Source: Limosilactobacillus sp. (GTDB taxonomy: Bacteria > Bacillota > Bacilli > Lactobacillales > Lactobacillaceae). Taken from it: a stretch of 64,000 nucleotides of DNA. Location of the stretch: contig NZ_JAKVPE010000001.1 in NCBI RefSeq assembly GCF_022482365.1, forward strand, positions 992,001 through 1,056,000, read 5' to 3'. Shown piece after piece: positions 1 to 64,000 of the stretch (position 1 is the first letter of the stretch; the number at the start of each line of letters is the position of its first letter). Below the pieces are notes generated by a model. That model saw only the letters and a program-made list of their open reading frames with translations. It did no database searches and was not told the DNA's origin. The translations under genes were made by a program, and so were the position numbers.

Positions 1-75
1 GTCAGCGTACCACTTTGCGGTCCAATCGCGAATGACTCCGACACGAAAACCATTAGGATTGATCTTTTGACCCAC
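1..75 (-). CDS. rpsC: 30S ribosomal protein S3, N-terminal fragment
   Basis: Only the first 25 codons are inside the window; the gene continues past the left edge. The start is a GTG at 75 giving MGQKINPNGFRVGVIRDW, the typical S3 N-terminus, with an AGGAGG-type ribosome site just upstream. It lies 12 bp downstream of rplV, the normal S10-operon order. S3 sits in the 30S head near the mRNA entry channel. Gene identity is secure although only the KH-preceding tail is visible. Confidence 0.93.
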   Translation of the reverse strand, partial: MGQKINPNGFRVGVIRDWTAKWYAD

Positions 76-87
76 TATTCATTCCTC

Positions 88-435
88 CTATCGTTCTGTA
101 ACAACCACTGTGATGTGACTAGTCCGCTTGTTAATTGGTGAAGCAGAACCCTTTGCACGTGGACGGAACCGCTTTAAGGTTGGTCCTTCGTTCGCATAAG
201 CTTCGCTAACAACCAATGAAGCCCGGTCTAAGTCAAAGTTGTTTTCAGCGTTTGCAACAGCAGAATTTAATACTTTTTGAACATCTGAAGCGGCACCACG
301 GGTGGAGAACTTCAGAATAGCGAATGCTTCGGCAACGCTCTTACCACGGATTGCGTCTAAAACCAGACGAACCTTCCGGGGAGCAACCCGCACCATCTTG
401 GCGGTTGCCTTAGCAGATGTGATGTTTTCAGCCAT
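88..435 (-). CDS. rplV: 50S ribosomal protein L22
   Basis: 115 residues, full family length. The protein begins with the conserved [20 protein letters not shown] segment, and the C-terminal third carries the basic [20 protein letters not shown] stretch, the beta-hairpin region that lines the peptide exit tunnel. It lies between rpsS and rpsC with short spacers, as expected for a co-transcribed member of the S10 operon. Nothing unusual. Confidence 0.98.
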
Positions 436-451
436 TTCTTAATTCCCCTCC

Positions 452-730
452 TTACTTACCAGTCTTCTTGTCATCAGTGGCGTGACCACGGAAAGTCCGC
501 GTTGGTACGAATTCACCTAACTTGTGGCCAACCATGTCTTCTTGTACGTAAACTGGTACGTGCTTCCGACCATCGTAAACGGCAAAAGTGTAGCCGATGA
601 AACTAGGGAAAATGGTGGAACGACGTGACCAAGTCTTGATGACAGTCTTCTTTTCAGAACCTTCTTGAGCCTTAACCTTCTTCAGCAGTGAAGCATCAGC
701 GAAAGGTCCCTTCTTCAAACTACGACCCAT
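452..730 (-). CDS. rpsS: 30S ribosomal protein S19
   Basis: 92 residues starting [12 protein letters not shown], the S19 signature. The core [23 protein letters not shown] and [15 protein letters not shown] motifs are intact. S19 binds 16S rRNA in the head of the small subunit next to S13. It lies 34 bp downstream of rplB and is preceded by GAGGAGG. Complete. Confidence 0.98.
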
Positions 731-764
731 TTAGTGTACCTCCTCTCGGGTATTAAAACGTCAA

Positions 765-1610
765 TTAACGAGTATGTGGACCGCGCTTCCGACCACGAAC
801 AATGAACTTGTTTGAACGAGCCTTGTGTGAACGGGTCTTCTTACCAACGGTCTTCTTACCCCATGGAGACAGAGGAGATGGTAAACCAACTGGTTGCTTA
901 CCTTCACCACCACCATGTGGGTGATCATTAGGGTTCATAACAGAACCACGAACGTGTGGACGTTGACCAGCGTAACGGGTCCGACCAGCCTTACCCTTGA
1001 TTAAGAGGGCGTGTTCGTCGTTACCAACAGTCCCGATAGTTGCACGGCAAGTAGCCAGAACCATCCGAACTTCACCAGAAGAAAGACGAACCAGAACGTA
1101 CTTTTCTTCCTTACCAAGCAGCTGTGCGGAGGCACCAGCTGAACGGGCGATTTGGCCACCCTTGCCTGGCTTTAATTCAATGTTGTGAATGATGGTACCA
1201 ACTGGAATGTTCTTCAATGGAAGAGCGTTACCAACCTTGATATCAGCATCTGGACCTGACTGAACGGTCATGCCAACCTTTAAGCCCTTAGGAGCAATGA
1301 TGTATGACTTAGTACCGTCAGCGTAAACCAGGAGCGCAATGTTAGCAGTCCGGTTAGGGTCGTATTCGATGGCCTTAACAGTTGCTGGAACATCGTCCTT
1401 GATCCGCTTGAAGTCAATGATCCGGTATTGACGCTTAACTCCACCACCACGGTGACGAACAGTAATGTGTCCGTAACTGTTACGGCCGGCGGTGTGCTTT
1501 AATGGGGCCAGTAATGACTTTTCAGGGGTCGTCTTCGTGATGTCCGCGAAGTCGTAGCCGTTCATGTTCCGGCGACCGTTAGTAGTAGGTTTATACTTAC
1601 GAATTCCCAC
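765..1610 (-). CDS. rplB: 50S ribosomal protein L2
   Basis: 281 residues, normal length. It starts [16 protein letters not shown]. The C-terminal [21 protein letters not shown] region, with the histidine needed for peptidyl-transferase centre function, is present, as is the basic tail [22 protein letters not shown]2 binds domain IV of 23S rRNA and helps subunit association. It is the middle gene of the S10 operon, 25 bp downstream of rplW. Confidence 0.98.
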
Positions 1611-1635
1611 TGTGTTTTCCTCCTTTTTTTAATGA

Positions 1636-1932
1636 TTAGTTTTCACTGTTGTCGTTGAACAGCTTGATTTCGTCTGAATCAGCAGAGAGCGTAACGATTG
1701 CCTTGCGACGGCGCTTCGTGTAGCCAACGTAACGGCCTTGACGCTTCTTCTTACCCTTCAGGTTCATGATGTTAACCTTAACAACCTTAACACCGAAAAT
1801 TTCTTCAACGGCGTTCTTAACTTGCGTCTTGGTTGCTCGTAAATCAACATCGAACGTGTAACGCTTGTCGTCCATGCCGGCCATTGAGGCTTCGGTAACA
1901 ACTGGACGTAAAATAATGTCGCGTGCTTCCAT
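1636..1932 (-). CDS. rplW: 50S ribosomal protein L23
   Basis: 98 residues starting [16 protein letters not shown], a standard L23 N-terminus. The [22 protein letters not shown] segment is the rRNA-binding strand. L23 sits at the tunnel exit and docks trigger factor and SRP. The start codon overlaps the rplD stop by one base, so the two are probably translationally coupled. Confidence 0.97.
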
Positions 1933-2555
1933 TATGCGAGCACCTCCTCTACTTGAGAAAGAGCAGACTTGGTGATGACAACCTTCTGTGCATCAGCAAC
2001 GTTTAAGATGTTAACACCGGCTGGAGTAACAACGGTTGCGTTAGCCAAGTTGCGAGCAGATAAGGCAGCGTTCTTGTCATCATCAGTAACAACAACCAGT
2101 GCCTTTTCAGCAACGTTTAAGTTGCTCATTGCAGCTGCGAATTCCTTGGTCTTTGGTGCATCAAAGTTCAGAGCATCAACAACTACCAGGCTGTCGTCTT
2201 GAACCTTCTGGGAAAGAGCAGACTTGATAGCCAGCTGACGAACCTTGCGTGGCAGGCTGTACTTGTAGGAACGTGGAGTAGGTCCGAAGACAATACCACC
2301 ACCACGGAATTGTGGTGAACGAATGGATCCCTGACGAGCACGACCAGTACCCTTTTGACGCCATGGCTTCTTACCACCACCGCTAACGGCGGAACGGTTC
2401 TTAACGGCGTGAGTACCCTGACGCAGTGAAGCGCGTTGACGCAGGATAGCATCGAATTCAGCGTTTTGGTTAGGTTCGATGCCGAATACAGCGGCGTTCA
2501 GTTCAATGGTGCCGTTTTGGCTACCATCTTGCTTGTACAAATTAACGCTAGTCAT
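1932..2555 (-). CDS. rplD: 50S ribosomal protein L4
   Basis: 207 residues. The extended tunnel loop is visible as [19 protein letters not shown], followed by [14 protein letters not shown]. In many bacteria L4 also represses its own operon by binding the S10 leader; whether that happens here is unknown. The start is preceded by AGGAGGAAG. The stop overlaps the rplW start by one base. Confidence 0.97.
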
Positions 2556-2576
2556 TTATTTCTTCCTCCTTTCTGA

Positions 2577-3236
2577 TTATTTGTTGTGTTGCTTGCTCAG
2601 GCTCTTCTTGGTGTTAGCCTTCACAGAGTTCTTGATCGTAACGTAGGACTTGTTAGCGCCCGGAACGTTACCCTTGATCAACAGAACGTTATTGTCTAAG
2701 TCGACCTTAACAACTTGTAAGTGTTGCATCGTAACAGTCTTGTTACCCATCCGGCCTGGGAGCTTCATACCCTTGAATACCCGGTTAATGATGGCACCCA
2801 GAGAACCAGGACGACGGTGGTAACGAGAACCGTGCGCCATAGGTCCACGAGATTGGTTATCCTTGTGGATGTTACCTTGGTAACCATGACCCTTGGTAGT
2901 ACCCGTAACGTCGACAGTTTCACCTTCAGAGAAGACGTCTGCCTTGACTTCGTCGCCGACTTTGATATCCCCTAATTCAGCGTCACGGATTTCACCGATG
3001 AAGCGCTTAGGGGTCGTATTTGCTTTTGCTGCATGACCTTGTTCAGGCTTGTTGCTCAAGATTTCGCGCTTGTCGTCAAAACCAAGTTGAACAGCGCTGT
3101 AACCATCGTTTTCAACGGTCTTGATTTGCATAACAACGTTTGGCGTTACGTCGATAACAGTAACTGGTACCAATTCACCGTTGTCAGTGAAGACTTGAGT
3201 CATACCAACCTTTTTACCTAAGATTCCTTTGGCCAT
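2577..3236 (-). CDS. rplC: 50S ribosomal protein L3
   Basis: 219 residues beginning [17 protein letters not shown]. The central loop that reaches the peptidyl-transferase centre is visible ([33 protein letters not shown]). L3 is an early 50S assembly protein. It has a longer-than-average lysine-rich tail ([10 protein letters not shown]). It is 50 bp downstream of rpsJ, the first gene of the operon. Confidence 0.97.
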
Positions 3237-3286
3237 GAGTACACCTCCAATTTAATTGTTTTGATTTTTAATCTGATAAGAAATAA

Positions 3287-3595
3287 TTACAGCTTGATTT
3301 CGATGTCAACACCACTTGGCAGGTCGAGCTTCATTAATGAGTCAACCGTCTTTGGCGTTGGGTCGATGATGTCGATCAAACGCTTGTGGGTCCGCATTTC
3401 AAACTGTTCCCGAGACTTCTTGAACTTGTGTGGTGAACGGATAACCGTGTAGATAGTCCGTTCAGTTGGTAACGGGATTGGACCTGAGATTTGAGCACCT
3501 GTCCGCTTAGCGGTATTCACGATCTTATCAGCAGATTCATCGAGAATACGGTGTTCATAAGCCTTTAACCGAATACGAATCTTTTGTTTTGCCAT
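3287..3595 (-). CDS. rpsJ: 30S ribosomal protein S10 (NusE)
   Basis: 102 residues, full length, starting [19 protein letters not shown]. The loop [19 protein letters not shown] and the RTHKRLIDI motif identify S10, which works in the 30S head and also as NusE in antitermination complexes. It is the first gene of the S10 operon and follows a leader of about 160 nt with its own promoter. Ribosome site AAGGAGGGA. Confidence 0.98.
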
Positions 3596-3764
3596 TATGT
3601 TCCCTCCTTCGTCAGATTTAAAATTTGACTAGCTCCGCGGAAATTACCGCCACATCCTGTGGCAAAGCGGCCGGGTGTGTCGCAACCTTCCGCATCAACG
3701 CTTCGCAGCTTCAGCTCCTATGGGGGTAGGGCAAAACTACCCGCCAACGCTCAAGCACCTATCC
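3596..3764 (-). promoter_or_regulatory. S10 operon 5' leader, structured
   Basis: About 160 nt between the predicted start of transcription and rpsJ. It folds into clear local stems, for example GGGTAG pairing with CTACCC (3723-3741). It also contains the run TTGCGACACACCCGGCCGC, which I recall from S10 leaders of other lactobacilli. Such leaders often bind a ribosomal protein for autoregulation; the ligand here is not determined. Confidence 0.55.
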
Positions 3765-3793
3765 ATAATACTAAAGAATCGCCGTCAGATCAA
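3765..3793 (-). promoter_or_regulatory. S10 operon promoter
   Basis: Reading leftward: -35 TTGATC (3788-3793), 17 bp spacer, -10 TATTAT (3765-3770). It lies between the terminator of the purine permease and the S10 leader, so S10 has its own promoter here instead of relying on the str operon. Confidence 0.65.
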
Positions 3794-3860
3794 GTCTTTA
3801 AAGCAATTAATTTTGACTGAAATCTTTTTGTAACGAAAATCGGTTTCAAAATTGGCAGCA

Positions 3861-3894
3861 AAAAAAGCGCGAAAAAATTTTTAACGCGCTTTTT
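3861..3894 (-). terminator. Terminator of purine permease/guaD operon
   Basis: AAAAAGCGCG pairs with CGCGCTTTTT around an A/T-rich loop, with T-runs on both strands. It sits 22 bp past the permease stop, separating it from the S10 promoter. Confidence 0.85.
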
Positions 3895-3915
3895 GGATCG
3901 TTTCTTCTATATTAA

Positions 3916-5247
3916 TTAGGAAAGCTTGGTCTGCTTGGTTGGCATCAAGAGGTGCAGGATGATTGCCGTCAGTGCCGCAACCGCGATTGGGGAACCAAGC
4001 AGGTATTGAACCACCTGGGGAGCCGCAGCGGTGATCTTCTTCGGGATCAGTACCAGGGCAATCGTCAGGATGATTGGCAGCCCGATGACGTAGAGGTCAC
4101 TTTCGCCGGTCTTAATGTTGCGAATGACGTTCAGCCCGTTGAGCATGATCGTCACGGTGATGATCGCAAAGACCCCACCGATCACCGGCGCCGGGATGGC
4201 AGCTAAGAAGGCCGACAGCTTCGTGCAGAAGCCGAGGACGATGAACCAGAAGCCGGCCGAGATGAAGACCCGCTTGCTGGCCACCCCAGTGATCGAAATG
4301 ATCCCGGCGTTGGTCGAGTAACCGGTCACCGGCGTCGTTCCGGTAATCGTAGCAACCAGACAGCTCAGCCCCTCACCGATGATCCCGCGGTTCCACTGCT
4401 TCTTAGTGATCTGGTGGTTGGTGACGGCGCCCATCGCAAACCAGGTCCCGGTAGTTTCCGTCGTCAGGATGGCGTAGATGATGATGAAGGTCAAAATCGC
4501 CGTGCCGTTAAAGTGCATCCCCCAGTAGAAAACGGTTCGCTGCGGCAGGCTGAACCACGGTGCCGCCGTAACCGAGCTGGCATCGAAGCGGCCCATCGTT
4601 GCACTCAGGGCCGTGCCGACCAGGAGGGCAATCACGATCGAGCCGGTCTTAAAGACTTTCTGTACCCGTGGGAAACGAATGCTGATGGCAACGCAGACCA
4701 GCAGGACCAGGGCCGTAACGGCGGCCAGCTCCATGTTCTGGTAGACGTTTCCCTTGGCCTCGAAGATATTATCGTTTAAGGCCGATGGAATCAGCGACAG
4801 CCCCACGCAGGTGATGATCGTCCCACCAACCACGGCGGGCACCAGGTGGTTAATGATCTTCTGAAAGACCCCACTCAATCCCAACAGGATCAGGAGCAAG
4901 CCCCCGATTAAGAGTGAGCCCATTAAGGTCGCCATCCCGCCGCCGTGAACACCGCCGCTGGCGAGAACCACCCCCGCGGCCGCCGTCAGCGGAACGAAGG
5001 ATGGCCCCTGGGAAACGGGCATCTTCATGAAGTAGGCCGTTTGCAGGATCGTCCCAATTCCGGCCGCCAAGAAGGTCGCCTGCAGAAGCGCCGTGGAATC
5101 GGCCGAGCCCATTGCCAGCAGCCCCGCCAGGATAATCGGCGGGACATAGACGTCCATCGCCAGAACGTGCTGCAAGCCGAGCAGGGCAGCTTCACCGGCC
5201 GGTACCTTTTCGTCCGGTCCAATCAACAAGTGTGCTTTTTCATCCAT
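3916..5247 (-). CDS. NCS2-family purine permease (guanine/xanthine type)
   Basis: 443 residues with about 12-14 hydrophobic segments, the usual length for nucleobase:cation symporter-2 proteins. NCS2 landmarks are visible: the substrate-site segment QGPSFVPLTAAAG near residue 80 and the signature TNAGIISITGVASKR near residue 310, matching the N-x-G-x4-T pattern. It follows guaD by 34 bp in the same direction and shares its terminator, so the likely job is uptake of guanine or another oxopurine for the deaminase. The sequence does not settle substrate (xanthine, guanine, urate or uracil). Start ATG with AGGAGG upstream. Confidence 0.85.
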   Translation of the reverse strand: MDEKAHLLIGPDEKVPAGEAALLGLQHVLAMDVYVPPIILAGLLAMGSADSTALLQATFLAAGIGTILQTAYFMKMPVSQGPSFVPLTAAAGVVLASGGVHGGGMATLMGSLLIGGLLLILLGLSGVFQKIINHLVPAVVGGTIITCVGLSLIPSALNDNIFEAKGNVYQNMELAAVTALVLLVCVAISIRFPRVQKVFKTGSIVIALLVGTALSATMGRFDASSVTAAPWFSLPQRTVFYWGMHFNGTAILTFIIIYAILTTETTGTWFAMGAVTNHQITKKQWNRGIIGEGLSCLVATITGTTPVTGYSTNAGIISITGVASKRVFISAGFWFIVLGFCTKLSAFLAAIPAPVIGGVFAIITVTIMLNGLNVIRNIKTGESDLYVIGLPIILTIALVLIPKKITAAAPQVVQYLLGSPIAVAALTAIILHLLMPTKQTKLS

Positions 5248-5281
5248 TATTTCTCAAATTCCTCCTGTGCCATTATCAAAA

Positions 5282-6616
5282 TCAATTCTCGTAAACTAGG
5301 TGCCCGTTGACGTAGACGCCCCGAATATCGGCCGCCTCCGTTTGATAAAGCAGCCGTTCAAAGACATCCTGCGTCGAAAGCGGGGTAAAACTGGAATGGG
5401 CGCTGACGACCTGTAAGTCTGCCCGATAGCCGGCCTTGATCTGCCCGCTCTTGATGTTAAGGGCCCGGGCCCCGCCGACCGTCGCCAGGTAAAAGGCGTT
5501 GGTCACCGTGATCCGAGAAGCAGCAACGCCCCGCTCGCTTGCTGGCCGCTTGCTATCAACGCCATCCTCCAGCATTCGGGAGGACTTCACGGCCTGACGA
5601 ATATTATGGTAGAGACTCGGCGTGTAGCCACCCGAAATGTCAGATCCCAGTCCTAGCCGGTTCCCGGCCGCCAGCAGGTAGTGTACCGGCAAAACTCCAT
5701 TGCCAAAGTAGGCGTTCGAAATCGGGCAGTGCGCCAGCGCGGTTTGCCGTTCCTTCAGTAATCCCATGTCTTCATGGGTTAACTGGGTGCCGTGGGCCAT
5801 CACCGCCCGGTGGGTCAGCAGACCAAAGTGGTCCAGGGTGACGGCATCGTGCATGCCAAAGTGGTCGATGGCGTACTGACTCTCCCAGTTGCTCTCGCTG
5901 ACGTGGGATTGGATTGGCAGGTCGTACTTGGCCGCCAGCTTGCCTAGGCCCGCCAGTGTCTCAGCAGTACAGCTGGGCACGAAGCGTGGTGTGATCACCG
6001 GCGTCACCAGGTCGTCGGCCCCGGCCGTTTCTTGAACGCGTTGAATGAAGTCTTCACTCGCCCGCAAGGCCGCCGCCGGTGAAGCGTCGCGATAGTATTC
6101 CGGGGTCTCTTCCGGATTGTCCATGGCCACCTGACCGACGAAGCCCCGCAGCCCCTGCCGACGACACTGGGCCGCCAGTTCTAGGTTGGCACTCACGTGA
6201 ATGGTGCCAAACATCATTGCCGTCGTGGTTCCGTGGGCCAACAGGGTGTGAACAAAGTCCTGGTAAACCCGCGCCGCAAAGTCACGGTCGCTAAACTTGG
6301 CCTCCAGCGGGAAGGTGTAGTGGTTGAGCCATTCCTCCAGCGGCCGGTCCAGAGCCAACCCCGCCTGCGGCCACTGGGGAGCGTGGACGTGAAGGTCAAT
6401 AAACCCGGGCAAAAGGTACTCACCCTTGGCAAGCTCTCTTAGCTGGCCCGCCTTCTTGGCTGCCTGCCGGACCCGCTCGAAGTCCTGGTCGCCCGGCGTC
6501 AGCACCCGCTCAATCCAGCCGTGATCATCGATCGCCACCAGGCAGTCTGCCAGCGCCTGAACGTGATCGGCATCCAAAGCGGTAAAGGCCGGTCCGTGAA
6601 TAATCAATTTCTTCAC
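5282..6616 (-). CDS. guaD: Guanine deaminase (amidohydrolase)
   Basis: 444 residues. It hydrolyses guanine to xanthine and ammonia with a bound zinc. Amidohydrolase landmarks: metal-binding FIDLHVHAPQ (HxH at 76-78) followed by the guanine-deaminase-like PLEEWLNHYTFPLEAKF, then QSHVSES, MAHGTQLTHEDM and the late LGLGSDISGG aspartate. The HAPQ variant with WLNHYTFP separates guanine deaminases from other cytosine/atrazine hydrolases. Start GTG after GAGGG. It is transcribed with a purine permease, a salvage pair placed between the str and S10 operons. A PurBox-like half site lies in its promoter. Confidence 0.9.
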   Translation of the reverse strand: MKKLIIHGPAFTALDADHVQALADCLVAIDDHGWIERVLTPGDQDFERVRQAAKKAGQLRELAKGEYLLPGFIDLHVHAPQWPQAGLALDRPLEEWLNHYTFPLEAKFSDRDFAARVYQDFVHTLLAHGTTTAMMFGTIHVSANLELAAQCRRQGLRGFVGQVAMDNPEETPEYYRDASPAAALRASEDFIQRVQETAGADDLVTPVITPRFVPSCTAETLAGLGKLAAKYDLPIQSHVSESNWESQYAIDHFGMHDAVTLDHFGLLTHRAVMAHGTQLTHEDMGLLKERQTALAHCPISNAYFGNGVLPVHYLLAAGNRLGLGSDISGGYTPSLYHNIRQAVKSSRMLEDGVDSKRPASERGVAASRITVTNAFYLATVGGARALNIKSGQIKAGYRADLQVVSAHSSFTPLSTQDVFERLLYQTEAADIRGVYVNGHLVYEN

Positions 6617-6636
6617 TCCCTCGTTTCATTTTCTGT

Positions 6637-6665
6637 AGTCTAACACGAACATTAGATGATGTAAA
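6637..6665 (-). promoter_or_regulatory. guaD promoter with possible PurBox
   Basis: -35 TTTACA (6660-6665), 17 bp, -10 TAGACT (6637-6642), reading leftward. Between them, on the plus strand, TAACACGAACATT (6641-6653) matches the 3' eight bases of the LAB PurBox (AWWWCCGAACWWT) but not its 5' half. Control by PurR is a suggestion only. Confidence 0.4.
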
Positions 6666-6746
6666 CAGTCATTTATTCGTTAATAGTTGTTTTTTAAGCA
6701 TTAAAAGAGGTAAAAGGTTCAACTAATTATTTAAAACTTTAAAAAG

Positions 6747-6776
6747 AAAAAAGACCGGCATTTACCGATCTTTTTT
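6747..6776 (-). terminator. fusA terminator
   Basis: GATCGG pairs with CCGGTC (one G-U) around a 6-nt loop, followed by six T on the minus strand. It lies 19 bp beyond the fusA stop and closes the str operon. Confidence 0.8.
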
Positions 6777-6794
6777 ACGGTTCAGGCGACAAGA

Positions 6795-8885
6795 TTAGTC
6801 GTTGCCCTTACCGTTCTTCTTGATAATGTCTTCTTGGATAGCCTTCGGAACTGGTGCGTAGTGGTCGAAGGACATCGTGAAGGTACCACGACCCTGGGTA
6901 GCAGACCGCAGAGCAGTAGCGTAACCAAACATTTCTGACAGTGGAACGTAGGAGTGGATCTGTTGAGCGTTACCACGTTCTTCCATCCCTTCGATGGTCC
7001 CACGACGAGCAGTAACCTGACCCATGACGTCACCCATGTTGTCTTCTGGAACAACAATGTCAACCTTCATGATTGGTTCAAGGATTACTGGGTCAGCCTT
7101 CTTAGCAGCATTCTTCAGAGCGAGGGATGCGGCAACCTTGAAGGCCGCTTCACTAGAGTCGACTTCGTGGTAAGAACCATCGTAAAGCTTGGCGTGCATG
7201 TCAACCAGTGGGTAACCGGCCAGCACACCGTTTTGCATAGCTTCCTTCAGACCCTGTTCAACGGCTGGGATAAATTCACGAGGAACAACCCCACCGACGA
7301 TGGCGTCTTCGAATTCGAAGCCCTTACCTTCTTCCAGTGGCGTAAATTCGATCCATACATCACCGTATTGACCCTTACCACCAGACTGCCGAACGAACTT
7401 ACCTTGGGCACTAGCCGTCTTGGTAAATGCTTCACGGTAGGAAACTTGTGGCTTACCAACAGTAACTTCGGCGTGGAATTCACGACGCAGACGTTCAACA
7501 ATGATGTCCAGGTGCAATTCACCCATCCCGGCGATCAGCGTTTCACCAGTTTCAGGGTTAGTTTCAGCCTTGAAGGTTGGGTCTTCTTCAGCCAGTTTTT
7601 GCAGACCACGGTCCATCTTGTCCTGGTCGGCCTTGGACTTAGGTTCAACGGAAACCTGAATAACTGGGTCAGGGAAGTCCATGGATTCAAGTTGCAGTGG
7701 GTGATCTGGGTCGGTCAGGGAGTCACCAGTACCAGTGTTCTTCAGACCGATCGCAGCGGCGATATCACCAGAGAATACTTCTGGGATTTCGTGTTGCTGG
7801 TTGGAGTGCATCTGCAGCAGACGACCAACACGTTCACGCTTGCCCTTGGTAGCGTTCAGAACGTAAGAACCAGATTGCAGAGAACCAGTGTAAACCCGCA
7901 GGAAGGTCAGACGACCAACGAATGGGTCGGTAGCAATCTTGAAGGCCAGGGCAGCGAATGGTGCCTTGTCGTCGGCCTTCAGTTCAACTTCGTTCCCGTC
8001 TTCATCGTGGGCAACGTATGGCTTAACGTCCAGTGGTGATGGCAGGTAGTCGATAACGGCGTCCAACAGCATCTGGATACCCTTATCCTTGTAGGCAGAA
8101 CCAGCCAGAACTGGGTAGAAGTCTTCGTTCAGGGTACCCTTACGGATAGCAGCCTTCATTTCGTCAACGGAAACTTCATCACCGTTCAGGTACTTTTCCA
8201 TGATGGTGTCGTCAACGTCGGCCAGCGTTTCCAGCAGTTGGTCATGGCGCTTTTCGGCTTCGTCCTTCATGTCAGCTGGAATTTCATCGGTGTCCCAGTG
8301 AGTCCCCAGCTTGTCTTCGTCGTAAACGTAGGCGCACATCTTGACCAGGTCAACAACCCCTTGGAAGTTGTCTTCGGCACCGATTGGCATTTGGATCGGC
8401 AGTGGGGTAACGTTCAGGCGATCCTTGATCGTTTGAACGGAGTAGTCAAAGTCCGCACCAATCTTATCCATCTTGTTAGCGAAGATGATCCGCGGAACGT
8501 TGAAGTCGTCGGACTGACGCCAAACAGTTTCGGTCTGTGGTTCAACCCCGGCCTGGGCGTCCAGGATAACGATCGCACCATCCAGCACCCGGAGTGCACG
8601 TTCAACTTCGACAGTGAAGTCAACGTGTCCTGGGGTATCGATGATGTTGATCCGGTAATCCTTCCAAACGGCAGTGGTGGCAGCGGACGTGATAGTGATA
8701 CCACGTTCCTTTTCTTCATCCATCCAGTCCATTTGTGAAGCACCATCGTGGGTTTCACCAATCTTGTGAATCTTACCAGTGTAGTAAAGAACCCGCTCAG
8801 TAGCAGTCGTCTTACCGGCATCAATGTGGGCTACGATCCCGATGTTACGGGTCTTATTAAGAGGGTATTCACGCTTGTTAGCCAT
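6795..8885 (-). CDS. fusA: Elongation factor G
   Basis: 696 residues, full length. A GTPase that drives translocation on the ribosome. The G-domain motifs are intact: AHIDAGKTT (19-27), DTPGHVDF near 90, NKMD near 140. Domains II-V follow; domain IV contains the [10 protein letters not shown] and [11 protein letters not shown] stretch. Third gene of the str operon, but separated from rpsG by 125 bp containing an intrinsic terminator, so part of its transcription is probably attenuated or independent. tuf does not follow here. Confidence 0.98.
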
Positions 8886-8930
8886 CTTTTAAGTGTATCT
8901 CCTTCCGTACAATTAAATCGTCATTTTTAG

Positions 8931-8970
8931 AAAAAGGGATGACGATCATTCATTAATAACGTCACCCCTT
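8931..8970 (-). terminator. Intrinsic terminator between rpsG and fusA
   Basis: AAGGGGTGACG pairs with CGTCATCCCTTTTT around an A/T-rich loop; on the minus strand the stem is followed by a T-run. It is inside the str operon, so it may act as a partial terminator that sets the S12/S7 to EF-G ratio. Confidence 0.75.
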
Positions 8971-9010
8971 AATTGTAACCTGCTAAGCAGCTGGTTTCAA
9001 TCGACAGTGA

Positions 9011-9481
9011 TTACCAGCGGTAGTGTGCGAAGGCCCGGTTAGCTTCAGCCATCCGGTGAGTGTCTTCACGCTTCTTAACAGAAGCACCAGTGTTGTTGGA
9101 AGCATCGATGATTTCACGGGAAAGCCGTTCTACCATCGTGTGTTCCCCACGCAGCCGTGCGTATTGAACAATCCAACGAAGACCTAAAGTAGTCCGCCGG
9201 TCTGGACGAACTTCGATCGGAACTTGGTAGTTGGAACCACCAACACGACGAGCCTTAACTTCCAGTACAGGCATAACGTTTTCCATAGCTTGTTGGAAAA
9301 CTTCAACTGGATCGTTGCCAGTTTCTTCCTTGATTTGGTCAAAGGCAGCGTACAGAATCTTGGTAGCAGTCCCGCGCTTACCGTCAACCATCAAGTGGTC
9401 GATTAAGCTCGTAACCAGCTTTGAGTTGTACACTGGATCTGGTAAAATTTCACGCTTTTGTACATGTCCTTTACGTGGCAT
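9011..9481 (-). CDS. rpsG: 30S ribosomal protein S7
   Basis: 156 residues starting [20 protein letters not shown]. The core includes [35 protein letters not shown] and the C-terminal [14 protein letters not shown]7 nucleates assembly of the 30S head. It is 20 bp downstream of rpsL and preceded by AAGGAGGAG. Confidence 0.98.
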
Positions 9482-9501
9482 TACTTAACTCCTCCTTAAA
9501 A

Positions 9502-9915
9502 TTACTTCTTCGGCTTCTTGGCACCGTACTTGGACCGTGACTGCATCCGGCCTTCAACACCGGCAGTATCCAGGGTACCACGGATGATGTGGTAACGAAC
9601 CCCAGGCAAGTCCTTAACACGACCACCACGGATTAAGACAACTGAGTGTTCCTGCAGGTTGTGACCAATACCAGGAATGTAAGCAGTAACTTCGATCAGG
9701 TTGGAAAGACGTACACGGGCGTACTTCCGCAGAGCTGAGTTAGGCTTCTTAGGAGTCATCGTCCCGACACGGGTAGCAACCCCACGCTTTTGCGGTGATG
9801 GAGTCTTAACTTCTTCCTTCTTAAAAGTGTTGTAAACATAGCCCAGAGCTGGTGACTTTGACTTGCCACGGTGGCTCTTACGGCCCTTACGTACCAATTG
9901 GTTAATGGTTGGCAT
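9502..9915 (-). CDS. rpsL: 30S ribosomal protein S12
   Basis: 137 residues from the ATG at 9915 ([12 protein letters not shown]), which has GGAAGGGG upstream; a longer frame beginning upstream at 9945 is not credible because the extra residues overlap the ribosome site. The conserved [17 protein letters not shown] (streptomycin site, lysine intact) and the second loop [17 protein letters not shown] are visible. First gene of the str operon. Confidence 0.97.
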
Positions 9916-10061
9916 AATTTTTCCCCTTCCTTGATTTAAGTCCACACATCCAGGCGGTTCTTTTTTGAAAATAAAAAAATGACTGGATGAATATTAGATT
10001 GTCGTGCCTTCGTTGACGCACAGTCTGCCCAACGACAGACACTCCGTTGCTAAAAAAGCAC
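9916..10061 (-). promoter_or_regulatory. rpsL (str operon) 5' leader
   Basis: About 145 nt from the predicted transcription start to rpsL. It contains a GTCTG...CAGAC hairpin (10022-10040) and, close to the gene, the sequence GAACCGCCTGGATGTGTGGAC, which resembles str-operon leaders of other lactic acid bacteria as I remember them. Function unproven. Confidence 0.45.
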
Positions 10062-10068
10062 CTTCAAT

Positions 10069-10097
10069 AGACTATCACGTCCCCCAAGGAATGTCAA
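10069..10097 (-). promoter_or_regulatory. str operon promoter
   Basis: Consensus -35 TTGACA (10092-10097), 17 bp spacer, extended -10 TGATAGTCT with the hexamer at 10069-10074. Strong promoter as expected for ribosomal genes. It is divergent from comC. Confidence 0.75.
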
Positions 10098-10169
10098 CGA
10101 GAGACGGCAAAATTTAATTTAATGCTTTCGGCGTTTTTTTCCGTACTTATCTAGTAGGAGGGATTTTTT

Positions 10170-10856
10170 ATGCTTATTCTACTAGTCTTTACCGTCCTCG
10201 CCACCTGCACGACTTCCTTTATTAACCTTTGCGCCTACCGACTGGGCCAGGGGCAGTCCCCGCACTCCCCCGCCCGCTCTTACTGCGAACACTGCCATCG
10301 CGCACTCTCCTGGTGGCAGCTGATCCCCATTTGCGGTTACCTCCTTCAGGCCGGGCGCTGCCGTTTCTGCCGCCAGCCGATTAACCCCTATTGGCCGCTC
10401 AGCGAAGCCAGCTGTGGTCTCTTAATGTTTTGCTGCGGTGGTGCGGACGTCTTTCACAACGTTCTCGTCCTGATTTTCCTCATGGCGCTGCTCTTCATCA
10501 CCACCACCGACCTGCTCTACCAGGTTCTCTACCCGCTCAGCCTGATCGGTCTCATCACGCTGGCGGGACTGCTGCCGGATTGGCACTGGTCCTCCCCGAG
10601 CAGCCTCTTGATCGGGGGAGGCTTTCTAGTCTTTATCGGTCTCCTAACTCTGCCCCGCCACGGGATGGGCAGCGGCGACCTCATGTACCTGACCGTCGTT
10701 TTTATCTTCTTCGGCTGGTACAAGGGGGTCATCCTCCTACTGGTTGCCTGCCTCCTGGCCCTCCCCTGCTTTGCCTTTTCACGAGCCACGGTCCGCCTTC
10801 CCTTCTTACCGGCCCTTTGTCTAGCCACCGTCCTCGTCCTGATTTTTTGCCCATAA
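10170..10856 (+). CDS. comC: Prepilin peptidase (A24A family)
   Basis: 228 residues, mostly membrane. It cleaves and N-methylates type-4 prepilin-like proteins, in lactobacilli the ComG pseudopilins of the DNA-uptake machine. Visible: two CxxC zinc pairs (C39/C42, C64/C67) and both catalytic aspartates, D114 in ITTTDLLYQ and D170 in GMGSGD. Start ATG with AGGAGGG. It stands alone on the plus strand between str and rpoBC, far from any comG genes, so it is probably expressed separately. Confidence 0.9.
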   Translation: MLILLVFTVLATCTTSFINLCAYRLGQGQSPHSPARSYCEHCHRALSWWQLIPICGYLLQAGRCRFCRQPINPYWPLSEASCGLLMFCCGGADVFHNVLVLIFLMALLFITTTDLLYQVLYPLSLIGLITLAGLLPDWHWSSPSSLLIGGGFLVFIGLLTLPRHGMGSGDLMYLTVVFIFFGWYKGVILLLVACLLALPCFAFSRATVRLPFLPALCLATVLVLIFCP

Positions 10857-10884
10857 AAAAGCCGCCCCAGCAAGTGGAGCGGTT
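10855..10884 (-). terminator. Terminator between comC and DUF998 gene
   Basis: CCGCTCC pairs with GGGGCGG (one G-U) followed by CTTTTTTA on the minus strand. It mainly serves the leftward membrane-protein gene and overlaps the end of comC. Confidence 0.7.
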
Positions 10885-10888
10885 AGTT

Positions 10889-12073
10889 TTAGTGGTCCTG
10901 TTGGTCATCCTCACCCGGCACGATTTTCACCAGGAAGAGGTTATGACCAAAACGGGCCAGGTTTTCGATATTTTGCAACAACAAGAGGAGCCAGGAAAAG
11001 GCCAAGCCGAATTCCAAAAGCTCAAAGGCGGTCAGCGAAAGATAGTCGCTGAGCTTGAAGAAAATGTAGCCCAGACCCATCAAGGCACCCATGATGTAGG
11101 ACAGGATCAGGAACTGGCGGGTCACCTCCGGCAGGATCCAGCGGACCAGCACGATGATGATCAGCATGATGTAGACCAGCCACATCGAGATCCGATCGTG
11201 GAGAATATGGTACTTTGGGTCGTTGGGGAAGATCCCAATCGCGGCCACGCAGGCCGACAGCATGTAGAGCAGCCAGCGAAGCACCAGGACCCCCTTGCCC
11301 TTGTAGCGCTTCTGGACGTTGACGAACAGGTAGTCCACCAGCACCATCATCAGCAGGCCGGAAAAGATCAGGGTGACGTTGAACTGGAGGTTGGCCGAAT
11401 TCTGCGCCGTCCCCAGGAAGCTGAAGTTGTGCTTCCACCAATCCCGCGCCGAGTTCGTCAGCATCGAGAAGAGCATTCCCCCGATGATCATGATCGTGAG
11501 CAGGTTGGTTACCACGCCCGAGGTCAGGGTCATGGCCAGGTTGATCATGATGTAGTTGACCCCGGCATCGATCACGAAGAGAAAGAAGGTCGACGTATAG
11601 AGGTCAAAGCGGGCGTCCATAAACATCTGTCCGAGCAACCAGAAGACCGCCGTAAAGGAGAAGAGCATGATCAGCCCGCAGGCAATCGCCAATGGCGGCA
11701 GGCTCCGCCAATAGAAGTCCTTGGCCGGGCCGGTCTTGCGCAGCTTTTCGATCACGAAGGTCGCCACAAAGGTCACCAGACCCGAAATAACCCCCAGGAC
11801 CAGGGCACCGTTGGCCAGCGAATAGTCGCTGCCGGTCAGCGGCACCGCTCCGTGGTAGTGGATCGAGCGGAAAAACAGGTAAAAGACCACCGTCATGATG
11901 GCCGCCGGGAGGGCGTACCACCAGAAACTGATCTGGGGCAGCTGGTCAATCACCCGTGCCGGACGCAGGTCGAGCTGTTTGTGGTTGACGCTCAGGGCTA
12001 ACTTGTCACCGGGCTTAAAGTCCGTCTGTTTCAGTGCCGACTCGGGAATTTCAATTTGATATTTTTTAGTCAA
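10889..12073 (-). CDS. AbrB-like domain fused to DUF998-like membrane protein
   Basis: 394 residues. The first ~45 (MTKKYQIEIPESALKQTDFK, then PGDKLALSVNHKQLDL) look like a SpoVT/AbrB swapped-hairpin fold. The rest has about ten hydrophobic helices and a PNDPKYHILHDRISMW segment typical of DUF998-type proteins. Function is unknown; membrane location is clear. The TTG start at 12073 has GAGGTG upstream. It lies just beyond the rpoC terminator with little room for a promoter, so it may depend on read-through. The domain pair suggests either a membrane-tethered regulator or a structural use of the AbrB fold; neither is shown. Confidence 0.6.
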   Translation of the reverse strand: MTKKYQIEIPESALKQTDFKPGDKLALSVNHKQLDLRPARVIDQLPQISFWWYALPAAIMTVVFYLFFRSIHYHGAVPLTGSDYSLANGALVLGVISGLVTFVATFVIEKLRKTGPAKDFYWRSLPPLAIACGLIMLFSFTAVFWLLGQMFMDARFDLYTSTFFLFVIDAGVNYIMINLAMTLTSGVVTNLLTIMIIGGMLFSMLTNSARDWWKHNFSFLGTAQNSANLQFNVTLIFSGLLMMVLVDYLFVNVQKRYKGKGVLVLRWLLYMLSACVAAIGIFPNDPKYHILHDRISMWLVYIMLIIIVLVRWILPEVTRQFLILSYIMGALMGLGYIFFKLSDYLSLTAFELLEFGLAFSWLLLLLQNIENLARFGHNLFLVKIVPGEDDQQDH

Positions 12074-12091
12074 AGAAACACCTCAAATCAC

Positions 12092-12129
12092 AAAAAAGGA
12101 GGCTGGGATACTTCCCAGCCTCCTTTTTT
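12092..12129 (-). terminator. rpoC terminator
   Basis: Perfect hairpin AAAAAAGGAGGCTGGGA...TCCCAGCCTCC followed by six T. It works in both directions and ends the rpoBC operon 14 bp past the rpoC stop. Confidence 0.92.
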
Positions 12130-12142
12130 CTTGTCCACAAGC

Positions 12143-15100
12143 TTAGTTTTGCTTGTCTTCCTCTTTCATCTTGGCTTCTAAGTCCTTGATGGAGTAAGCA
12201 GCAACACTAACTTCCTTTGGCTTAATATTCCGGTAGGTTGGCATCCCCGTCCCGGCAGGAATGATCTTCCCGATGATAACATTTTCCTTTAAGCCGACCA
12301 GTGGATCGTTCTTACCACGAATAGCAGCGTCGGTCAGGACCCGCGTGGTTTCCTGGAATGAGGCAGCGGACAGGAAACTGTTCGTCTCCAGAGCGGCCTT
12401 GGTGATTCCGAGGATCAGCGGACGAGCCGTGGCCGGGATTCCACCGGCGTAGAGGGTCTTCTTGATGGCGTCACGGAATTGACCGATGTCCATCGTCTGA
12501 CCAGGCAGCAGGTCGGTGTCACCAGGATCCATGACCCGAACCTTGCGCATCATCTGCCGAATCATGATTTCAACGTGCTTATCCAGCAGGTCAATCCCCT
12601 GCATCCGGTAAACACCCTGAACCTGAGCCAGCAGGTAGGTTTCGGTGGACAGAACGTCGCGAACCTGAATCAGTTCCTTTGGATCAATGGAACCAACGTT
12701 CAGTGCGGTCCCACGGTGAACAAAGTCGCCTTCAGCAACCTCCATCCGGGCCGTAATCGGCAGGGTGTAGGTCCGGGTGTCGGTTTCACCCTTAATAGTA
12801 ACGTCCTTGGTCCGTTCAGCTGGGTTTTCTTCGATTGACTCAACTTCCCCGGTAACTTCGGAAATGGTTGCACGCCCCTTAGGATTCCGGGCTTCAACAA
12901 TTTCCTGCACACGAGGGAGACCTTGGGTGATATCTTCGTTGCCGGCAACACCACCAGTGTGGAAGTTCCGCAACGTCAGCTGGGTACCTGGTTCACCGAT
13001 TGACTGAGCGGCAACCGTACCAACGGCTTCACCCATTTCAACCCGATCACCGGTAGCGGCGTTCCGACCGTAGCAGCGTTCACAAACACCGTGTTCAGTG
13101 TTGCAAGTGAAGGCAGAACGAATCGTAACCTTCTTAACGCCGGCGTCAACGATCTTCTGAGCCATCTCTTCGTCGATCAGGACGTTCTTGCCGACGATCT
13201 TCTCACCGGTCTTTGGATCAAAGACGGACTTCATCGTGTAACGACCCATGATCCGGTCGTACAGTGGTTCGATCATTTCGTTCCCGTTGGTAATGGCGGT
13301 AACTTCCAGACCACGGTCAGTTCCACAGTCCTTTTCACGAACAACCACGTCCTGGGCAACATCAACCAGCCGCCGGGTCAGGTAACCTGAGTTGGCGGTC
13401 TTCAGGGCAGTATCCGTCATCCCCTTACGAGCACCGTGTGAGGACAGGAACATTTCCAGGACGGACAGCCCTTCGTAGAAGTTGGACTTAACAGGCAGTT
13501 CCATGATCTTACCGTTTGGTGCGGCCATCAGACCACGCATTCCGGCCAGCTGGGTAAAGTTGGAGATGTTACCACGGGCACCGGAGTCGGACATCATGTT
13601 GATTGGGTTGTGGATATCCATGTGCTCAATCAGCTTATTTTGAACCTCGTCCTTGGCATCGTTCCAGGCACCGATAACCCGTTCGTACCGTTCGTCATCC
13701 GTAATCAGACCACGGCGGAACTGCTTGGTGATCAGGTCAACCTGCTTCTGGGCCTTGTCCAGGATCTCTGGCTTTTCAGGCAGATCGTGAATATCGGACA
13801 TCGCGGTCGTCAGGCCAGAAATGGTGGATTCGTAGTAACCAAGGTCCTTGATTCGGTCCAGGAACTGGGAGGTCTTAGTAACCTTGTATTGCTTGTAAAC
13901 TTCGGCAATCAAGTCGGACAAAAAGCCCTTCTTGAATGGTGGAACCAGTGGAGCATTCTCCAGGTATTCGTGGATGTCCTCACCAGGTTCCAGGAAGTAC
14001 TTGTCGTCAACGCCTTCGTGAATGTTGGCGTCGGTTGGTTCGTTGATGTAGGCGAAGTCCTTTGGCATGATCCGGTTGAAGATCAGCTTACCAACGGAGG
14101 TCACCATGATCTTGTTCCGCTGCTCGTCAGTAAATGGCTTGTCAGGGAATGAGGAAACCTGAACACCAACCCGGGTCTGCAGGGAAACGTAATCGTTCCG
14201 GTAGGCCATCTCGGCTTCGTCGGTGTTCTTGAAGATCATGCCTTCGCCTTCACGACCCTTGTCTTCAGTGGTCATGTAGTAGTTACCGATAACCATATCC
14301 TGAGATGGGGCCACGATTGGTTCACCGTCACGTGGGCTCAGAATGTGGTGGGCAGCCAGCATCAGGAGACGGGCTTCCGCTTGGGCTTCGTCGGACAGTG
14401 GCACGTGAATGGCCATCTGGTCACCATCGAAGTCGGCGTTGTAGGCGGTACATACCAGTGGGTGCAGCCGCATTGACTTCCCGGAAACCAGGATTGGTTC
14501 GAAGGCCTGAATACCAAGCCGGTGCAGGGTAGGTGCCCGGTTCAGCAGTACTGGGTGTTCCTTGATAACGTCTTCCAGAACATCGAAGACATCGTCATCC
14601 CGGCGGTCAATCTTGCGCTTGGCAGCCTTAACGTTAGCGGAAAGGCCCCGCTTAACCAGTTCGTGCATGATGAATGGCTTGAAGAGCTCCAGGGCCATTG
14701 GAACTGGCAGACCCATCTGGTTCATCTTCAGGGATGGACCAACATCGATAACGGAACGACCGGAGTAGTCAACCCGCTTCCCCAGCAGGTTCTGACGGAA
14801 CCGCCCCTGCTTACCCTTGAGCAGGTGGGACAGGGACTTAAGCGGACGGTTACCAGGACCGGCCACCGGACGACCCCGCCGACCGTTATCGATCAGGGCG
14901 TCAACGGCTTCCTGCAGCATCCGCTTTTCGTTCTGGACGATGATTCCAGGAGCCTGCAGCTGCAGCAGGCGCTTCAACCGGTTGTTCCGGTTGATAACCC
15001 GCCGGTAGAGGTCGTTCAAGTCGGAAGTGGCGAAACGGCCACCTTCCAATTGAACCATTGGACGCAGGTCCGGTGGCATGACCGGAATAACGTCCATGAC

Positions 15101-15778
15101 CATCCATTCTGGCTTGTTGCCGGACTTGAGGAAGGCTTCCAGAATGTCCAGACGCCGGATGGCCCGGGTCCGCTTCTGACCCGTGGCTTCCTTGAGCTCT
15201 TCCTTCAGTTCGTTGGCTTCCTTTTGCAGGTCAACGTCGGCCAGAAGCTTCTTGACCGCGGCAGCACCCATCTCAGCGGTGAAGCGGTTGCCGTATTCCT
15301 GCTTCTTTTCCCGGTAGTCCGCTTCGGAAAGCAGTTGCTTCTTTTCCAGTGGGGTGTCACCAGGATCCAAAACAACGTAGGAAGCGAAGTAGATGACTTC
15401 TTCCAGGGAACGTGGGCTCATGTCCAGTACCAGGCCCATCCGGCTTGGAATTCCCTTAAAGTACCAGATGTGGGAAACCGGCGCAGCTAATTCGATGTGG
15501 CCCATCCGTTCACGACGAACCTTGGAACTAGTAACTTCGACACCACAGCGGTCACAAATCCGACCCTTGTAGCGAATCCGCTTGTACTTACCACAAGCAC
15601 ACTCGTAGTCCTTAGTTGGGCCAAAGATTCGCTCGTCAAACAGACCCTGCTTTTCCGGCTTTAAGGTCCGGTAGTTGATCGTTTCTGGCTTTTTAACCTC
15701 ACCATACGACCAGCTACGGATCTTATCTGGAGAAGCCAGACCGATCTGCATGCTTTCAAATTTATTGACATCAATCAA
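12143..15778 (-). CDS. rpoC: RNA polymerase beta' subunit
   Basis: 1211 residues. Catalytic core of RNA polymerase. Visible: the N-terminal zinc ribbon ([20 protein letters not shown]), the clamp, the active-site [15 protein letters not shown] with three magnesium-binding aspartates, the trigger loop/bridge region [22 protein letters not shown] and the second zinc site ([13 protein letters not shown]). Starts TTG after AAGGAGG. 43 bp downstream of rpoB. Confidence 0.98.
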
Positions 15779-15821
15779 AGGATGTTCCTCCTTATTTCAG
15801 TAAATCTCGGTTGAAGAACGG

Positions 15822-18800
15822 TTAGTCTTGCTTTGTTTTATCTTCAGTCTTTGATGCAGATGAGGCCTTTGCAGCGTCCTTCTTCTGACCATCGGCGTTG
15901 TGCTGTTCGGCGTACTTGGCCAGGGCATCAACGCTGACGACTTCAGAGTCATCTTCATCCATGTTCTTTAATTGAACTTCCTTGTGGTTGCTATCCAAGA
16001 CCTTCATGTCCAGGCCAAGGGCTTGCAGTTCCTTAACCAGCACACGGAATGATTCTGGAACGCCCGGCTTTGGAATTGGCTGACCGTTGATGATTGCGTC
16101 GTAGGTCCGAACACGACCAACGGTATCATCGGACTTGTAAGTCAGGATTTCCTGGAGAGTGTAGGCAGCCCCGTAAGCTTCGAGGGCCCAAACTTCCATT
16201 TCACCAAACCGCTGACCACCGAACTGGGCTTTCCCACCCAGTGGCTGTTGCGTAACCAGTGAGTAAGGACCAGTTGAACGGGCGTGGATCTTATCGTCAA
16301 CCATGTGGGCCAGCTTCAGGTAGTGCATGGAACCAACGGCAACCCGGTTTTCAAATGGTTCACCGGTCCGGCCATCGTAAAGCACCGTCTTCCCGTCTTC
16401 AGGGAACCCGGATTCACGAACGGCGTCCCAAACATCCTTGTCGGTGGCACCATCAAAGACTGGCGTGGCCATGTGAATACCAAGGCGCTTAGCAGCCATC
16501 CCCAGGTGCAATTCGAGCAGCTGCCCGATGTTCATACGGGATGGCACACCCATTGGACTCAGCATGATGTCGATTGGCGTCCCGTCTGGCATGTATGGCA
16601 TATCTTCTTCAGGCACAACGATGGAAACAGTACCCTTGTTACCGTGACGACCAGACATCTTGTCACCGACCTGGATCTTCCGCTTCTGAGCGATGTAGAC
16701 CCGGACCATGGTGTTAACACCTGGTGACAGTTCGTCCCCATTTTCACGGGTGAAGATCTTAACGTCCTGGATGATTCCGCCACCGCCGTGAGGAACCCGC
16801 AGTGAGGTATCACGAACTTCACGGGACTTTTCACCAAAGATGGCGTGGAGCAGCCGTTCTTCGGCGGACAGTTCCGTCATCCCCTTTGGCGTCACCTTAC
16901 CGACCAGGATGTCGCCGTCGTGCACTTCAGCACCGACACGGACAATCCCGTCTTCGTCCAGGTCCTTCAAGGCGTCGTCACCGACGTTTGGAATTTCACG
17001 AGTCATTTCTTCAGGTCCCAGTTTGGTTTCCCGGGCTTCGGACTCGTAGGACTCAATGTGGATAGACGTGTAAACGTCATCCTTAACCAGGCGTTCGCTG
17101 ATGGCGATGGCATCTTCGAAGTTGTACCCTTGCCAAGTCATGAAGGCGATCAGTGGATTTTGACCCAGGGCTAGTTCACCCTGTTCCATTGATGGACCAT
17201 CGGCTAAGACATCGTCGGCATCAATGTGCTCACCGACCTTGACGATTGGCCGCTGGTTGTAGTTCTTACCACCGTTGGAACGACGGAACTTCATCAGCTT
17301 GTAAGTGTCCAAAGTACCATCGTCTTCACGAACCCGTACTTCACGAGCATCAACGTATTCAACCGTTCCTGGCTTCTTGGCAATCATGGCTACCCCGGAG
17401 TCATGGGCTGCCTTGTAGTCAATCCCGGTACTTACCAGTGGCGCGTGCGGGTTGATCAGAGGAACCGCCTGCCGCTGCATGTTGGCACCCATCAGGGCAC
17501 GGTTGGAGTCGTCGTTTTCAAGGAATGGAATACATGCGGAAGCGACGGAGACAACTTGCTTTGGAGAAACGTCCATGTAGTCGACGTTTTCAACACTAGT
17601 TTCAACGTATTCATCCTTGTCACGGGCCATAACCTGCTTGTCAACAAATGAACCATCATCAGTTAATGGCGAGTTGGCCTGAGCAATCACGAAGTTATCT
17701 TCTTCGTCGGCCGTTAAGTAATCGATCTTGTCAGTAACCTTGTGGGTCTTCCAGGAAACACGCCGGTATGGAGTTTCGATGAAGCCGTACTTGTTAACGC
17801 GGGCGTAGGAAGACAGGCTGTTGATCAGACCAATGTTTGGACCTTCAGGCGTTTCGATTGGGCACATCCGGCCGTAGTGGGTGTAGTGCACGTCCCGGAC
17901 TTCATAGCCGGCCCGGTCACGAGTCAAACCACCAGGACCCAGGGCGGACAGACGCCGCTTGTGGGTCAATTCACCCAGCGGGTTGGTCTGGTCCATGAAC
18001 TGGGACAGCTGGGATGAACCGAAGAATTCCTTGATGGAGGCAACCACTGGCCGAATGTTGATCAGCTGCTGTGGCGTCACGGTGTCAGGATCTTGAATTG
18101 ACATCCGCTCACGAACCACCCGTTCCATCCGGGCAAGCCCGATCCGGAACTGGTTTTGCAGCAGTTCACCCACGGAACGAATCCGCCGGTTACCCAAGTG
18201 GTCGATATCATCGGTGGAACCAATGCCTTCTTGCAGGTTGAAGAAGTAGTTCAGAGAAGCCAGGATGTCGGCTGGTTCAATGTGCTTGTATTCCAATGGA
18301 ATGTGACCATTGCCGATGATTGGCACAACGCGGTCAGGGTCAGTCTTGGAGTAAACCAGGACCTTCTGCAGCTTAACCGGGTCGGTCACAACGGCTTCGT
18401 CGGATGGCGTGTAGGTAACCATCTTGAAGTCATCGCGGTCCAGGTATGGTTCCAGCTTCTTCAGAACTTCCTTGGTTACCGTGTCGCCCTTTTGTGCCAG
18501 CACTTCACCAGTGTCTGGGTCCGCCAGCGTTTCGGCCAGGGTTTCACCCAGCAGCCGGTACTTGAGCATCAGCTTCTTGTTGGTCTTGTAACGACCAACC
18601 GGAGCCATGTCGTAACGCTTTGGGTCAAAGAACCGCGCCGTCAGGAGGTTCCGGGCGGAGTCAGCGGTCTTTGGTTCACCTGGACGCAGGCGTTCGTAGA
18701 TGTCCTTTAAGGATTCCTCAACCCGGGAGTCCTCGGCGTTCTTGTGGACATCCTTGTCCAAGGTCAGTGACAGGGTTTCACTGTCGCCACCGAACATGTC

Positions 18801-19424
18801 GATAATTTCATCGTCGGAACCGAAGCCCAGTGCCCGAACCAGTTCGGTCATTGGCAGCTTCCGCGTCCGGTCGATCCGAACGTAGGAAACGTTCTTGGCG
18901 TCGGTTTCGTATTCCAGCCAAGCACCACGGTTTGGAATGAAGGTTGCGCCGTAGCTTGGCCGACCGTTCTTGTCGGTTTCTTCATTGTAGTAGACACCTG
19001 GGGAACGAACTAATTGGGAAACGATAACCCGCTCGGCACCGTTGATAATGAAGGTCCCCTGGTCAGTCATCAGTGGGAAGTCCCCAAAGAAGACGTCCTG
19101 AGACTTGATTTCACCAGTCTCGTGGTTAGTAAGGCGCAGCGTCACGTGCAGTGGTGCAGAGTAGTTTGCATCGTGTTCACGTGCTTCGTCAATCGTGTAC
19201 TTTGGTTCTAAAAGTTGATAGTCGACGAATTCCAGGGAAAGCTTACCTTGGAAGTCATCGATTGGCATAATGTCATCAAACATTTCCCGCAGCCCTTTAT
19301 CCATGAACCACTTGTAAGAGTCGGTCTGGATTTCAATCAGGTTAGGCAACTCGAGAACTTCTTTAATCCGGGAGTAACTACGACGGGTACGGTGCTTACC
19401 GTATTTTACTAAATGTCCGGCCAA
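15822..19424 (-). CDS. rpoB: RNA polymerase beta subunit
   Basis: 1200 residues from the TTG at 19424 ([16 protein letters not shown]), which fits the family N-terminus and has AGAGAGGTG at the right distance; the GTG at 19433 would place the ribosome site on top of the start. The rifampicin region [28 protein letters not shown] is wild-type-like, and the SGRHGNKG and late [18 protein letters not shown] motifs are intact. It has an acidic/Ala-rich C-terminal tail (about 40 residues, [20 protein letters not shown]), common in lactobacilli. First gene of rpoBC. Confidence 0.97.
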
Positions 19425-19608
19425 ACTGTTCACCTCTCTAATTTGTTGGGTGAGCCATTTCCAAATATTACATTTTGGTTACAATTTCACCAAAATCCAA
19501 CTTTTGGGCAAAAAAAATCCAAAAACAGTCATCAACTGTCTTTGGTTTTATTGCAGAGCGCAATGGACAATAGATCACCACGCTCAAATGAACTCACAAA
19601 TTACATAC
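19425..19608 (-). promoter_or_regulatory. rpoB leader RNA (possible Lacto-rpoB element)
   Basis: About 180 nt of leader. It contains an intrinsic terminator (19510-19545) and, downstream, a stem ATTTTGGT/ACCAAAAT (19472-19496) bracketed by GTTGG/CCAAC (19445-19501). The 'Lacto-rpoB' RNA motif is known upstream of rpoB in lactic acid bacteria, and this leader is a good candidate for it. The assignment is by position and fold only. Confidence 0.55.
19510..19545 (-). terminator. Terminator inside rpoB leader
   Basis: CCAAAGACAGT pairs with ACTGTTTTTGG (one G-U), then ATTTTTTTT, on the minus strand, between promoter and gene. This is the arrangement of an attenuator. Confidence 0.75.
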
Positions 19609-19614
19609 TGTATT

Positions 19615-19643
19615 AGTATAACCGTGTGTCCTTCAATTGTCAA
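19615..19643 (-). promoter_or_regulatory. rpoBC promoter
   Basis: -35 TTGACA (19638-19643), 17 bp, -10 TATACT (19615-19620). The -35 overlaps the end of the upstream TetR-family gene. Confidence 0.75.
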
Positions 19644-20245
19644 TCGTTAGCTTCGGGTTTCTTCGTCATGCCGTTAATGATGCAGTCCAGGATCAATTTG
19701 GTCCGCTGCTCATTGTCAATGGCGTGCCCCCCGATCATCTGGTAGGTCCCGAAAACCGGGGTCAGACTGGCCAGGAATAATTCCGCCGCTTCCTTGGGCA
19801 ACAGGTCGCCACGCAGGTGCACCGCCGGCTGCTTAAAGTAATCACCAATCGGGTCCAGGTAATCCATCATGAAGATCATGTTGAACTTCCGCTGGGCACT
19901 CTTGGACAAGAGCCGCATCGCCTGATTGTACTGTTCATAGATGCTGATCGGGTGATGGCGGCGCAAGGCCTTCACAATTTCATACAGCTGGTCTTCCGGT
20001 GACAGGTCGTGCTTGCGCAGGGCCTTGTTGATGTCCTGACGCACCTTCAGTGAAAAGCGCGTCATCACTTCCAGGAAGAGCACTTCCTTATCGCTAAAAT
20101 GGTGATATAAGGCCGGTTGGGTAATCCCAATCTCCTTTGCAATATCTCGGGTCGAGGTCTGACCAAACCCTCGTTGCAAGAAAAGACGGGTGGCAGTGCG
20201 CAAGATCGCCTGCCGAGTCTTTTCGAGCTGCTCCGTACGTCGCAT
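19640..20245 (-). CDS. TetR/AcrR-family transcriptional regulator
   Basis: 201 residues from the ATG at 20245, which has GAGGAGAG seven bases upstream; a TTG at 20266 would read through that ribosome site. The N-terminal helix-turn-helix is clear (TSTRDIAKEIGITQPALYHH, then FSDKE). The C-terminal ligand domain is not recognisable as a specific subfamily. No target gene is adjacent: it lies between rpoB and clpC, so its role is open. A -10 TATAAT lies upstream near 20290. Confidence 0.85.
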   Translation of the reverse strand: MRRTEQLEKTRQAILRTATRLFLQRGFGQTSTRDIAKEIGITQPALYHHFSDKEVLFLEVMTRFSLKVRQDINKALRKHDLSPEDQLYEIVKALRRHHPISIYEQYNQAMRLLSKSAQRKFNMIFMMDYLDPIGDYFKQPAVHLRGDLLPKEAAELFLASLTPVFGTYQMIGGHAIDNEQRTKLILDCIINGMTKKPEAND

Positions 20246-20337
20246 TAAACATCTCTCCTCATTCAATTCACGTATTAGTTAACATTATAATGCCGAACAA
20301 GTCCTCATGACAACGATTTCACATAATTCGGCACGGA

Positions 20338-20380
20338 TTAGGGGAGCAACCCCTTTGTAGCTGGTTGCTCCCCTAATTTT
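20338..20380 (-). terminator. Hairpin after clpC
   Basis: Long stem TTAGGGGAGCAAC / GTTGCTCCCCTAA directly after the clpC stop. The T-tract is weak on the minus strand and better on the plus strand (CTAATTTTAA). It probably ends or stabilises the ctsR-clpC transcript. Confidence 0.6.
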
Positions 20381-22868
20381 AATCACTAAGTTTTACCAGG
20401 ACCGGCTTGGTTCCCGCCGGTTTCTTAACTTTCATTGTCAGCTTACCATGGTTGGCGCCAATTGTCACCTCGTCGCCAGCCTTGATCTGGCCCGCCAGAA
20501 GCGCCGTGCTGAGGCCATCCTCAACGTGATCCTGCAGTGCACGCCGCAGCGGCCGGGCCCCGTATGCCGGGTTGTAGCCCAACTTGGCAATCTCATCAAT
20601 TGCCGCCGGGGTGATCTTCAGGTCGATCCCCTGACTGGCAATCCGTTTGCGAAGCTCATCCGCCATCAGCTTGACGATCTGGTGCAGCTCCTTCTTGTTG
20701 AGGGAGTGGAAGATGATCGTCTCATCGATCCGGTTCAAAAATTCTGGCCGGAAATGAAGTTTCAGCTGCTGCTTAATGGCCGCTGCCATCGCGTTGTAAT
20801 CCTGGCTGAGGTCCTTAGCACCGAAGCCGACCTCCTTTTCGTCCTGAAGTTGGGTTGCTCCCAGGTTGGAGGTCATGATGATGATGGTGTTCCGGAAATC
20901 GATCTTCCGCCCCTTGGCATCGGTCAGGTAGCCATCGTCCAAGACCTGCAGCAGAAGGTTGAAAACGTCCGGGTGGGCCTTTTCGGCTTCATCCAGCAAA
21001 ACGACGGAGTACGGGTGCTGACGAACTTTTTCGGTCAATTGACCCCCTTCGTCGTAGCCAACGTAGCCTGGCGCCGCCCCGATCAGCCGACTGGTACTGT
21101 ACTTCTCCATGTATTCCGACATGTCGATCCGGATCATGTTGTCTTCCGAACCAAACATCGCCTCGGCCAAGGCCTTGGCAAGCTCGGTCTTCCCAACCCC
21201 GGTTGGGCCCAGGAACATGAAGGAGCCAATCGGCCGGTTCGGATTCTTAAGCCCGCTCCGGGCCCGCCGAATGGCCTTGGCCACTGCACTGACGGCCTCG
21301 TCCTGGCCGATGACCCGCTGGTGCAAGACCCGTTCCAGGTTGACCAGCCGTTCACTCTCGCTCTTCTTCAGCTGGGTCAACGGCACCCCGGTCCACTCGG
21401 AGACAACCTTGGCCACGTCCTCACCGGTGACCTTGAGCCGATAGCCATTCTGCTCCGCTTTGGCCGACCGCTTGGCCTGCCGGTTCAGCTCGGCCCGCAA
21501 GGTTAATTCGTCCTGGCGCAATTGGGCAGCCTGGTCGAAGTCCTGATTTTCAATAGCGGCTTCCTTCTTAGAACGGAGCTGGTCGAGCTTGTCTTCTAAG
21601 GATGGCTTGCGTTCGTCCCGCTCTTCAGCGTCGATCCGCACCATCGCCGCCGCTTCATCCATCAGGTCAATCGCCTTGTCAGGAAGGAAGCGATCCGAAA
21701 TGTAGCGATCCGAAAGCTTGACGGCCTGTTCCAGGGCCTCGTCGGTGATCTGGGCGTGGTGGTGTTCCTCATACTTCGGCCGCAAGCCCTTCAAAATCTT
21801 CAGGGTCGCATCGGGGGTTGGCTCGTCGACCTGAACCGTCGCGAACCGCCGCTCCAGGGCCGCATCGGACTCGATGTACTTCTGGTACTCGTCCAAAGTC
21901 GTGGCCCCGATGGTCTGCAACTCACCCCGGGCCAGGGCCGGCTTGAGGATGTTGGAGGCATCGATGGCCCCCTCGGCACCCCCGGCCCCGATCAGGGTGT
22001 GGAGTTCGTCAATAAAGAGGATCACGTGGCCGTCATTTTGGATTTCCTCAATGACCTTCTTCAGCCGGTTTTCAAACTCGCCCCGGTACTTGGTGCCCGC
22101 GACCAGCGAGCCCATGTCCAGGACCATCAGTCGCTTGTTAGCCAGTTCTTCCGGAACCGTCCCGGCCACCATCCGCTGGGCCAGGCCCTCGGCAATGGCG
22201 GTCTTACCGACACCCGGCTCACCGATCAGGACTGGGTTGTTCTTGGTCCGCCGACTGAGGATTTGGATGACCCGCTTGATTTCCTTGTTCCGGCCAACCA
22301 CCGGATCAAGCTTGTGACTGCGAGCCAGCCGGGTCATGTCCCGGGCCAGCTTGTCGAGGGTCGGTGTCCCCGCGGCAGCCGCGTTGTTGCCCTGCTGGTT
22401 TGGCTGCGGGCGAACCTGGTTTTCGGCGATTCCCAACCGCCGCAGGGTCACCTTGCGAACCTGGCGTGGCAGGACGTCCAGGCTATACAGGATCCGCGAC
22501 GACAGTACGCCGTCGTCGGCAATCAGTGCCAGCAAAAGGTGCTCGGTGCCGATCTTCAAGGTGTGCATCTGCTGGGCTTCCTGACCAGCCAGGGCCAGCA
22601 CCTGCTTAGCCTTTGGCGAGTACGGCAGGTAGTCTGCCGGGCCGAGATCGTCCATTGTTCCGTAGCCGATTAGTCGTTCAATTTCTTCACGAATGTCGTC
22701 ACTGGTGATTGAGAACTGTTCAAAGATCTTGTTGGCAATCCCATCCTTGTCCATGGAAAGGGCCAGCAGGAGGTGTTCAGTGCCGACAGCTTGGTGTTTA
22801 AAGTATTTTGCCTGTTCATGCGCAATTTCTAAGACATGTTTGGCGCTTGGTGTAAACATGTTATCCAT
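20379..22868 (-). CDS. clpC: ATP-dependent Clp protease ATP-binding subunit ClpC
   Basis: 829 residues from the ATG at 22868 ([20 protein letters not shown]), with AGAGGATG upstream; in-frame TTGs just before it are less likely. Two Clp-N repeats, AAA+ module 1 (GEPGVGKT near 220), a UVR-like middle region ([20 protein letters not shown]), AAA+ module 2 (GPTGVGKT near 555) and a C-terminal D2-small domain. Unfoldase for ClpP in stress proteolysis. Transcribed with ctsR, its repressor, 13 bp upstream. Confidence 0.96.
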
Positions 22869-22881
22869 CAACAATCATCCT

Positions 22882-23349
22882 CTAACTTTCATACCGTAGC
22901 CGATTGAGAAACGAAACTAAGATTCGGGCGCGAAGTTTGTTCTCCAAGTTGGCGTCGTCCACCGCCAGGGTTTGCTTGGACAAGGCCACCAGCATCAGGT
23001 CCCCCTCACGTTGCGAAATCAGGTCTTCATTATATAGGGTCTGCACGATCGCAAAGGCATCGCGTTCGCGAATCGAGTCCCCAATTGCCTGGACTAGTGA
23101 GTCTAACACATCGACGTCGCCAAGTAAATTAACTCGTTCGATGCGGATATAGCCGCCCCCACCACGCTTGCTCTGGACCAGGTAGCCATTTTGAATGGTG
23201 AACCGGGTCTTAATCACGTAGTTAATCTGCGATGGAACGACATTGAAATGGTCAGCAATCTCTGCGCGACGAATCTCAATCTGAGTATCATCCCCAAAAA
23301 TTCCCTTGAGGTAGTCTTCAATAATATCCGAAATACTTCGATTTTCCAC
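22882..23349 (-). CDS. ctsR: Heat-shock repressor CtsR
   Basis: 155 residues from the GTG at 23349 (MENRSISDIIEDYLKGIFGD), preceded by GGAAGGTG. This matches the family start (xISDIIExYLK) and length better than an upstream TTG at 23385. Winged-helix N-terminal part (EIRRAEIADHFNVVPSQINYVIKTRF) and the glycine-rich wing SKRGGGGYIRI, which contacts the DNA. CtsR represses clp genes until heat inactivates it. First gene of the ctsR-clpC operon; mcsA/mcsB are absent. Confidence 0.95.
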   Translation of the reverse strand: MENRSISDIIEDYLKGIFGDDTQIEIRRAEIADHFNVVPSQINYVIKTRFTIQNGYLVQSKRGGGGYIRIERVNLLGDVDVLDSLVQAIGDSIRERDAFAIVQTLYNEDLISQREGDLMLVALSKQTLAVDDANLENKLRARILVSFLNRLRYES

Positions 23350-23366
23350 CTTATCACCTTCCATCG

Positions 23367-23383
23367 TTTGACTAATTCTGACC
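23367..23383 (-). promoter_or_regulatory. CtsR operator
   Basis: GGTCAGA-ATT-AGTCAAA, reading leftward: a near-perfect tandem heptad matching the CtsR box (RGTCAAANANRGTCAAA). It overlaps the predicted transcription start just downstream of an extended -10 TGGTAAAAT (hexamer 23386-23391), so repressor binding would block ctsR-clpC transcription (autoregulation). Confidence 0.85.
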
Positions 23384-23385
23384 AA

Positions 23386-23394
23386 ATTTTACCA
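23386..23394 (-). promoter_or_regulatory. ctsR extended -10
   Basis: TGGTAAAAT reading leftward. No good -35 is visible 17 bp upstream, as is common for extended -10 promoters. Confidence 0.5.
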
Positions 23395-23524
23395 TATTTT
23401 AGTCCAAAACACTGCCGAAAAGTCTTGCCGCTCGAGGAAAGATTGAAGCAAATCAGCTCTTTGAAGCCTGTTATTCCCAGCCGAGTTTATGAATTATTTT
23501 TTATAATAATTCAGCGACGGTTTG

Positions 23525-23538
23525 ATTTTATTCATCGA
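23525..23538. repeat. 14-bp direct repeat, left copy
   Basis: ATTTTATTCATCGA, identical to 24818-24831. The two copies bracket the IS30 element symmetrically and may be its target duplication. Confidence 0.8.
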
Positions 23539-24817
23539 CCTAAATTTCAAGAATAAGTTAGCCACTGGACTCAAATAAATAATACTGACCAATTGATTAT
23601 TGGTTGATGGAGCTGTGATATCTCTTGGTAGAAGGCCTTACGATAGATATCCATTGACGAATGTCCATTAAACATAGCTCGTGGATAGTGATTCATCCAA
23701 TCATTAGTCGCTATGATCTGAGCACTACTATAGTTATTTATAGCTTCACCTTTGGTAATCTCCTTGCGGAGAAACCGGTTATTGATCTCATTGGATCCAC
23801 GTTCCCAAGGGGAATACGGATCAGCATAGAAAACATGATCGTGAACTTGTGTTAACTCACTAAATTCTGAACCGTTGTCAGAGGTTATTGTCTTAAAAAT
23901 GCGATAGTAAGCATCTGTGCCCATTTTCTGGCGCAAATTTATAAAGAACTGATTTACTGCATGCGCAGTTTTACCAGCAATTTTACTCGTGATATTAACT
24001 CGTGAAAGGCGATCAGTCATTACTAGTACAACACTGTCATTACCGTTTTTCTGTCCCTGAACTGTATCCAGTTCCCAATGGCCAATTTCGGACCGTTGGT
24101 CCGCAGTTTGAGGTCGTTGAGCAATATTAGGCCCTAAGCACCTTTTAGCTTGCGGATGAGTTTGATGATGCTTACGTTTAGGTTTTTCAAAGAGGTCTAA
24201 ATTGGACGTACGAAGCACACCCTCATTAATCCATTGATATAAAGTTACAACCGACTTTGGGATCAGGGTGCCATCATTCATTAAATCTCGAGCCTTATAA
24301 ATAACCGCTTGTGGGGAGTAATGGTGGTCGTCAAACTCACCAAGCATTAGCTGATCAGCTAATCGTAAAAATTGCTTTGAAGAATAATATAAGCGACGAC
24401 GACCAGAATGGCGGTGATGTTCAAGATATGTGGCCTGACCAGCTTCATAACTATAGATGTAGTAAGAATATTCGTAAATCTTACCATTAGATTTTTGACG
24501 ACGAAGTTGGCGGACCGTACCACGGTTGAGCTCGTTATTAATTGTTTGATGATTAACTCCTAATTGGCGACCAATTGCGCGATTGGAAAGTCCTTGCGAC
24601 TTTAAAGTCGCAATCATCACACGTTCTTCTTTAGTAAGATGAGCATTCTTTTTATGAGTAGTCAATAAAATAGTAGACATGGTATCATTTAAGTGCGTCA
24701 TTTGACGGACATCCTTTCATATAGGTTTGGTTCACTTAATATGATACCTGATGTCACGCCGAATGGCGTTTTTTATTTACCACCAACTGGGTGGCTAACT
24801 TCATTCTATAATCTACC
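23539..24817 (-). mobile_element. IS30-family insertion sequence
   Basis: One transposase gene flanked by inverted ends. Matching ends AAGTTAGCCAC begin at 23555 on the left and finish at 24801 on the right, giving a core of 1247 bp. A 14-bp direct repeat (ATTTTATTCATCGA) lies at 23525-23538 and again at 24818-24831, exactly 16 bp outside both core ends. So either the element is 23539-24817 with a 14-bp target duplication, or the target carried the repeat. GC is lower than in flanking genes, consistent with transfer. Confidence 0.8.
23571..24701 (-). CDS. IS30-family transposase
   Basis: 376 residues, apparently intact. N-terminal helix-turn-helix region (MIATLKSQGLSNRAIGRQLG, then VNHQTINNEL) for end binding. 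Catalytic DDE core: GHWELDTVQG (D), TITSDNGSEF (D), ERGSNEINNRFLRKEITKG (E). Start ATG with AAAGGATG. The element sits between ctsR and a dehydrogenase gene without interrupting either; outward effects on those genes cannot be judged. Confidence 0.92.
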   Translation of the reverse strand: MTHLNDTMSTILLTTHKKNAHLTKEERVMIATLKSQGLSNRAIGRQLGVNHQTINNELNRGTVRQLRRQKSNGKIYEYSYYIYSYEAGQATYLEHHRHSGRRRLYYSSKQFLRLADQLMLGEFDDHHYSPQAVIYKARDLMNDGTLIPKSVVTLYQWINEGVLRTSNLDLFEKPKRKHHQTHPQAKRCLGPNIAQRPQTADQRSEIGHWELDTVQGQKNGNDSVVLVMTDRLSRVNITSKIAGKTAHAVNQFFINLRQKMGTDAYYRIFKTITSDNGSEFSELTQVHDHVFYADPYSPWERGSNEINNRFLRKEITKGEAINNYSSAQIIATNDWMNHYPRAMFNGHSSMDIYRKAFYQEISQLHQPIINWSVLFI

Positions 24818-24831
24818 ATTTTATTCATCGA
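24818..24831. repeat. 14-bp direct repeat, right copy
   Basis: Second copy of the repeat at 23525-23538, in the same orientation. Confidence 0.8.
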
Positions 24832-24875
24832 AACTGTAAAAATACGAAAAGTTCTGAACTTTGCCGCAAAAGCCC

Positions 24876-24905
24876 TTGAACGACCGCTCGCCTATCCTTT
24901 ATAAT
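24876..24905 (+). promoter_or_regulatory. Promoter of the SDR gene
   Basis: -35 TTGAAC (24876-24881), 18 bp, -10 TATAAT (24900-24905). A second candidate -35 TTGACA lies at 24912. The promoter is outside the IS30 element. Confidence 0.55.
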
Positions 24906-24970
24906 TTTTCTTGACAAAGGCCGTTTCGGCTGGATAAACAACGCTAATCAATTAAAGGAGACTTTCGATT

Positions 24971-25741
24971 ATGACAGATCGTTTAAAAGATAAAGTTGCG
25001 ATTATCACCGGTGCCGCAAGTGGTCAGGGTGCCGCCGAAGCCCGCCTCTTCTTGCAAGAAGGAGCCTACGTGGTTGCGACCGACGTCCAGTTCGACCTCT
25101 TAAAGAAGCAGGCCAACAAGTTTGCGGAAAAGTTTGGTGACCGCATTCTGCCAATCATCCAGGATGTCACGAAGGAAGACGACTGGCAAAAGGTTGTCGA
25201 CCAGACGATGGCCAAGTTCGGCAAGATCGATATTCTGGTCAACAACGCCGGCATCGGGAACACCGATACGACCAGCGGCCTGGAGGACTCAACCGTCGAC
25301 GACTGGCACCACTTCATGGACATCAACGCCATGTCCCACTTTTTGGGGATGAAGTACGTGGTTCCTTACATGAAGCAAAACGGCAAGGGTGCCATCGTCA
25401 ACGTTTCTTCCCTGGCCAGCGTTCAGGGAATCGCCGGTGCCTCCCCGTACACCGCCTCAAAGGGTGCTTCCCGGGCCCTGACCAAGGGTGCGGCGCGGGA
25501 CCTCGGCCAGTTCAACATCCGGGTCAACGCTGTCCTGCCTGGCTGGATCGTCACCCCAATGATGCAGCAGTTTACCCTTAGCAAGAAGCTGCTGGACGAG
25601 CTGATTGCCGGTATTCCAATGGGGTATTTAGGTAACCCCGAAGACGTGGGTTACGCGGTGCTCTTCCTGGCTTCCGACGAGGCCCGCTTCGTCAACGGAA
25701 CGGAAATCGTCGTTGACGGTGGCCAGTCCGTGCGGGGCTAA
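24971..25741 (+). CDS. Short-chain dehydrogenase/reductase
   Basis: 256 residues, classical SDR length. Rossmann motif TGAASGQG (residues 14-21), LVNNAGIG near 90, catalytic Ser and YxxxK (VSSLASV...SPYTASK) near 145-165, and the C-terminal VDGG. An NAD(P)H-dependent alcohol/ketone oxidoreductase of unknown substrate. Aspartate at the end of beta-2 (VVATDVQ) favours NAD(H). It has its own promoter and terminator, and faces an alcohol dehydrogenase gene convergently. Confidence 0.85.
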   Translation: MTDRLKDKVAIITGAASGQGAAEARLFLQEGAYVVATDVQFDLLKKQANKFAEKFGDRILPIIQDVTKEDDWQKVVDQTMAKFGKIDILVNNAGIGNTDTTSGLEDSTVDDWHHFMDINAMSHFLGMKYVVPYMKQNGKGAIVNVSSLASVQGIAGASPYTASKGASRALTKGAARDLGQFNIRVNAVLPGWIVTPMMQQFTLSKKLLDELIAGIPMGYLGNPEDVGYAVLFLASDEARFVNGTEIVVDGGQSVRG

Positions 25742-25763
25742 TTGCAATTTATAAAGAGAAACG

Positions 25764-25808
25764 AATGGACGAATTGCGTGGCTAACCACGTGATTCGTCC
25801 ATTTTTTT
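25764..25808 (+). terminator. SDR gene terminator
   Basis: AATGGACGAAT / ATTCGTCCATT with an inner CGTGG/CCACG stem, then seven T. Strong. Confidence 0.9.
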
Positions 25809-25814
25809 GAGTAT

Positions 25815-25847
25815 AAAAAAGCAGCGACCAGACGATCGCTGCTTTTA
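25815..25847 (-). terminator. adhP terminator
   Basis: AAAAGCAGCGATC / GACCAGACGATCGCTGC-type hairpin: AGCAGCGA pairs with TCGCTGCT, T-rich on both sides. It ends the leftward alcohol dehydrogenase transcript. Confidence 0.8.
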
Positions 25848-25858
25848 ATTATTTCAAA

Positions 25859-26881
25859 TTACTTTTCCAATGAGAAGTCAACAACGTTCCGACCAACAAC
25901 CTTGTTGTCCTTCAGTTCTTGGATCATGTCGTTGATTTCGGAGAGCTTCCGGGTGTGAACGATTGGGTGAACCTTGCCTTCAGCACCGAATTGGAAGCAT
26001 TCTGCCAGGTCCTGACGAGTACCAACCAGGGAACCAGCAACGATGATGCCGTCCAGAACAGTCTTGGCAATGTTCAGCTTCATGTCACCCTGTGGCAGAG
26101 CAACGGCAACTAACTTGCCATCTGGACGCAGGGAGTTAACGGCTTGGTCAAAGGCAGCGGTCGTAACGGCAGTAACAACTGCGGCGTGAACCCCGCCAAC
26201 CTTTTCTTGGATCTGTTCGTCAACGTTGTTATCGTGACGGTTGATGCATACTTCAGCACCGTTTTCCTTAGCGGCCTTCAGCTTGTCTTCGTTACCATCA
26301 ACGGCAACAACGTGAGCACCGAAGACGTTGTGAGCAAATTGGATCCCGAGGTTACCCAGACCACCGGCACCAACGATGGATACCCATTGACCAGGCTTGA
26401 TGTCAGCAACCTTCAGAGCCTTGTACATGGTAACACCGGCACAGGTCAGTGAAGTAGCTTCAACTGGGTCCAGACCTTCTGGAACCTTAACGGCGTAGTC
26501 AGCTGGAACGATGCATTGTTCAGCCATGGCACCATCGGCAGTCAGGCCGGCGTTCAGGACGTTGCGGCAAAGAGTTTCACGGCCGGTCAGGCAGTATTCA
26601 CAGTGGCCACAGCCCTTGAAGAACCAAGCGATTGATACCCGGTCGCCAACCTTTAAGCTGGTAACGCCAGGGGCAACCTTGGATACACGGCCGACACCTT
26701 CGTGACCGATGATCCGGCCAGGGTACTTGCCGAATTCACCGGCAGCACAGTGCAGGTCGGTGTGGCAAAGACCACAGTATTCCATGTCAACTAAAGCTTC
26801 ACCTGGCTTGAGGTCACGAAGCTTAACATCCTTAACAGTAACATATCCATCTACTGGATCGTTCATACAAGCAGCTTTCAT
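25859..26881 (-). CDS. adhP: Zinc-dependent alcohol dehydrogenase
   Basis: 340 residues, MDR family. Catalytic zinc ligands in CGLCHTDLH and GHEGVG (residues ~37-65), structural zinc site [16 protein letters not shown] (~90-105), and NAD-binding GAGGLG (~172). It closely fits AdhP-type ethanol-preferring enzymes that interconvert ethanol and acetaldehyde, useful for NADH reoxidation in heterofermentation. Candidate promoter TTTAAA/17/TACTAT about 60-90 bp upstream, with a cre-like GTGAAATCGCCAACA at 26961-26975. Start ATG after AAAAGGAGA. Confidence 0.93.
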
Positions 26882-27128
26882 AAGGTAAACTCTCCTTTTC
26901 TCATCAACATGTTATACATTTCACATTTCTTATAGTAGCAGATACCAAACGGAATTTAAAGTGAAATCGCCAACAATTTTATCTCGAAAGCCATACCAAT
27001 CACCGCTATTTCGAGGAAGTCCCTTTCACAAGCCATCTTACTTCTTCAAACCAATCATCAATTTTTATTTAATTTCTGCCCGCCAAGCCCTAAAGCCCAA
27101 TCAGTTTTGCGCAAATCCTCACAATTGC

Positions 27129-27145
27129 TTACTAAAGTTTAGTAA
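27129..27145. repeat. 17-bp palindrome
   Basis: TTACTAAA-G-TTTAGTAA, perfect except the centre base, just beyond the stop of the protease gene at 27151. Not followed by a T-tract, so more like an operator than a terminator. The rest of the ~270 bp gap to adhP shows only the adhP promoter region. Confidence 0.5.
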
Positions 27146-27150
27146 ACCTT

Positions 27151-27825
27151 TTAGTCGTGATAGAGCATCCGGACGCTTTTGACATCGTTCTTGGTGATCC
27201 CGGTCTGGATGTTTCGTGGGATCATGACGCTGTGGGCATAGGATGGCGCGTGGGCCAGCCCGATGGCGTGACCAAGTTCGTGCTGGGCAACCTCGCTGCG
27301 AAAGTGCCGACTAGTGTAATCCAGCTGCGTGGCGTCCAGCGTTGACGTGGCCCGGATCAGGGTATGCGTATCCGGGTCGAACTCGGTCTTGGTCGAGCCC
27401 AGCTGAGATGTGACGTAGCCAACCGTGGCCGACTGCGAATTATCGGACAGGTCCCCGCTTTGGGCGATGACCTCCGCCTTGTTGGCATTCTTGATCCAGC
27501 GAAAGTGAATGGCCTTCGTCTTATTCCAACGCTTGACGGCATCCCGGAAGGCCTGTTGAATGTGCGGATCGTCCGTCTGCATGCAGATGGTCACCTTCTT
27601 GCTTGGCCAACGAATGCCCTCCAGGGGAACCGGGGTATTCTGCGGAATCGCGTAGTGGTGCCGGCGCTGGGACGGTTTGGTGCTAAAGGTCAGGCTTGGT
27701 TGGCTGGCATCACTTGCGCTCGAATCGCTAAAGGGCGTTGTCGGCAGCTGGTCGGCCTGGACTGGCAGGGCAAACGTCAGCCCCAAAAGCGTGATCAAAT
27801 AAAATAGAATTAATCGCCGCCGCAC
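27151..27825 (-). CDS. Secreted matrixin-like zinc metalloprotease
   Basis: 224 residues. Signal peptide (RRRLILFYLITLLGLTFALP, cleavage near VQA-D25). The metzincin zinc site is HELGHAIGLAH (H182, E183, H186, H192), followed by the Met-turn SVM (M201). The N-terminal half (KKVTICMQTDDPHIQQAFRD, then AVKRWNK) fits the matrixin beta-sheet start. Likely exported and active on extracellular peptides; substrates unknown. GTG start with GGAGGGGGA. Single gene with no recognised partner. Confidence 0.85.
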   Translation of the reverse strand: MRRRLILFYLITLLGLTFALPVQADQLPTTPFSDSSASDASQPSLTFSTKPSQRRHHYAIPQNTPVPLEGIRWPSKKVTICMQTDDPHIQQAFRDAVKRWNKTKAIHFRWIKNANKAEVIAQSGDLSDNSQSATVGYVTSQLGSTKTEFDPDTHTLIRATSTLDATQLDYTSRHFRSEVAQHELGHAIGLAHAPSYAHSVMIPRNIQTGITKNDVKSVRMLYHD

Positions 27826-27914
27826 TGGCTCCCCCTCCTTTCGTCTTCGTCCATGTTAATCGATTGGCTGCTTCGAGGCAATTAAGAAGCCTTGCTAAAA
27901 GCCGGACGAAAAAC

Positions 27915-27959
27915 AAAGATTCCCCGCTCGGTTTCAGCACCAGGCGAGGAATCTTTTTT
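27915..27959. terminator. Bidirectional terminator, probably the original serA terminator
   Basis: GATTCCCCGC.../...GCGAGGAATC hairpin. On the minus strand the stem is followed by TTTGTTTTT, on the plus strand by TTTTTT. There is no plus-strand gene upstream to use it; leftward, the nearest transcript is serC-serA, now separated by the IS200/IS605 element. Confidence 0.75.
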
Positions 27960-28062
27960 GAAAGTGGGCAAGGAAACACGTTCTTTTAAAGACGTGATGA
28001 ATTGCCCTTCTTTTGTACCCAGCGGGCACATGGATAGCGTACAATATGATATAATTATTGAT

Positions 28063-28500
28063 ATGAAGGATATAAATAGGCTTACATATGGTAGAACATC
28101 GGTCTACAATCTTAATTACCATCTCATTTGGGGAACTAAGTATCGCAACAAAGTGCTGAAAGGACACGTTGAAATAGTCTTGAAGCGAACCTTGTATGAA
28201 ATTGCTTCAAAATATGGCTTTACAATTGCCCACATGGAGATTGGTAAAGACGATCACATTCACTTATTAGTGAGTGCGCCACCTAAATTATCGGTGACGA
28301 ATATCGTACGCTGGTTAAAAGGGATTTCCGCTTGGCAATTATTTAGAGAGTGCCCTGAGCTGCGAACTAGTTACTGGAAGAAGCAGGGACGCCACCTGTG
28401 GTCACCGAGTTACTATGTTGAAAGCATTGGTGCGGTCAATGAGCAGGCCGTGGCCAAATATATTGACGACCAACGCCGTAAAGAGGTGAACTTAGAATGA
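28063..28500 (+). CDS. tnpA: IS200/IS605 Y1 transposase TnpA
   Basis: 145 residues from the ATG at 28063 ([20 protein letters not shown]), the usual family length; an open frame extends upstream but has no homologous look. HUH motif HIH at 65-67 and nucleophile Tyr133 (VAKYIDDQ). It cuts and rejoins single-stranded element ends at subterminal hairpins. The start lacks a good ribosome site. The stop overlaps the tnpB start by four bases (ATGA), implying coupled translation. Confidence 0.9.
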
Positions 28501-29657
28501 GTAAGGTAATTAAAGGAGTCAAGCTATGCTTGTACCCAACTAAGGCTCAACAAGACCAGCTTTGGCAGATGTTTGGTAATGACCGGAAAGTCTGGAACCT
28601 GATGTTGGGTATGGCTAAGGAACGTTATGAGAACAACCCTAACAGTCATTTTGTTAATGAATACGGCATGAATTACCTGCTTAAACGTCTCAAAGAAGAA
28701 TATCCGTATCTCAGAGAAAGTGACGCAACTAGTTTTCTAGTGGTTAATCATAATCTCGCTCAAGCATTCAAAATGCTCTTCAAGCATCGGGGTGGTTATC
28801 CACGTTTCAAAAGCCGTCACGCTTTACGCCAATCCTATACGGGACGATCAACTTGCAAGGTGATTGCCAAACGTAGAATGCAATTGCCAAAACTAGGCAG
28901 TATCCGCACGAGCAAGACTAATCAAGTTGGCAATGCCAAAATTAAGCGGTACACCGTTAGTTATGACCCGACGGGACGTTATTACCTATCCTTACAAGTT
29001 GAAACTGAAACTTGCCAGCTGCCCAAAACTGGAAAATCCGTTGGCCTAGATGTTGGCATCGCAGATTTAGCCATCAGTTCCGATGGAGACAAATACGCTT
29101 CTTTTAACGCCAAATGGCATGAAAAGCAAGCCGTTAAGTGGCAAAGCAAATACTCTAAACGTCGTCACCAGGCAATGGTAGCCGTTCGTCAGTGGAATCA
29201 TAATCATAAAACGATTAAAGAAGATCTGGACGACTATCAAAATTGGCAACGGGCCAGAGTGACAAAGGCTCGTTACCAACAAAAGATAGCCAACAAGCGC
29301 AAGGATCACCTGCATAAGCTCACTACTAATTTAGTTAAGCAGTATGACGTGATTGTGATTGAGGATTTGAAAACCAAGAATCTCCAAAAGAATCACTGCT
29401 TAGCTAAATCTATTGCGAACGCCAGTTGGTATCAATTCCGCACCATGTTGGAGTATAAGTGTGCTTGGTATGGTAAACAGTTAATCGTGGTTAAGCCTAA
29501 CTACACCAGTCAGATTTGTAGCACTTGTGGGTATCACAGTGGTAAGAAGCCGCTAGAAATCCGGGAATGGACTTGTCCTAAGTGTGGAATACACCACGAT
29601 CGAGATATTAATGCGGCAGTTAATATCTTGCGTAGAGGATTAAAAGCCGTTGGTTAG
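28497..29657 (+). CDS. tnpB: TnpB RNA-guided nuclease
   Basis: 386 residues, the size of active TnpB proteins. RuvC residues are present: Asp185 ([11 protein letters not shown]), Glu289 ([11 protein letters not shown]) and the final DRD (368-370) in [10 protein letters not shown]. The zinc finger is intact (C341/C344, C360/C363). TnpB proteins are guided by an RNA from their own right end to cut DNA, helping the element persist. All catalytic positions look intact, so this copy may be active. Confidence 0.93.
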
Positions 29658-29775
29658 GAACTAGCCTTGGTAAAAGAGCGGAGTTCTGTAAGTTAGGTAG
29701 CTGGAATACCAGTGCAATATCCTAAATACTACTTCGCGTTCCCAGAAGCTCGGTCATTTATGGCCGAGTAGTTCA
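29560..29775 (+). ncRNA. Candidate omega RNA (TnpB guide scaffold)
   Basis: By analogy with studied IS200/IS605 elements, the tnpB 3' end and the right end are processed into the guide RNA. The 118 nt after the tnpB stop contain a terminal hairpin (CTCGG-CCGAG). The guide would begin just past 29775, that is, in the end of serA read on the plus strand. Boundaries are inferred. Confidence 0.5.
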
Positions 29776-30948
29776 CTAGTGTTTAATGTAGCGCACCCGA
29801 CTGACCGCGTCGATTGCTTCCAGTTCCGCGGTTACCTTCTTAATATCTGCAGCATCGAGGTCGCTGATGTCGACGATCGTGTAGGCATACTTGTCACGGG
29901 ACCGGTTGACCAGGTTTTCGATGTTCAGTTGATTGTCGGCCATGACGGTCGTGATCTGCCCCAGCATGTTCGGCACGTTGCGGTGAATGATGGTGAAACG
30001 GTGCGGACCGGCAAAGGGCGCCTTGACATTCGGCAGGTTGACCGAATTGGCGGTGTTCCCGGTGGCGAGGTAGTCCATGATCTCGCGGGCCGCAATCCGG
30101 GCGCAGTTGGCCGTGGCCTCCTTCGTCGAACCGCCGATGTGAGGCGTGATCGTGACTTGATCGTTGCCCAGAATCTGCTCGTCACTGAAGTCGGTGCTGT
30201 AGTGGGCAACCTGGCCGTTCTCCAGGGCCGCCAGGACGGCCGCATTGTCGACGATTCCCAGGCGGGAGTAGTTGAGCAGCACCGCGCCCGGTTTGAACAT
30301 CGCCATCTCCTTGGCGCCAATCAGGCCCGTGGTCTCCTCATTCTTTGGTACGTGAACCGTGATAAAGTCGGCCCCAGCAACCGTCTCCTTGATCGTCGCC
30401 GCCCGCTTGACTGCCGGCGAAAGGTGCCAGGCCGAGTCAACCGACAGGTAGGGATCGTAGCCGGTGACGTCCATCCCCAGGTCAATTGCGGCGTTGGCCA
30501 CCAGCGAGCCGACGTGGCCCAGCCCCAGGATGGCCAGCTTCTTGCCCAGCAGTTCCGTGCCGCTGAACTGGGTCTTCTGTTTCTCCGTCCGCAGGGTGAT
30601 GTCGGCGCCGGGTGCGGCCGAAGCGCTCCAGTTGGCCGCATTGATCAGGTTCCGTTTGGCATCGATCATGATCGCCAGCACCAGTTCTTTAACCGCGTTG
30701 GCATTGCCACCGGGCGTGTTGAAGACCGCGATCCCGTCTTCTAAGGCCCGGTCCAGGGGGATGTTGTTAAAGCCGGCACCGCAGCGGGCAATCACCTTTA
30801 AGCTGGCCGGGAACTCCTGATCGTGCAGGTCAACGCTGCGGATCATGTAGGCGTCCGGGGCGGCAGCGTCCTGGTTGATTCGGTAGTCGTCGGTAAATTC
30901 TGCCAGGCCGGCCTGGGCAATGGCGTTGTAGGTTTTAATATTGTACAT
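29776..30948 (-). CDS. serA: D-3-phosphoglycerate dehydrogenase
   Basis: 390 residues. First step of serine biosynthesis: 3-phosphoglycerate to 3-phosphohydroxypyruvate with NAD. Substrate region RCGAGFNNIPLD, nucleotide-binding GLGHVGSLVA (~145), catalytic histidine in ITPHIGGST, and a C-terminal ACT domain (FTIIHRNVPNMLGQITTVMA) that may sense serine. 16 bp downstream of serC, one operon. The TAG stop directly abuts the IS200/IS605 right end; the coding sequence is intact. Confidence 0.95.
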   Translation of the reverse strand: MYNIKTYNAIAQAGLAEFTDDYRINQDAAAPDAYMIRSVDLHDQEFPASLKVIARCGAGFNNIPLDRALEDGIAVFNTPGGNANAVKELVLAIMIDAKRNLINAANWSASAAPGADITLRTEKQKTQFSGTELLGKKLAILGLGHVGSLVANAAIDLGMDVTGYDPYLSVDSAWHLSPAVKRAATIKETVAGADFITVHVPKNEETTGLIGAKEMAMFKPGAVLLNYSRLGIVDNAAVLAALENGQVAHYSTDFSDEQILGNDQVTITPHIGGSTKEATANCARIAAREIMDYLATGNTANSVNLPNVKAPFAGPHRFTIIHRNVPNMLGQITTVMADNQLNIENLVNRSRDKYAYTIVDISDLDAADIKKVTAELEAIDAVSRVRYIKH

Positions 30949-30964
30949 GTGGGCTCCTCCTTAT

Positions 30965-32038
30965 CTATGCGTGTTCCCGTTCAAATTTCGCCATAAAATC
31001 GCGCAGGGCAACCGCGCCTTCGTATGGCATGGCGTTATAGAGACTGGCCCGCATTCCCCCGACCAGCCGGTGGCCCTTGAGGTTCTTCAAGCCGGCCTGG
31101 TCAGCTTCCTGGACAAAGGCGGCATCCAGGTCCGGATCACCGGTCGTAAACGGGATGTTGGTTAGCGAGCGGGCGTCTGGCGCGACCTTGTTGGTGAAGA
31201 GCTTCGATTCAGCCAGGTAGTCGTAGATCAGGTTGGACTTCTTGACGTTTTGATCGTTGATTGCTTCGACCCCACCCTGGTCCTCAAGCCACTTCATCAC
31301 TAGGTTGGCGACGTAAATCTGGAAGACCGGCGGCGTGTTGAGCGTCGAGTGCTTCTTCGCCAGGGCCGGGTAGTTCAGCATGCTTGGCAGGGTGCTTTCC
31401 TGATCCAGAAGGTGCTTTTTCAGGACCACGATCGTCAGTCCCGCCGGCGCCAGGTTCTTCTGCGCCCCGGCATAGATCAGGTCGAAACGCTTGAAGTCGT
31501 AGGTTTGCCCCAAAAAGTTCGACGACAGGTCCCCCACCAGCGGCACCGTCGTCTCCGGCAGTTCGTGGTAGGTCGTGCCGTAGATCGTATTGTTACCGGT
31601 GATGTGCAGGTAGTCGTAGGTGTCAGCCGGCAGTTCGGGAACGGTCGGAATTGTCGTAAAGTCGGGGCCCGCATCCGTGACCGTGTCGACCGTCAGCCCA
31701 GGGATCTTCTCGGCTTCCTCAATCGCCCGCTCTGACCAGTGACCGGTATTAGCGTAGGCAACGCGGTGATATCTGGTGGCCAGGTTCAGCGGCACCATCG
31801 TAAACTGCAAGGTGCCTCCACCCTGAAGGAAGAGGGCCTCGTAGTCGTCCCCCAGGTGCATCAGCTTGAGGACGCGGTCGTGAGCCTGGGTGAGCACCTC
31901 ATCAAAGAGTGGCGAACGGTGCGAAATCTCGACAATGCTCATCCCAGAGCCATGGTAATCGAGCAGTTCGGCTTGAACTTGTTTGAGAACGGTCCGTGGC
32001 AAGGTAGCTGGACCGGCGGCGTAGTTATAAATTGGCAT
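30965..32038 (-). CDS. serC: Phosphoserine aminotransferase
   Basis: 357 residues from the ATG at 32038 (MPIYNYAAGPATLPRTVL), with GGAGGG upstream; an open frame runs further but has no ribosome site and includes the leader terminator. PLP enzyme converting 3-phosphohydroxypyruvate plus glutamate to phosphoserine. PLP lysine in LIYAGAQKNLAPAG, and the conserved GMRASLYNAMP near the end. First gene of serC-serA, downstream of the serine-codon attenuator. Confidence 0.95.
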   Translation of the reverse strand: MPIYNYAAGPATLPRTVLKQVQAELLDYHGSGMSIVEISHRSPLFDEVLTQAHDRVLKLMHLGDDYEALFLQGGGTLQFTMVPLNLATRYHRVAYANTGHWSERAIEEAEKIPGLTVDTVTDAGPDFTTIPTVPELPADTYDYLHITGNNTIYGTTYHELPETTVPLVGDLSSNFLGQTYDFKRFDLIYAGAQKNLAPAGLTIVVLKKHLLDQESTLPSMLNYPALAKKHSTLNTPPVFQIYVANLVMKWLEDQGGVEAINDQNVKKSNLIYDYLAESKLFTNKVAPDARSLTNIPFTTGDPDLDAAFVQEADQAGLKNLKGHRLVGGMRASLYNAMPYEGAVALRDFMAKFEREHA

Positions 32039-32065
32039 GTTGATCCCTCCAAATCGTCTGGTACG

Positions 32066-32094
32066 AAAAAAGGCCCCCACTGTTCGTGGAGACC
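32066..32094 (-). terminator. Attenuator terminator in serC leader
   Basis: GGTCTCCAC (32086-32094) pairs with GTGGGGGCC (32072-32080) over nine base pairs with two G-U, loop of five, then six T. It lies 28 bp before serC, so it can only act as a leader terminator. Confidence 0.88.
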
Positions 32095-32120
32095 ATTGGA
32101 TTAGGATCCTAATCTAGTTC

Positions 32121-32145
32121 GTGGCCCCCACCATGTGAAGGCCAC
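32121..32145 (-). promoter_or_regulatory. serC leader stem 3:4 and antiterminator strand
   Basis: GTGGCCTTCAC pairs with GTGGGGGCCAC over 11 bp with a three-base loop. The second arm carries GTGGGGGCC (32123-32131), an exact copy of the terminator's 3' arm, so it can instead pair with the terminator's 5' arm (32086-32094) and prevent termination. Between them a GATTAGGATCCTAATC palindrome (32099-32114) forms its own stem. Confidence 0.75.
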
Positions 32146-32155
32146 CCCAAAAGGC

Positions 32156-32180
32156 CAGCCTTCTAAATGCTAGAAGACTG
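32156..32180 (-). promoter_or_regulatory. serC leader stem 1:2 over the serine codons
   Basis: CAGTCTTCTA (in the leader peptide) pairs with TAGAAGGCTG, ten base pairs, loop of five bases or fewer. The right arm also can pair as GAAGGCT with GGCCTTC of stem 3 (32137-32143). These mutually exclusive pairings fit a ribosome-controlled switch. Confidence 0.75.
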
Positions 32181-32219
32181 GGAGGAGCTTAATAATACTG
32201 TCTTGAGATTCTTCATCAT
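32163..32219 (-). CDS. Serine-rich leader peptide of serCA
   Basis: 18-codon reading frame MMKNLKTVLLSSSQSSSI, then TAG. Six of seven codons near its end are serine (AGC TCC TCC CAG TCT TCT AGC). Perfect ribosome site AAGGAGG seven bases before the ATG. It sits between a consensus promoter and the leader terminator. I read it as an attenuation leader peptide: ribosome stalling on serine codons in serine shortage would free the antiterminator. Not matched to any described leader I know of. Confidence 0.85.
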   Translation of the reverse strand: MMKNLKTVLLSSSQSSSI

Positions 32220-32258
32220 GGTGCTCCCTCCTTTTGGGCATTACAAATCATTAATTAA

Positions 32259-32287
32259 ATTCTAACCTCGATTTAATTTTTTGTCAA
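32259..32287 (-). promoter_or_regulatory. serCA promoter
   Basis: -35 TTGACA (32282-32287), 17 bp, -10 TAGAAT (32259-32264), reading leftward; predicted start near 32252, giving a leader of about 215 nt. It overlaps the divergent phosphatase promoter. Confidence 0.8.
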
Positions 32288-32300
32288 TATCCGGTATAAT
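32272..32300 (+). promoter_or_regulatory. Promoter of divergent histidine phosphatase
   Basis: -10 TATAAT (32295-32300) with weak -35 TTTAAT (32272-32277), 17 bp spacing. The serCA -35 lies inside this spacer, so the two polymerases would compete. Confidence 0.55.
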
Positions 32301-32328
32301 AATTAAAAAAATAAAGGAGCAAAACTCG

Positions 32329-32952
32329 ATGACTGAATTATACATTGTCCGCCACGGCCAGACCACGGCTAACCGCGCTGGGCTCAAGCAGGGCGTCATT
32401 GATGATGACCGCACCCTGCTGACCGAAGACGGAATAAAACAGGCCCAGGAGCTGGCGGCCGTCTTCCACCCACTGAACCTGAGCGCGCTTTACCAATCAC
32501 CACTGCGTCGAACCGTTCAGACCGCCCGGATCCTCAATCAAAGCTTGAACCTGCCCGTGGCCACCGACCGCCGCCTGCTGGAGATCTCCTATGGCGACTG
32601 GGATGGCCAGGAAAATGCCCGGCTGGAGGCCCAGTATCCCACGCTTTTCTACGACCTGATCCATGACGTTCGACCAAACTATGCTCCAGTGGCCCATGGC
32701 GAAACCTTCGACCACGTTCAAAAACGGGTCCTGGCCTTCACCAAAGACGTCGTCAAGGCCCACCCCACCGAGCGGCTCCTGATCGTCACCCACGGCTTCA
32801 CGGTCCGCTCCTTTGCGGCCAACGCAACCGGGGCCCACGGTTTGGAAATCCTTGAACCGGACAACTGCAGCGTCACCAAGATCATCGTTGATCCACAAAC
32901 GCTGGAGCAGCACCTCGTTTACTACAACCGGGCCGCCAAGCCAAACTTCTAA
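32329..32952 (+). CDS. Histidine phosphatase family protein (PGM-like, possible phosphoserine phosphatase)
   Basis: 207 residues from the ATG at 32329, with AAAGGAG upstream. Phosphoglycerate-mutase fold: RHGQT (residues 8-12) with the phospho-histidine, the second arginine in SPLRRTVQTA, glutamate in LLEISYGDWDG and late histidine in IVTHGF. The family includes cofactor-dependent mutases, broad phosphatases and metal-independent phosphoserine phosphatases. It is divergent from serCA and no serB is in view, so conversion of phosphoserine to serine is an attractive guess. Ends in a strong terminator. Confidence 0.8.
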   Translation: MTELYIVRHGQTTANRAGLKQGVIDDDRTLLTEDGIKQAQELAAVFHPLNLSALYQSPLRRTVQTARILNQSLNLPVATDRRLLEISYGDWDGQENARLEAQYPTLFYDLIHDVRPNYAPVAHGETFDHVQKRVLAFTKDVVKAHPTERLLIVTHGFTVRSFAANATGAHGLEILEPDNCSVTKIIVDPQTLEQHLVYYNRAAKPNF

Positions 32953-32964
32953 CTCAAAAAACTG

Positions 32965-33003
32965 AAAGGCTGCCAACCAACTTCTCGTCGGTTGACAGCT
33001 TTT
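32965..33003 (+). terminator. Terminator of histidine phosphatase gene
   Basis: AAAGGCTGCCAACC pairs with GGTTGACAGCTTTT (one mismatch) followed by T-rich sequence. Confidence 0.8.
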
Positions 33004-33021
33004 GACTTTAAAATAAAAAAA

Positions 33022-33095
33022 TCGGAAATACAAGATTCGAACTTGCGACCTCTGCGTCCCGAACGCAGCGCTCTACCAAGCTGAGCTAATTTCCG
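33022..33095 (-). tRNA. tRNA-Pro(CGG)
   Basis: Cloverleaf on the minus strand: acceptor CGGAAAT/ATTTCCG, D arm TAGCTCAGCTTGGTAGAGC, anticodon loop TTCGGGA (CGG), T arm with GTTCGAATC. No CCA is encoded. First of a five-tRNA cluster. Confidence 0.93.
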
Positions 33096-33147
33096 AAAAA
33101 AAGAAGCGCCACACCCATCTCAAGGAGATAACTGTCACGCTTTATGA

Positions 33148-33221
33148 TGCACCCAGAAGGAGTCGAACCTTCAACCTTCTGATTCGTAGTCAGACACTCT
33201 ATCCAATTGCGCTATGGGTGC
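33148..33221 (-). tRNA. tRNA-Arg(ACG)
   Basis: Acceptor GCACCCA/TGGGTGC, anticodon loop CTACGAA (ACG, normally edited to ICG), T loop GTTCGACTC. No encoded CCA. Confidence 0.93.
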
Positions 33222-33226
33222 ATAAG

Positions 33227-33298
33227 AGCGGAAGACGGGATTCGAACCCGCGACCCCCACCATGGCAAGGTGATGTTCTACCACTGAACTACTTCCGC
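33227..33298 (-). tRNA. tRNA-Gly(GCC)
   Basis: Acceptor GCGGAAG/CTTCCGC, D arm TAGTTCAGTGGTAGAAC, anticodon loop TTGCCAT (GCC), T loop GTTCGAATC, discriminator T. Confidence 0.94.
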
Positions 33299-33389
33299 AT
33301 ATGAAGTTTTTGACACATTCCGTATCAACAGTTATTAATTATACGTGATGGCCTCGGAATTGTCAACAGCCTTTTTTTGAAAAGCTGAA

Positions 33390-33471
33390 TGCGGACGAAG
33401 GGACTTGAACCCTTACATCAAAAGATACAAGATCCTAAATCTTGCGCGTCTGCCAATTCCGCCACATCCGC
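33390..33471 (-). tRNA. tRNA-Leu(TAG)
   Basis: Long-variable-arm tRNA of 82 nt: acceptor GCGGATG/CGTCCGC, anticodon loop TTTAGGA (TAG), variable arm ATCTTTTGAT, T loop GTTCAAGTC. Confidence 0.93.
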
Positions 33472-33474
33472 ATA

Positions 33475-33547
33475 TGGAGGATACAGGGCTCGAACCTGTG
33501 ACCCTCTGCTTGTAAGGCAGATGCTCTCCCAACTGAGCTAATCCTCC
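33475..33547 (-). tRNA. tRNA-Val(TAC)
   Basis: Acceptor GGAGGAT/ATCCTCC, D arm TAGCTCAGTTGGGAGAGC, anticodon loop CTTACAA (TAC), T loop GTTCGAGCC. First transcribed member of the cluster, three bases from tRNA-Leu. Confidence 0.94.
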
Positions 33548-33612
33548 AAAAGAACTAAGCTGAAACAAATCAGCTTAATTAATATAACATCGATCGTTTG
33601 CTTTGTCAAACC

Positions 33613-34254
33613 CTACTTTAAATTTAATTCGGCCAGCTTGCGATCAATCATCCCCAGCACCTCAGTCGCCGCCGTCGGGTTCTCGACGAAGTTGTACTTG
33701 TCCCCGTCAATCAGCATCTTCGGGCTCTCGTCGTAGTTTTCGTACCAGGCGTCGTAGCGGTCGTTCAAGTTCTTGTAGTAGGAATACAGTGACGGGTCGT
33801 TGGCGATCTGCTCGTAGGCCCGGCCGCGCTTCTCGATCCGGTGCAGCATCGTTTCGAAGGAGACCTTGATCGTGATCAGGAGGTTCGGTGCCTTCTGGTG
33901 CACCTGGTCCGGCAGCTCCTCCATCATGTTGCTCAACAAGGAGGAGTAAATATCGGATTCCGTCTCCGTTGCCCGGCCCATGTCGGCGTTGAGCTTGAAC
34001 AGGAGCTCGTCTTCAAAGATCGACCGGTCCAAGACGTTGAGGTCGTTGCTGTAGGAGGCCTTGATCTCGTCCAGGCGCTTGTTTAAGAAGTAGATCTGCA
34101 GCAAAAAGCCGTACTTCTTCGGGTTCTCGTAGAAGAGCGGCAAGATCTTGTTGTCGTCGACGGATTCATAAAAGGCCTGGCTGTTCAAGTGGTTGGCCAG
34201 AAGCTGGGTCAGGCTGGTCTTGCCGGCCCCGATTGTTCCTGCTAAAGCAATCAT
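33613..34254 (-). CDS. Deoxynucleoside kinase (dAK/dGK type)
   Basis: 213 residues. It phosphorylates deoxynucleosides at the 5' position for salvage. P-loop GTIGAGKTSL (residues 6-15), YESVDDNK with the catalytic acidic residue, and the DRSIFEDELLF motif typical of lactobacillus deoxyadenosine/deoxyguanosine kinases; LID region RIEKRGRAYEQ. Lactobacilli often carry two fused or tandem subunits; only one is seen here, so which base it prefers is open. Start ATG with AAAGGGA. Confidence 0.88.
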   Translation of the reverse strand: MIALAGTIGAGKTSLTQLLANHLNSQAFYESVDDNKILPLFYENPKKYGFLLQIYFLNKRLDEIKASYSNDLNVLDRSIFEDELLFKLNADMGRATETESDIYSSLLSNMMEELPDQVHQKAPNLLITIKVSFETMLHRIEKRGRAYEQIANDPSLYSYYKNLNDRYDAWYENYDESPKMLIDGDKYNFVENPTAATEVLGMIDRKLAELNLK

Positions 34255-34320
34255 TTCGTAACTATCCCTTTCTCATTAAAATTCTTCTTGGTAAAATTCA
34301 CGATTACCATTCTAACATTT

Positions 34321-34353
34321 AAAAACAAAATGACCACCAAAAAGTGGCCATAT
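34321..34353 (-). terminator. lysP terminator
   Basis: ATGGCCAC pairs with GTGGTCAT (one G-U), then TTTTGTTTTT on the minus strand, 15 bp past the permease stop. Confidence 0.82.
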
Positions 34354-34367
34354 TTTGTGGTTGGGTT

Positions 34368-35852
34368 TTAATTAGCCTCATCATCTGGTACGTACTTCTC
34401 ACCCTTGGTGCTCCGCGACAGGTCAACCTGGTCGAGTGGGATCAGGTGGGTCTTGTAACGCACCTTGTAGTAAATGAACAGGATCAAGAAGATCGGCACA
34501 CTCATGTAGGAGATGGCAATGTTTTGCCAATCCAGCTTAATGAAGGCGTTGACGTTCTGCCCACAGATAACGATGAAGCAGAGGATAAAGGCGAAGATCG
34601 GGCCAAACGGGAAGAAGGCCGACCGGTACTTGAGGTCGTTGAGGTCACGCCCCTGGGCAATGTAGGCCCGCCGGAACCGCCAGTGCGAGGCGGCGATCCC
34701 CAGCCAGGCGATGAACCCACACAGCCCGGAGGCACTAATCAGGTAGTTGTAGGCCTGAGGTCCGATGAATTGGGTCAGGTAAATCAAAGTAGAAACCAGC
34801 ATCGTCCCCAGCAGGGCGTAGATCGGAATCCCCCGCTTGTTGACGTAGCCCAGGAAACGCCATGCGTAGCCTTCCCGCGCCTGGGAGAAGAGCATCCGCG
34901 TCGAAGCGTAGAGCCCGGAGTTGGCCGATGAAACCACGGCCGTCAGGATGACCGCGTTCATGATGCTGGCCGCCACTGCCAAGCCGGCCCGCTTGAAGAC
35001 GATCGTAAACGGACTCATCGTCACGTTGGAAACGTCCTGGTTCAACAGGTTCTTGTCAGTGTACGGCAGGATGCAGGCGATTACGAAGATCGTGCAGATG
35101 TAGAAAATCAGGATCCGCCAGAAGGTCGAGTGGATGGCCTTGGAGACGGAGTGTTCGGGATCGTTGGCTTCACCGGCGGTAATCCCGACCAGCTCGGTCC
35201 CCTGGAAGGAGAACCCGGCGATCAGGAAGACGCTGATGATCGACGGGATCCCACCGACGAACGGTGCCTTCTTGTAGTGGAAGTTGCTCAGGCCGACCGC
35301 GTGACCGCCCATGATTCCCAGAATGATTGCCACCCCGATGATCAGGAAGACGATGACGGTCACGATTTTGATCAGGGCCAGCCAGTACTCCGTTTCCCCG
35401 TAGGAACGCACGGAGAGGTAGTTGATGATAAAGATCAGGGCCAGCACCGCCACGCTGAAGACCCATTGCGGAACGTTCGGCAGCCAGTAGTTCATGATGA
35501 TGCCGGCCGTCGTCGCCTCAACCGGGATCGTTACCGCCCAGTTCAGCCAGTAGTTCCAGCCCATCGCAAAGCCCAGTGCCGGGTCGACGAACTTTGTTGA
35601 ATAAGCAGAAAACGATCCGGTCAGCGGCATGTAGGTGGCCATTTCCCCGAGACTGGTCATCAAGAAGTAGACCATGAAGCCCATCACGATGTAGGCAACC
35701 AGCGCCCCACCTGGCCCGGCAGTGGAGATTGCCTCCCCACTGGTAATGAACAGCCCGGTCCCGATGGTTCCCCCAAGGGCAATCATCGACAGGTGCCGGG
35801 TCTGCAACGACCGTTTCATATGGCCGGTCGAATGATCTGTGCTATCTGCCAT
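34368..35852 (-). CDS. lysP: Lysine-specific amino acid permease
   Basis: 494 residues from the ATG at 35852 (MADSTDHSTGHMKRSLQTRH), with GGAGGAA; upstream frame belongs to the riboswitch tail. About 12 membrane helices, AAT/APC family: SMIALGGTIGTGLF substrate loop in helix 1 and STAGPGGALVAY. On its own the family does not fix the substrate, but the lysine riboswitch directly in front makes lysine uptake very likely. Own promoter and terminator. Confidence 0.9.
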   Translation of the reverse strand: MADSTDHSTGHMKRSLQTRHLSMIALGGTIGTGLFITSGEAISTAGPGGALVAYIVMGFMVYFLMTSLGEMATYMPLTGSFSAYSTKFVDPALGFAMGWNYWLNWAVTIPVEATTAGIIMNYWLPNVPQWVFSVAVLALIFIINYLSVRSYGETEYWLALIKIVTVIVFLIIGVAIILGIMGGHAVGLSNFHYKKAPFVGGIPSIISVFLIAGFSFQGTELVGITAGEANDPEHSVSKAIHSTFWRILIFYICTIFVIACILPYTDKNLLNQDVSNVTMSPFTIVFKRAGLAVAASIMNAVILTAVVSSANSGLYASTRMLFSQAREGYAWRFLGYVNKRGIPIYALLGTMLVSTLIYLTQFIGPQAYNYLISASGLCGFIAWLGIAASHWRFRRAYIAQGRDLNDLKYRSAFFPFGPIFAFILCFIVICGQNVNAFIKLDWQNIAISYMSVPIFLILFIYYKVRYKTHLIPLDQVDLSRSTKGEKYVPDDEAN

Positions 35853-35876
35853 AAACTCATTCCTCCAATAGTAAAT

Positions 35877-35912
35877 TAAAAGCCTTCTTACCGAGGGCAC
35901 CCGCAAGAAGAC
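35877..35912 (-). terminator. Riboswitch expression-platform terminator
   Basis: AGTCTTCTT pairs with AAGAAGGCT (G-U included) followed by TTTTAATTT, between the lysine aptamer and lysP. Confidence 0.82.
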
Positions 35913-36106
35913 TCAATCAACGTTCTTTTGAATCTATTCCGGAAGCGCCCCGCAGCATTGCGACAGTCCACCGCCTCTTTGACGATGGCCCAACAAGGAA
36001 CGCTAGTAAGGACGTCCCCGTTTCGGCACTGCTCCCTTTCACCGCGGCTTCAGGTGCTCACTCACCTCACCGTGGCTACTAATCAGCAGTGCAACCTCTT
36101 CATTAT
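35913..36106 (-). ncRNA. Lysine riboswitch (L-box)
   Basis: Minus-strand leader with the L-box core in order: GAAGAGGTTGCACTGC, ATTAGTAGCC, TGAAAGGGAGCAGTGCCGAA, a TTGTTGGGCC segment and GGTGGACTGTC. These align with the five-helix junction of the Bacillus lysC leader as I remember it. It is followed by a terminator and lysP, so lysine binding should stop permease synthesis. Confidence 0.9.
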
Positions 36107-36112
36107 TTTCTA

Positions 36113-36140
36113 ATTATACTCTAATCTTTTTCTGACGCAA
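36113..36140 (-). promoter_or_regulatory. lysP/riboswitch promoter
   Basis: -10 TATAAT (36113-36118), -35 TTGCGT about 16 bp upstream, reading leftward. It overlaps the 3' end of the GNAT gene. Confidence 0.65.
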
Positions 36141-36588
36141 GTCTTTTTTGGTAGCGCCAGGTCGTCTGTCGGGCATCAGCGGTGGTTTGCTGAAAGCCAA
36201 TTTTCTCCAGAACCCGCGCCGAGGCCGGGTTCGTGCGGTCAACCGTCGCTTCAAGCACTGTCCCCACTTTTAGGCGGTTCACCACCCCGGTTAGGGCCTC
36301 GGTCATCAGTCCCCGATTCCAGTCGGCCACCTGGAGGAGGTAGCCGAGCTCCCACTGGTTGGCCCCCGTCGCCGTCAGGAAGAGCAGGCCAATGATTTTT
36401 TCCGGGGCGGTGCGGCGCCGGATGGCAAGTGGATGACGGGATTGGATCAAGAACTGGCTGGCCGCTAACGTGGGTGAAATCAGCAGATGGCTCGGTCCAG
36501 TCACCCGCGGATCGCTCAATAATTTTTGCAGGCCTGCTGCGTCCCCGCTGGTCGCCCGCTCAATCAATAATCTGTTGGTCCTAATCAT
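36121..36588 (-). CDS. GNAT-family N-acetyltransferase
   Basis: 155 residues, RimJ/RimL-like: IRTNRLLIERATSGDAAGL start, WELGYLLQVADWNRGLMTEAL (acetyl-CoA region) and NPASARVLEKIGFQQT. The acceptor is unknown. There is no visible ribosome site before the ATG, and the PAP2 terminator ends only about ten bases upstream, so expression may be low. The end overlaps the lysP promoter. Confidence 0.8.
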   Translation of the reverse strand: MIRTNRLLIERATSGDAAGLQKLLSDPRVTGPSHLLISPTLAASQFLIQSRHPLAIRRRTAPEKIIGLLFLTATGANQWELGYLLQVADWNRGLMTEALTGVVNRLKVGTVLEATVDRTNPASARVLEKIGFQQTTADARQTTWRYQKRLASEKD

Positions 36589-36596
36589 GGCAAACT

Positions 36597-36621
36597 AAAA
36601 AGCCGCGTTGCCACGGCTTTT
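36597..36621 (-). terminator. Terminator of ThrE/PAP2 transcript
   Basis: AAAAGCCG pairs with CGGCTTTT around GTGGCAACG, reading leftward, with T-runs on both sides. Confidence 0.85.
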
Positions 36622-36633
36622 CTCCTCATTAAA

Positions 36634-37308
36634 TTAAATTTCAGAACTCGATAAAAACGGAACCCGCAAGAGGCGCGGCGCCCAGGCCACGTAGAGCCAT
36701 TCGGCCACCTGCAGCCAAGTGTAGGCCAGAAGCATTGCCCCGATCGTATCGAACGGCCAGTGGGCGTAGAGGTACACCCGGGAAACGGCCAGGAAGAAGA
36801 CAGCAAAGACGATCAGCAGCTGGCAGATCGTCCGCGTCGAATGCTTGCGGATCAGTGGAACCACGATCAGCAGAAGCACCGCGGCCACCAGGAAGAAGCC
36901 CAGCACGTGACCGCTCGGGAAGCTGTAGCCGTCGTCGGCCGCCAGGTGCTGCGCCGGCCGGGCCCGCTTGACGATGTGCTTGAAAAGCTCACCGAAGACG
37001 TCCCCACCAAGCAGGGTACAAACCGCCCACAGCGCCGGAATTTGGTAGCGTTTGAGCCAGAGGACCACGGCAATGATCAGGATCCAGATGATGTCCATCG
37101 TTGGCTTAGCCAAAAAGGACAAGAGGGTCATCAGGGCGTGGAACCATCCCGCCCCCTCAAGCCGCTGGCCGGTAAACAGTGATTGCAAAACCGCGTCCAC
37201 CATCGTTGCCACCGACGAGTTAAACATGATCAGCAGCATTAAAACAAGAAAGAACACGCCGCCAACGACAAAGCGCCGTAAGCGGTGGTCGTCACGTTCA
37301 ATAAACAT
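36634..37308 (-). CDS. PAP2-family membrane phosphatase
   Basis: 224 residues with about six membrane helices. The three-part phosphatase signature is intact: KHIVKRARPAQH, SFPSGHVLG, and SRVYLYAHWPFDTIGA. Probably dephosphorylates a lipid such as undecaprenyl pyrophosphate or phosphatidic acid on the outer face of the membrane. Downstream of the split ThrE genes in the same direction. Start ATG with AGGAGA. Confidence 0.85.
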   Translation of the reverse strand: MFIERDDHRLRRFVVGGVFFLVLMLLIMFNSSVATMVDAVLQSLFTGQRLEGAGWFHALMTLLSFLAKPTMDIIWILIIAVVLWLKRYQIPALWAVCTLLGGDVFGELFKHIVKRARPAQHLAADDGYSFPSGHVLGFFLVAAVLLLIVVPLIRKHSTRTICQLLIVFAVFFLAVSRVYLYAHWPFDTIGAMLLAYTWLQVAEWLYVAWAPRLLRVPFLSSSEI

Positions 37309-37362
37309 TTTTGTGCTTTATCTCCTAATTTTCAAATATTGATTTCAATTGAGTATACCACA

Positions 37363-37830
37363 TCAACGGGTCCTTTTAACACTCCGCCACCGGCGATAAT
37401 GAATTATCCGGTTCAGCAGTTCGCCCAGCCCGAAGCCAAGCGTAATTGCCCCGACGATCACCACCACCTGGTAGAAGTAAAAGGTCACCAGGTGGTAGTT
37501 GCCGATCGCAAAGTTGCGGACCATCTTGTAGGCCTGGCCCCCGGGCACGAATGGCACCAGGGCGGGAACCTCGAAGACAATCGTCGGCATTTTCTTGTGC
37601 TGGGCGGCAAAACGGCTGCAGATGGCGATCAGAACGGCCGCGGCGAGGTTGCTAAAGGACAGGCCCACGCCCTGCTGGTAGTACATGATCCAGTAGACCA
37701 CCCAGGAGCCCCCACCGATGATCCCGGCAACGTTATAGGCCTTTACCGGGATGTGAAGCAGGATCCCAAAGCAGATGGTCGAAATGTAGGAAAGAAAAAA
37801 CTGCAGCAATAAGTTTAACCAATAATGCAT
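37363..37830 (-). CDS. Threonine/serine exporter, small subunit (ThrE C-half)
   Basis: 155 residues, five hydrophobic segments, DUF3815/ThrE_2 type (PALVPFVPGGQAYKMVRNF near residue 90). It pairs with the upstream DUF1212 protein; the start is 12 bp after that gene's stop and has AGGAGGGG. Together they would form the membrane exporter for threonine/serine or related amino acids. Substrate inferred from family only. Confidence 0.8.
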   Translation of the reverse strand: MHYWLNLLLQFFLSYISTICFGILLHIPVKAYNVAGIIGGGSWVVYWIMYYQQGVGLSFSNLAAAVLIAICSRFAAQHKKMPTIVFEVPALVPFVPGGQAYKMVRNFAIGNYHLVTFYFYQVVVIVGAITLGFGLGELLNRIIHYRRWRSVKRTR

Positions 37831-37842
37831 CTCTTTCCCCTC

Positions 37843-38598
37843 CTAAACAAAGTGCAGGACAATTACGATCGCGCTGCCGATCGCCACGGCCGTCAGAATC
37901 GCCTCAATTCCCCGCGTCGGTCCACTGATCAGGTTGCCGGACACCAGGTCGCGGGCGGCGTTGGTCAGCGGAATACCGGGCACCAGGGGCATGACGGCAC
38001 CGATGATGATGTCGTTGATGTCGTGGGCCCAGCCCAGTTTAACCATCATCACGGCCAAAAAACCGATTACCAGAGACGAGCAGAACTCCCCCAGGTACTG
38101 GATCTTAAACTTGCGGATCATGTAGGAAAAGACGGCATAGCTGACCCCGCCGTCGATGAAGCCGGCCCAGCAGTCCCGGTAGTCGCCGGTAAAGACGATC
38201 ATCAGCGCCAGGCTAAGGACGGCGGCGGCCAGGGCCTCGACCAGGTTTTGAAACTTGTAGGGTCCCTGGCGATCCACCCACTTGAGCTGGGCATAGGCCT
38301 CCGGCAGGGTGATCAACCCCTGGGCCATTTCCCGGGAAATTTCGTTGACGGCGGCAATTTTGCTCAGGTCGTTTTTGCGCCGGCGGATGTTCATGACGAT
38401 CGCGTTCGGCAGGTTGTTGGCCCCCAGCACCATCCCCGTGACGGTCGTAAAGGCCTGAAAGTCCTTGAGTCCCGCACTGCGAGCCATGTGATTGAGCGTA
38501 TCATTAACCCGGTCCATGTTCGACCCGTTCTCGACGAGCAGGCGTCCGGCCAGCGAGCAGGTGCGCAGGGCCAAGCGTCGGCGTTTCTTTGTTAGCAT
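37843..38598 (-). CDS. Threonine/serine exporter, large subunit (ThrE N-half, DUF1212)
   Basis: 251 residues: a soluble N-terminal ~110 residues (CSLAGRLLVENGSNMDRVND and RKNDLSKIAAVNEISREMA) followed by membrane helices (FTGDYRDCWAGFIDGGVSYAV, MPLVPGIPLTNAARDLVSGN). The PLVPGIPLTNA motif is characteristic. First gene of the two-gene ThrE operon, with PAP2 after it. GGGGGCGG ribosome site. Confidence 0.82.
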   Translation of the reverse strand: MLTKKRRRLALRTCSLAGRLLVENGSNMDRVNDTLNHMARSAGLKDFQAFTTVTGMVLGANNLPNAIVMNIRRRKNDLSKIAAVNEISREMAQGLITLPEAYAQLKWVDRQGPYKFQNLVEALAAAVLSLALMIVFTGDYRDCWAGFIDGGVSYAVFSYMIRKFKIQYLGEFCSSLVIGFLAVMMVKLGWAHDINDIIIGAVMPLVPGIPLTNAARDLVSGNLISGPTRGIEAILTAVAIGSAIVIVLHFV

Positions 38599-38643
38599 TT
38601 TGCCGCCCCCTTTGATAACTTACAAATGGTATTTTAGCAGATT

Positions 38644-38675
38644 AAAAGGCCCCGCAAACGTTTTGCTGGACCTTT
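38644..38675 (-). terminator. mntR terminator
   Basis: AAAGGTCCAGCAAAA pairs with TTTGCGGGGCCTTTT, reading leftward. Confidence 0.8.
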
Positions 38676-38679
38676 AATA

Positions 38680-39336
38680 TTATTTTTCCTTGATGAAAAT
38701 ATTGTGGGCGGCCTTGTAGGAAACGTTGACCGGTGTCTCCTGGCCGGCCTTCTTGATCACGATTGGTCCCTCGAAGGGTTCGTGGCGCACCACCGTGACC
38801 CGTTCCTGGGGACGCAGGCCGAGCTCCTCCAGGTAAGTCAGCAGCTCGTGGTTGTCCAAGAAACGTTCCAATTCGACCTCTTCACCGTCCTTGGCATCCG
38901 CCAGCAGACGGTGACTGACATCCGGAAAGCGACCGTTGGCAGACGGAATCACCCCACCATGCGGGCAGGTCTTGGGGTGCTGGAGGAAATCATCCAGGGC
39001 CGTGGCCAGGCGATCACTGGTCTGGTGCTCCAGGACCTCGGCCTCGGAGTGCACGTCGGCGAAGTTGTAGTTTAATTTATCAACCAAAAAGGTTTCCCAG
39101 AGGCGGTGCTTGCGGACCAATTCGGCCGCATAGCGCTGGCCCTTCTTGGTTAGTGAAATGCCCGCATACGGTTCATGGATGACCAGCCCCTCATCAGACA
39201 GCTTGGAAATCATTTCGGTCACGGAACCGGCAGCAATTCCCAGTCCAAGGGAAATTTCCTTATTAGAAACTTTTTTGTAGCTGCCCCCCAGCTCAAAAAT
39301 GATCTTCAAATAGTCTTCCTTCATTGGAGTCAACAT
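38680..39336 (-). CDS. mntR: DtxR/MntR-family metal-dependent regulator
   Basis: 218 residues from the ATG at 39336 (MLTPMKEDYLKIIFELGG), with AGAGGTG; an upstream frame has no start signal. Winged helix (NKEISLGLGIAAGSVTEMIS), dimer/metal domain (HRLWETFLVDKLNYNFADVH, SEAEVLEHQTSDRLATALDD, CPHGGVIP) and a C-terminal FeoA/SH3-like domain. Mn or Fe sensing is inferred. Divergent from a zinc CDF exporter, with an inverted repeat in the shared region. Confidence 0.85.
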   Translation of the reverse strand: MLTPMKEDYLKIIFELGGSYKKVSNKEISLGLGIAAGSVTEMISKLSDEGLVIHEPYAGISLTKKGQRYAAELVRKHRLWETFLVDKLNYNFADVHSEAEVLEHQTSDRLATALDDFLQHPKTCPHGGVIPSANGRFPDVSHRLLADAKDGEEVELERFLDNHELLTYLEELGLRPQERVTVVRHEPFEGPIVIKKAGQETPVNVSYKAAHNIFIKEK

Positions 39337-39394
39337 TAATTCACCTCTACAGTAAGAATCTGGCCTGCGAACGGTCACGAAAACATTAATTTAG

Positions 39395-39421
39395 TCCTAA
39401 GTTGAAACTAGGAATATTATA
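39395..39421 (-). promoter_or_regulatory. mntR promoter and candidate operator
   Basis: Extended -10 TGCTATAAT, hexamer at 39416-39421. Immediately downstream the imperfect inverted repeat TCCTAAGTT-g-AAACTAGGA (39395-39413) covers the likely transcription start, which suggests self-repression. Confidence 0.5.
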
Positions 39422-39537
39422 GCATATCATAAAAGTGTGATTTGGAAACCCTAACTTTTTAATTCAGCAACATTTAGTAATTATAAGCCGTTTGGGTAAA
39501 CAATTGCAATTCTTAAAACAAGGAGCGACCATTAAAA

Positions 39538-40476
39538 ATGGAAGAAAAGATCACCGGGAAACGCTTTTTGGCGGTAACCCTGCTCAACGTTCTAATTACC
39601 ATTGTCGAAATCATCGGGGGACTGGTTTCCGGCAGCCTGGCCTTGCTCTCGGACGCCTTCCACAACATGGGTGATTCCTTTTCGATCGTCCTCGGCTACT
39701 TTGCCCAACACCTCGGCTCGCGACCAGAAACCAAGCAGCGGACCTATGGCTATCGGCGGGCGGAAATTCTGTCGGCCTTGACTAACAGTCTTCTCCTGAT
39801 CATCATCGCCATCTTCCTGATCGGTGAGGCGATTCAGCGGCTCGGTCATCCCGAACACATCAACGGGGGGATCATGCTGACGGTGGCCATCGTCGGCTTA
39901 GTGGCCAACCTGGTCTCCGCCCTCCTGTTGCATTCCGGCAGCCACGACAGCCTGAACGTCAAGGCGACCTACCTCCACGTCCTAAGTGACGCCCTCTCCT
40001 CGGTGGCCGTCATTATTGGTGGGGTGATCCTGACCTTTGTCAACGTTCCGTGGCTTGACCCGGCATTAACGATTGGGGTGGCCCTCTACATCGGCTACGA
40101 GTCCTGGCCGATCATCGTCCAGACCGTCAAGATCCTGATGCAGTCGTCACCGGACCTCGACTACGAGCAGATCGCCGCCGACATCAAGCAGGTGCCCGGC
40201 GTCGAGGACGTTCACCACGTTCACGCCTGGATGATTGATGAGCACCGGATCATCTTTTCCGCCCACCTCAACTGCCAGGACCTCCTCCTGAGCCAGGTGG
40301 AGCCAATCTACGCCCAGGTGGAGGACATCCTCCGTCACAAGTATGGCATCTGCCACATCACGCTCCAGGCCGAGTGCGCGCGGGGAAGGGACGAGGAGCT
40401 CTTCAATACCCCGGTCGACGAGGAACACGTTATCCGGCCGGGTGGTTACAAGGCCTCATCGGAACCGGAGAAATAA
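39538..40476 (+). CDS. Cation diffusion facilitator, zinc-type exporter
   Basis: 312 residues, six membrane helices plus a C-terminal cytoplasmic domain (QVPGVEDVHHVHAWMIDEHR). Metal-site HxxxD pairs in helix 2 (LSDAFHNMGDS) and helix 5 (YLHVLSDALSSV) mark the zinc/cadmium group, not the DxxxD manganese group. Exports Zn2+ in exchange for protons. Divergent from mntR. The ribosome site AAGGAG is about 12 bp from the ATG. Confidence 0.88.
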   Translation: MEEKITGKRFLAVTLLNVLITIVEIIGGLVSGSLALLSDAFHNMGDSFSIVLGYFAQHLGSRPETKQRTYGYRRAEILSALTNSLLLIIIAIFLIGEAIQRLGHPEHINGGIMLTVAIVGLVANLVSALLLHSGSHDSLNVKATYLHVLSDALSSVAVIIGGVILTFVNVPWLDPALTIGVALYIGYESWPIIVQTVKILMQSSPDLDYEQIAADIKQVPGVEDVHHVHAWMIDEHRIIFSAHLNCQDLLLSQVEPIYAQVEDILRHKYGICHITLQAECARGRDEELFNTPVDEEHVIRPGGYKASSEPEK

Positions 40477-40489
40477 TTCAAGGCTACTT

Positions 40490-40525
40490 AAAAGGGTATC
40501 CGTTCGCTTGACGGATACCCTTTTT
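40490..40525. terminator. Shared convergent terminator
   Basis: AAAAGGGTATCCGT pairs with ACGGATACCCTTTTT. Serves the CDF gene and the leftward VIT1-type gene. Confidence 0.92.
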
Positions 40526-40533
40526 GAATACTC

Positions 40534-41220
40534 TTAAAACAATTTCCCCACACCGTAGTGGATGGCGACGGTGATCAGGGCAATAATGATGTTGCGCATC
40601 ACCGCCACCTTTACCAGGCCGTTACCCAGCTTAGAGCTGATAAACCCGGTCAAGGCGCTGGTGAGGACGACGGCGAGAATCACCGCATACCACTTCAAGG
40701 CGTCCGGTGCAAAGGTCATCGCCATCAGGGGAAAGATCCCCCCGGCGGCCGCACTGAAGAGTGACGACCAGGCTGCATCCCAGGGGCTCAGGAAGTGTCC
40801 GAGCTCAATGTCGTACTTGATTCGGACCATCGTCTGCAGCGGCTTCTTATTCAGCAGGTCCTTGGCGATCGCCATTGAGGTCTCCGGCGTGACTCCCTTG
40901 TTGACGTAGTACTGCTGGACCGCCGCCAGCTCGCTGGCAAAGTCGGTCTTAAGCAGGCGCTCTTCCTTGGCCACGGCAGATTCCTCGGTGTCCCGCTGGG
41001 TGGAAACCGATGCGTACTCCCCACAGGCCATCGAGAAGGCACAGGCGAGCAGATCGGACAGACCGGCGATAAAAATCGTAAAGCGGTTGGAGGTGGCCGC
41101 CGCCACGGAAACCAGGACCCCGACGACGGTCAAGATCCCGTCGTTTGATCCCAGGACCCCGGCCCGGAGCGTGTTCAGTTTTTCCTCCATCGTTTGCTTC
41201 TGGCGCTTAATTCTTGCCAT
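40534..41220 (-). CDS. VIT1/CCC1-family metal transporter, second copy
   Basis: 228 residues, five hydrophobic helices. N-terminal NTLRAGVLGSNDGILTVVGV and ACGEYASVSTQRDTEES are the family's helix-1 and helix-2 metal-site segments, followed by the cytoplasmic metal-binding helix region (EERLLKTDFASELAAVQQYY). Family members move Fe2+/Mn2+ across membranes. Translated 14 bp after its neighbour, a tandem duplicate with moderate divergence. GGGGGTGGAGG ribosome site. Confidence 0.83.
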   Translation of the reverse strand: MARIKRQKQTMEEKLNTLRAGVLGSNDGILTVVGVLVSVAAATSNRFTIFIAGLSDLLACAFSMACGEYASVSTQRDTEESAVAKEERLLKTDFASELAAVQQYYVNKGVTPETSMAIAKDLLNKKPLQTMVRIKYDIELGHFLSPWDAAWSSLFSAAAGGIFPLMAMTFAPDALKWYAVILAVVLTSALTGFISSKLGNGLVKVAVMRNIIIALITVAIHYGVGKLF

Positions 41221-41234
41221 TTACCTCCACCCCC

Positions 41235-41918
41235 TTAGCGTGCAAAGAGCTGACCGATCAGGTAGGTCACGCCCATCGTCAATAAACCGGCCGTCGCGTT
41301 GCGCAGCATTGACTTGACCCGGTCGGCCTTGCTCAAAATCGCCGCGCAGTAACCGGTAATCAGCAGGGCCACCAAAACGGCTGCCATCGTAGCAATGATC
41401 CGGACGTTCCCCGGGGCCATCGTCACCGCCAGCATCGGCAGGATTGACCCGGTTGGAAAGGAAATAAAGGAGGCGATGGCCGCCGCGTACGGGCTCGTAA
41501 AGTCCCGTGGGTTAAAGCCGTAGCGCTCCTGGACAGCGGTTCCTAAGGCGTCCTTGTCCATCAGCTCCTTGGTTGCCTGCTGGGCGAGCTCGGGAGCGAT
41601 GTCCTGGGCTTCGTACTTCTTTTGCACGTAGTTAAACTCCTGCTGGTACTGGTCTTCTAACCGTTGCCGCTCGCTGATCAGCGCCATCTTCTGGGAGTCC
41701 TTCTGGGTCGAGACGGAGACGTATTCGCCCATGCACATTGAAATGGTTCCGGCCAGGCTGCCAGACAAGCCGGAAATCAGGATTGAGTAAGGATTACTGG
41801 TCGCGGCCGCTACCCCAATAACGATCCCGGCGACGGAAATAATCCCGTCATTGGCCCCCATAACGCTGGCCCGCAGCACATTGACTTTTTGTGCCAATGA
41901 CATTTTCTTCCTTTGCAT
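41235..41918 (-). CDS. VIT1/CCC1-family metal transporter, first copy
   Basis: 227 residues with the same plan as the downstream copy: NVLRASVMGANDGIISVAGI, MCMGEYVSVSTQKDSQ, charged cytoplasmic segment, then TSPYAAAIASFISFPTGSILPM. Start ATG with GAGGGTG; the promoter has TATAAT. Paired copies could form a heterodimer, as these proteins work as dimers. Iron or manganese export is inferred from family and from the nearby MntR and CDF genes. Confidence 0.83.
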   Translation of the reverse strand: MQRKKMSLAQKVNVLRASVMGANDGIISVAGIVIGVAAATSNPYSILISGLSGSLAGTISMCMGEYVSVSTQKDSQKMALISERQRLEDQYQQEFNYVQKKYEAQDIAPELAQQATKELMDKDALGTAVQERYGFNPRDFTSPYAAAIASFISFPTGSILPMLAVTMAPGNVRIIATMAAVLVALLITGYCAAILSKADRVKSMLRNATAGLLTMGVTYLIGQLFAR

Positions 41919-41949
41919 TCTCGCACCCTCTTTTCCTTAATTTAGAATC

Positions 41950-41977
41950 ATTATAACATAAGATTAAAATTAAGCAA
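41950..41977 (-). promoter_or_regulatory. Promoter of VIT1-type pair
   Basis: -35 TTGCTT (41972-41977), 16 bp, -10 TATAAT (41950-41955), reading leftward. Confidence 0.6.
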
Positions 41978-42036
41978 TGATATAGTGGCGCCTCTTCGTA
42001 TTTAATTAGAAACGTTGTAAACAAAATTTGAATCTT

Positions 42037-42068
42037 AAAAAGCGATCGCCAGGTTGGCAATCGCTTTT
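42037..42068 (-). terminator. usp terminator
   Basis: AAAAGCGATTGCCA pairs with TGGCGATCGCTTTTT, reading leftward (one G-U). Confidence 0.88.
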
Positions 42069-42086
42069 GTTAGTTTGGAATAAATT

Positions 42087-42563
42087 CTATTCGTAGCGCT
42101 GAACCGCAGTCGTCCGAATGACAAAGACCGAGGTCCCGGCGTGCCGGGTCATATAGGAGGCCTGGGAACCAACCGCCTTCCGGTCACCCGATTTACCAAT
42201 CGAGCCGACGATTAACAGGTCGGGCTGGAAGGCTGGAATAACGTGGTTGCAGATACGTTCCGCCGGGCGCTCACCCTGGTCAACGATCGCGGTGATCTTC
42301 TTTGGTTCGACCCCGTAATCAATGGCGGCCTGGACGTACTCGTTCACCCGCTTGCGCAGCTCGTCTTCGCTGCTGTGGACGTAATCCTTATCAAGAATCT
42401 GGTATACGCTCACGTGACCCGTTTCTAAAATGGACACGATGCCCAGTTCAGAGCCATCACGCTTGGCCTTGTCGACCGCGTAGGAAAATGCTGCCCGGGC
42501 ATCCGGCGCATCATCAACCCCAACGAGGATTCGCTTGAACTTCTTTGGTTTAATTTCGAACAT
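42087..42563 (-). CDS. Universal stress protein (UspA family)
   Basis: 158 residues from the ATG at 42563 (MFEIKPKKFKRILVGVDD), with AGAGGGG; the open frame upstream covers the structured leader and is not coding. UspA fold with an ATP-type G-x2-G-x9-G motif (VGSIGKSGDRKAVGSQASY). Role in general stress survival. Single gene with its own leader and terminator. Confidence 0.88.
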   Translation of the reverse strand: MFEIKPKKFKRILVGVDDAPDARAAFSYAVDKAKRDGSELGIVSILETGHVSVYQILDKDYVHSSEDELRKRVNEYVQAAIDYGVEPKKITAIVDQGERPAERICNHVIPAFQPDLLIVGSIGKSGDRKAVGSQASYMTRHAGTSVFVIRTTAVQRYE

Positions 42564-42588
42564 TCGTCTACCCCTCTCTATGTTCTCA

Positions 42589-42626
42589 TTTAACGATGAA
42601 GGCATTTCCCGCTCGTCTTCGTTAAA
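42589..42626 (-). ncRNA. Structured hairpin in usp leader (possible Lacto-usp RNA)
   Basis: TTTAACGA pairs with TCGTTAAA around an inner GAAG...CTTC-like stem, 26 bp before the usp start. The published Lacto-usp motif lies near universal stress genes in lactic acid bacteria; this is a candidate by position. Confidence 0.45.
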
Positions 42627-42721
42627 CTCACCTTTAATGTTACTACTAATCTGCTGTTTGTAAATAATTAATTTTGGCTGTCCTAAAACAAAAGTATAAG
42701 TAACAGTACTTTTTTGTACAT

Positions 42722-42748
42722 AAAAAGGCGTCAGGCTCACCCAACGCC
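42722..42748 (-). terminator. Terminator of CPBP gene
   Basis: GGCGT pairs with ACGCC followed by five T, reading leftward; short stem. Confidence 0.6.
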
Positions 42749-42755
42749 CCGTTGG

Positions 42756-43946
42756 TTAATAATGAATTGTAAAGCCAAAGCGCTGGTGTTCACCCGTCAA
42801 GCGGGCCACGTGCCGTTCCATGAACTGACGACGCTTGCCGAACATCATCCAGGCAGTCACCCCACCGAAGACCGCCAGCTCAACTAAGACGCTGACCCAG
42901 TCCTGCCAGGTCGTCGTCCCCCGCATCAGGTCGCTGCCGGTGACAACAAAACTAGTCCAATCGAGCAGGCCGTGCATCAGCATTGCCAGCCACAACTGGC
43001 CGGTGTAGACGTAAACCACCGCGAAGAAGAGCCCCAGGGCAAAGGCGGAAATCGCCTGCAAAATTGTCATGTCCCAGTGCTGCAGGGTGGCGTTGGTCAG
43101 GTGCAGCAATCCGAAGAGGGCCGAGCTGGTCACGATCGCGAGCGGCAGGCGCTGCTTAACATTGCGCCAGGCGTAGAAGAGGATCCCCAGCATGGCAAAG
43201 CGGAAGAGGGTCTCCTCCAGCACCGCCGCCTCAAAGGCCGACATGGTCAGATCCCAGCTGGCCCGGCGCAGATCCGGCAACTCGCCGGCATTGAAGGCCG
43301 TAAACAAGAGGTCTAGTGCTACCAGTCCCAGAAGGATCCACCAGTTGAAGTCACTGCTCCACTGGGGACGCAGGCCGGGCCAGGAAAGTTTCCAGGCCCG
43401 CATGGCCGTCATCATCAGGATGAAGTAGGCCACCGAACCCACGGCCCCGGTTGACAGGCCCATCAACAGAAAACGGTTATCGATCAAGTTCGTCGGCAGG
43501 GCCATTAGGGGCAGAAAAGCCACGAGGATCATCCAGCAGGCGAAGATGAACCGCTCCACGCTCAAGGTCAGCTGGCTGCCGATCACGTTGGCAAAGGGCG
43601 CGAACATGACGAAGTAGTAGACAATCATCAATGTCACCACACCCCGTGATGGCAGGTGCAGCAGAACGATTATTTCCCGGGTAATAACGTCCCAGGCAAC
43701 AATCAAAATCAGCGGCTGCAAAAGTACCTGCAGCCAGGCATTCAGCCGGGTGACGATGGCCGGCAGCCGGTCGGCAAGCACCTCTACCGTCAAGCCGATG
43801 GCGAGTACGACGACCATTATCAGCAGCAATGCCGCAATTCGGCGACGATCAAATTCGTAGTTCCGAATCATCATCATCGCTAGGATTAATAGGGTGGTAC
43901 CGATCTGTACCCGGTACCAGATTCTTAGGTAATCACTTCCAGACAT
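42756..43946 (-). CDS. CPBP-family intramembrane metalloprotease
   Basis: 396 residues with about ten hydrophobic helices. The C-terminal half carries the CPBP/Abi motifs: EETLFRFAMLG (EExxxR), FGLLHLTNA (FxxxH) and LAMLMHGLLDW (HxxxD/N). Members act as CAAX-type proteases or in bacteriocin self-immunity; no bacteriocin gene is adjacent. The N-terminal ~200 residues are an extra membrane part without a clear family. Confidence 0.82.
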   Translation of the reverse strand: MSGSDYLRIWYRVQIGTTLLILAMMMIRNYEFDRRRIAALLLIMVVVLAIGLTVEVLADRLPAIVTRLNAWLQVLLQPLILIVAWDVITREIIVLLHLPSRGVVTLMIVYYFVMFAPFANVIGSQLTLSVERFIFACWMILVAFLPLMALPTNLIDNRFLLMGLSTGAVGSVAYFILMMTAMRAWKLSWPGLRPQWSSDFNWWILLGLVALDLLFTAFNAGELPDLRRASWDLTMSAFEAAVLEETLFRFAMLGILFYAWRNVKQRLPLAIVTSSALFGLLHLTNATLQHWDMTILQAISAFALGLFFAVVYVYTGQLWLAMLMHGLLDWTSFVVTGSDLMRGTTTWQDWVSVLVELAVFGGVTAWMMFGKRRQFMERHVARLTGEHQRFGFTIHY

Positions 43947-44030
43947 CTGGAGTACCTTCCTCTCTTTCTTGATTCACGATCTTTTAACATCGATCATACC
44001 AGAAAATTCACCTAATTTTAATTGAAAACC

Positions 44031-44074
44031 AAAAAAGAGACCTGCGAAAAGCTTTTTTTCGCAAATCTCTTTTG
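44031..44074 (-). terminator. RNase J terminator
   Basis: AAAAGAGA...GCGAAAA pairs with TTTTCGC...TCTCTTTT, with runs of T on both strands. Confidence 0.85.
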
Positions 44075-44085
44075 TTTCAGGCCGG

Positions 44086-45969
44086 CTAGTCGTTGGCAAC
44101 GACCTGTTTTTCATATTCCTGTTTGTTCGAACGAGACCGCCGGTGATGGTGGCCACTAGTGCCATTGCCTTGCTGATGCTGCTTGGCGTTCTTGGCACCG
44201 TGTTCCCGGTGTTCATTCTTATTATTGTTATTGTGGTGATTGGAACGGCGGTAGTGATGGTTCTCCGAGCGGTTATCACCGTTTAGGATCGTGATCATCG
44301 GAATGATGACCGGCTTCCGCCCCGTCCGATCAAAGAGCAGCTTTTGCAGCCGGCTGACAATCGTCCGGTTCAGTGCCCGCTGGTCGACGTGCTTGTGGTT
44401 CTTGAAGGTGTTGAGAATTGCCCAGAAGACCTCGTGGTTGGCGGCCTTGATCAGTTCCTGGGATTCGTGCATGTAGACAAAGCCCCGGGAGACGATGTCC
44501 GGCCCGGCCACAATCTGGTAATCCTTCAGGTCAACCACGGCGATGGCGGTCACAACCCCTTCCTCGGACAGCAGGCGCCGTTCGCGGATCTCGGGGTTAC
44601 CGACCGTGTCGCCGGCGTCCCGACCGTCGATGTAGACGTCGCTGACGCTGTCGATGTGATCGGCCAGACGACAGGAGTCCTTGGTCAGGGCTAAGACATC
44701 CCCGTTCTCCAGGATGTAGCAGTGATCCTTCGGCACCCCGGTCAGTTGGGCCAGCTTGGTGTGAATCTTCTGCATCCGGTACTCACCGTGGACCGGCGCG
44801 AAGAATTTCGGTTTCATCAGGCGCAGCATAAATTCCTGGTCGACCTGACCACCGTGACCAGAGGTGTGGATGTTGTTGACGTAACCGTGAACAACGGAGG
44901 CGCCGTCCTCTTCCAGCTTGTTGATCAGGGCGTTGACGCTGGTGGTGTTCCCCGGAATTGGGTTGGAGGAGAAGACCACCGTATCGCCCGGCTGGATGGA
45001 GATCTGCCGGTGGGTACCGTTGGCGATCCGGCTCAGGGCCGCCATCGGTTCACCCTGGGACCCGGTACACATGATCAGGACCTTCTCCGGTGGGTAATTG
45101 TTAATTTCATTCTGGTCGATCAGCGAGTCCTTCGGGATATTCAGGTAGCCCAGCTCCTGCCCGGCCGCAATGGCATTCTCCATGCTCCGGCCAAAGACCG
45201 CGATCTTCCGGCCCTGGGCAATCGCCGCGTCGGAAGCTTCCCGCAGCCGGTAAACGTTGGAGGCGAAGGAGGCAAAGATAATCCGCCCCTTGATCCGCTC
45301 GAAGATCCGCCGAATGTGGACGTCAACCCACCGTTCGGACTTGGTGAACTGTGGCCGCTCGGCGTTGGTCGAATCGGAGGCTAAAAGGAGTACTCCGTCG
45401 TCCCCCAGCTTGGCCATCTGCTGAAGGTTCGGACCCGGCAGGTGACCAACCGGCGTCAGGTCAAACTTGAAGTCCCCGGTGTAGACAACCGTTCCCTGTG
45501 GCGTGTGCACGGCCACCCCGATCGTGTCGGGGATTGAGTGGGTTGTCCGGAAGAAGCTGACCCAGAGCTTCTTGAAGTGCACCTCGTCGAATTCATCAAT
45601 CTCGTGCAGCTCGGCGTTGCGCAGCAGGTGCTTTTCGTCCAGCTTGCCCTTAATCAAGGACATTGCAAACGGGGTCGCGTAGATCGGCACGTTGATCTTC
45701 TGCAGGAGAAATGGCAGTCCCCCAATGTGGTCTTCGTGACCGTGGGTGATGAAGATTCCCTTGATCTTGTCCTTATTTTCAACCAGGTAGTCATAGTTCT
45801 GGATGACGTAATCAACCCCGAGCAACTCGTCTTCGGGGAAGAGGACCCCACAGTCAATGATCACAATTTCATCCTGGAATTGGACACAGTACATGTTCTT
45901 ACCAATTTCGCCAAGGCCACCCATGGCGTAAAAGGCAACTTCGTTATTCTTAATCTTTAACTTTGCCAT
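44086..45969 (-). CDS. rnj: Ribonuclease J
   Basis: 627 residues, longer than the usual 555-600. Metallo-beta-lactamase core with the full active site HGHEDH (76-81), then beta-CASP (CTGSQGEPMAALSR) and the C-terminal domain. The intact site suggests an active J1-like enzyme for 5'-3' decay and rRNA maturation. The last ~70 residues are a basic His/Asn-rich tail (NHHYRRSNHHNNNNKNEHRE, later SGHHHRRSRSNK). Start ATG, GGAAAG upstream. Confidence 0.9.
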   Translation of the reverse strand: MAKLKIKNNEVAFYAMGGLGEIGKNMYCVQFQDEIVIIDCGVLFPEDELLGVDYVIQNYDYLVENKDKIKGIFITHGHEDHIGGLPFLLQKINVPIYATPFAMSLIKGKLDEKHLLRNAELHEIDEFDEVHFKKLWVSFFRTTHSIPDTIGVAVHTPQGTVVYTGDFKFDLTPVGHLPGPNLQQMAKLGDDGVLLLASDSTNAERPQFTKSERWVDVHIRRIFERIKGRIIFASFASNVYRLREASDAAIAQGRKIAVFGRSMENAIAAGQELGYLNIPKDSLIDQNEINNYPPEKVLIMCTGSQGEPMAALSRIANGTHRQISIQPGDTVVFSSNPIPGNTTSVNALINKLEEDGASVVHGYVNNIHTSGHGGQVDQEFMLRLMKPKFFAPVHGEYRMQKIHTKLAQLTGVPKDHCYILENGDVLALTKDSCRLADHIDSVSDVYIDGRDAGDTVGNPEIRERRLLSEEGVVTAIAVVDLKDYQIVAGPDIVSRGFVYMHESQELIKAANHEVFWAILNTFKNHKHVDQRALNRTIVSRLQKLLFDRTGRKPVIIPMITILNGDNRSENHHYRRSNHHNNNNKNEHREHGAKNAKQHQQGNGTSGHHHRRSRSNKQEYEKQVVAND

Positions 45970-46163
45970 AATACCTTTCTTTCCTTTTGATTTTTTAATC
46001 CTCGCGTCAACTACTAACGGAAAAATAAGTAGGCCAAAAGAACCGCTTTGTTATCAACAAGGGCGGTGAAAATGTTCAATTGGCAATAAATTGGGTTATT
46101 TTTTATCCGTACGTAAAACTAAATTTATTTTACCACAAGTAGATAAATGAGGATAGTGATTAA

Positions 46164-46204
46164 GAAAAAGGGGGCGACATCCCCTTGCGGATGTCGCCCC
46201 CTTA
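46164..46204. terminator. Strong bidirectional terminator
   Basis: AAGGGGGCGACATCC pairs with GGATGTCGCCCCCTT, loop of a few bases, T/A flanks. Ends the leftward small gene at 46221. The remaining ~190 bp up to rnj hold only its promoter region. Confidence 0.92.
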
Positions 46205-46220
46205 TTAGTTCGATTTAATT

Positions 46221-46568
46221 TTAGTCTTCGCTTGGCAGCTTAACTTCCTGATTCTCCCAGGATTGTTCCCAGTCCTTGACCGGTTCGCCATCTTCCTGGT
46301 AGTAAACCGTCGTGAGCTGGTTCAAAATCTTTTCATATAAGGACTTCGACAGCCGGTAGCTCTCGGCCGCCAGGTCACCATGCCCCATAAAGCTGTTCAG
46401 GTTCAGGATGCTGTTGATCGTCCCCATGATGCCGTTGTCCACCTTGGACCCGAGGATCTCCAAACTGTCCTTTTCGTACTGGTCAATGTAATAGTCAATG
46501 AAGGACTTCAAAGCCGTCTCCTTTGCATCGGCATTGAGGTCTGCGTAGTGCAATCCCTTTTCACTCAC
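46221..46568 (-). CDS. Hypothetical protein, small
   Basis: About 115 residues if started at the GTG at 46568 (MSEKGLHYADLNADAKETAL), which has AAAGGGA upstream; an ATG at 46586 lacks a ribosome site. Predicted mostly helical, acidic, soluble (DYYIDQYEKDSLEILGSKVD, NLNSFMGHGDLAAESYRLSK). No signal or membrane segment. I do not recognise the family. It lies downstream of the MerR gene and could share its transcript. Confidence 0.6.
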   Translation of the reverse strand: MSEKGLHYADLNADAKETALKSFIDYYIDQYEKDSLEILGSKVDNGIMGTINSILNLNSFMGHGDLAAESYRLSKSLYEKILNQLTTVYYQEDGEPVKDWEQSWENQEVKLPSED

Positions 46569-46645
46569 AAGTGTCGTCCCTTTCATATCAGTATTGTCAA
46601 TTCCACCATACCACAAAATGCGCTGGATGGAGCGGAAAAGATCAC

Positions 46646-47089
46646 TTATTGCCGGCGGGGACGAAGATGGATACTTGTTTGGCCGTCTTTAATCAGGGCG
46701 TACACCTCCTGGGTCGGATCATCGTCCAATGGCCCGAGGTCCACCTCACCGCTATCTGAATCGACCTGTTGAATATTTTCAATCCGGTCGGCAAGGAACT
46801 GACGAAAGATCTTCATCGTCAGTCGGTGCTGCTGCTCATACTCAGCCGCCTTGGCCAGCGTGTAGCCCTGGTCCAGGAAATATTTAATCGTGATGACCCG
46901 GCAAATCGTCACCAGGCCGAAGCGGTGGTTGGCATTCTCGGCGTCCTGGTCAGAATGAATGTAGCCCTTGCGCTCCCAGTAACGGATCTGGCGTGGCGAC
47001 ACCCCGGTCTCCTTGGCCAGCTCCGTCATGCTGATGCGGAGGTTGCTGTTGACAAACAGCCGGCGAAATCGCTGGGTTAGTGTTTCCAT
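46646..47089 (-). CDS. MerR-family transcriptional regulator
   Basis: 147 residues from the ATG at 47089, with GAGGTG six bases upstream; a GTG two codons earlier overlaps that site. N-terminal MerR winged helix: ISMTELAKETGVSPRQIRYW then ERKGYI. A short C-terminal region (KIFRQFLADRIENIQQVDSD) without metal-binding cysteines suggests a drug-type sensor like GlnR/TnrA-like small MerRs. Divergent from an MFS pump, with a palindrome in the shared region. Confidence 0.85.
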   Translation of the reverse strand: METLTQRFRRLFVNSNLRISMTELAKETGVSPRQIRYWERKGYIHSDQDAENANHRFGLVTICRVITIKYFLDQGYTLAKAAEYEQQHRLTMKIFRQFLADRIENIQQVDSDSGEVDLGPLDDDPTQEVYALIKDGQTSIHLRPRRQ

Positions 47090-47146
47090 TGTCACACCTC
47101 GTTTCCTAATTTAATTCGGTTTAACTATAGCTAATTCCAAACAACT

Positions 47147-47187
47147 TTGTCAAATAATTTGACAATGATGTCAAATTATCTTACTAT
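47147..47187 (+). promoter_or_regulatory. MFS promoter with MerR-type operator
   Basis: Perfect palindrome TTGTCAAAT-A-ATTTGACAA (47147-47165), plus a third half site GTCAAATTAT downstream. The -35 TTGACA (47159-47164) is embedded in it; 17 bp later is -10 TACTAT (47182-47187). The neighbouring MerR protein is the obvious candidate ligand. Confidence 0.65.
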
Positions 47188-47226
47188 CGTAAGCACGACT
47201 AAAAATTAGGAAAAGAGGTCTTCTTC

Positions 47227-48735
47227 GTGAACAACGCTGCACAAAGCGTCGATATCAATAATCAACCTTATAACCGTTCACTGATGGTCCTGGTCCTCTT
47301 GATTGGGGCCTTCTGTACGGTTCTCAACCAGACCATCCTGTCGACGGCTTTCCCTACCTTAATGAAAACCTTCGACATCAGCACCTCCACCGTGCAGTGG
47401 CTGACCACCGGATTCATGATGGTTAACGGGATCATGATCCCCATCAGTGCCTACCTGAGCAGCCGCTTCAACACCAAGGTGCTCTTTATTGCGGCCATGA
47501 CCACCTTTGAAATCGGCACCATCATGGCCTGGGTTGCCCCGAGCTTCGGGGTGCTCCTGGCCGCCCGGCTGATCCAGGCCGTCGGGGTCGGTATCAACAT
47601 GCCCCTGATGCAGAACATCATGCTGACGATCTACCCGCCAGAAAAGCGGGGTGCCGCCATGGGAATCAACGGCCTGGTCATCGGGCTAGCCCCGGCGATC
47701 GGTCCAACCCTGTCCGGATGGGTGATCGACAACTACAGCTGGCGCTGGCTGTTCGGGATGATCGCTCCAATCGCTGCCCTGGTCATCATCGCCAGTTTCT
47801 TCTTAGTCAAGAACGTCATTCCAAACCGACGGCCACACCTGGACGCCCTGTCCGTCATCCTTTCGACCGCTGGCTTCGGCAGCATGCTTTACGGTTTTTC
47901 CAGCGTCGGTGACAAGGGTTGGACCAGTCCGCTGGTCATCTGGACCATTGTCATCGGGGCCGTGCTCGTCGTCTTCCTGGTGCTGCGCCAGAACAAGCTG
48001 GACGAGCCCTTCCTGGAATTCAATGTCTTTGAAAGCGCCGAGTACACCCTGGCAACCATCCTGAGTTCGATCGTCATGATGGCGATGGTCGGCGCCGAGA
48101 TGGTCATTCCGCTCTACTTGCAGATCATCCACGGCATGTCGGCCTTCCACTCCGGACTGACCCTGCTCTTCGGGGCCCTTTTCATGGGGATCATGAGCCC
48201 GATCACCGGACGACTCTTTGACCGGCACGGGGCCAAGCGTCTGGCGATGACCGGGATGTTTATCCTGACCGTCGGCACCCTGCCCTTTGCCTTTCTGACC
48301 CGCGACACGCCGACGATCTACATCGTCTTTCTCTACGCCATCCGGATGTTTGGGATCTCCATGGTCATGATGCCGGTGACGACCTCCGGGATGAACTCCC
48401 TGCCGTTTAACCTGATCGCCCACGGGACCGCCGTCAACAACACCATTCGACAGGTGGCAACCTCCGTCGGGACCGCGATCATGATCTCTGTTTTGACCAA
48501 CGTAACCAATAACCACAAGCCGGCCCACGCTCTCTTGGCTCAGGCACCACTTCAGTACAAGTCCAAGATGTTTGACGCCACGCTGACCGGTTACCACGCC
48601 GCCTTCTGGTTTGCGATCTTCTTCGCTGCCTTAGGACTGCTCCTGTCCTTCTTCGTTACCAGCGGGACCGGGATTCATCCCCGGATCGATAGCGAGGACA
48701 TCGTTGGTTCCCATGATGGAAAGGAGGAGAAATAA
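47227..48735 (+). CDS. MFS drug exporter, DHA2/EmrB-QacA type
   Basis: 502 residues, about 14 helices. Starts GTG after AAAAGAGG. Loop 2-3 carries AYLSSRFNTK, helix 5 region has GPTLSGWVIDN (motif C), and the DHA2 N-terminal NQTILSTAFPTLMK. Proton-driven efflux, substrate unknown. Followed at 48740 by a DUF4811 gene; regulated probably by the divergent MerR. Confidence 0.88.
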   Translation: MNNAAQSVDINNQPYNRSLMVLVLLIGAFCTVLNQTILSTAFPTLMKTFDISTSTVQWLTTGFMMVNGIMIPISAYLSSRFNTKVLFIAAMTTFEIGTIMAWVAPSFGVLLAARLIQAVGVGINMPLMQNIMLTIYPPEKRGAAMGINGLVIGLAPAIGPTLSGWVIDNYSWRWLFGMIAPIAALVIIASFFLVKNVIPNRRPHLDALSVILSTAGFGSMLYGFSSVGDKGWTSPLVIWTIVIGAVLVVFLVLRQNKLDEPFLEFNVFESAEYTLATILSSIVMMAMVGAEMVIPLYLQIIHGMSAFHSGLTLLFGALFMGIMSPITGRLFDRHGAKRLAMTGMFILTVGTLPFAFLTRDTPTIYIVFLYAIRMFGISMVMMPVTTSGMNSLPFNLIAHGTAVNNTIRQVATSVGTAIMISVLTNVTNNHKPAHALLAQAPLQYKSKMFDATLTGYHAAFWFAIFFAALGLLLSFFVTSGTGIHPRIDSEDIVGSHDGKEEK

Positions 48736-48739
48736 AATA

Positions 48740-49465
48740 ATGGTTATTATCATCATGTTTGCTGCCGCCATTGCCTTCTTCCTCAGCGTCATGCTGGTTA
48801 AGAACAAGGGATTAAGCGCCGTCTTAGCCCTCATCTTCGGGATCCTCTTCGTCGGTTCCACGGCCCTGATGACCCTCAACTACAGCCACCACTTTGGTAT
48901 GCACCAGGTCACCACGACCACGACTAAACGAATTTACCCGGTAAGCTCAACCATGCCGCTGGCTCTCTACCAGCCGGTGGGCACGAGTGGTGAGGACAAC
49001 GTCTACATCTATAAGACGTCGGCTCAGCAGAAGAAGCCGGTCCACACCCAGGCCAACGAATACACCCACAGCAAGATCAAGTGGACGAATCGGTCGACGC
49101 CACGCCTAGTCACCAAGGAGACGCGCTGGCGCTACAAGAATAACTTCTACCGGGTGCTTTACGGCGGCGCGGGGATGGACAAGACCCTGGTCAAGCGAAT
49201 CAACACGCTGGAGTACCCCCGGACCTACGTCAAGCTGACCGTCAAGCAGGCGGCAAAGCTTCAGGCCGTGGCCAAATCACCACAGGTTGCGCAAATGCAG
49301 GCTAGTGCCCAACAAACGGGCAAGGCCTACGTCAGCGCCAAGGTTCAACAGGCGATGGCCAAGAACCCACACATGAGCGCTAAGCAGATTCAGCAGACTG
49401 CCCAAACGGCTCAGCAGGAGTTCCAGGCCAAAATGGTTCGCCAAATGCTAAAACAATTAAACTAA
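48740..49465 (+). CDS. DUF4811-type membrane-anchored protein
   Basis: 241 residues from the ATG at 48740 (MVIIIMFAAAIAFFLSVML), with AAGGAGG about 12 bases upstream. Two N-terminal helices, then an extracellular domain (YQPVGTSGEDNVYIYKTSAQ) and a Gln/Ala-rich coiled tail (TAQTAQQEFQAKMVRQMLKQ). DUF4811 proteins in lactobacilli commonly follow EmrB-type pumps, so a helper role is likely but unproven. Four bases after the MFS stop. Confidence 0.75.
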   Translation: MVIIIMFAAAIAFFLSVMLVKNKGLSAVLALIFGILFVGSTALMTLNYSHHFGMHQVTTTTTKRIYPVSSTMPLALYQPVGTSGEDNVYIYKTSAQQKKPVHTQANEYTHSKIKWTNRSTPRLVTKETRWRYKNNFYRVLYGGAGMDKTLVKRINTLEYPRTYVKLTVKQAAKLQAVAKSPQVAQMQASAQQTGKAYVSAKVQQAMAKNPHMSAKQIQQTAQTAQQEFQAKMVRQMLKQLN

Positions 49466-49466
49466 A

Positions 49467-49513
49467 TTCAAAAGGATGCGACCGGGCAAAAGCTCAGTCA
49501 CATCCTTTTTGAA
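49467..49513 (+). terminator. Terminator of MFS/DUF4811 operon
   Basis: TTCAAAAGGATG...GAC pairs with GTC...CATCCTTTTTGAA. Confidence 0.88.
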
Positions 49514-49531
49514 TTCTAATAATAAGATAAC

Positions 49532-49660
49532 GTGGAAATAACCGTGTGGCTAGTGTCTAGCGCAGCGAAGCAAGTCTATTTGACTACGGACGAAAGCCGA
49601 CGCCTTCAGCGCCGACTCCCGTCCTAGTAGCCTCTCGCCCCACTGATGGTTATTTTCCAC
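49532..49660 (-). ncRNA. Candidate structured RNA (three-way junction) after rluA-type gene
   Basis: 129 nt closed by P1 (GTGGAAAATAACC with GGTTATTTCCAC). Inside: P2 CAGTGGGGCGAG/CTTGCTTCGCTG (12 bp), P3 GGCTAC/GTAGTC, and P4 a 17-bp hairpin at 49588-49624 with a GAA loop; plus P5 GCTAG-ACA-CTAGC (49549-49561). Many G-U pairs exist only in the minus-strand RNA, so it is a leftward RNA, read from the 3' end of the RluA gene. No family recognised; it could also be a dispersed repeat. Confidence 0.6.
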
Positions 49661-50540
49661 TCACTTTTTCCATCAATTCCTCAAATGCCGCCGGGAGCGG
49701 GGACGTGAAGGTCAGTTGTCGCAGCGTGAACGGATCCTTGAAGGACAGTTTGGCCGCGTGGAGCAGCTGGTGACCTGCCGCCGTCGCCGGACCGCCGTAA
49801 AGGGCATCCCCGATCAAGGGATGGCCCAAGTAGGCGAAGTGAACCCGAATCTGGTGGGTCCGGCCGGTGTGCAGCTGGATCCGAACCAGCGTCCAGTCGG
49901 TCCCCCGTTTCTCAGCCCAGTACTCAGTCAGGGCCCGCTGCCCGTCTTCGGCGATTACCCGCTGGGCCTGGTCGGGGCGGCGAGCAATTGGCTGGTCAAT
50001 CAAACCGTGGTCGTCGGCCAAGCGGCCCGCAATCAGTGCCGTGTACTCCTTGAGCATCCGGTGCTGCTGGACCTGCTGGCTAATCATGCTGGAGGCAACG
50101 TGGTGCTTGGCCACCAGGAGCAGGCCGCTGGTGTCGCGGTCCAGCCGGGTGATCAGGTGGGGCTGCAGGTCTTCTGCGCCCTGGGCCGTTAGGTAGCCCT
50201 TGACCCGGTTCAGGATGGTGTCGTTGGGCGTACTGGGCCCCGGGATGGAGCTGACCCCGACCGGCTTGTCGACCACCAGCCAGTTGTCATCTTCATAGAC
50301 TACCTTTAAGGGCTGGTCACTGATGGCGACGGTCGGGTCGGCCGGTTCCGGCTGGACCTGAATCGTTAACGGCTGGTTGGGCAGCACCTTGGTCGTCGGC
50401 CGCACCGGACGGTGATCCACCAGGAAGGTCCCCTGCCCCTTCTTGATCTCATTGAAGAGGCGGTGGCCCATCCCCAGCTCCTGCAGGTACTTCTTAATCT
50501 TAATCGGTTCGCTTCCCCGATAAATCCACGTATTTTCCAT
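49650..50540 (-). CDS. RluA-family pseudouridine synthase
   Basis: 296 residues. It converts uridine to pseudouridine in rRNA or tRNA. Catalytic aspartate in ITRLDRDTSGLLLVAK; RTHQIRVHFAYLGHPLIGD and LLHAAKLSFKDP follow. The N-terminal ~65 residues form an S4-like or RluD-type accessory part. Family-level call; RluD-like or RluC-like role is not settled. The stop lies inside the closing stem of the structured RNA. Start ATG with GGAGGAA. Confidence 0.87.
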   Translation of the reverse strand: MENTWIYRGSEPIKIKKYLQELGMGHRLFNEIKKGQGTFLVDHRPVRPTTKVLPNQPLTIQVQPEPADPTVAISDQPLKVVYEDDNWLVVDKPVGVSSIPGPSTPNDTILNRVKGYLTAQGAEDLQPHLITRLDRDTSGLLLVAKHHVASSMISQQVQQHRMLKEYTALIAGRLADDHGLIDQPIARRPDQAQRVIAEDGQRALTEYWAEKRGTDWTLVRIQLHTGRTHQIRVHFAYLGHPLIGDALYGGPATAAGHQLLHAAKLSFKDPFTLRQLTFTSPLPAAFEELMEKVSGK

Positions 50541-50563
50541 TGTTCCTCCATTATTTTTGGTAC

Positions 50564-50591
50564 AAAAAAAGCTGAGTACAACGACTCAACT
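50564..50591 (-). terminator. tRNA-Asp terminator
   Basis: AGTTGAGT pairs with ACTCAGCT (G-U included), then seven T, reading leftward. Confidence 0.82.
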
Positions 50592-50604
50592 TTGACAGTT
50601 TATA

Positions 50605-50679
50605 CGGTCCGTACGAGACTCGAACTCGTGATCTCATCCGTGACAGGGATGCGTCCTAAACCAACTAGACCAACGGACC
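50605..50679 (-). tRNA. tRNA-Asp(GTC)
   Basis: Acceptor GGTCCGT/ACGGACC with discriminator G, anticodon loop CTGTCAC (GTC), T loop GTTCGAGTC. A stand-alone gene with its own promoter (-35 TTGACG, 17 bp, -10 TATACT upstream) and terminator. Confidence 0.94.
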
Positions 50680-50698
50680 ATTTGACAACATCTAAGAG

Positions 50699-50727
50699 TA
50701 TACGTGATATTAACCCGGGCGTCAACT
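50699..50727 (-). promoter_or_regulatory. tRNA-Asp promoter
   Basis: -35 TTGACG, 17 bp spacer, -10 TATACT, reading leftward, about 20 bp before the mature tRNA 5' end. Confidence 0.65.
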
Positions 50728-50811
50728 ACTATTTTACTAATTCACCTGACGCCGCCCCGCTGAGCATTTATAATGGAAATAGCTGTTACTCACGAGGAGG
50801 AAATTACTACT

Positions 50812-53400
50812 ATGAAATCATTCGGGATGCGCCTGGCGACCTGGTGGGAGAAATACTCCCGGATCATCAAGCTGCTCTTTGTCACGTCGGTGCTGGTCTT
50901 CGTCATCCACGCCCTCGGTGCCTTTTTTCGGACCGTCAATTGGCACCAGGTCGGTCTGGGCCTCACCAGCCTTTCTGTCGGCAAGATCATTCTCCTGCTG
51001 GTGGCCGGCTGCATTGCCGTCATTCCAATGCTGGGCTATGACTTTGCCATCACCCAATTATTACCCGGGAAATTTTCCCGCTCCTACATCGTTCGCTGTG
51101 GCTGGATCACCAACACTCTGACCAATATCGCCGGTTTCGGCGGCCTGCTCGGCTCCACGCTGCGGGCCTACTTCTACCGCCAAAACGCCACCAAGAAGCA
51201 AATTCTTTTGGCGATTTCCAAGATTGCTATCTTCCTGCTCTCCGGCCTGTCCGTCCTCTGCTGGCTGGCCCTGATCGTAATGTTTGGCTTCCACGACGGC
51301 GGCCACTTCCGTCAGTATGCCATCTGGCTGGTCGGCGGCGGGCTCTACTTTCCGCTGGTCTTCTACTTCACCATTGTCCACAACAGTAAGCTGTTCGCCG
51401 ATATCACCCCCAAACTTGAGGGCTTCATCGTCACTAGTTCGACCTTTGAGTGGTTGCTGGTCGCCCTTTTCTTCCTCCTGGTCGGCTGGTGTTTGGGCGT
51501 TCGGGGCAACCTGCTCAGCGTCCTGCCGCTCTACGTGGTTGCCCAGGTGCTGGGGATTCTCTCCATGCTCCCCGGGGCCCTGGGTTCCTTTGACCTGATG
51601 ATGATGATGGAGCTGGCAATGCTGGGCGTTCCGCGGGCCACGATTGTGATCTGGCTGCTATTGTTCCGGCTTTTCTACTACATCGTTCCCCTGATCGTCG
51701 CGGCCGGCATGTTTATCCACAACCTGGCCCACCAGATGAACGAATTCTTCGACGGCCTGCCACTGATGATGTCCCGCAAGGCCGCCCACTTCCTGATCAC
51801 CGCCTTCATGTACATCTCCGGGATCCTGATGCTTTTAACCGCCTCCGTTCCCGACCTGACGGCACAGAACAAACTGATCCAGCGCCTCTATCCCTACACT
51901 TTCTTCTTCCTCCACCAGATGACGACGATCCTCTTCGCCGTCGCCATGCTGGCCTGTGCACGGGGGCTTCAGGCCAAGGTGAAAAAAGCCTATTGGCCGA
52001 CCCTAATCCTTTTGCTGATCGGAATTGGCAACACGATCTGGAACCTGGGGACCTGGAGTTTGACGATCTACCTGAGCATCGTCTTGCTCTTCGTCTTGAT
52101 GTCGCGCCACGTTCTCTACCGGGAAAAGCTCCAGTACTCGGTCGGCAAGTTCATCGTCGACGGGGTAAGCTTCGCCGGCAGCTTCGTCCTCTACATCCTC
52201 GTCGGCGTGATCAACGACCCCCACTACACCGCTAAGCACCACGTCCCGGACTTTCTCTTCTTCCCCGGTGAAAAAATCTGGCTGTCCGGGATGATCGGCC
52301 TCCTGCTCGGCCTGGCCCTGATGTTTATCATTTTGAAATATTTCACCACCGGTTGGGACCCCTTCTATTCCGTCCACAGCTTTGCAGCCGACCGGGTCCG
52401 CCAGGTGATTGACAAATACGGCGGCTCCACCACCAGCCACCTGGCCTTCCTACGCGACAAGTCAATCTACTTTTACCAGGTCGATGGCGAGGACCAGCTC
52501 TTCTTCATGTACCGGCGCAAGTACGATCGGCTCGTCATCATGGGCGATCCAGTCGGCAATCCCGCGGTCTGGCGGCCAGCTATCCGCCAGTTTATCCGCG
52601 AGGCCGACCGCTACGGCTACCAGCTGGTCTTCTACGAGGTTTCCGATACCGCCACCCTCCTGCTCCACGAGTTCGGCTTTGACTTCATCAAGACCGGGGA
52701 GAGTGGCATGGTCACCCTAGCCGACTTCACCCTGGCCGGGAAAAAGCAGCGGTCGCAGCGGGCCCTGATGCACAAGTTCGACCGGGAAGGCTACACCTTC
52801 AACGTCATCCAACCGCCCTTTAACGACGAGCAACTGGCCGAGTTGAAGGCGGTCTCCGACAGTTGGCTGGGTGAGGAGGTCGAAAAGGGCTTTTCACTGG
52901 GCTTCTTTGATCCCTACTACATTAACCAGGCGCCGGTGGGCACCGTTCGAGACAAAGACGGCAAGCTAGTTGCCTTTGCCACCTTCATGCCAACCGGGGG
53001 CAAGAAGATCCTGACCATCGATCTGATGCGCCACAGCAAGGACGCCCCGTCCGGCATCATGGACAAGATCTTCATCAGTATGTACCAGTACGGCCAGGAA
53101 AATGGCTATACCTACTTCGACCTCGGGATGGCCCCGCTCTCCAACGTCGGTGAGTACCAGTTCAGCTTCATCGAGGAAAAGATCGCCCACTTCATCTACG
53201 AGTACGGTTACCACCTCTACGGCTTCCAGGGCTTGCGTCATTACAAGGACAAGTACGCCTCCTTCTGGGAATCGCGCTACATCGCCTATCGCAAGAAGAA
53301 TTCCCTGGTCGGCAACATGTTGATCCTGGTCAGCGTCGTCAACCAGCGGATCGATCAACAAAACCGCCACCTCTTCTTCTTTTGGCTGAATCATAACTAG
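50812..53400 (+). CDS. mprF: Phosphatidylglycerol lysyltransferase
   Basis: 862 residues from the ATG at 50812 (MKSFGMRLATWWEKYS), with GAGGAGG; an ATG at 50773 lacks a site. N-terminal flippase part with about 14 helices (GLLGSTLRAYFYR, LGVRGNLLSVLPLYVVAQVL), C-terminal DUF2156 aminoacyltransferase (FDLGMAPLSNVGEYQFSFIE). It transfers lysine (or alanine) from tRNA to phosphatidylglycerol and flips it, lowering negative surface charge against cationic peptides. Confidence 0.93.
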   Translation: MKSFGMRLATWWEKYSRIIKLLFVTSVLVFVIHALGAFFRTVNWHQVGLGLTSLSVGKIILLLVAGCIAVIPMLGYDFAITQLLPGKFSRSYIVRCGWITNTLTNIAGFGGLLGSTLRAYFYRQNATKKQILLAISKIAIFLLSGLSVLCWLALIVMFGFHDGGHFRQYAIWLVGGGLYFPLVFYFTIVHNSKLFADITPKLEGFIVTSSTFEWLLVALFFLLVGWCLGVRGNLLSVLPLYVVAQVLGILSMLPGALGSFDLMMMMELAMLGVPRATIVIWLLLFRLFYYIVPLIVAAGMFIHNLAHQMNEFFDGLPLMMSRKAAHFLITAFMYISGILMLLTASVPDLTAQNKLIQRLYPYTFFFLHQMTTILFAVAMLACARGLQAKVKKAYWPTLILLLIGIGNTIWNLGTWSLTIYLSIVLLFVLMSRHVLYREKLQYSVGKFIVDGVSFAGSFVLYILVGVINDPHYTAKHHVPDFLFFPGEKIWLSGMIGLLLGLALMFIILKYFTTGWDPFYSVHSFAADRVRQVIDKYGGSTTSHLAFLRDKSIYFYQVDGEDQLFFMYRRKYDRLVIMGDPVGNPAVWRPAIRQFIREADRYGYQLVFYEVSDTATLLLHEFGFDFIKTGESGMVTLADFTLAGKKQRSQRALMHKFDREGYTFNVIQPPFNDEQLAELKAVSDSWLGEEVEKGFSLGFFDPYYINQAPVGTVRDKDGKLVAFATFMPTGGKKILTIDLMRHSKDAPSGIMDKIFISMYQYGQENGYTYFDLGMAPLSNVGEYQFSFIEEKIAHFIYEYGYHLYGFQGLRHYKDKYASFWESRYIAYRKKNSLVGNMLILVSVVNQRIDQQNRHLFFFWLNHN

Positions 53401-53495
53401 ATCCCGGAATGTTTGCATTGCCTTTTTATGAAGCCTACAATAGAATACGAAAACGCTTACTGTGTATTTTATTTAGTTAGGAAGGCGAAAATATT

Positions 53496-54458
53496 ATGGC
53501 AACTGTATATCTTTCTGCAAAATTACCGTCAATCGCAACCAAGATCCTCGACCAGGCCAAGCTGGACTACGAGGTTTTCGATGGTGAGGGGCTGATAACC
53601 AAGGACGAGCTGCTCAAGCACGTCGGTGACTGCCAGGTTCTGATCACGCCACTGTCCACCCAGGTCGATCGTGACGTCATCGATGCCGCCCCACAACTGA
53701 AGCTGATCGCAAACTTCGGGGCCGGCTTCAACAACATCGACGCCAAGTATGCGCGTTCTAAGGGCATCGACGTCACCAACACGCCATTCGTTTCCTCAAC
53801 CGCGACGGCCGAGGTTGCCTGTGGACTAATGATCGCCCTGATGCGGCGGATCGTTGAGGGTGATCACCGGATGCGGACCATCGGCTTTGACGGCTGGGCC
53901 CCGCTCTTCTTCCTGGGGCACGAACTGGCCGGCAAGACCCTCGGGATCGTTGGCCTGGGCAGCATCGGGAGCGCCGTTGCCAAGCGGATGCACGCCTTTA
54001 ACATGAAGATCATCTACACGCAGCGTCACCAGGCCGATCCGGCGACCGAGGCTGCCTGTTCCGCCGAATACGTCAGCCTGGACGAGCTGCTCAAGCGCGC
54101 TGACGTCGTGACCCTCCACTGCCCACTGACCGACGAGACCCACCACATGATCGACGCCGACCAGCTGAAGCTGATGAAGAACAGCGCCGTTCTGATCAAC
54201 TGTGCCCGGGGACCGGTCATCAGTGAAGCCGCCGTCCTCGATGCCCTGAACAAGGGTGAAATCGCCGGGGCCGCCCTCGACGTTTACGAGGCCGAACCAG
54301 AGGTGGACGACGCCTTCAAGAAGCTCGACAATGTCATCCTGACGCCACACATCGGGAACGCCTCTGTGGAAGCCCGGGACGCCATGGGCGAGATCGTTGC
54401 CAACAACGCCGTGGCCGCACTGCAGGATGACCTGGTTAAGTACGTTGTCAACAAGTAA
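53496..54458 (+). CDS. D-2-hydroxyacid dehydrogenase family protein
   Basis: 320 residues. NAD-binding GLGSIGSAVAKRM (~150), catalytic Arg in NCARGPVISE, Glu in DVYEAEPEV, His in LTPHIGNA. The family reduces 2-oxoacids; a glyoxylate/hydroxypyruvate reductase-like role fits as well as D-lactate-like ones, and the residues do not decide. Own terminator at 54480. GGAAGG site before the ATG. Confidence 0.87.
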   Translation: MATVYLSAKLPSIATKILDQAKLDYEVFDGEGLITKDELLKHVGDCQVLITPLSTQVDRDVIDAAPQLKLIANFGAGFNNIDAKYARSKGIDVTNTPFVSSTATAEVACGLMIALMRRIVEGDHRMRTIGFDGWAPLFFLGHELAGKTLGIVGLGSIGSAVAKRMHAFNMKIIYTQRHQADPATEAACSAEYVSLDELLKRADVVTLHCPLTDETHHMIDADQLKLMKNSAVLINCARGPVISEAAVLDALNKGEIAGAALDVYEAEPEVDDAFKKLDNVILTPHIGNASVEARDAMGEIVANNAVAALQDDLVKYVVNK

Positions 54459-54479
54459 TCCCCTAATCTAACCAGACAC

Positions 54480-54519
54480 AAAAAAGAGGAGCAATTCCAA
54501 CTGGAGTCGCTCCTCTTTT
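54480..54519. terminator. Convergent terminator
   Basis: AAAAGAGGAGC pairs with GCTCCTCTTTTA; serves the dehydrogenase and the leftward DJ-1-type gene. Confidence 0.9.
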
Positions 54520-54529
54520 ATTGTTAAGT

Positions 54530-55102
54530 TTACTTTTGCGCCAGCAGGTAGTCGTAAAGCATCTCGTGCTTGATCTGCTTGGTGTCATAGCCGAGCACTT
54601 CGGCAATCTGGAAGGCAAAGGCCAGGGCCGTGGCCGGACCGCGGCTGGTAATCACCTTGCCCGCCTCATCGACCACGGTGATGTCCTCCTTGAAGTGGGC
54701 ATTCTTGGCACTGGCGTCAACTTCCTCGTTGATGCCCGGGAAGCAGGTGTAGTCACGGCCGTCCAGCAGGCCATACTTGGCCAGGGCGATCGGGGCCGCA
54801 CACATGGCGGCGTCCCACTTGCCCTGCCGGTTGCGTTCCCGCATTAAGTCGGCCAGCTTCGTGTTGTCACGCAGCTTTTGGGCACCGCCACGGCCACCCG
54901 GAAAGGCCACGACATCATAGTCGAGCAGTGAATCGTCCATCACCGTGTCACAGGTCAACTCGATCCCGTGCGCGCCCGGCACCTTCAGGTTTTCCAAACC
55001 GACCATGGTGGTGTCGATGCCCATCCGGCGCAGAACGTCGATGATCGACAGGCCCTCGACTTCCTCACAGCCTGGTGCAAATACAACTGCAACTTTTGCC
55101 AT
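54530..55102 (-). CDS. DJ-1/PfpI-family protein
   Basis: 190 residues. Nucleophile-elbow cysteine C101 in AAMCAAPIAL and the acidic GCEEVEG near residue 11-17. DJ-1 subgroup proteins are glyoxalase-like or oxidation sensors. Start ATG with GGGGTG. Downstream of an esterase gene by 15 bp, so probably co-transcribed. Confidence 0.87.
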   Translation of the reverse strand: MAKVAVVFAPGCEEVEGLSIIDVLRRMGIDTTMVGLENLKVPGAHGIELTCDTVMDDSLLDYDVVAFPGGRGGAQKLRDNTKLADLMRERNRQGKWDAAMCAAPIALAKYGLLDGRDYTCFPGINEEVDASAKNAHFKEDITVVDEAGKVITSRGPATALAFAFQIAEVLGYDTKQIKHEMLYDYLLAQK

Positions 55103-55117
55103 TTAAATCACCCCATC

Positions 55118-56107
55118 TTAAGAATTAACAACTTTTTTAACCTGCTGCATCGCCTTTTCGGCCTCGGGAACCGGATAGAGCGGGTAGATGTGGAACATCC
55201 CCCGACCGATCGTGAAGTGGACCGGAATTCCCGCCGTCTTGAGCTTTTCCACCAGCCGGGCGGCATCGGGATACATGATTTCCTTGGTCCCCGCAAAGAC
55301 GTAGACGTCGCGCAGCTGGTCAACGTCGCCAAAGAGCGGGCTGAGCCGGTAGTCCCGGTGGTCAACGTCGCCCGCCCAGATATCCGCGATCCGCCGCAAG
55401 CCCATCCGACTAAGGGTCACGTCGTCTTTTTCGTAGCGATCAATTACCGGATTCTGCAGGTCCAGGTCGAGCCAGGGCGAAATCAAAATCAAATGACCCG
55501 GCTGCGGCAGGCCGCGCTGGCCGAGGTATTCGCTAAAGCCCAGCGCTAGTCCCGCCCCGGCCGAATCGCCCATCAGAGTGATGTCGCTGGCCGGAACCCG
55601 CTGGTAGAGGTTGCCGTACAGCTGAGCAATCTCCTGGTAGGCGGCGCGGAAATTGTTCTGCGGAGCCAGGGAGTAAATTGGCACGTAGACCCGGGCGCCG
55701 GTCTGTTGGGCCAGGGCGTTCAGGTACTGCCAGTGGGTCTTATCGGGCGCCTGGATGTAGGCCCCGCCCGTCAGGTAAACGATCACCGGCTGCTCTTGTC
55801 CCCGTTCGTTGAGCGCGTAAACGGGGATCTGGTAGTGCTTCAGCTGGCGGACCTTCACGTTGAAAGCGACCTGGGGCAGGACATAGGAAGCCGCATTGGC
55901 CTCCCGCGCCGTTTGGAGGAGCTGGTCGAACGCCGCCGAATCCGACAGGGCGTGCTTAAACCCGCTGAGCTGGATCCCCATCTCGATAAAGGTCGCCTTA
56001 TTGGAACGGTGGTCCCCACAGCGGCGCAGGTCACGCAGACTGCCCCCCAGGTTGTTCATTAATTTTGCAACGAGCCCGTTGCCATGTCGTCTTATTAACT
56101 TCTCCAT
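55118..56107 (-). CDS. Alpha/beta hydrolase (HSL-like esterase)
   Basis: 329 residues. Nucleophile Ser182 in MGDSAGAGLALG and catalytic His in RGMFHIYP (~306). The oxyanion motif is TGGAY (113-117) where the family usually has HGGG/HGGAY, and the acid is in GTKEIMYPDA. A lipase/esterase of unknown substrate. Start ATG with AAAGGGG. Operon with the DJ-1 gene. Confidence 0.82.
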   Translation of the reverse strand: MEKLIRRHGNGLVAKLMNNLGGSLRDLRRCGDHRSNKATFIEMGIQLSGFKHALSDSAAFDQLLQTAREANAASYVLPQVAFNVKVRQLKHYQIPVYALNERGQEQPVIVYLTGGAYIQAPDKTHWQYLNALAQQTGARVYVPIYSLAPQNNFRAAYQEIAQLYGNLYQRVPASDITLMGDSAGAGLALGFSEYLGQRGLPQPGHLILISPWLDLDLQNPVIDRYEKDDVTLSRMGLRRIADIWAGDVDHRDYRLSPLFGDVDQLRDVYVFAGTKEIMYPDAARLVEKLKTAGIPVHFTIGRGMFHIYPLYPVPEAEKAMQQVKKVVNS

Positions 56108-56207
56108 CAGATTTTGCCCCTTTACTTGGTTACCCTTATCGTAACACGCATCCCGATACTATTTTGTTAAGATTTAGTTTAGAATAGAGGCGAAAGAAGG
56201 TCCGCCT

Positions 56208-57557
56208 ATGCACCAAGAATCACTATTTGCCCAGGAAAGTCCCCAAAACACCCCGCTGGCCAACCGGGTGCGACCGACGACGATCGATGACTTCGTCGGC
56301 CAGCAGCACCTGCTGGGCCCCGGCAAGGTCCTGCGCGACATCATCGAACACGACCAGCTCTCCTCCTTAATCTTCTGGGGGCCACCGGGAACGGGCAAGA
56401 CGACCCTGGCCCAGATCATCGCCCACCAGACCAAGGCCCACTTCATCACCTTCAGCGCCGTCACCTCCAGTATCAGAGACATTCGCAAGATCATGGAGGA
56501 GGCCGAGCAGAACCGGGAGTACGGCGAACGGACCGTCTGTTTCATCGACGAAATTCACCGTTTCAACAAGGCCCAGCAGGACGCCTTCCTCCCCTTTGTC
56601 GAGCGCGGCAGCATCACCCTGATCGGGGCGACGACCGAGAACCCGTCCTTTGAGATCAATGCCGCCTTGCTCAGCCGCTGCCGGGTCTTCGTCCTCCACT
56701 CACTGACCGTTGAAGACATCGAGCAGGTCCTCAGGCGAGCGCTCCACCACCCCAACGGTTTCCCTGGCCTCAAGGTCCACTGCGCTGATGATGAGCTCCA
56801 TACCATCGCCCAGTTTGCCAACGGTGACGCCCGAATCGCCCTCAACACCCTGGAGATGGCGGTGCTCAATGGTCAGCGCGACGGCCAGGACGTGACCGTC
56901 ACCACGGCCGACCTGAGCCAGCTGGTCAACACCAAGTCGCTGCGCTACGACAAGCACGACGAGGAGCACTACAACATCATCTCCGCCCTCCACAAGTCGA
57001 TGCGCAACAGCGACGTCGACGCCGCGATCTACTGGTGCTCGCGGATGCTGGACGGTGGCGAGGATCCGCTCTACATTGCCCGGCGCCTGGTGCGTTTTGC
57101 CAGCGAGGACATCGGCCTGGCCAACACCAACGCACTCCGGGTCGCCATCAACACCTTCCAGGCCTGCCAGTTCCTGGGGATGCCCGAATGTGACGTCCAC
57201 CTGACCGAGTGCGTAATCTACCTGGCGCTAGCTCCCAAGTCCAACGCCGTCTACACGGCGCGGCAGGCGGCCAGAAAGGCGATCAAGAAGACCGGCAACC
57301 TGCCCGTCCCGCTGCAGATCCGCAACGCCCCAACCAAGCTGATGAAGGAGCTTCACTACGGCCAGGGCTACCAGTATGCCCACGACACCAAGGACAAGCT
57401 GACGAGCATGACCACCATGCCGCCGGAACTTGCCGATGAACACTTCTACCAGCCCGGCGACCAGGGCTTTGAGCCCCGCTTTAAGAACCGGATGGAACAG
57501 ATTGCTGAATGGCACCGCCGCCACCCGGGCGATGACAATTCCAAGGCAAATAAATAG
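56208..57557 (+). CDS. rarA: Replication-associated recombination protein A
   Basis: 449 residues. AAA+ clamp-loader-like ATPase (RarA/MgsA): Walker A GPPGTGKTTLA (~53), Walker B VCFIDEIHRF, sensor VGATTENPSF-type (LIGATTENPSFE), and the C-terminal tetramerisation region (KSMRNSDVDAAIYWCSRMLD). Acts at stalled replication forks. Start ATG with AAGAAGG. A weak terminator-like AGGGAAA...TTTCCCT follows. Confidence 0.95.
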   Translation: MHQESLFAQESPQNTPLANRVRPTTIDDFVGQQHLLGPGKVLRDIIEHDQLSSLIFWGPPGTGKTTLAQIIAHQTKAHFITFSAVTSSIRDIRKIMEEAEQNREYGERTVCFIDEIHRFNKAQQDAFLPFVERGSITLIGATTENPSFEINAALLSRCRVFVLHSLTVEDIEQVLRRALHHPNGFPGLKVHCADDELHTIAQFANGDARIALNTLEMAVLNGQRDGQDVTVTTADLSQLVNTKSLRYDKHDEEHYNIISALHKSMRNSDVDAAIYWCSRMLDGGEDPLYIARRLVRFASEDIGLANTNALRVAINTFQACQFLGMPECDVHLTECVIYLALAPKSNAVYTARQAARKAIKKTGNLPVPLQIRNAPTKLMKELHYGQGYQYAHDTKDKLTSMTTMPPELADEHFYQPGDQGFEPRFKNRMEQIAEWHRRHPGDDNSKANK

Positions 57558-57705
57558 GGAAAGATCAACCAGCGATTTTTCCCTATTTTTAATCTAAATT
57601 ATAATTTTTCGTTTCTAACACCCGACAAATCCGCAGGTTTACGCAAGGCTTGCAGAAATCTGTGGATTTATCCGGTAGTAAAGGCCACAATTCAAAAAGC
57701 CAGCT

Positions 57706-59184
57706 TTAATCCTTCGCCGCGTTGGCTAGGTGATGGTGCCAGCCCAGCGGGATCACGATCAACAGCGAGATGACGATCAGGACGATCGCCCCGATCACGA
57801 TGTCGCGGTAGCCGCTGTAAAGGATGTTGCGCATCGTCGGCACCAGCGCCCGTGGCAGGGTATCGGCCGTCTCCGCGTTGGACAGCTTGTTGAGCATCGT
57901 CATTGTGATGCCGTGGTGGGTCTTCACGCCCCGGAAGAGCTGGTTGTTTAGGATTACCCCATAGGCCGCGGCCATCAGGGTTTGGCTCAGGATCCGGAGC
58001 AAATAGCCCATCGAGGTCGCGATCGGGACGTCGCGGAGCTCGGCATCGGTCTGGACGCTGATCTGGAGGATGTTAAAGACCAGACCCACGCCCATCCCCT
58101 CAAAGGCCCCCATGGCAAGCAGAAGCCAGAACGGCGCGTTTTCACCGGCCAGCAGGATCCCCAGGAAGGCGATGAAGATGCTGCTTGCCCCGGCGGTCAC
58201 GATCCAGTACTTGCCCCAGCGCTCCTGGAGAAATGGTACCAGTTCCGAGCCGATGAAGTTCGTGATCGCCCCGGGAATCTGGGTCATCCCCCCGAGCAGG
58301 GCACTCAACCCCAAGAGCCCCTGCGCCCACATCGGAATGTAGGTGATAAAGGCGATAAAGGATCCCCAGATGATCACGAAGAGCAGGAAGTCAATCACCA
58401 GCTCGCGGTTCTTGAAGAGCCGGCTCGGCACGATCGGGTCGGCGGCATGGGCATCAACCCTGGCCATCCACGCTAACAGGGCCAGGCCAATCAGCACCAG
58501 CAGGGCCACGATCCACCAGGCCACCGTGCCGATCAATTGAACGGCCACCAGGATCGTCGTCAGGCTGGTCACCAGCAGGGCCGCTCCCAGATAGTCGACG
58601 GGCTTGCCGGCCGCCTGCTGACCGGAGTTGCGGTAGAAGAGGCTGATGATCGTGATCGCGATGATGGCGATTGGAACGTTGACGTAGAAGACCCAGTGCC
58701 AGCTCCAGGTATCGACCAAAAAGCCCCCCAGCAGCGGGCCGATGATCGAGGCCCCACCGAAGCAGGCGCTGGAGAGACCCAGTACCTCCGCCCGCTTGCG
58801 CAGGTTTTGGTAAATTTCGGCAAAGACGATGAAGGGAATCGTGTTCATCCCACCGGCGCCGATCCCCATGACCGTCCGGGCGATGATAAACCAGAGAATG
58901 TTCGGCGCCATCCCCTGAAAGATCGCCCCGACCATGAACAGCGTCGTCGCGCAGATGTAGGCCACCTTGTTACCCTTGTGCTCACCAAACTTGCTCCAGA
59001 GGGGCGTGGCCACCGCCATCCCCAGCAAAAAGGTGGCCACGATCCAGCCCATGTACTGCAGGGCATGGAGGTCACTGGTGATTGCCGGCAGGGCCGTGTT
59101 GACGATCGTCCCGTCCATGCCGGCCATGATGTTCGACAGTAAGAGGGCCCCGGTTACAATTGTCCGTCGCTGGTTATCTTCCAT
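57706..59184 (-). CDS. MFS drug exporter, DHA2 family
   Basis: 492 residues from the ATG at 59184 (MEDNQRRTIVTGALLLSN), with GGGAGGAT; an upstream frame overlaps a terminator. About 14 helices. GTIVNTALPAITSDL, TPLWSKFGEHKG and GPLLGGFLVDT motifs. Substrate unknown. Its promoter (-35 TTGCGT, -10 TATGAT) appears to lie within the old terminator of the upstream gene remnant. Confidence 0.88.
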   Translation of the reverse strand: MEDNQRRTIVTGALLLSNIMAGMDGTIVNTALPAITSDLHALQYMGWIVATFLLGMAVATPLWSKFGEHKGNKVAYICATTLFMVGAIFQGMAPNILWFIIARTVMGIGAGGMNTIPFIVFAEIYQNLRKRAEVLGLSSACFGGASIIGPLLGGFLVDTWSWHWVFYVNVPIAIIAITIISLFYRNSGQQAAGKPVDYLGAALLVTSLTTILVAVQLIGTVAWWIVALLVLIGLALLAWMARVDAHAADPIVPSRLFKNRELVIDFLLFVIIWGSFIAFITYIPMWAQGLLGLSALLGGMTQIPGAITNFIGSELVPFLQERWGKYWIVTAGASSIFIAFLGILLAGENAPFWLLLAMGAFEGMGVGLVFNILQISVQTDAELRDVPIATSMGYLLRILSQTLMAAAYGVILNNQLFRGVKTHHGITMTMLNKLSNAETADTLPRALVPTMRNILYSGYRDIVIGAIVLIVISLLIVIPLGWHHHLANAAKD

Positions 59185-59206
59185 TTCATCCTCCCGTTTG
59201 TTCATA

Positions 59207-59236
59207 ATCATAAATAAAAGAACTCCTTGCACGCAA
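59207..59236 (-). promoter_or_regulatory. MFS promoter
   Basis: -35 TTGCGT (59231-59236), 18 bp, -10 TATGAT (59207-59212), reading leftward; overlaps the hairpin at 59220-59243. Confidence 0.4.
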
Positions 59237-59243
59237 GAAGTCC
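59213..59243 (-). terminator. Terminator left from the glycosylase gene
   Basis: GGACTTCTTG pairs with CAAGGAGTTC, loop of four, then TTTTATTT, reading leftward; 54 bp beyond the stop of the uracil-DNA glycosylase remnant. Confidence 0.7.
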
Positions 59244-59296
59244 TTTCAAAAAACTATTGTTCATTATAAGGGCTGTTCCCCGAAAAGTATACGCCC

Positions 59297-59434
59297 TTAG
59301 TGATTTTCTTTCAGATATTTACCCAGCCGCTGCCAATCCGCCTGAACAACCGGCTCCAGGCGTCGAACATAAAGAATTGCTGCCGGATGATACATTGGGA
59401 AGATCCGGTAACGCTTCGTCAGCTCTGCGCCGGG
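59297..59434 (-). pseudogene. 3' remnant of family-4-type uracil-DNA glycosylase
   Basis: 45 intact codons then TAA. Translation of the piece reads ...TKRYRIFPMYHPAAILYVRR..., with the FPxYHPAA motif near the C-terminus of family-4/SAUDG-type uracil-DNA glycosylases. The frame is broken upstream (TGA about ten bases before) and the rest of the gene is missing: the ThrE gene ends only ten bases away. So the 5' part was replaced or deleted. Confidence 0.75.
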
Positions 59435-59444
59435 GTAAAGTCAG

Positions 59445-60809
59445 TCAGCCGTTATGGCGCCACTTGCTGTCGGTCAGGATCCGGGCCGCCACTAGGCCGA
59501 GCGGCAGGAAGAGGATGATTAAGACCGCCTTGGTGATCCACAGGGCCCCGACACTGATCGAGGTCAGGCCGAGGTTGTACATCCCCCGGTAGAGGTAGAG
59601 CCCCGGCACCATGATGACGATCGAAGGAACGGTGATCGAGATCTGTGGGTAACGGACCTTGCGCTTGACAATCGAGGCCAGCAGCCCGGCGATCAAGGCA
59701 CCGATGAAGGCCGCCGCCCCCGCTGGCATCCCGATTAAGTCGACCAGTTCCAGGCGGGTCGTGTTGGCCACCGCCCCGATCAGCCCGGCAATCGCCGCCA
59801 TCTTCGGCGTGCTGTTAAACATAATCGAGAAGCCGAAGACCCCGCAGAAGCTGGCCGGGATCCGCAAGAGGAGCAGGGCCGTGGCCGACAGCGGCAGGGC
59901 GGCGAAGTTTTCCGGCCGCAGGTTCACCGCCATCGCCATGATCCAGCCCACCAAGGTCGCCACCAGGATGATAGCGATCGCGTAGGTCATCCGTTCCAGC
60001 CCCGAGCGCATGTCGAGCTTGGAGATGTCCAGGCCGCTGGTGATGAAGGGAAAGCCGGGGATGATGAAGAGCATCGCCCCAATGTAGCCGGCCTCGTGGC
60101 GGGAGCTGACGCCCAGCCCCAGCTGCAGGAGGCTAAGCGAAAGCAGGTAGGTCAGGCAGGCCACCGCCACCGCTACGCCGACGCAGGCGAAGAGCGTGAT
60201 GTGACGATCAATCAGCTTGCGGCGGACGTAGTTACCTAGGCCCGCACCGATGAAGCTGCAGACCATTTCGATCGGTCCCCCACCGAGGAGGAAAACGAAG
60301 GCGCTGCAGGCCAATGCCGCCGCCAGGCCTACCTGGTAGGGGGCGTAGTTGCCCTTGGAATGGGCGATCGTTTCCAGGCGCGAATGGATCTCACCGATCG
60401 TCAGCTCGTCACCGTGTTCGTCAAACTCGTCGATGAAGCGCTCCATCTTAGACAACTTGGTCGTGTTGACCCCCGTGCTGGGCAAAGAAACCGCCTGGGT
60501 GTAGCTGTGGTGGGCGTCCATGCAGGTGTACTCCAGCGACACCAGGCCGATGTCGACAGTGCAGGTCATCTTCAGCTTCCGGGCTACGGTGTTCATCGAG
60601 TCACGGACTCGCCAAGCCCCGGTTCCGTACGAGAGCATCATCAGGCCGATCCGCCCGACGATTGCCGCCCGCTCCACCAGGTTGGCCTCACTGGCCGGTG
60701 TGAAGTTGTCGTTCGTGAAGAAGTCCTGCCACGGGATCGCCATGTGGTGCTTGTTGGACAGGTGCCGTGCTGGTTCAAATTCAGACATTAGTTCGTCATT
60801 TTTGCTCAT
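59445..60809 (-). CDS. Threonine/serine exporter, fused ThrE
   Basis: 454 residues. An N-terminal soluble part (residues 1-165, SYGTGAWRVRDSMNTVARKL and LTIGEIHSRLETIAHSKGNY), then ten or so helices covering both ThrE halves in one chain (FIIPGFPFITSGLDISKLDM; later VPSIVIMVPGLYLYRGMYNL). Unlike the split pair at 37.4-38.6 kb. Start at the ATG at 60809 with GGGAGA rather far upstream; ATG eight codons later is possible. Exports threonine/serine or similar solutes by family. Confidence 0.8.
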   Translation of the reverse strand: MSKNDELMSEFEPARHLSNKHHMAIPWQDFFTNDNFTPASEANLVERAAIVGRIGLMMLSYGTGAWRVRDSMNTVARKLKMTCTVDIGLVSLEYTCMDAHHSYTQAVSLPSTGVNTTKLSKMERFIDEFDEHGDELTIGEIHSRLETIAHSKGNYAPYQVGLAAALACSAFVFLLGGGPIEMVCSFIGAGLGNYVRRKLIDRHITLFACVGVAVAVACLTYLLSLSLLQLGLGVSSRHEAGYIGAMLFIIPGFPFITSGLDISKLDMRSGLERMTYAIAIILVATLVGWIMAMAVNLRPENFAALPLSATALLLLRIPASFCGVFGFSIMFNSTPKMAAIAGLIGAVANTTRLELVDLIGMPAGAAAFIGALIAGLLASIVKRKVRYPQISITVPSIVIMVPGLYLYRGMYNLGLTSISVGALWITKAVLIILFLPLGLVAARILTDSKWRHNG

Positions 60810-60894
60810 GACTAGTATGTTTCTCCCATCGTCTAGTATTCCAATCCGTCAGAAGTCACTAACCATTATACGACCCTTGTCAAGCCTTGGCACC

Positions 60895-61782
60895 CTAGTC
60901 ATCCAGGCGAATCTGATGTAAGCGATTCACGAAATCCTGCTCGTCCTCACTCAGGACATAGCCCTCCCGCATGGCCACGGAAATGTAGAAACGCTCCGGG
61001 ACCGGGTCGGTCAATTCCAGGACCTTGATCCCCGGCTCGTTGATGGCCGCGTCCCTGACCAGGAGGCTGATCCCCAGGTTTTGCCGGACCAGCTCCTTCA
61101 CCCAGGAAATGTCCGGCAGCCGGTAGACCATCACCTGGGGCTTGATCCGACTGTAGGTGCAGTAAGCCTGGAAAGCCGCCTGGTGGATGTACTGCTGGTC
61201 AAAGTTGATGAAGCGCTCGTTGGCCAGCTCCTTGAAGCTGACGCGGTCGCGACGGGCCAGGGGATGGTGGTCGCTGACGACGATGCCAAAGGGCCGGGTG
61301 GTGATCAGGTCCGCGAAGACCCCGGGCTCCTTGATCGGGGCGGTCGAACCCAGGATGGCGATGTCGATCTTCCCACTGCGGATCTGGTTGAGCAGGTCCC
61401 GGGAGCCCACCGAGGTGATCTTCAACCGGGACAGGAGATCCCCCGAGAATTCCTGGACGATCCGGGAAATGTAAAGCTTCCCGATGATCGGCGGCAGGCC
61501 GAAACGGATCTGTTTCTGATTGGCCCGGGAAATTTCCCGGTGGGCCAGGTCAATCCGCTCGTTGATCAGGCGGGCATTTTCGAACAGGAGCTGGCCACTC
61601 CTGGTGATCATCTCGTCCCGGTGCCCCCGGTCCTTGCGCACCAGCTGGGCATTGAATTCCCGCTCCAGACGCTGGATGGCCTGGGTAATCGTCGGCTGGG
61701 ACACCCGAAACTGCTTGGCCACCTGGGTGTAGTTCTTATATTTAACAAGGGCGACAAAATACTGTAGGTCACGCGTATTCAT
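60895..61782 (-). CDS. LysR-family transcriptional regulator
   Basis: 295 residues. N-terminal HTH (NYTQVAKQFRVSQPTITQAI, then QRLEREF) and a periplasmic-binding-like effector domain (IRSGKIDIAILGSTAPIKEP). It lies directly downstream of, and in the same direction as, the DASS transporter and fumarate reductase genes, and so probably controls C4-acid uptake. Start ATG with GGAGGAAT. Confidence 0.88.
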   Translation of the reverse strand: MNTRDLQYFVALVKYKNYTQVAKQFRVSQPTITQAIQRLEREFNAQLVRKDRGHRDEMITRSGQLLFENARLINERIDLAHREISRANQKQIRFGLPPIIGKLYISRIVQEFSGDLLSRLKITSVGSRDLLNQIRSGKIDIAILGSTAPIKEPGVFADLITTRPFGIVVSDHHPLARRDRVSFKELANERFINFDQQYIHQAAFQAYCTYSRIKPQVMVYRLPDISWVKELVRQNLGISLLVRDAAINEPGIKVLELTDPVPERFYISVAMREGYVLSEDEQDFVNRLHQIRLDD

Positions 61783-61846
61783 CTAATTCCTCCGTCTCGG
61801 CAATCATTTCACCGTATCAATAGTCAGCTCCCATTATAGCAAATTT

Positions 61847-61890
61847 AAAAACACGCGAATTAGCGATTCGAATCGCATTCGCGTGTTTTA
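61847..61890 (-). terminator. Terminator of dicarboxylate transporter transcript
   Basis: AAAACACGCGAA...GCGATTCG pairs with CGAATCGC...TTCGCGTGTTTT; long, near-perfect, between the DASS gene and the LysR gene. Confidence 0.9.
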
Positions 61891-61908
61891 GTAGTTAGAT
61901 ATTGTGTT

Positions 61909-63330
61909 TTACCACATGCCAATGACCTTCATCCAGAGGCTGCCGATCCCGATCCAAACGACCAGGTAGAAGACCCCGAGGATGAGGTTCAACGACCACC
62001 ACTTCGACTGCGGCACGTAGCCGGAACCGAAGAGCACCGGTGCGGGGCCGGATGCGTAGTGGGTCGTGGAGGCCATCAGGTTACCAAAGAACCCAAGCAA
62101 GAGGGCCGCCAGCATTGGTGGGACGTTAGCGGAGATGGCTACGGCCAAGAGGGCACTGTACATCGCCGTAACGTGGGCCGTCGAACTGGCAAAGAGGTAG
62201 TGGCTGTAGAAGTAGAAGACGATCAGGATGATCAGGACCAACACCCAGTTCATCCCGTGCAGGGAGCCACTGATCGCCTTGCTCAGCCACGGAATGAAGC
62301 CGAGGGCGGTCAGCGAACCGGCCATCATTACCAGAACGGAGAACCAGGTCAAAGTGTTCCAGGCCCCGGTCTCGTGCAGGACGTCCTGCCAGCTCAGCAC
62401 CCCGGTCAGGAGCAGCAGGGCCAGCGCGATGAAAGCCGCCAGGGTGGCATCAATGCCGATGAAGCTCCCGGTGATCCAGAGCAGGAGGGCAACGACGAAG
62501 ACAACTGCCATGATCTTTTCCGGCAGGGTCATCGGGCCCATCTTTGCCAGCTGTTCATCCGCCCATTCCTTGGCGTTCGGCGTTTCCTTGATTTCTGGTG
62601 GGTACATTTTGTAGATCAGCCACGGAACGACGATCAGGGAAATGATGCCGGGCACCAGGGCGGCCAGGAACCAGCCCGTCCAGGTGATAATCACGCCGCA
62701 ACCCTTGGCCAGCGTCTGGACCAGCGGGTTGGCGGCCATGGCGGTCATGAACATGGCCGCCGTGATCATGTCACCATGATATTCGGCAAAGATCAGGAAA
62801 GAACCAATCTTCCGCTCCGTCCCGTCTTTCGGGTCGGAACCAAAGGACTGGGACAGCGATTCGATGATTGGGTAGAGCACCCCACCGGCACGGGCCGTGT
62901 TGCTTGGCGTGGCCGGGGCCAGGATCAGGTCAACCCCGATCAGGGAGTAGGCCAATCCCAGCGTCCGCTTCCCAAAGGCCTTGACAAAGTTCAGGGCAAT
63001 CCGGCGGCCCAGGCCGGTCTTGATGAAGCCCCGGGCAATGAAGAAGGCCATGGCGATCATCCAGATCGAGGCGTTCCCGAAGCCGACGATCGCCTTGTCC
63101 ATCGGGACCGTCTTGGTCAAAACGGTCAGGGCAAAGGCAACGATGGAGACCCCACCGATCGGCAGGGGCCGGGTGATGCAGGCGATGATCGTGCCGACAA
63201 AGAGGGCAAACATGTGCCAGCCGGCAACCGGTACGGCCGCGGGCTTGAGCGGTGTCATCAGCCAGAGGACAATCCCCACCACCAGGGGCAGGATGAAGCC
63301 CTTGTAGTTAACGTGTTCTAATTTTTCCAT
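61909..63330 (-). CDS. DASS-family anion:Na+ symporter / dicarboxylate translocator
   Basis: 473 residues, about 12 helices. Signature pieces for SLC13-like carriers: APATPSNTARAGG (SNT motif, ~145) and the mirrored LFASSTAHVTAMY late in the protein. Likely moves malate, fumarate, succinate or citrate. Upstream, in the same direction, is a fumarate reductase-type flavoprotein, so fumarate/succinate exchange fits best. AGAGAG ribosome site. Confidence 0.87.
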   Translation of the reverse strand: MEKLEHVNYKGFILPLVVGIVLWLMTPLKPAAVPVAGWHMFALFVGTIIACITRPLPIGGVSIVAFALTVLTKTVPMDKAIVGFGNASIWMIAMAFFIARGFIKTGLGRRIALNFVKAFGKRTLGLAYSLIGVDLILAPATPSNTARAGGVLYPIIESLSQSFGSDPKDGTERKIGSFLIFAEYHGDMITAAMFMTAMAANPLVQTLAKGCGVIITWTGWFLAALVPGIISLIVVPWLIYKMYPPEIKETPNAKEWADEQLAKMGPMTLPEKIMAVVFVVALLLWITGSFIGIDATLAAFIALALLLLTGVLSWQDVLHETGAWNTLTWFSVLVMMAGSLTALGFIPWLSKAISGSLHGMNWVLVLIILIVFYFYSHYLFASSTAHVTAMYSALLAVAISANVPPMLAALLLGFFGNLMASTTHYASGPAPVLFGSGYVPQSKWWSLNLILGVFYLVVWIGIGSLWMKVIGMW

Positions 63331-63393
63331 TTTCCAATTCTCTCTTAAATGTCAATGATTGCTGTGCGGGGCACTTTCCCCCCCCGTTTGGGC

Positions 63394-64000
63394 CTAGTGT
63401 TCGCCGCGAACGTACAGGGTTACTTGCTGGCCAGCCTGCCGACCAAAGACGATCGTCTCGGCGATCGAATTACCGCCGACCCGGTTGTTTCCGTGCAGTC
63501 CACCGGCAACTTCACCGGCCGCGAAGAGTCCAGGGATCACGTCGCCATTGCCGTCCAGAACCTGTGTCTTTGGCGTGATGTGGATACCACCCATCGTGTA
63601 GTGGATGGCCGGAGCGATGTGGATGGCGAAGAAGCCTGGCTTGTCAATGCCCCGGTCCATTCCGGTCGTCCGGTTGAATGCGGCATCGTCGTGGTTGGCC
63701 ACGGCCGTGTTCCAGGTCTTGACCGTCTCTTCCAGGACGGCCGGATCCATCTTCAGCTTGTCCGCCAAGTCCGCGATCGTGTCGCCGTGAACGACCAGGC
63801 CAACCTTGTCGTAGAATTCGATGGCCTTGGCCCGATCACGGATTCCCTGGTCAAAAATCAGGTAGGCACTGTGCTCCGGCAGGGCCGTGATCGCGTTGGA
63901 AACGATCTTCCGGGTGTTCAGTTCGTTGACGAACCGCTTCCCCTCGGCGTTGACCAGGATGGCCCCCTCGCCACGGACCGCTTCACCGATCAGGTAGACG
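63394..64000 (-). CDS. Fumarate reductase-type flavoprotein, C-terminal part
   Basis: At least 202 codons, cut by the right window edge; frame read from 63999 as VYLIGEAVRGEGAILVNAEG. FrdA/flavocytochrome-c FAD-binding family: later IFDQGIRDRAKAIEFYDKVG, FAIHIAPAIHYTMGGI and the closing LHGNNRVGGNSIAETIVFGR. Soluble fumarate or related 2-enoate reductase using fumarate as electron sink. The N-terminal part is outside, so subtype is open. Operon with the DASS transporter 63 bp downstream. Confidence 0.85.
   Translation of the reverse strand, partial: VYLIGEAVRGEGAILVNAEGKRFVNELNTRKIVSNAITALPEHSAYLIFDQGIRDRAKAIEFYDKVGLVVHGDTIADLADKLKMDPAVLEETVKTWNTAVANHDDAAFNRTTGMDRGIDKPGFFAIHIAPAIHYTMGGIHITPKTQVLDGNGDVIPGLFAAGEVAGGLHGNNRVGGNSIAETIVFGRQAGQQVTLYVRGEH

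Follow-up and report, generated by a model that had tools for sequence, protein, structure and literature searches.

The window, by which we mean the whole 64,000-nt stretch of Limosilactobacillus DNA analysed here, carries on its minus strand a gene for the phosphoserine transaminase SerC (30965–32038; NCBIfam NF003764, 471.8 bits against a cut-off of 253), followed by a serA-like phosphoglycerate dehydrogenase gene as the second gene of the operon (29776–30948, minus strand). The best NCBIfam model of the latter is the PGDH model TIGR01327 at 236 bits, below its cut-off of 454, and by sequence the gene is consistent with serA; a relative follows downstream, in the same orientation, in all 58 of the loci L001–L058, some of which are the same genome taken twice. 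The coordinates agree with the order serC then serA given in the title of a preliminary description of this DNA.

A histidine-phosphatase gene (PF00300; 32317–32952, plus strand) diverges from serCA, as it does in 47 of the 49 leader-bearing loci among L001–L058. Its NCBIfam scores for alpha-ribazole phosphatase (104.3, cut-off 162.9) and for the phosphoserine phosphatase PspA (102.7, cut-off 350) are nearly equal and below cut-off. Because the window's own genome gave no match over cut-off for SerB (best 38 bits), this divergent gene is a candidate and may encode the missing phosphoserine phosphatase. Elsewhere in the window, a lysine riboswitch (35935–36108, minus strand, 99 bits) precedes an amino acid permease gene (PF00324, at about 35858–34368), and an IS200/IS605-type element (28054–29657, plus strand) contains a Y1 transposase gene (PF01797) and then a TnpB-like gene (PF01385, PF07282). 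A tRNA-Ser gene in the adjoining tRNA cluster was ruled out; the cluster reads Pro, Arg, Gly, Leu, Val.

Architecture of the serC leader

Upstream of serC, on the same minus strand, lies a sigma-70-type promoter, TTGACA-17 nt-TAGAAT (32259–32287), which matches 11 of 12 consensus positions, in keeping with the consensus promoter claimed earlier. A Shine-Dalgarno sequence read as AGGAGGG (32226–32232) precedes an 18-codon leader ORF encoding MMKNLKTVLLSSSQSSSI (32163–32219, with ATG at 32219 and TAG at 32165–32163), the sensor codons of which, AGC TCC TCC CAG TCT TCT AGC (32169–32189), specify serine at six of seven positions. The leader contains six arms with five mutually exclusive pairings, in which every arm except the outer two has two partners. 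Arm 1 (CCAGTCTTC, 32173–32181) pairs with arm 2 (GAAGGCTGG, 32155–32163), the first base of which is the last base of the leader TAG; arm 2 can pair instead with arm 3 (GTGGCCTTCAC, 32135–32145), arm 3 in turn with arm 4 (GTGGGGGCCAC, 32121–32131), and arm 4, as an antiterminator, with arm 5 (TGGTCTCCAC, 32086–32095), the 5′ arm of the terminator. Arm 6, GTGGGGGCC together with the U tract (32066–32080), is the 3′ half of the intrinsic terminator, which a consensus scan of the window placed at 32094–32066 with six U, and 27 bases separate the U tract from the serC start codon at 32038.

Duplex energies in the window are −12.8, −12.1, −15.9, −16.0 and −14.4 kcal/mol for 1:2, 2:3, 3:4, 4:5 and 5:6, respectively. 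The preliminary description had anticipated these parts: the serine-rich peptide with its strong ribosome site is present, stem 1:2 lies over the serine codons at 32181–32155, stem 3:4 has 11 bp (32145–32121), arm 2 can indeed pair with arm 3, and arm 4 carries a copy of GTGGGGGCC identical to terminator arm 6 and is hence able to pair with the 5′ arm, over 10 bp.

The enteric his attenuator has six arms, A to F, with pairings A:B, C:D and E:F set against B:C and D:E, and the serC leader resembles it in its run of cognate codons, in the same arm alternation and in a terminator placed before the first gene. It differs in its codons, which are for serine and not histidine, in its genes, which are serC-serA and not his genes, and in its host family, the Lactobacillaceae; the sequence comparison was made via Rfam alone. 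From this layout we infer leader translation, stalling at serine codons, polymerase timing and a transcriptional response, in the following form. RNA polymerase would start at the 32287–32259 promoter with a ribosome translating the leader behind it. When seryl-tRNA is short, the ribosome would wait in the serine run and cover arm 1, whereupon 2:3 would form, arm 4 would be free to pair with arm 5, no terminator would form and serC-serA would be transcribed. When serine is plentiful, the ribosome would reach the stop codon and cover arm 2, 3:4 and 5:6 would form, and transcription would end at the U tract. In the absence of translation, 1:2 and 3:4 would form first and termination is expected.

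Distribution across the Lactobacillaceae

SerC was matched in 172 of 397 Lactobacillaceae genomes, and 134 serC upstream regions, of 330–480 bases each, were taken from the matches listed in this 397-genome scan and from a genus search. A serine-cluster leader was present upstream of serC in 95 of the 134 regions and in 13 of 20 genera. Genera are labelled g1–g40, and organism names apply to the 23 loci of the SerC scan. Twenty-one of these named loci have a serine-cluster leader, including members of Limosilactobacillus, Ligilactobacillus, Agrilactobacillus, Companilactobacillus, Secundilactobacillus and Lacticaseibacillus, and the two that lack it come from a Lactobacillus sp. MAG (L003) and from Capnocytophaga (L022).

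The leader was found in every region (81 of 81) of g4 (18), g11 (6), g12 (4), g13 (19), g20 (10), g23 (3), g32 (2) and g38 (19), and g19, g26 and g37 have it in the one region read for each; the window's genus has it in 10 of 11 regions and g22 in one of eight. Within the 330–480 bases read, it was absent from g3 (0/6), g30 (0/14) and g33 (0/7) and from the one-region genera g2, g6, g16 and g36. Two leaders, at L069 and L073, were counted though displaced, with gaps to serC of 360 and 573 nt, while the counts exclude L104 and the leader-bearing L187; L156 and L157, flagged by the script, were classed as non-leaders. In L185, in L186 and upstream of L069 and L073, several hundred extra bases lie between the leader terminator and serC, in two genomes. 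In L156 (g6), a possible degenerate serine leader, MLIIQLNNHVLFSSSPVGTHC (SSS), stands before a terminator and serC, outside these counts.

The rule applied to ORFs asked for 12–45 codons, a ribosome site and three of one residue within six. Over the 134 regions it returned serine clusters in 95 (a figure that includes L156 and L157 and omits the two displaced leaders), asparagine clusters in 26, leucine clusters in 16 and clusters of any other residue in at most 8; on the opposite strand of the same regions, where ten residues were checked, it returned 11 for serine and 16 for leucine. Judged by these counts, the serine cluster before serC exceeds chance.

A covariance model, R1, was built from alignment A2, which holds 31 leaders of the commoner type, and was run on the 397 Lactobacillaceae genomes. 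Matches at E ≤ 0.01 occurred in 185 of the 397 genomes; the analysis uses the 89 matches at E ≤ 1.6e-12, all of which lie before serC on its strand, 88 of them 17–573 nt upstream of a listed serC and the 89th at L199, where serC is broken in that assembly. The window leader is of the other type than that of R1. In the window's own genome (G000), R1 gave no match at E ≤ 0.01 under strict filters, with 7 of 195 first-look candidates scored, and the membership of the window therefore rests on its arms and peptide. In 395 genomes drawn from the order, the best R1 match beyond the family, at L188, had an E-value no lower than 5e-7 and shows no serine leader. The 20 regions inspected after the R1 search comprised three serC leaders, this outside-family match and 16 weak family matches, of which 13 have another leader-like ORF and three (L180, L183 and L190) have none.

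Covariation of the alternative pairings

Alignment A1, of all types together, misplaced arm 3, and the two types were therefore aligned separately, as A2 and as A3, the latter with nine window-type leaders. In A2, 91.9% of cells formed the antiterminator pairings 2:3 and 4:5 and 31 had changed on both sides, against averages of 86.2% and 8.4 in 500 shuffles, none of which reached either value. For the pairings 1:2, 3:4 and 5:6 the figures were 91.8% and 52 (shuffles 86.2% and 15.2; 0 of 500). Kinship among the sequences can lift such values above the shuffles for other reasons. When the partner was slid by 1–3 columns, pairing was only 31.6–58.8% for the antiterminator set and 33.3–48.4% for the other, a comparison in which the true register has the advantage that the structure was derived from one aligned row. 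Eight pairs of the antiterminator set show two-sided change, a number that 27 of 500 shuffles reach, and in 11 of the 31 leaders pair 37:79 does not form.

Kinship and the one-row structure are unlikely to be the full explanation of this covariation, because competing pairings with common arms both hold. Arms 4 and 5 have been rebuilt jointly in some species, for example in L115 and L097, and all five duplexes form in nine of nine window-type leaders, with arms picked by eye. The alignments thus indicate that the mutually exclusive antiterminator pairings are kept by compensatory change. The comparison with relatives that had been proposed for this locus has returned recurrent serine codons and all five pairings with covariation, in a leader that extends over the 13 genera given above.

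Modelled direction of the switch

A best terminator candidate was identified in 106 of 106 unique leaders (8 of 114 are identical to others), with a median of −18.8 kcal/mol and as a count without a random control. In at least 81 of 102 leaders, these being the ones among 105 that gave a hairpin, the leader stop starts within −1 to +11 nt of the first base of arm 2, a placement by which a ribosome at the stop would cover arm 2. Hairpin 1:2 is followed by a U-rich stretch, with T in 58–78% at positions 3–6, which could be a polymerase pause site.

We folded the transcript up to arm 4 with a ribosome masked at the first serine codons, at the stop codon or absent, in 102 of the 106 leaders; L028, L032, L041 and L112, in which arm 4 had been placed too early, were skipped, and the arms of L030, L031 and L033 were set by motif. 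Mean sequestration of arm 4 was 0.56 with the stalled ribosome, 0.75 with the ribosome at the stop and 0.76 without a ribosome. The switch direction asserted in the preliminary description is recovered in part by these folds: in 45 of 102 leaders the value at the stop lies more than 0.2 above the stalled value, in 0 of 102 it lies more than 0.2 below, and the other 57 leaders gave no clear difference. Region-shuffled controls (510) went in the predicted direction in 6.1% and in the reverse direction in 20.2%. The ribosome-free value was above the stalled value in 51 leaders, with the reverse in one, and an earlier folding test, which read arm 5 and located terminators less well, favoured the prediction in 58 of 106 leaders and opposed it in one.

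In the window itself the difference is modest, with arm 4 sequestration of 0.74 when stalled and 0.87 at the stop. Folded up to arm 5, the stalled state contains 2:3 and 4:5, the state with the ribosome at the stop contains 3:4, and the ribosome-free state contains 4:5 instead of 3:4, although 3:4 forms first; with the ribosome at the third serine codon, 3:4 persists in the shorter transcript that extends to arm 4. In the complete transcript, each of the four states shown has the terminator as its most stable structure, and the decision must therefore depend on timing, as arm 5 emerges.

Leader peptide and codon choice

The N-termini of the leader peptides vary in length and sequence, whereas a core SS-x-S is kept; across 105 leaders its central residue is most often W (67), the rest being K (12), R (11), L (10) or Q (5). 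A role of the central Trp codon as a second sensor was set aside, with another residue in 38 of 105. These features bear on whether the same RNA switch senses a general slowing of translation, by antibiotics or by shortage of several amino acids, and not serine specifically. Drug-sensing ribosome-arrest leaders exist in Firmicutes, and a ribosome delayed over arm 1 for whatever reason could favour the antiterminated fold. However, across 13 genera the sensor position ahead of a serine operon retains its serine clusters, as counted among leaders that were found via the serine cluster (serC leaders with other codons would escape the ORF rule), while the non-serine codon in the middle varies and the N-terminus shows no conservation; we therefore regard general slowing as unlikely.

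The same conservation pattern addresses the idea that the small ORF encodes a functional serine-rich peptide, with a plain terminator between it and serC. Its strong ribosome site and its conservation in place would suit such a peptide gene, but the N-terminus is free in length and sequence, and conservation falls mainly on the serine codons and on alternative pairings for which a simple peptide gene would have no use, which leaves this explanation with very little probability.

Serine codons at positions −3 to −1 are TCC 179, TCA 61, TCT 13, AGC 11 and AGT 7, in a table of 105 of the 106 leaders (L143 lacks the anchor) in which position −1 is serine by construction. They vary synonymously and between TCN and AGY, as would be expected of selection on serine. 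A further explanation would make the serine runs a by-product of an RNA motif, TCCTCC plus arm 1, with control exerted at the start of leader translation. GGAGG in the leader's own ribosome site is the complement of TCCTCC, and TCC stands at position −2 in 84 of 105 and at position −1 in 84 of 105 leaders. The remaining leaders, however, mostly have TCA or TCT there, by which serine is kept and the complement weakened, and position −3 is serine in 66 of 105 leaders using at least four codons, making a bare RNA motif a highly improbable source of the serine runs.

Among 393 serine codons of the leader cores, 373 are TCN, 20 AGY and none TCG, as against 1083 TCN among 1709 serine codons, with 251 TCG, in the serC and serA genes of leader loci; the p-value of this comparison is a guide only, as the sequences are related and some genomes occur twice, and the core lies partly inside arm 1. 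According to PMC3862929, B. subtilis ribosomes starved of serine slow at UCN and not at AGC or AGU codons, and because of this behaviour the UCN-rich core fits, by analogy, a starvation sensor. The SinR sensor of B. subtilis described there shares with the proposed serC mechanism a slowing of translation at TCN serine codons once serine is exhausted, but operates without an RNA switch or leader peptide.

Relation to known regulatory leaders

T-box leaders likewise sense an amino acid via tRNA charging and switch a terminator, and a T-box or metabolite riboswitch could in principle control serC, with the small ORF incidental. In most Firmicutes, serS and further genes for tRNA ligases are under T-box control, and T-boxes have been reported for the his genes and operons of Lactobacillales (PMC2494555, PMC9413887). 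By contrast, neither the serC leader of the window nor the leaders of seven other loci, scanned together with eight leaderless regions, gave an Rfam 15 match at the gathering score, the T-box core TGGNACCGCG does not occur in 32039–32300 even with one mismatch, and RF00230 gave no match in the leader. The conserved serine frame and stop position also speak against an incidental ORF, and we consider control by a T-box or riboswitch extremely unlikely. Unlike T-boxes, the serC leader has no T-box core, and its sensing would need translation.

With the sequence parts, their conservation, the covariation of the pairings, the location at serC and the modelled direction in part of the leaders as observations, the leader very probably attenuates transcription through the ribosome, specifically in response to serine, with six arms laid out as in the his operon. 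Given how it is conserved among related genera, the element probably allows serC-serA to be switched on by a ribosome that waits for serine.

The preliminary description had further held that no serine leader of this kind was known and that Firmicutes mostly use T-boxes or riboswitches for amino-acid genes. No serine leader was found in the open-access literature among the matches listed, mostly titles and abstract starts, or in Rfam 15, and in an RNA-motif survey with several leader-ORF motifs the word serC is absent from the main text (PMC8632094). Classical attenuation as such is, however, already on record in Firmicutes. His leader peptides, regular attenuators, have been described there (Naville and Gautheret 2010, PMC2965389; PMC9413887); they share with the serC leader the use of leader-peptide attenuation in Gram-positives, where T-boxes are the rule, and differ in sensing histidine and in their hosts, which are bacilli, Peptostreptococcaceae and Erysipelotrichaceae. 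The S. aureus ilv-leu operon has a Leu-rich classical attenuator with genetic support, in a paper that also cites predicted branched-chain amino acid leaders in Lactococcus and Streptococcus (PMC5794164); both it and the serC leader are classical and from a Firmicute, with leucine, a different operon and a different RNA in S. aureus. As a ribosome-mediated attenuator, the serC leader appears to be new in its amino acid, its lineage and the number of genera that carry it.

Candidate leaders for other amino acids

The weak R1 matches led to other leader-like peptides before fitting genes. In seven g13 loci, MIKINSKINRFYYYWYA and variants stand before DAHP synthase-aroB, the DAHP synthase of L172 matching NF006421 at 421.8 bits (cut-off 335), and in L171–L177, L221 and L223–L230 (g13, partly the same genomes) peptides of the form ..INRFYYYWxx are followed by a terminator and then by DAHP synthase and aroB. 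From this arrangement, the ..NRFYYYW.. peptides before DAHP synthase-aroB are likely to belong to an aromatic amino acid attenuator. In L211–L214 (g38), peptides such as MRWLNNSQKSNRFYYYWFQQ lie ~225 nt before a transketolase gene, a call made by PF00456 on the fragment of L211; transketolase supplies a precursor of the aromatic pathway. In L178, L179, L201 and L202 (g12, two genomes taken twice), MSTTLISHANRYYYFWFFHKHL and a terminator precede a class I aminotransferase gene (PF00155).

Four further peptides were observed: one with a single Trp before TrpX in L181 (g35; NF041285, 434.5 bits, cut-off 390), a Leu-rich one before a lactate-dehydrogenase-like gene in L182 (g36; lactate/malate dehydrogenase domain, on a fragment), one with YYFWF before a PTS EIIC-like protein in L184 (g8), and an Ile-rich one in L189 (g34) before an ORF whose first 70 residues have no Pfam match.

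The codon pattern R-[FY]-Y-[FY]-[FY]-W occurred in 68 of 397 genomes and is by itself hardly enriched, because the reversed control gives about 57 by hand count; for the aromatic leaders, the evidence is thus one of gene context. Thirty pattern loci were read, some of them already inspected from R1: a short ORF preceded a DAHP-synthase-like start in nine, a transketolase gene in four and an aminotransferase gene in two, and the other 15 showed no clear leader. Considering the serine leader, the aromatic leaders and the candidate Trp and Leu leaders together, we lean slightly towards the view that Lactobacillaceae use classical attenuation repeatedly.

In B. subtilis, RNA polymerase outruns the ribosomes, as stated in a review (PMC7858274). 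If classical attenuation is indeed used repeatedly, translation would keep pace with transcription in Lactobacillaceae leaders, unlike the runaway transcription of B. subtilis, leader peptides would replace T-boxes in this family, and the codon choice of the serine leaders, without TCG and with little AGY, would show which tRNA-Ser isoacceptors are the first to lose their charge.

With the serC leader, serine joins the amino acids for which leader-peptide attenuators are the apparent sensors, in a phylum hitherto thought reliant on T-boxes and riboswitches. Nature offers about a hundred versions of this one switch, and their codon choice amounts to a natural experiment on the serine codons that sense starvation. 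Serine-responsive control of expression in food-grade bacteria is a further use that the element suggests. Attenuators of this kind need a ribosome close behind RNA polymerase, and the coupling of transcription and translation in lactic acid bacteria therefore becomes directly testable.
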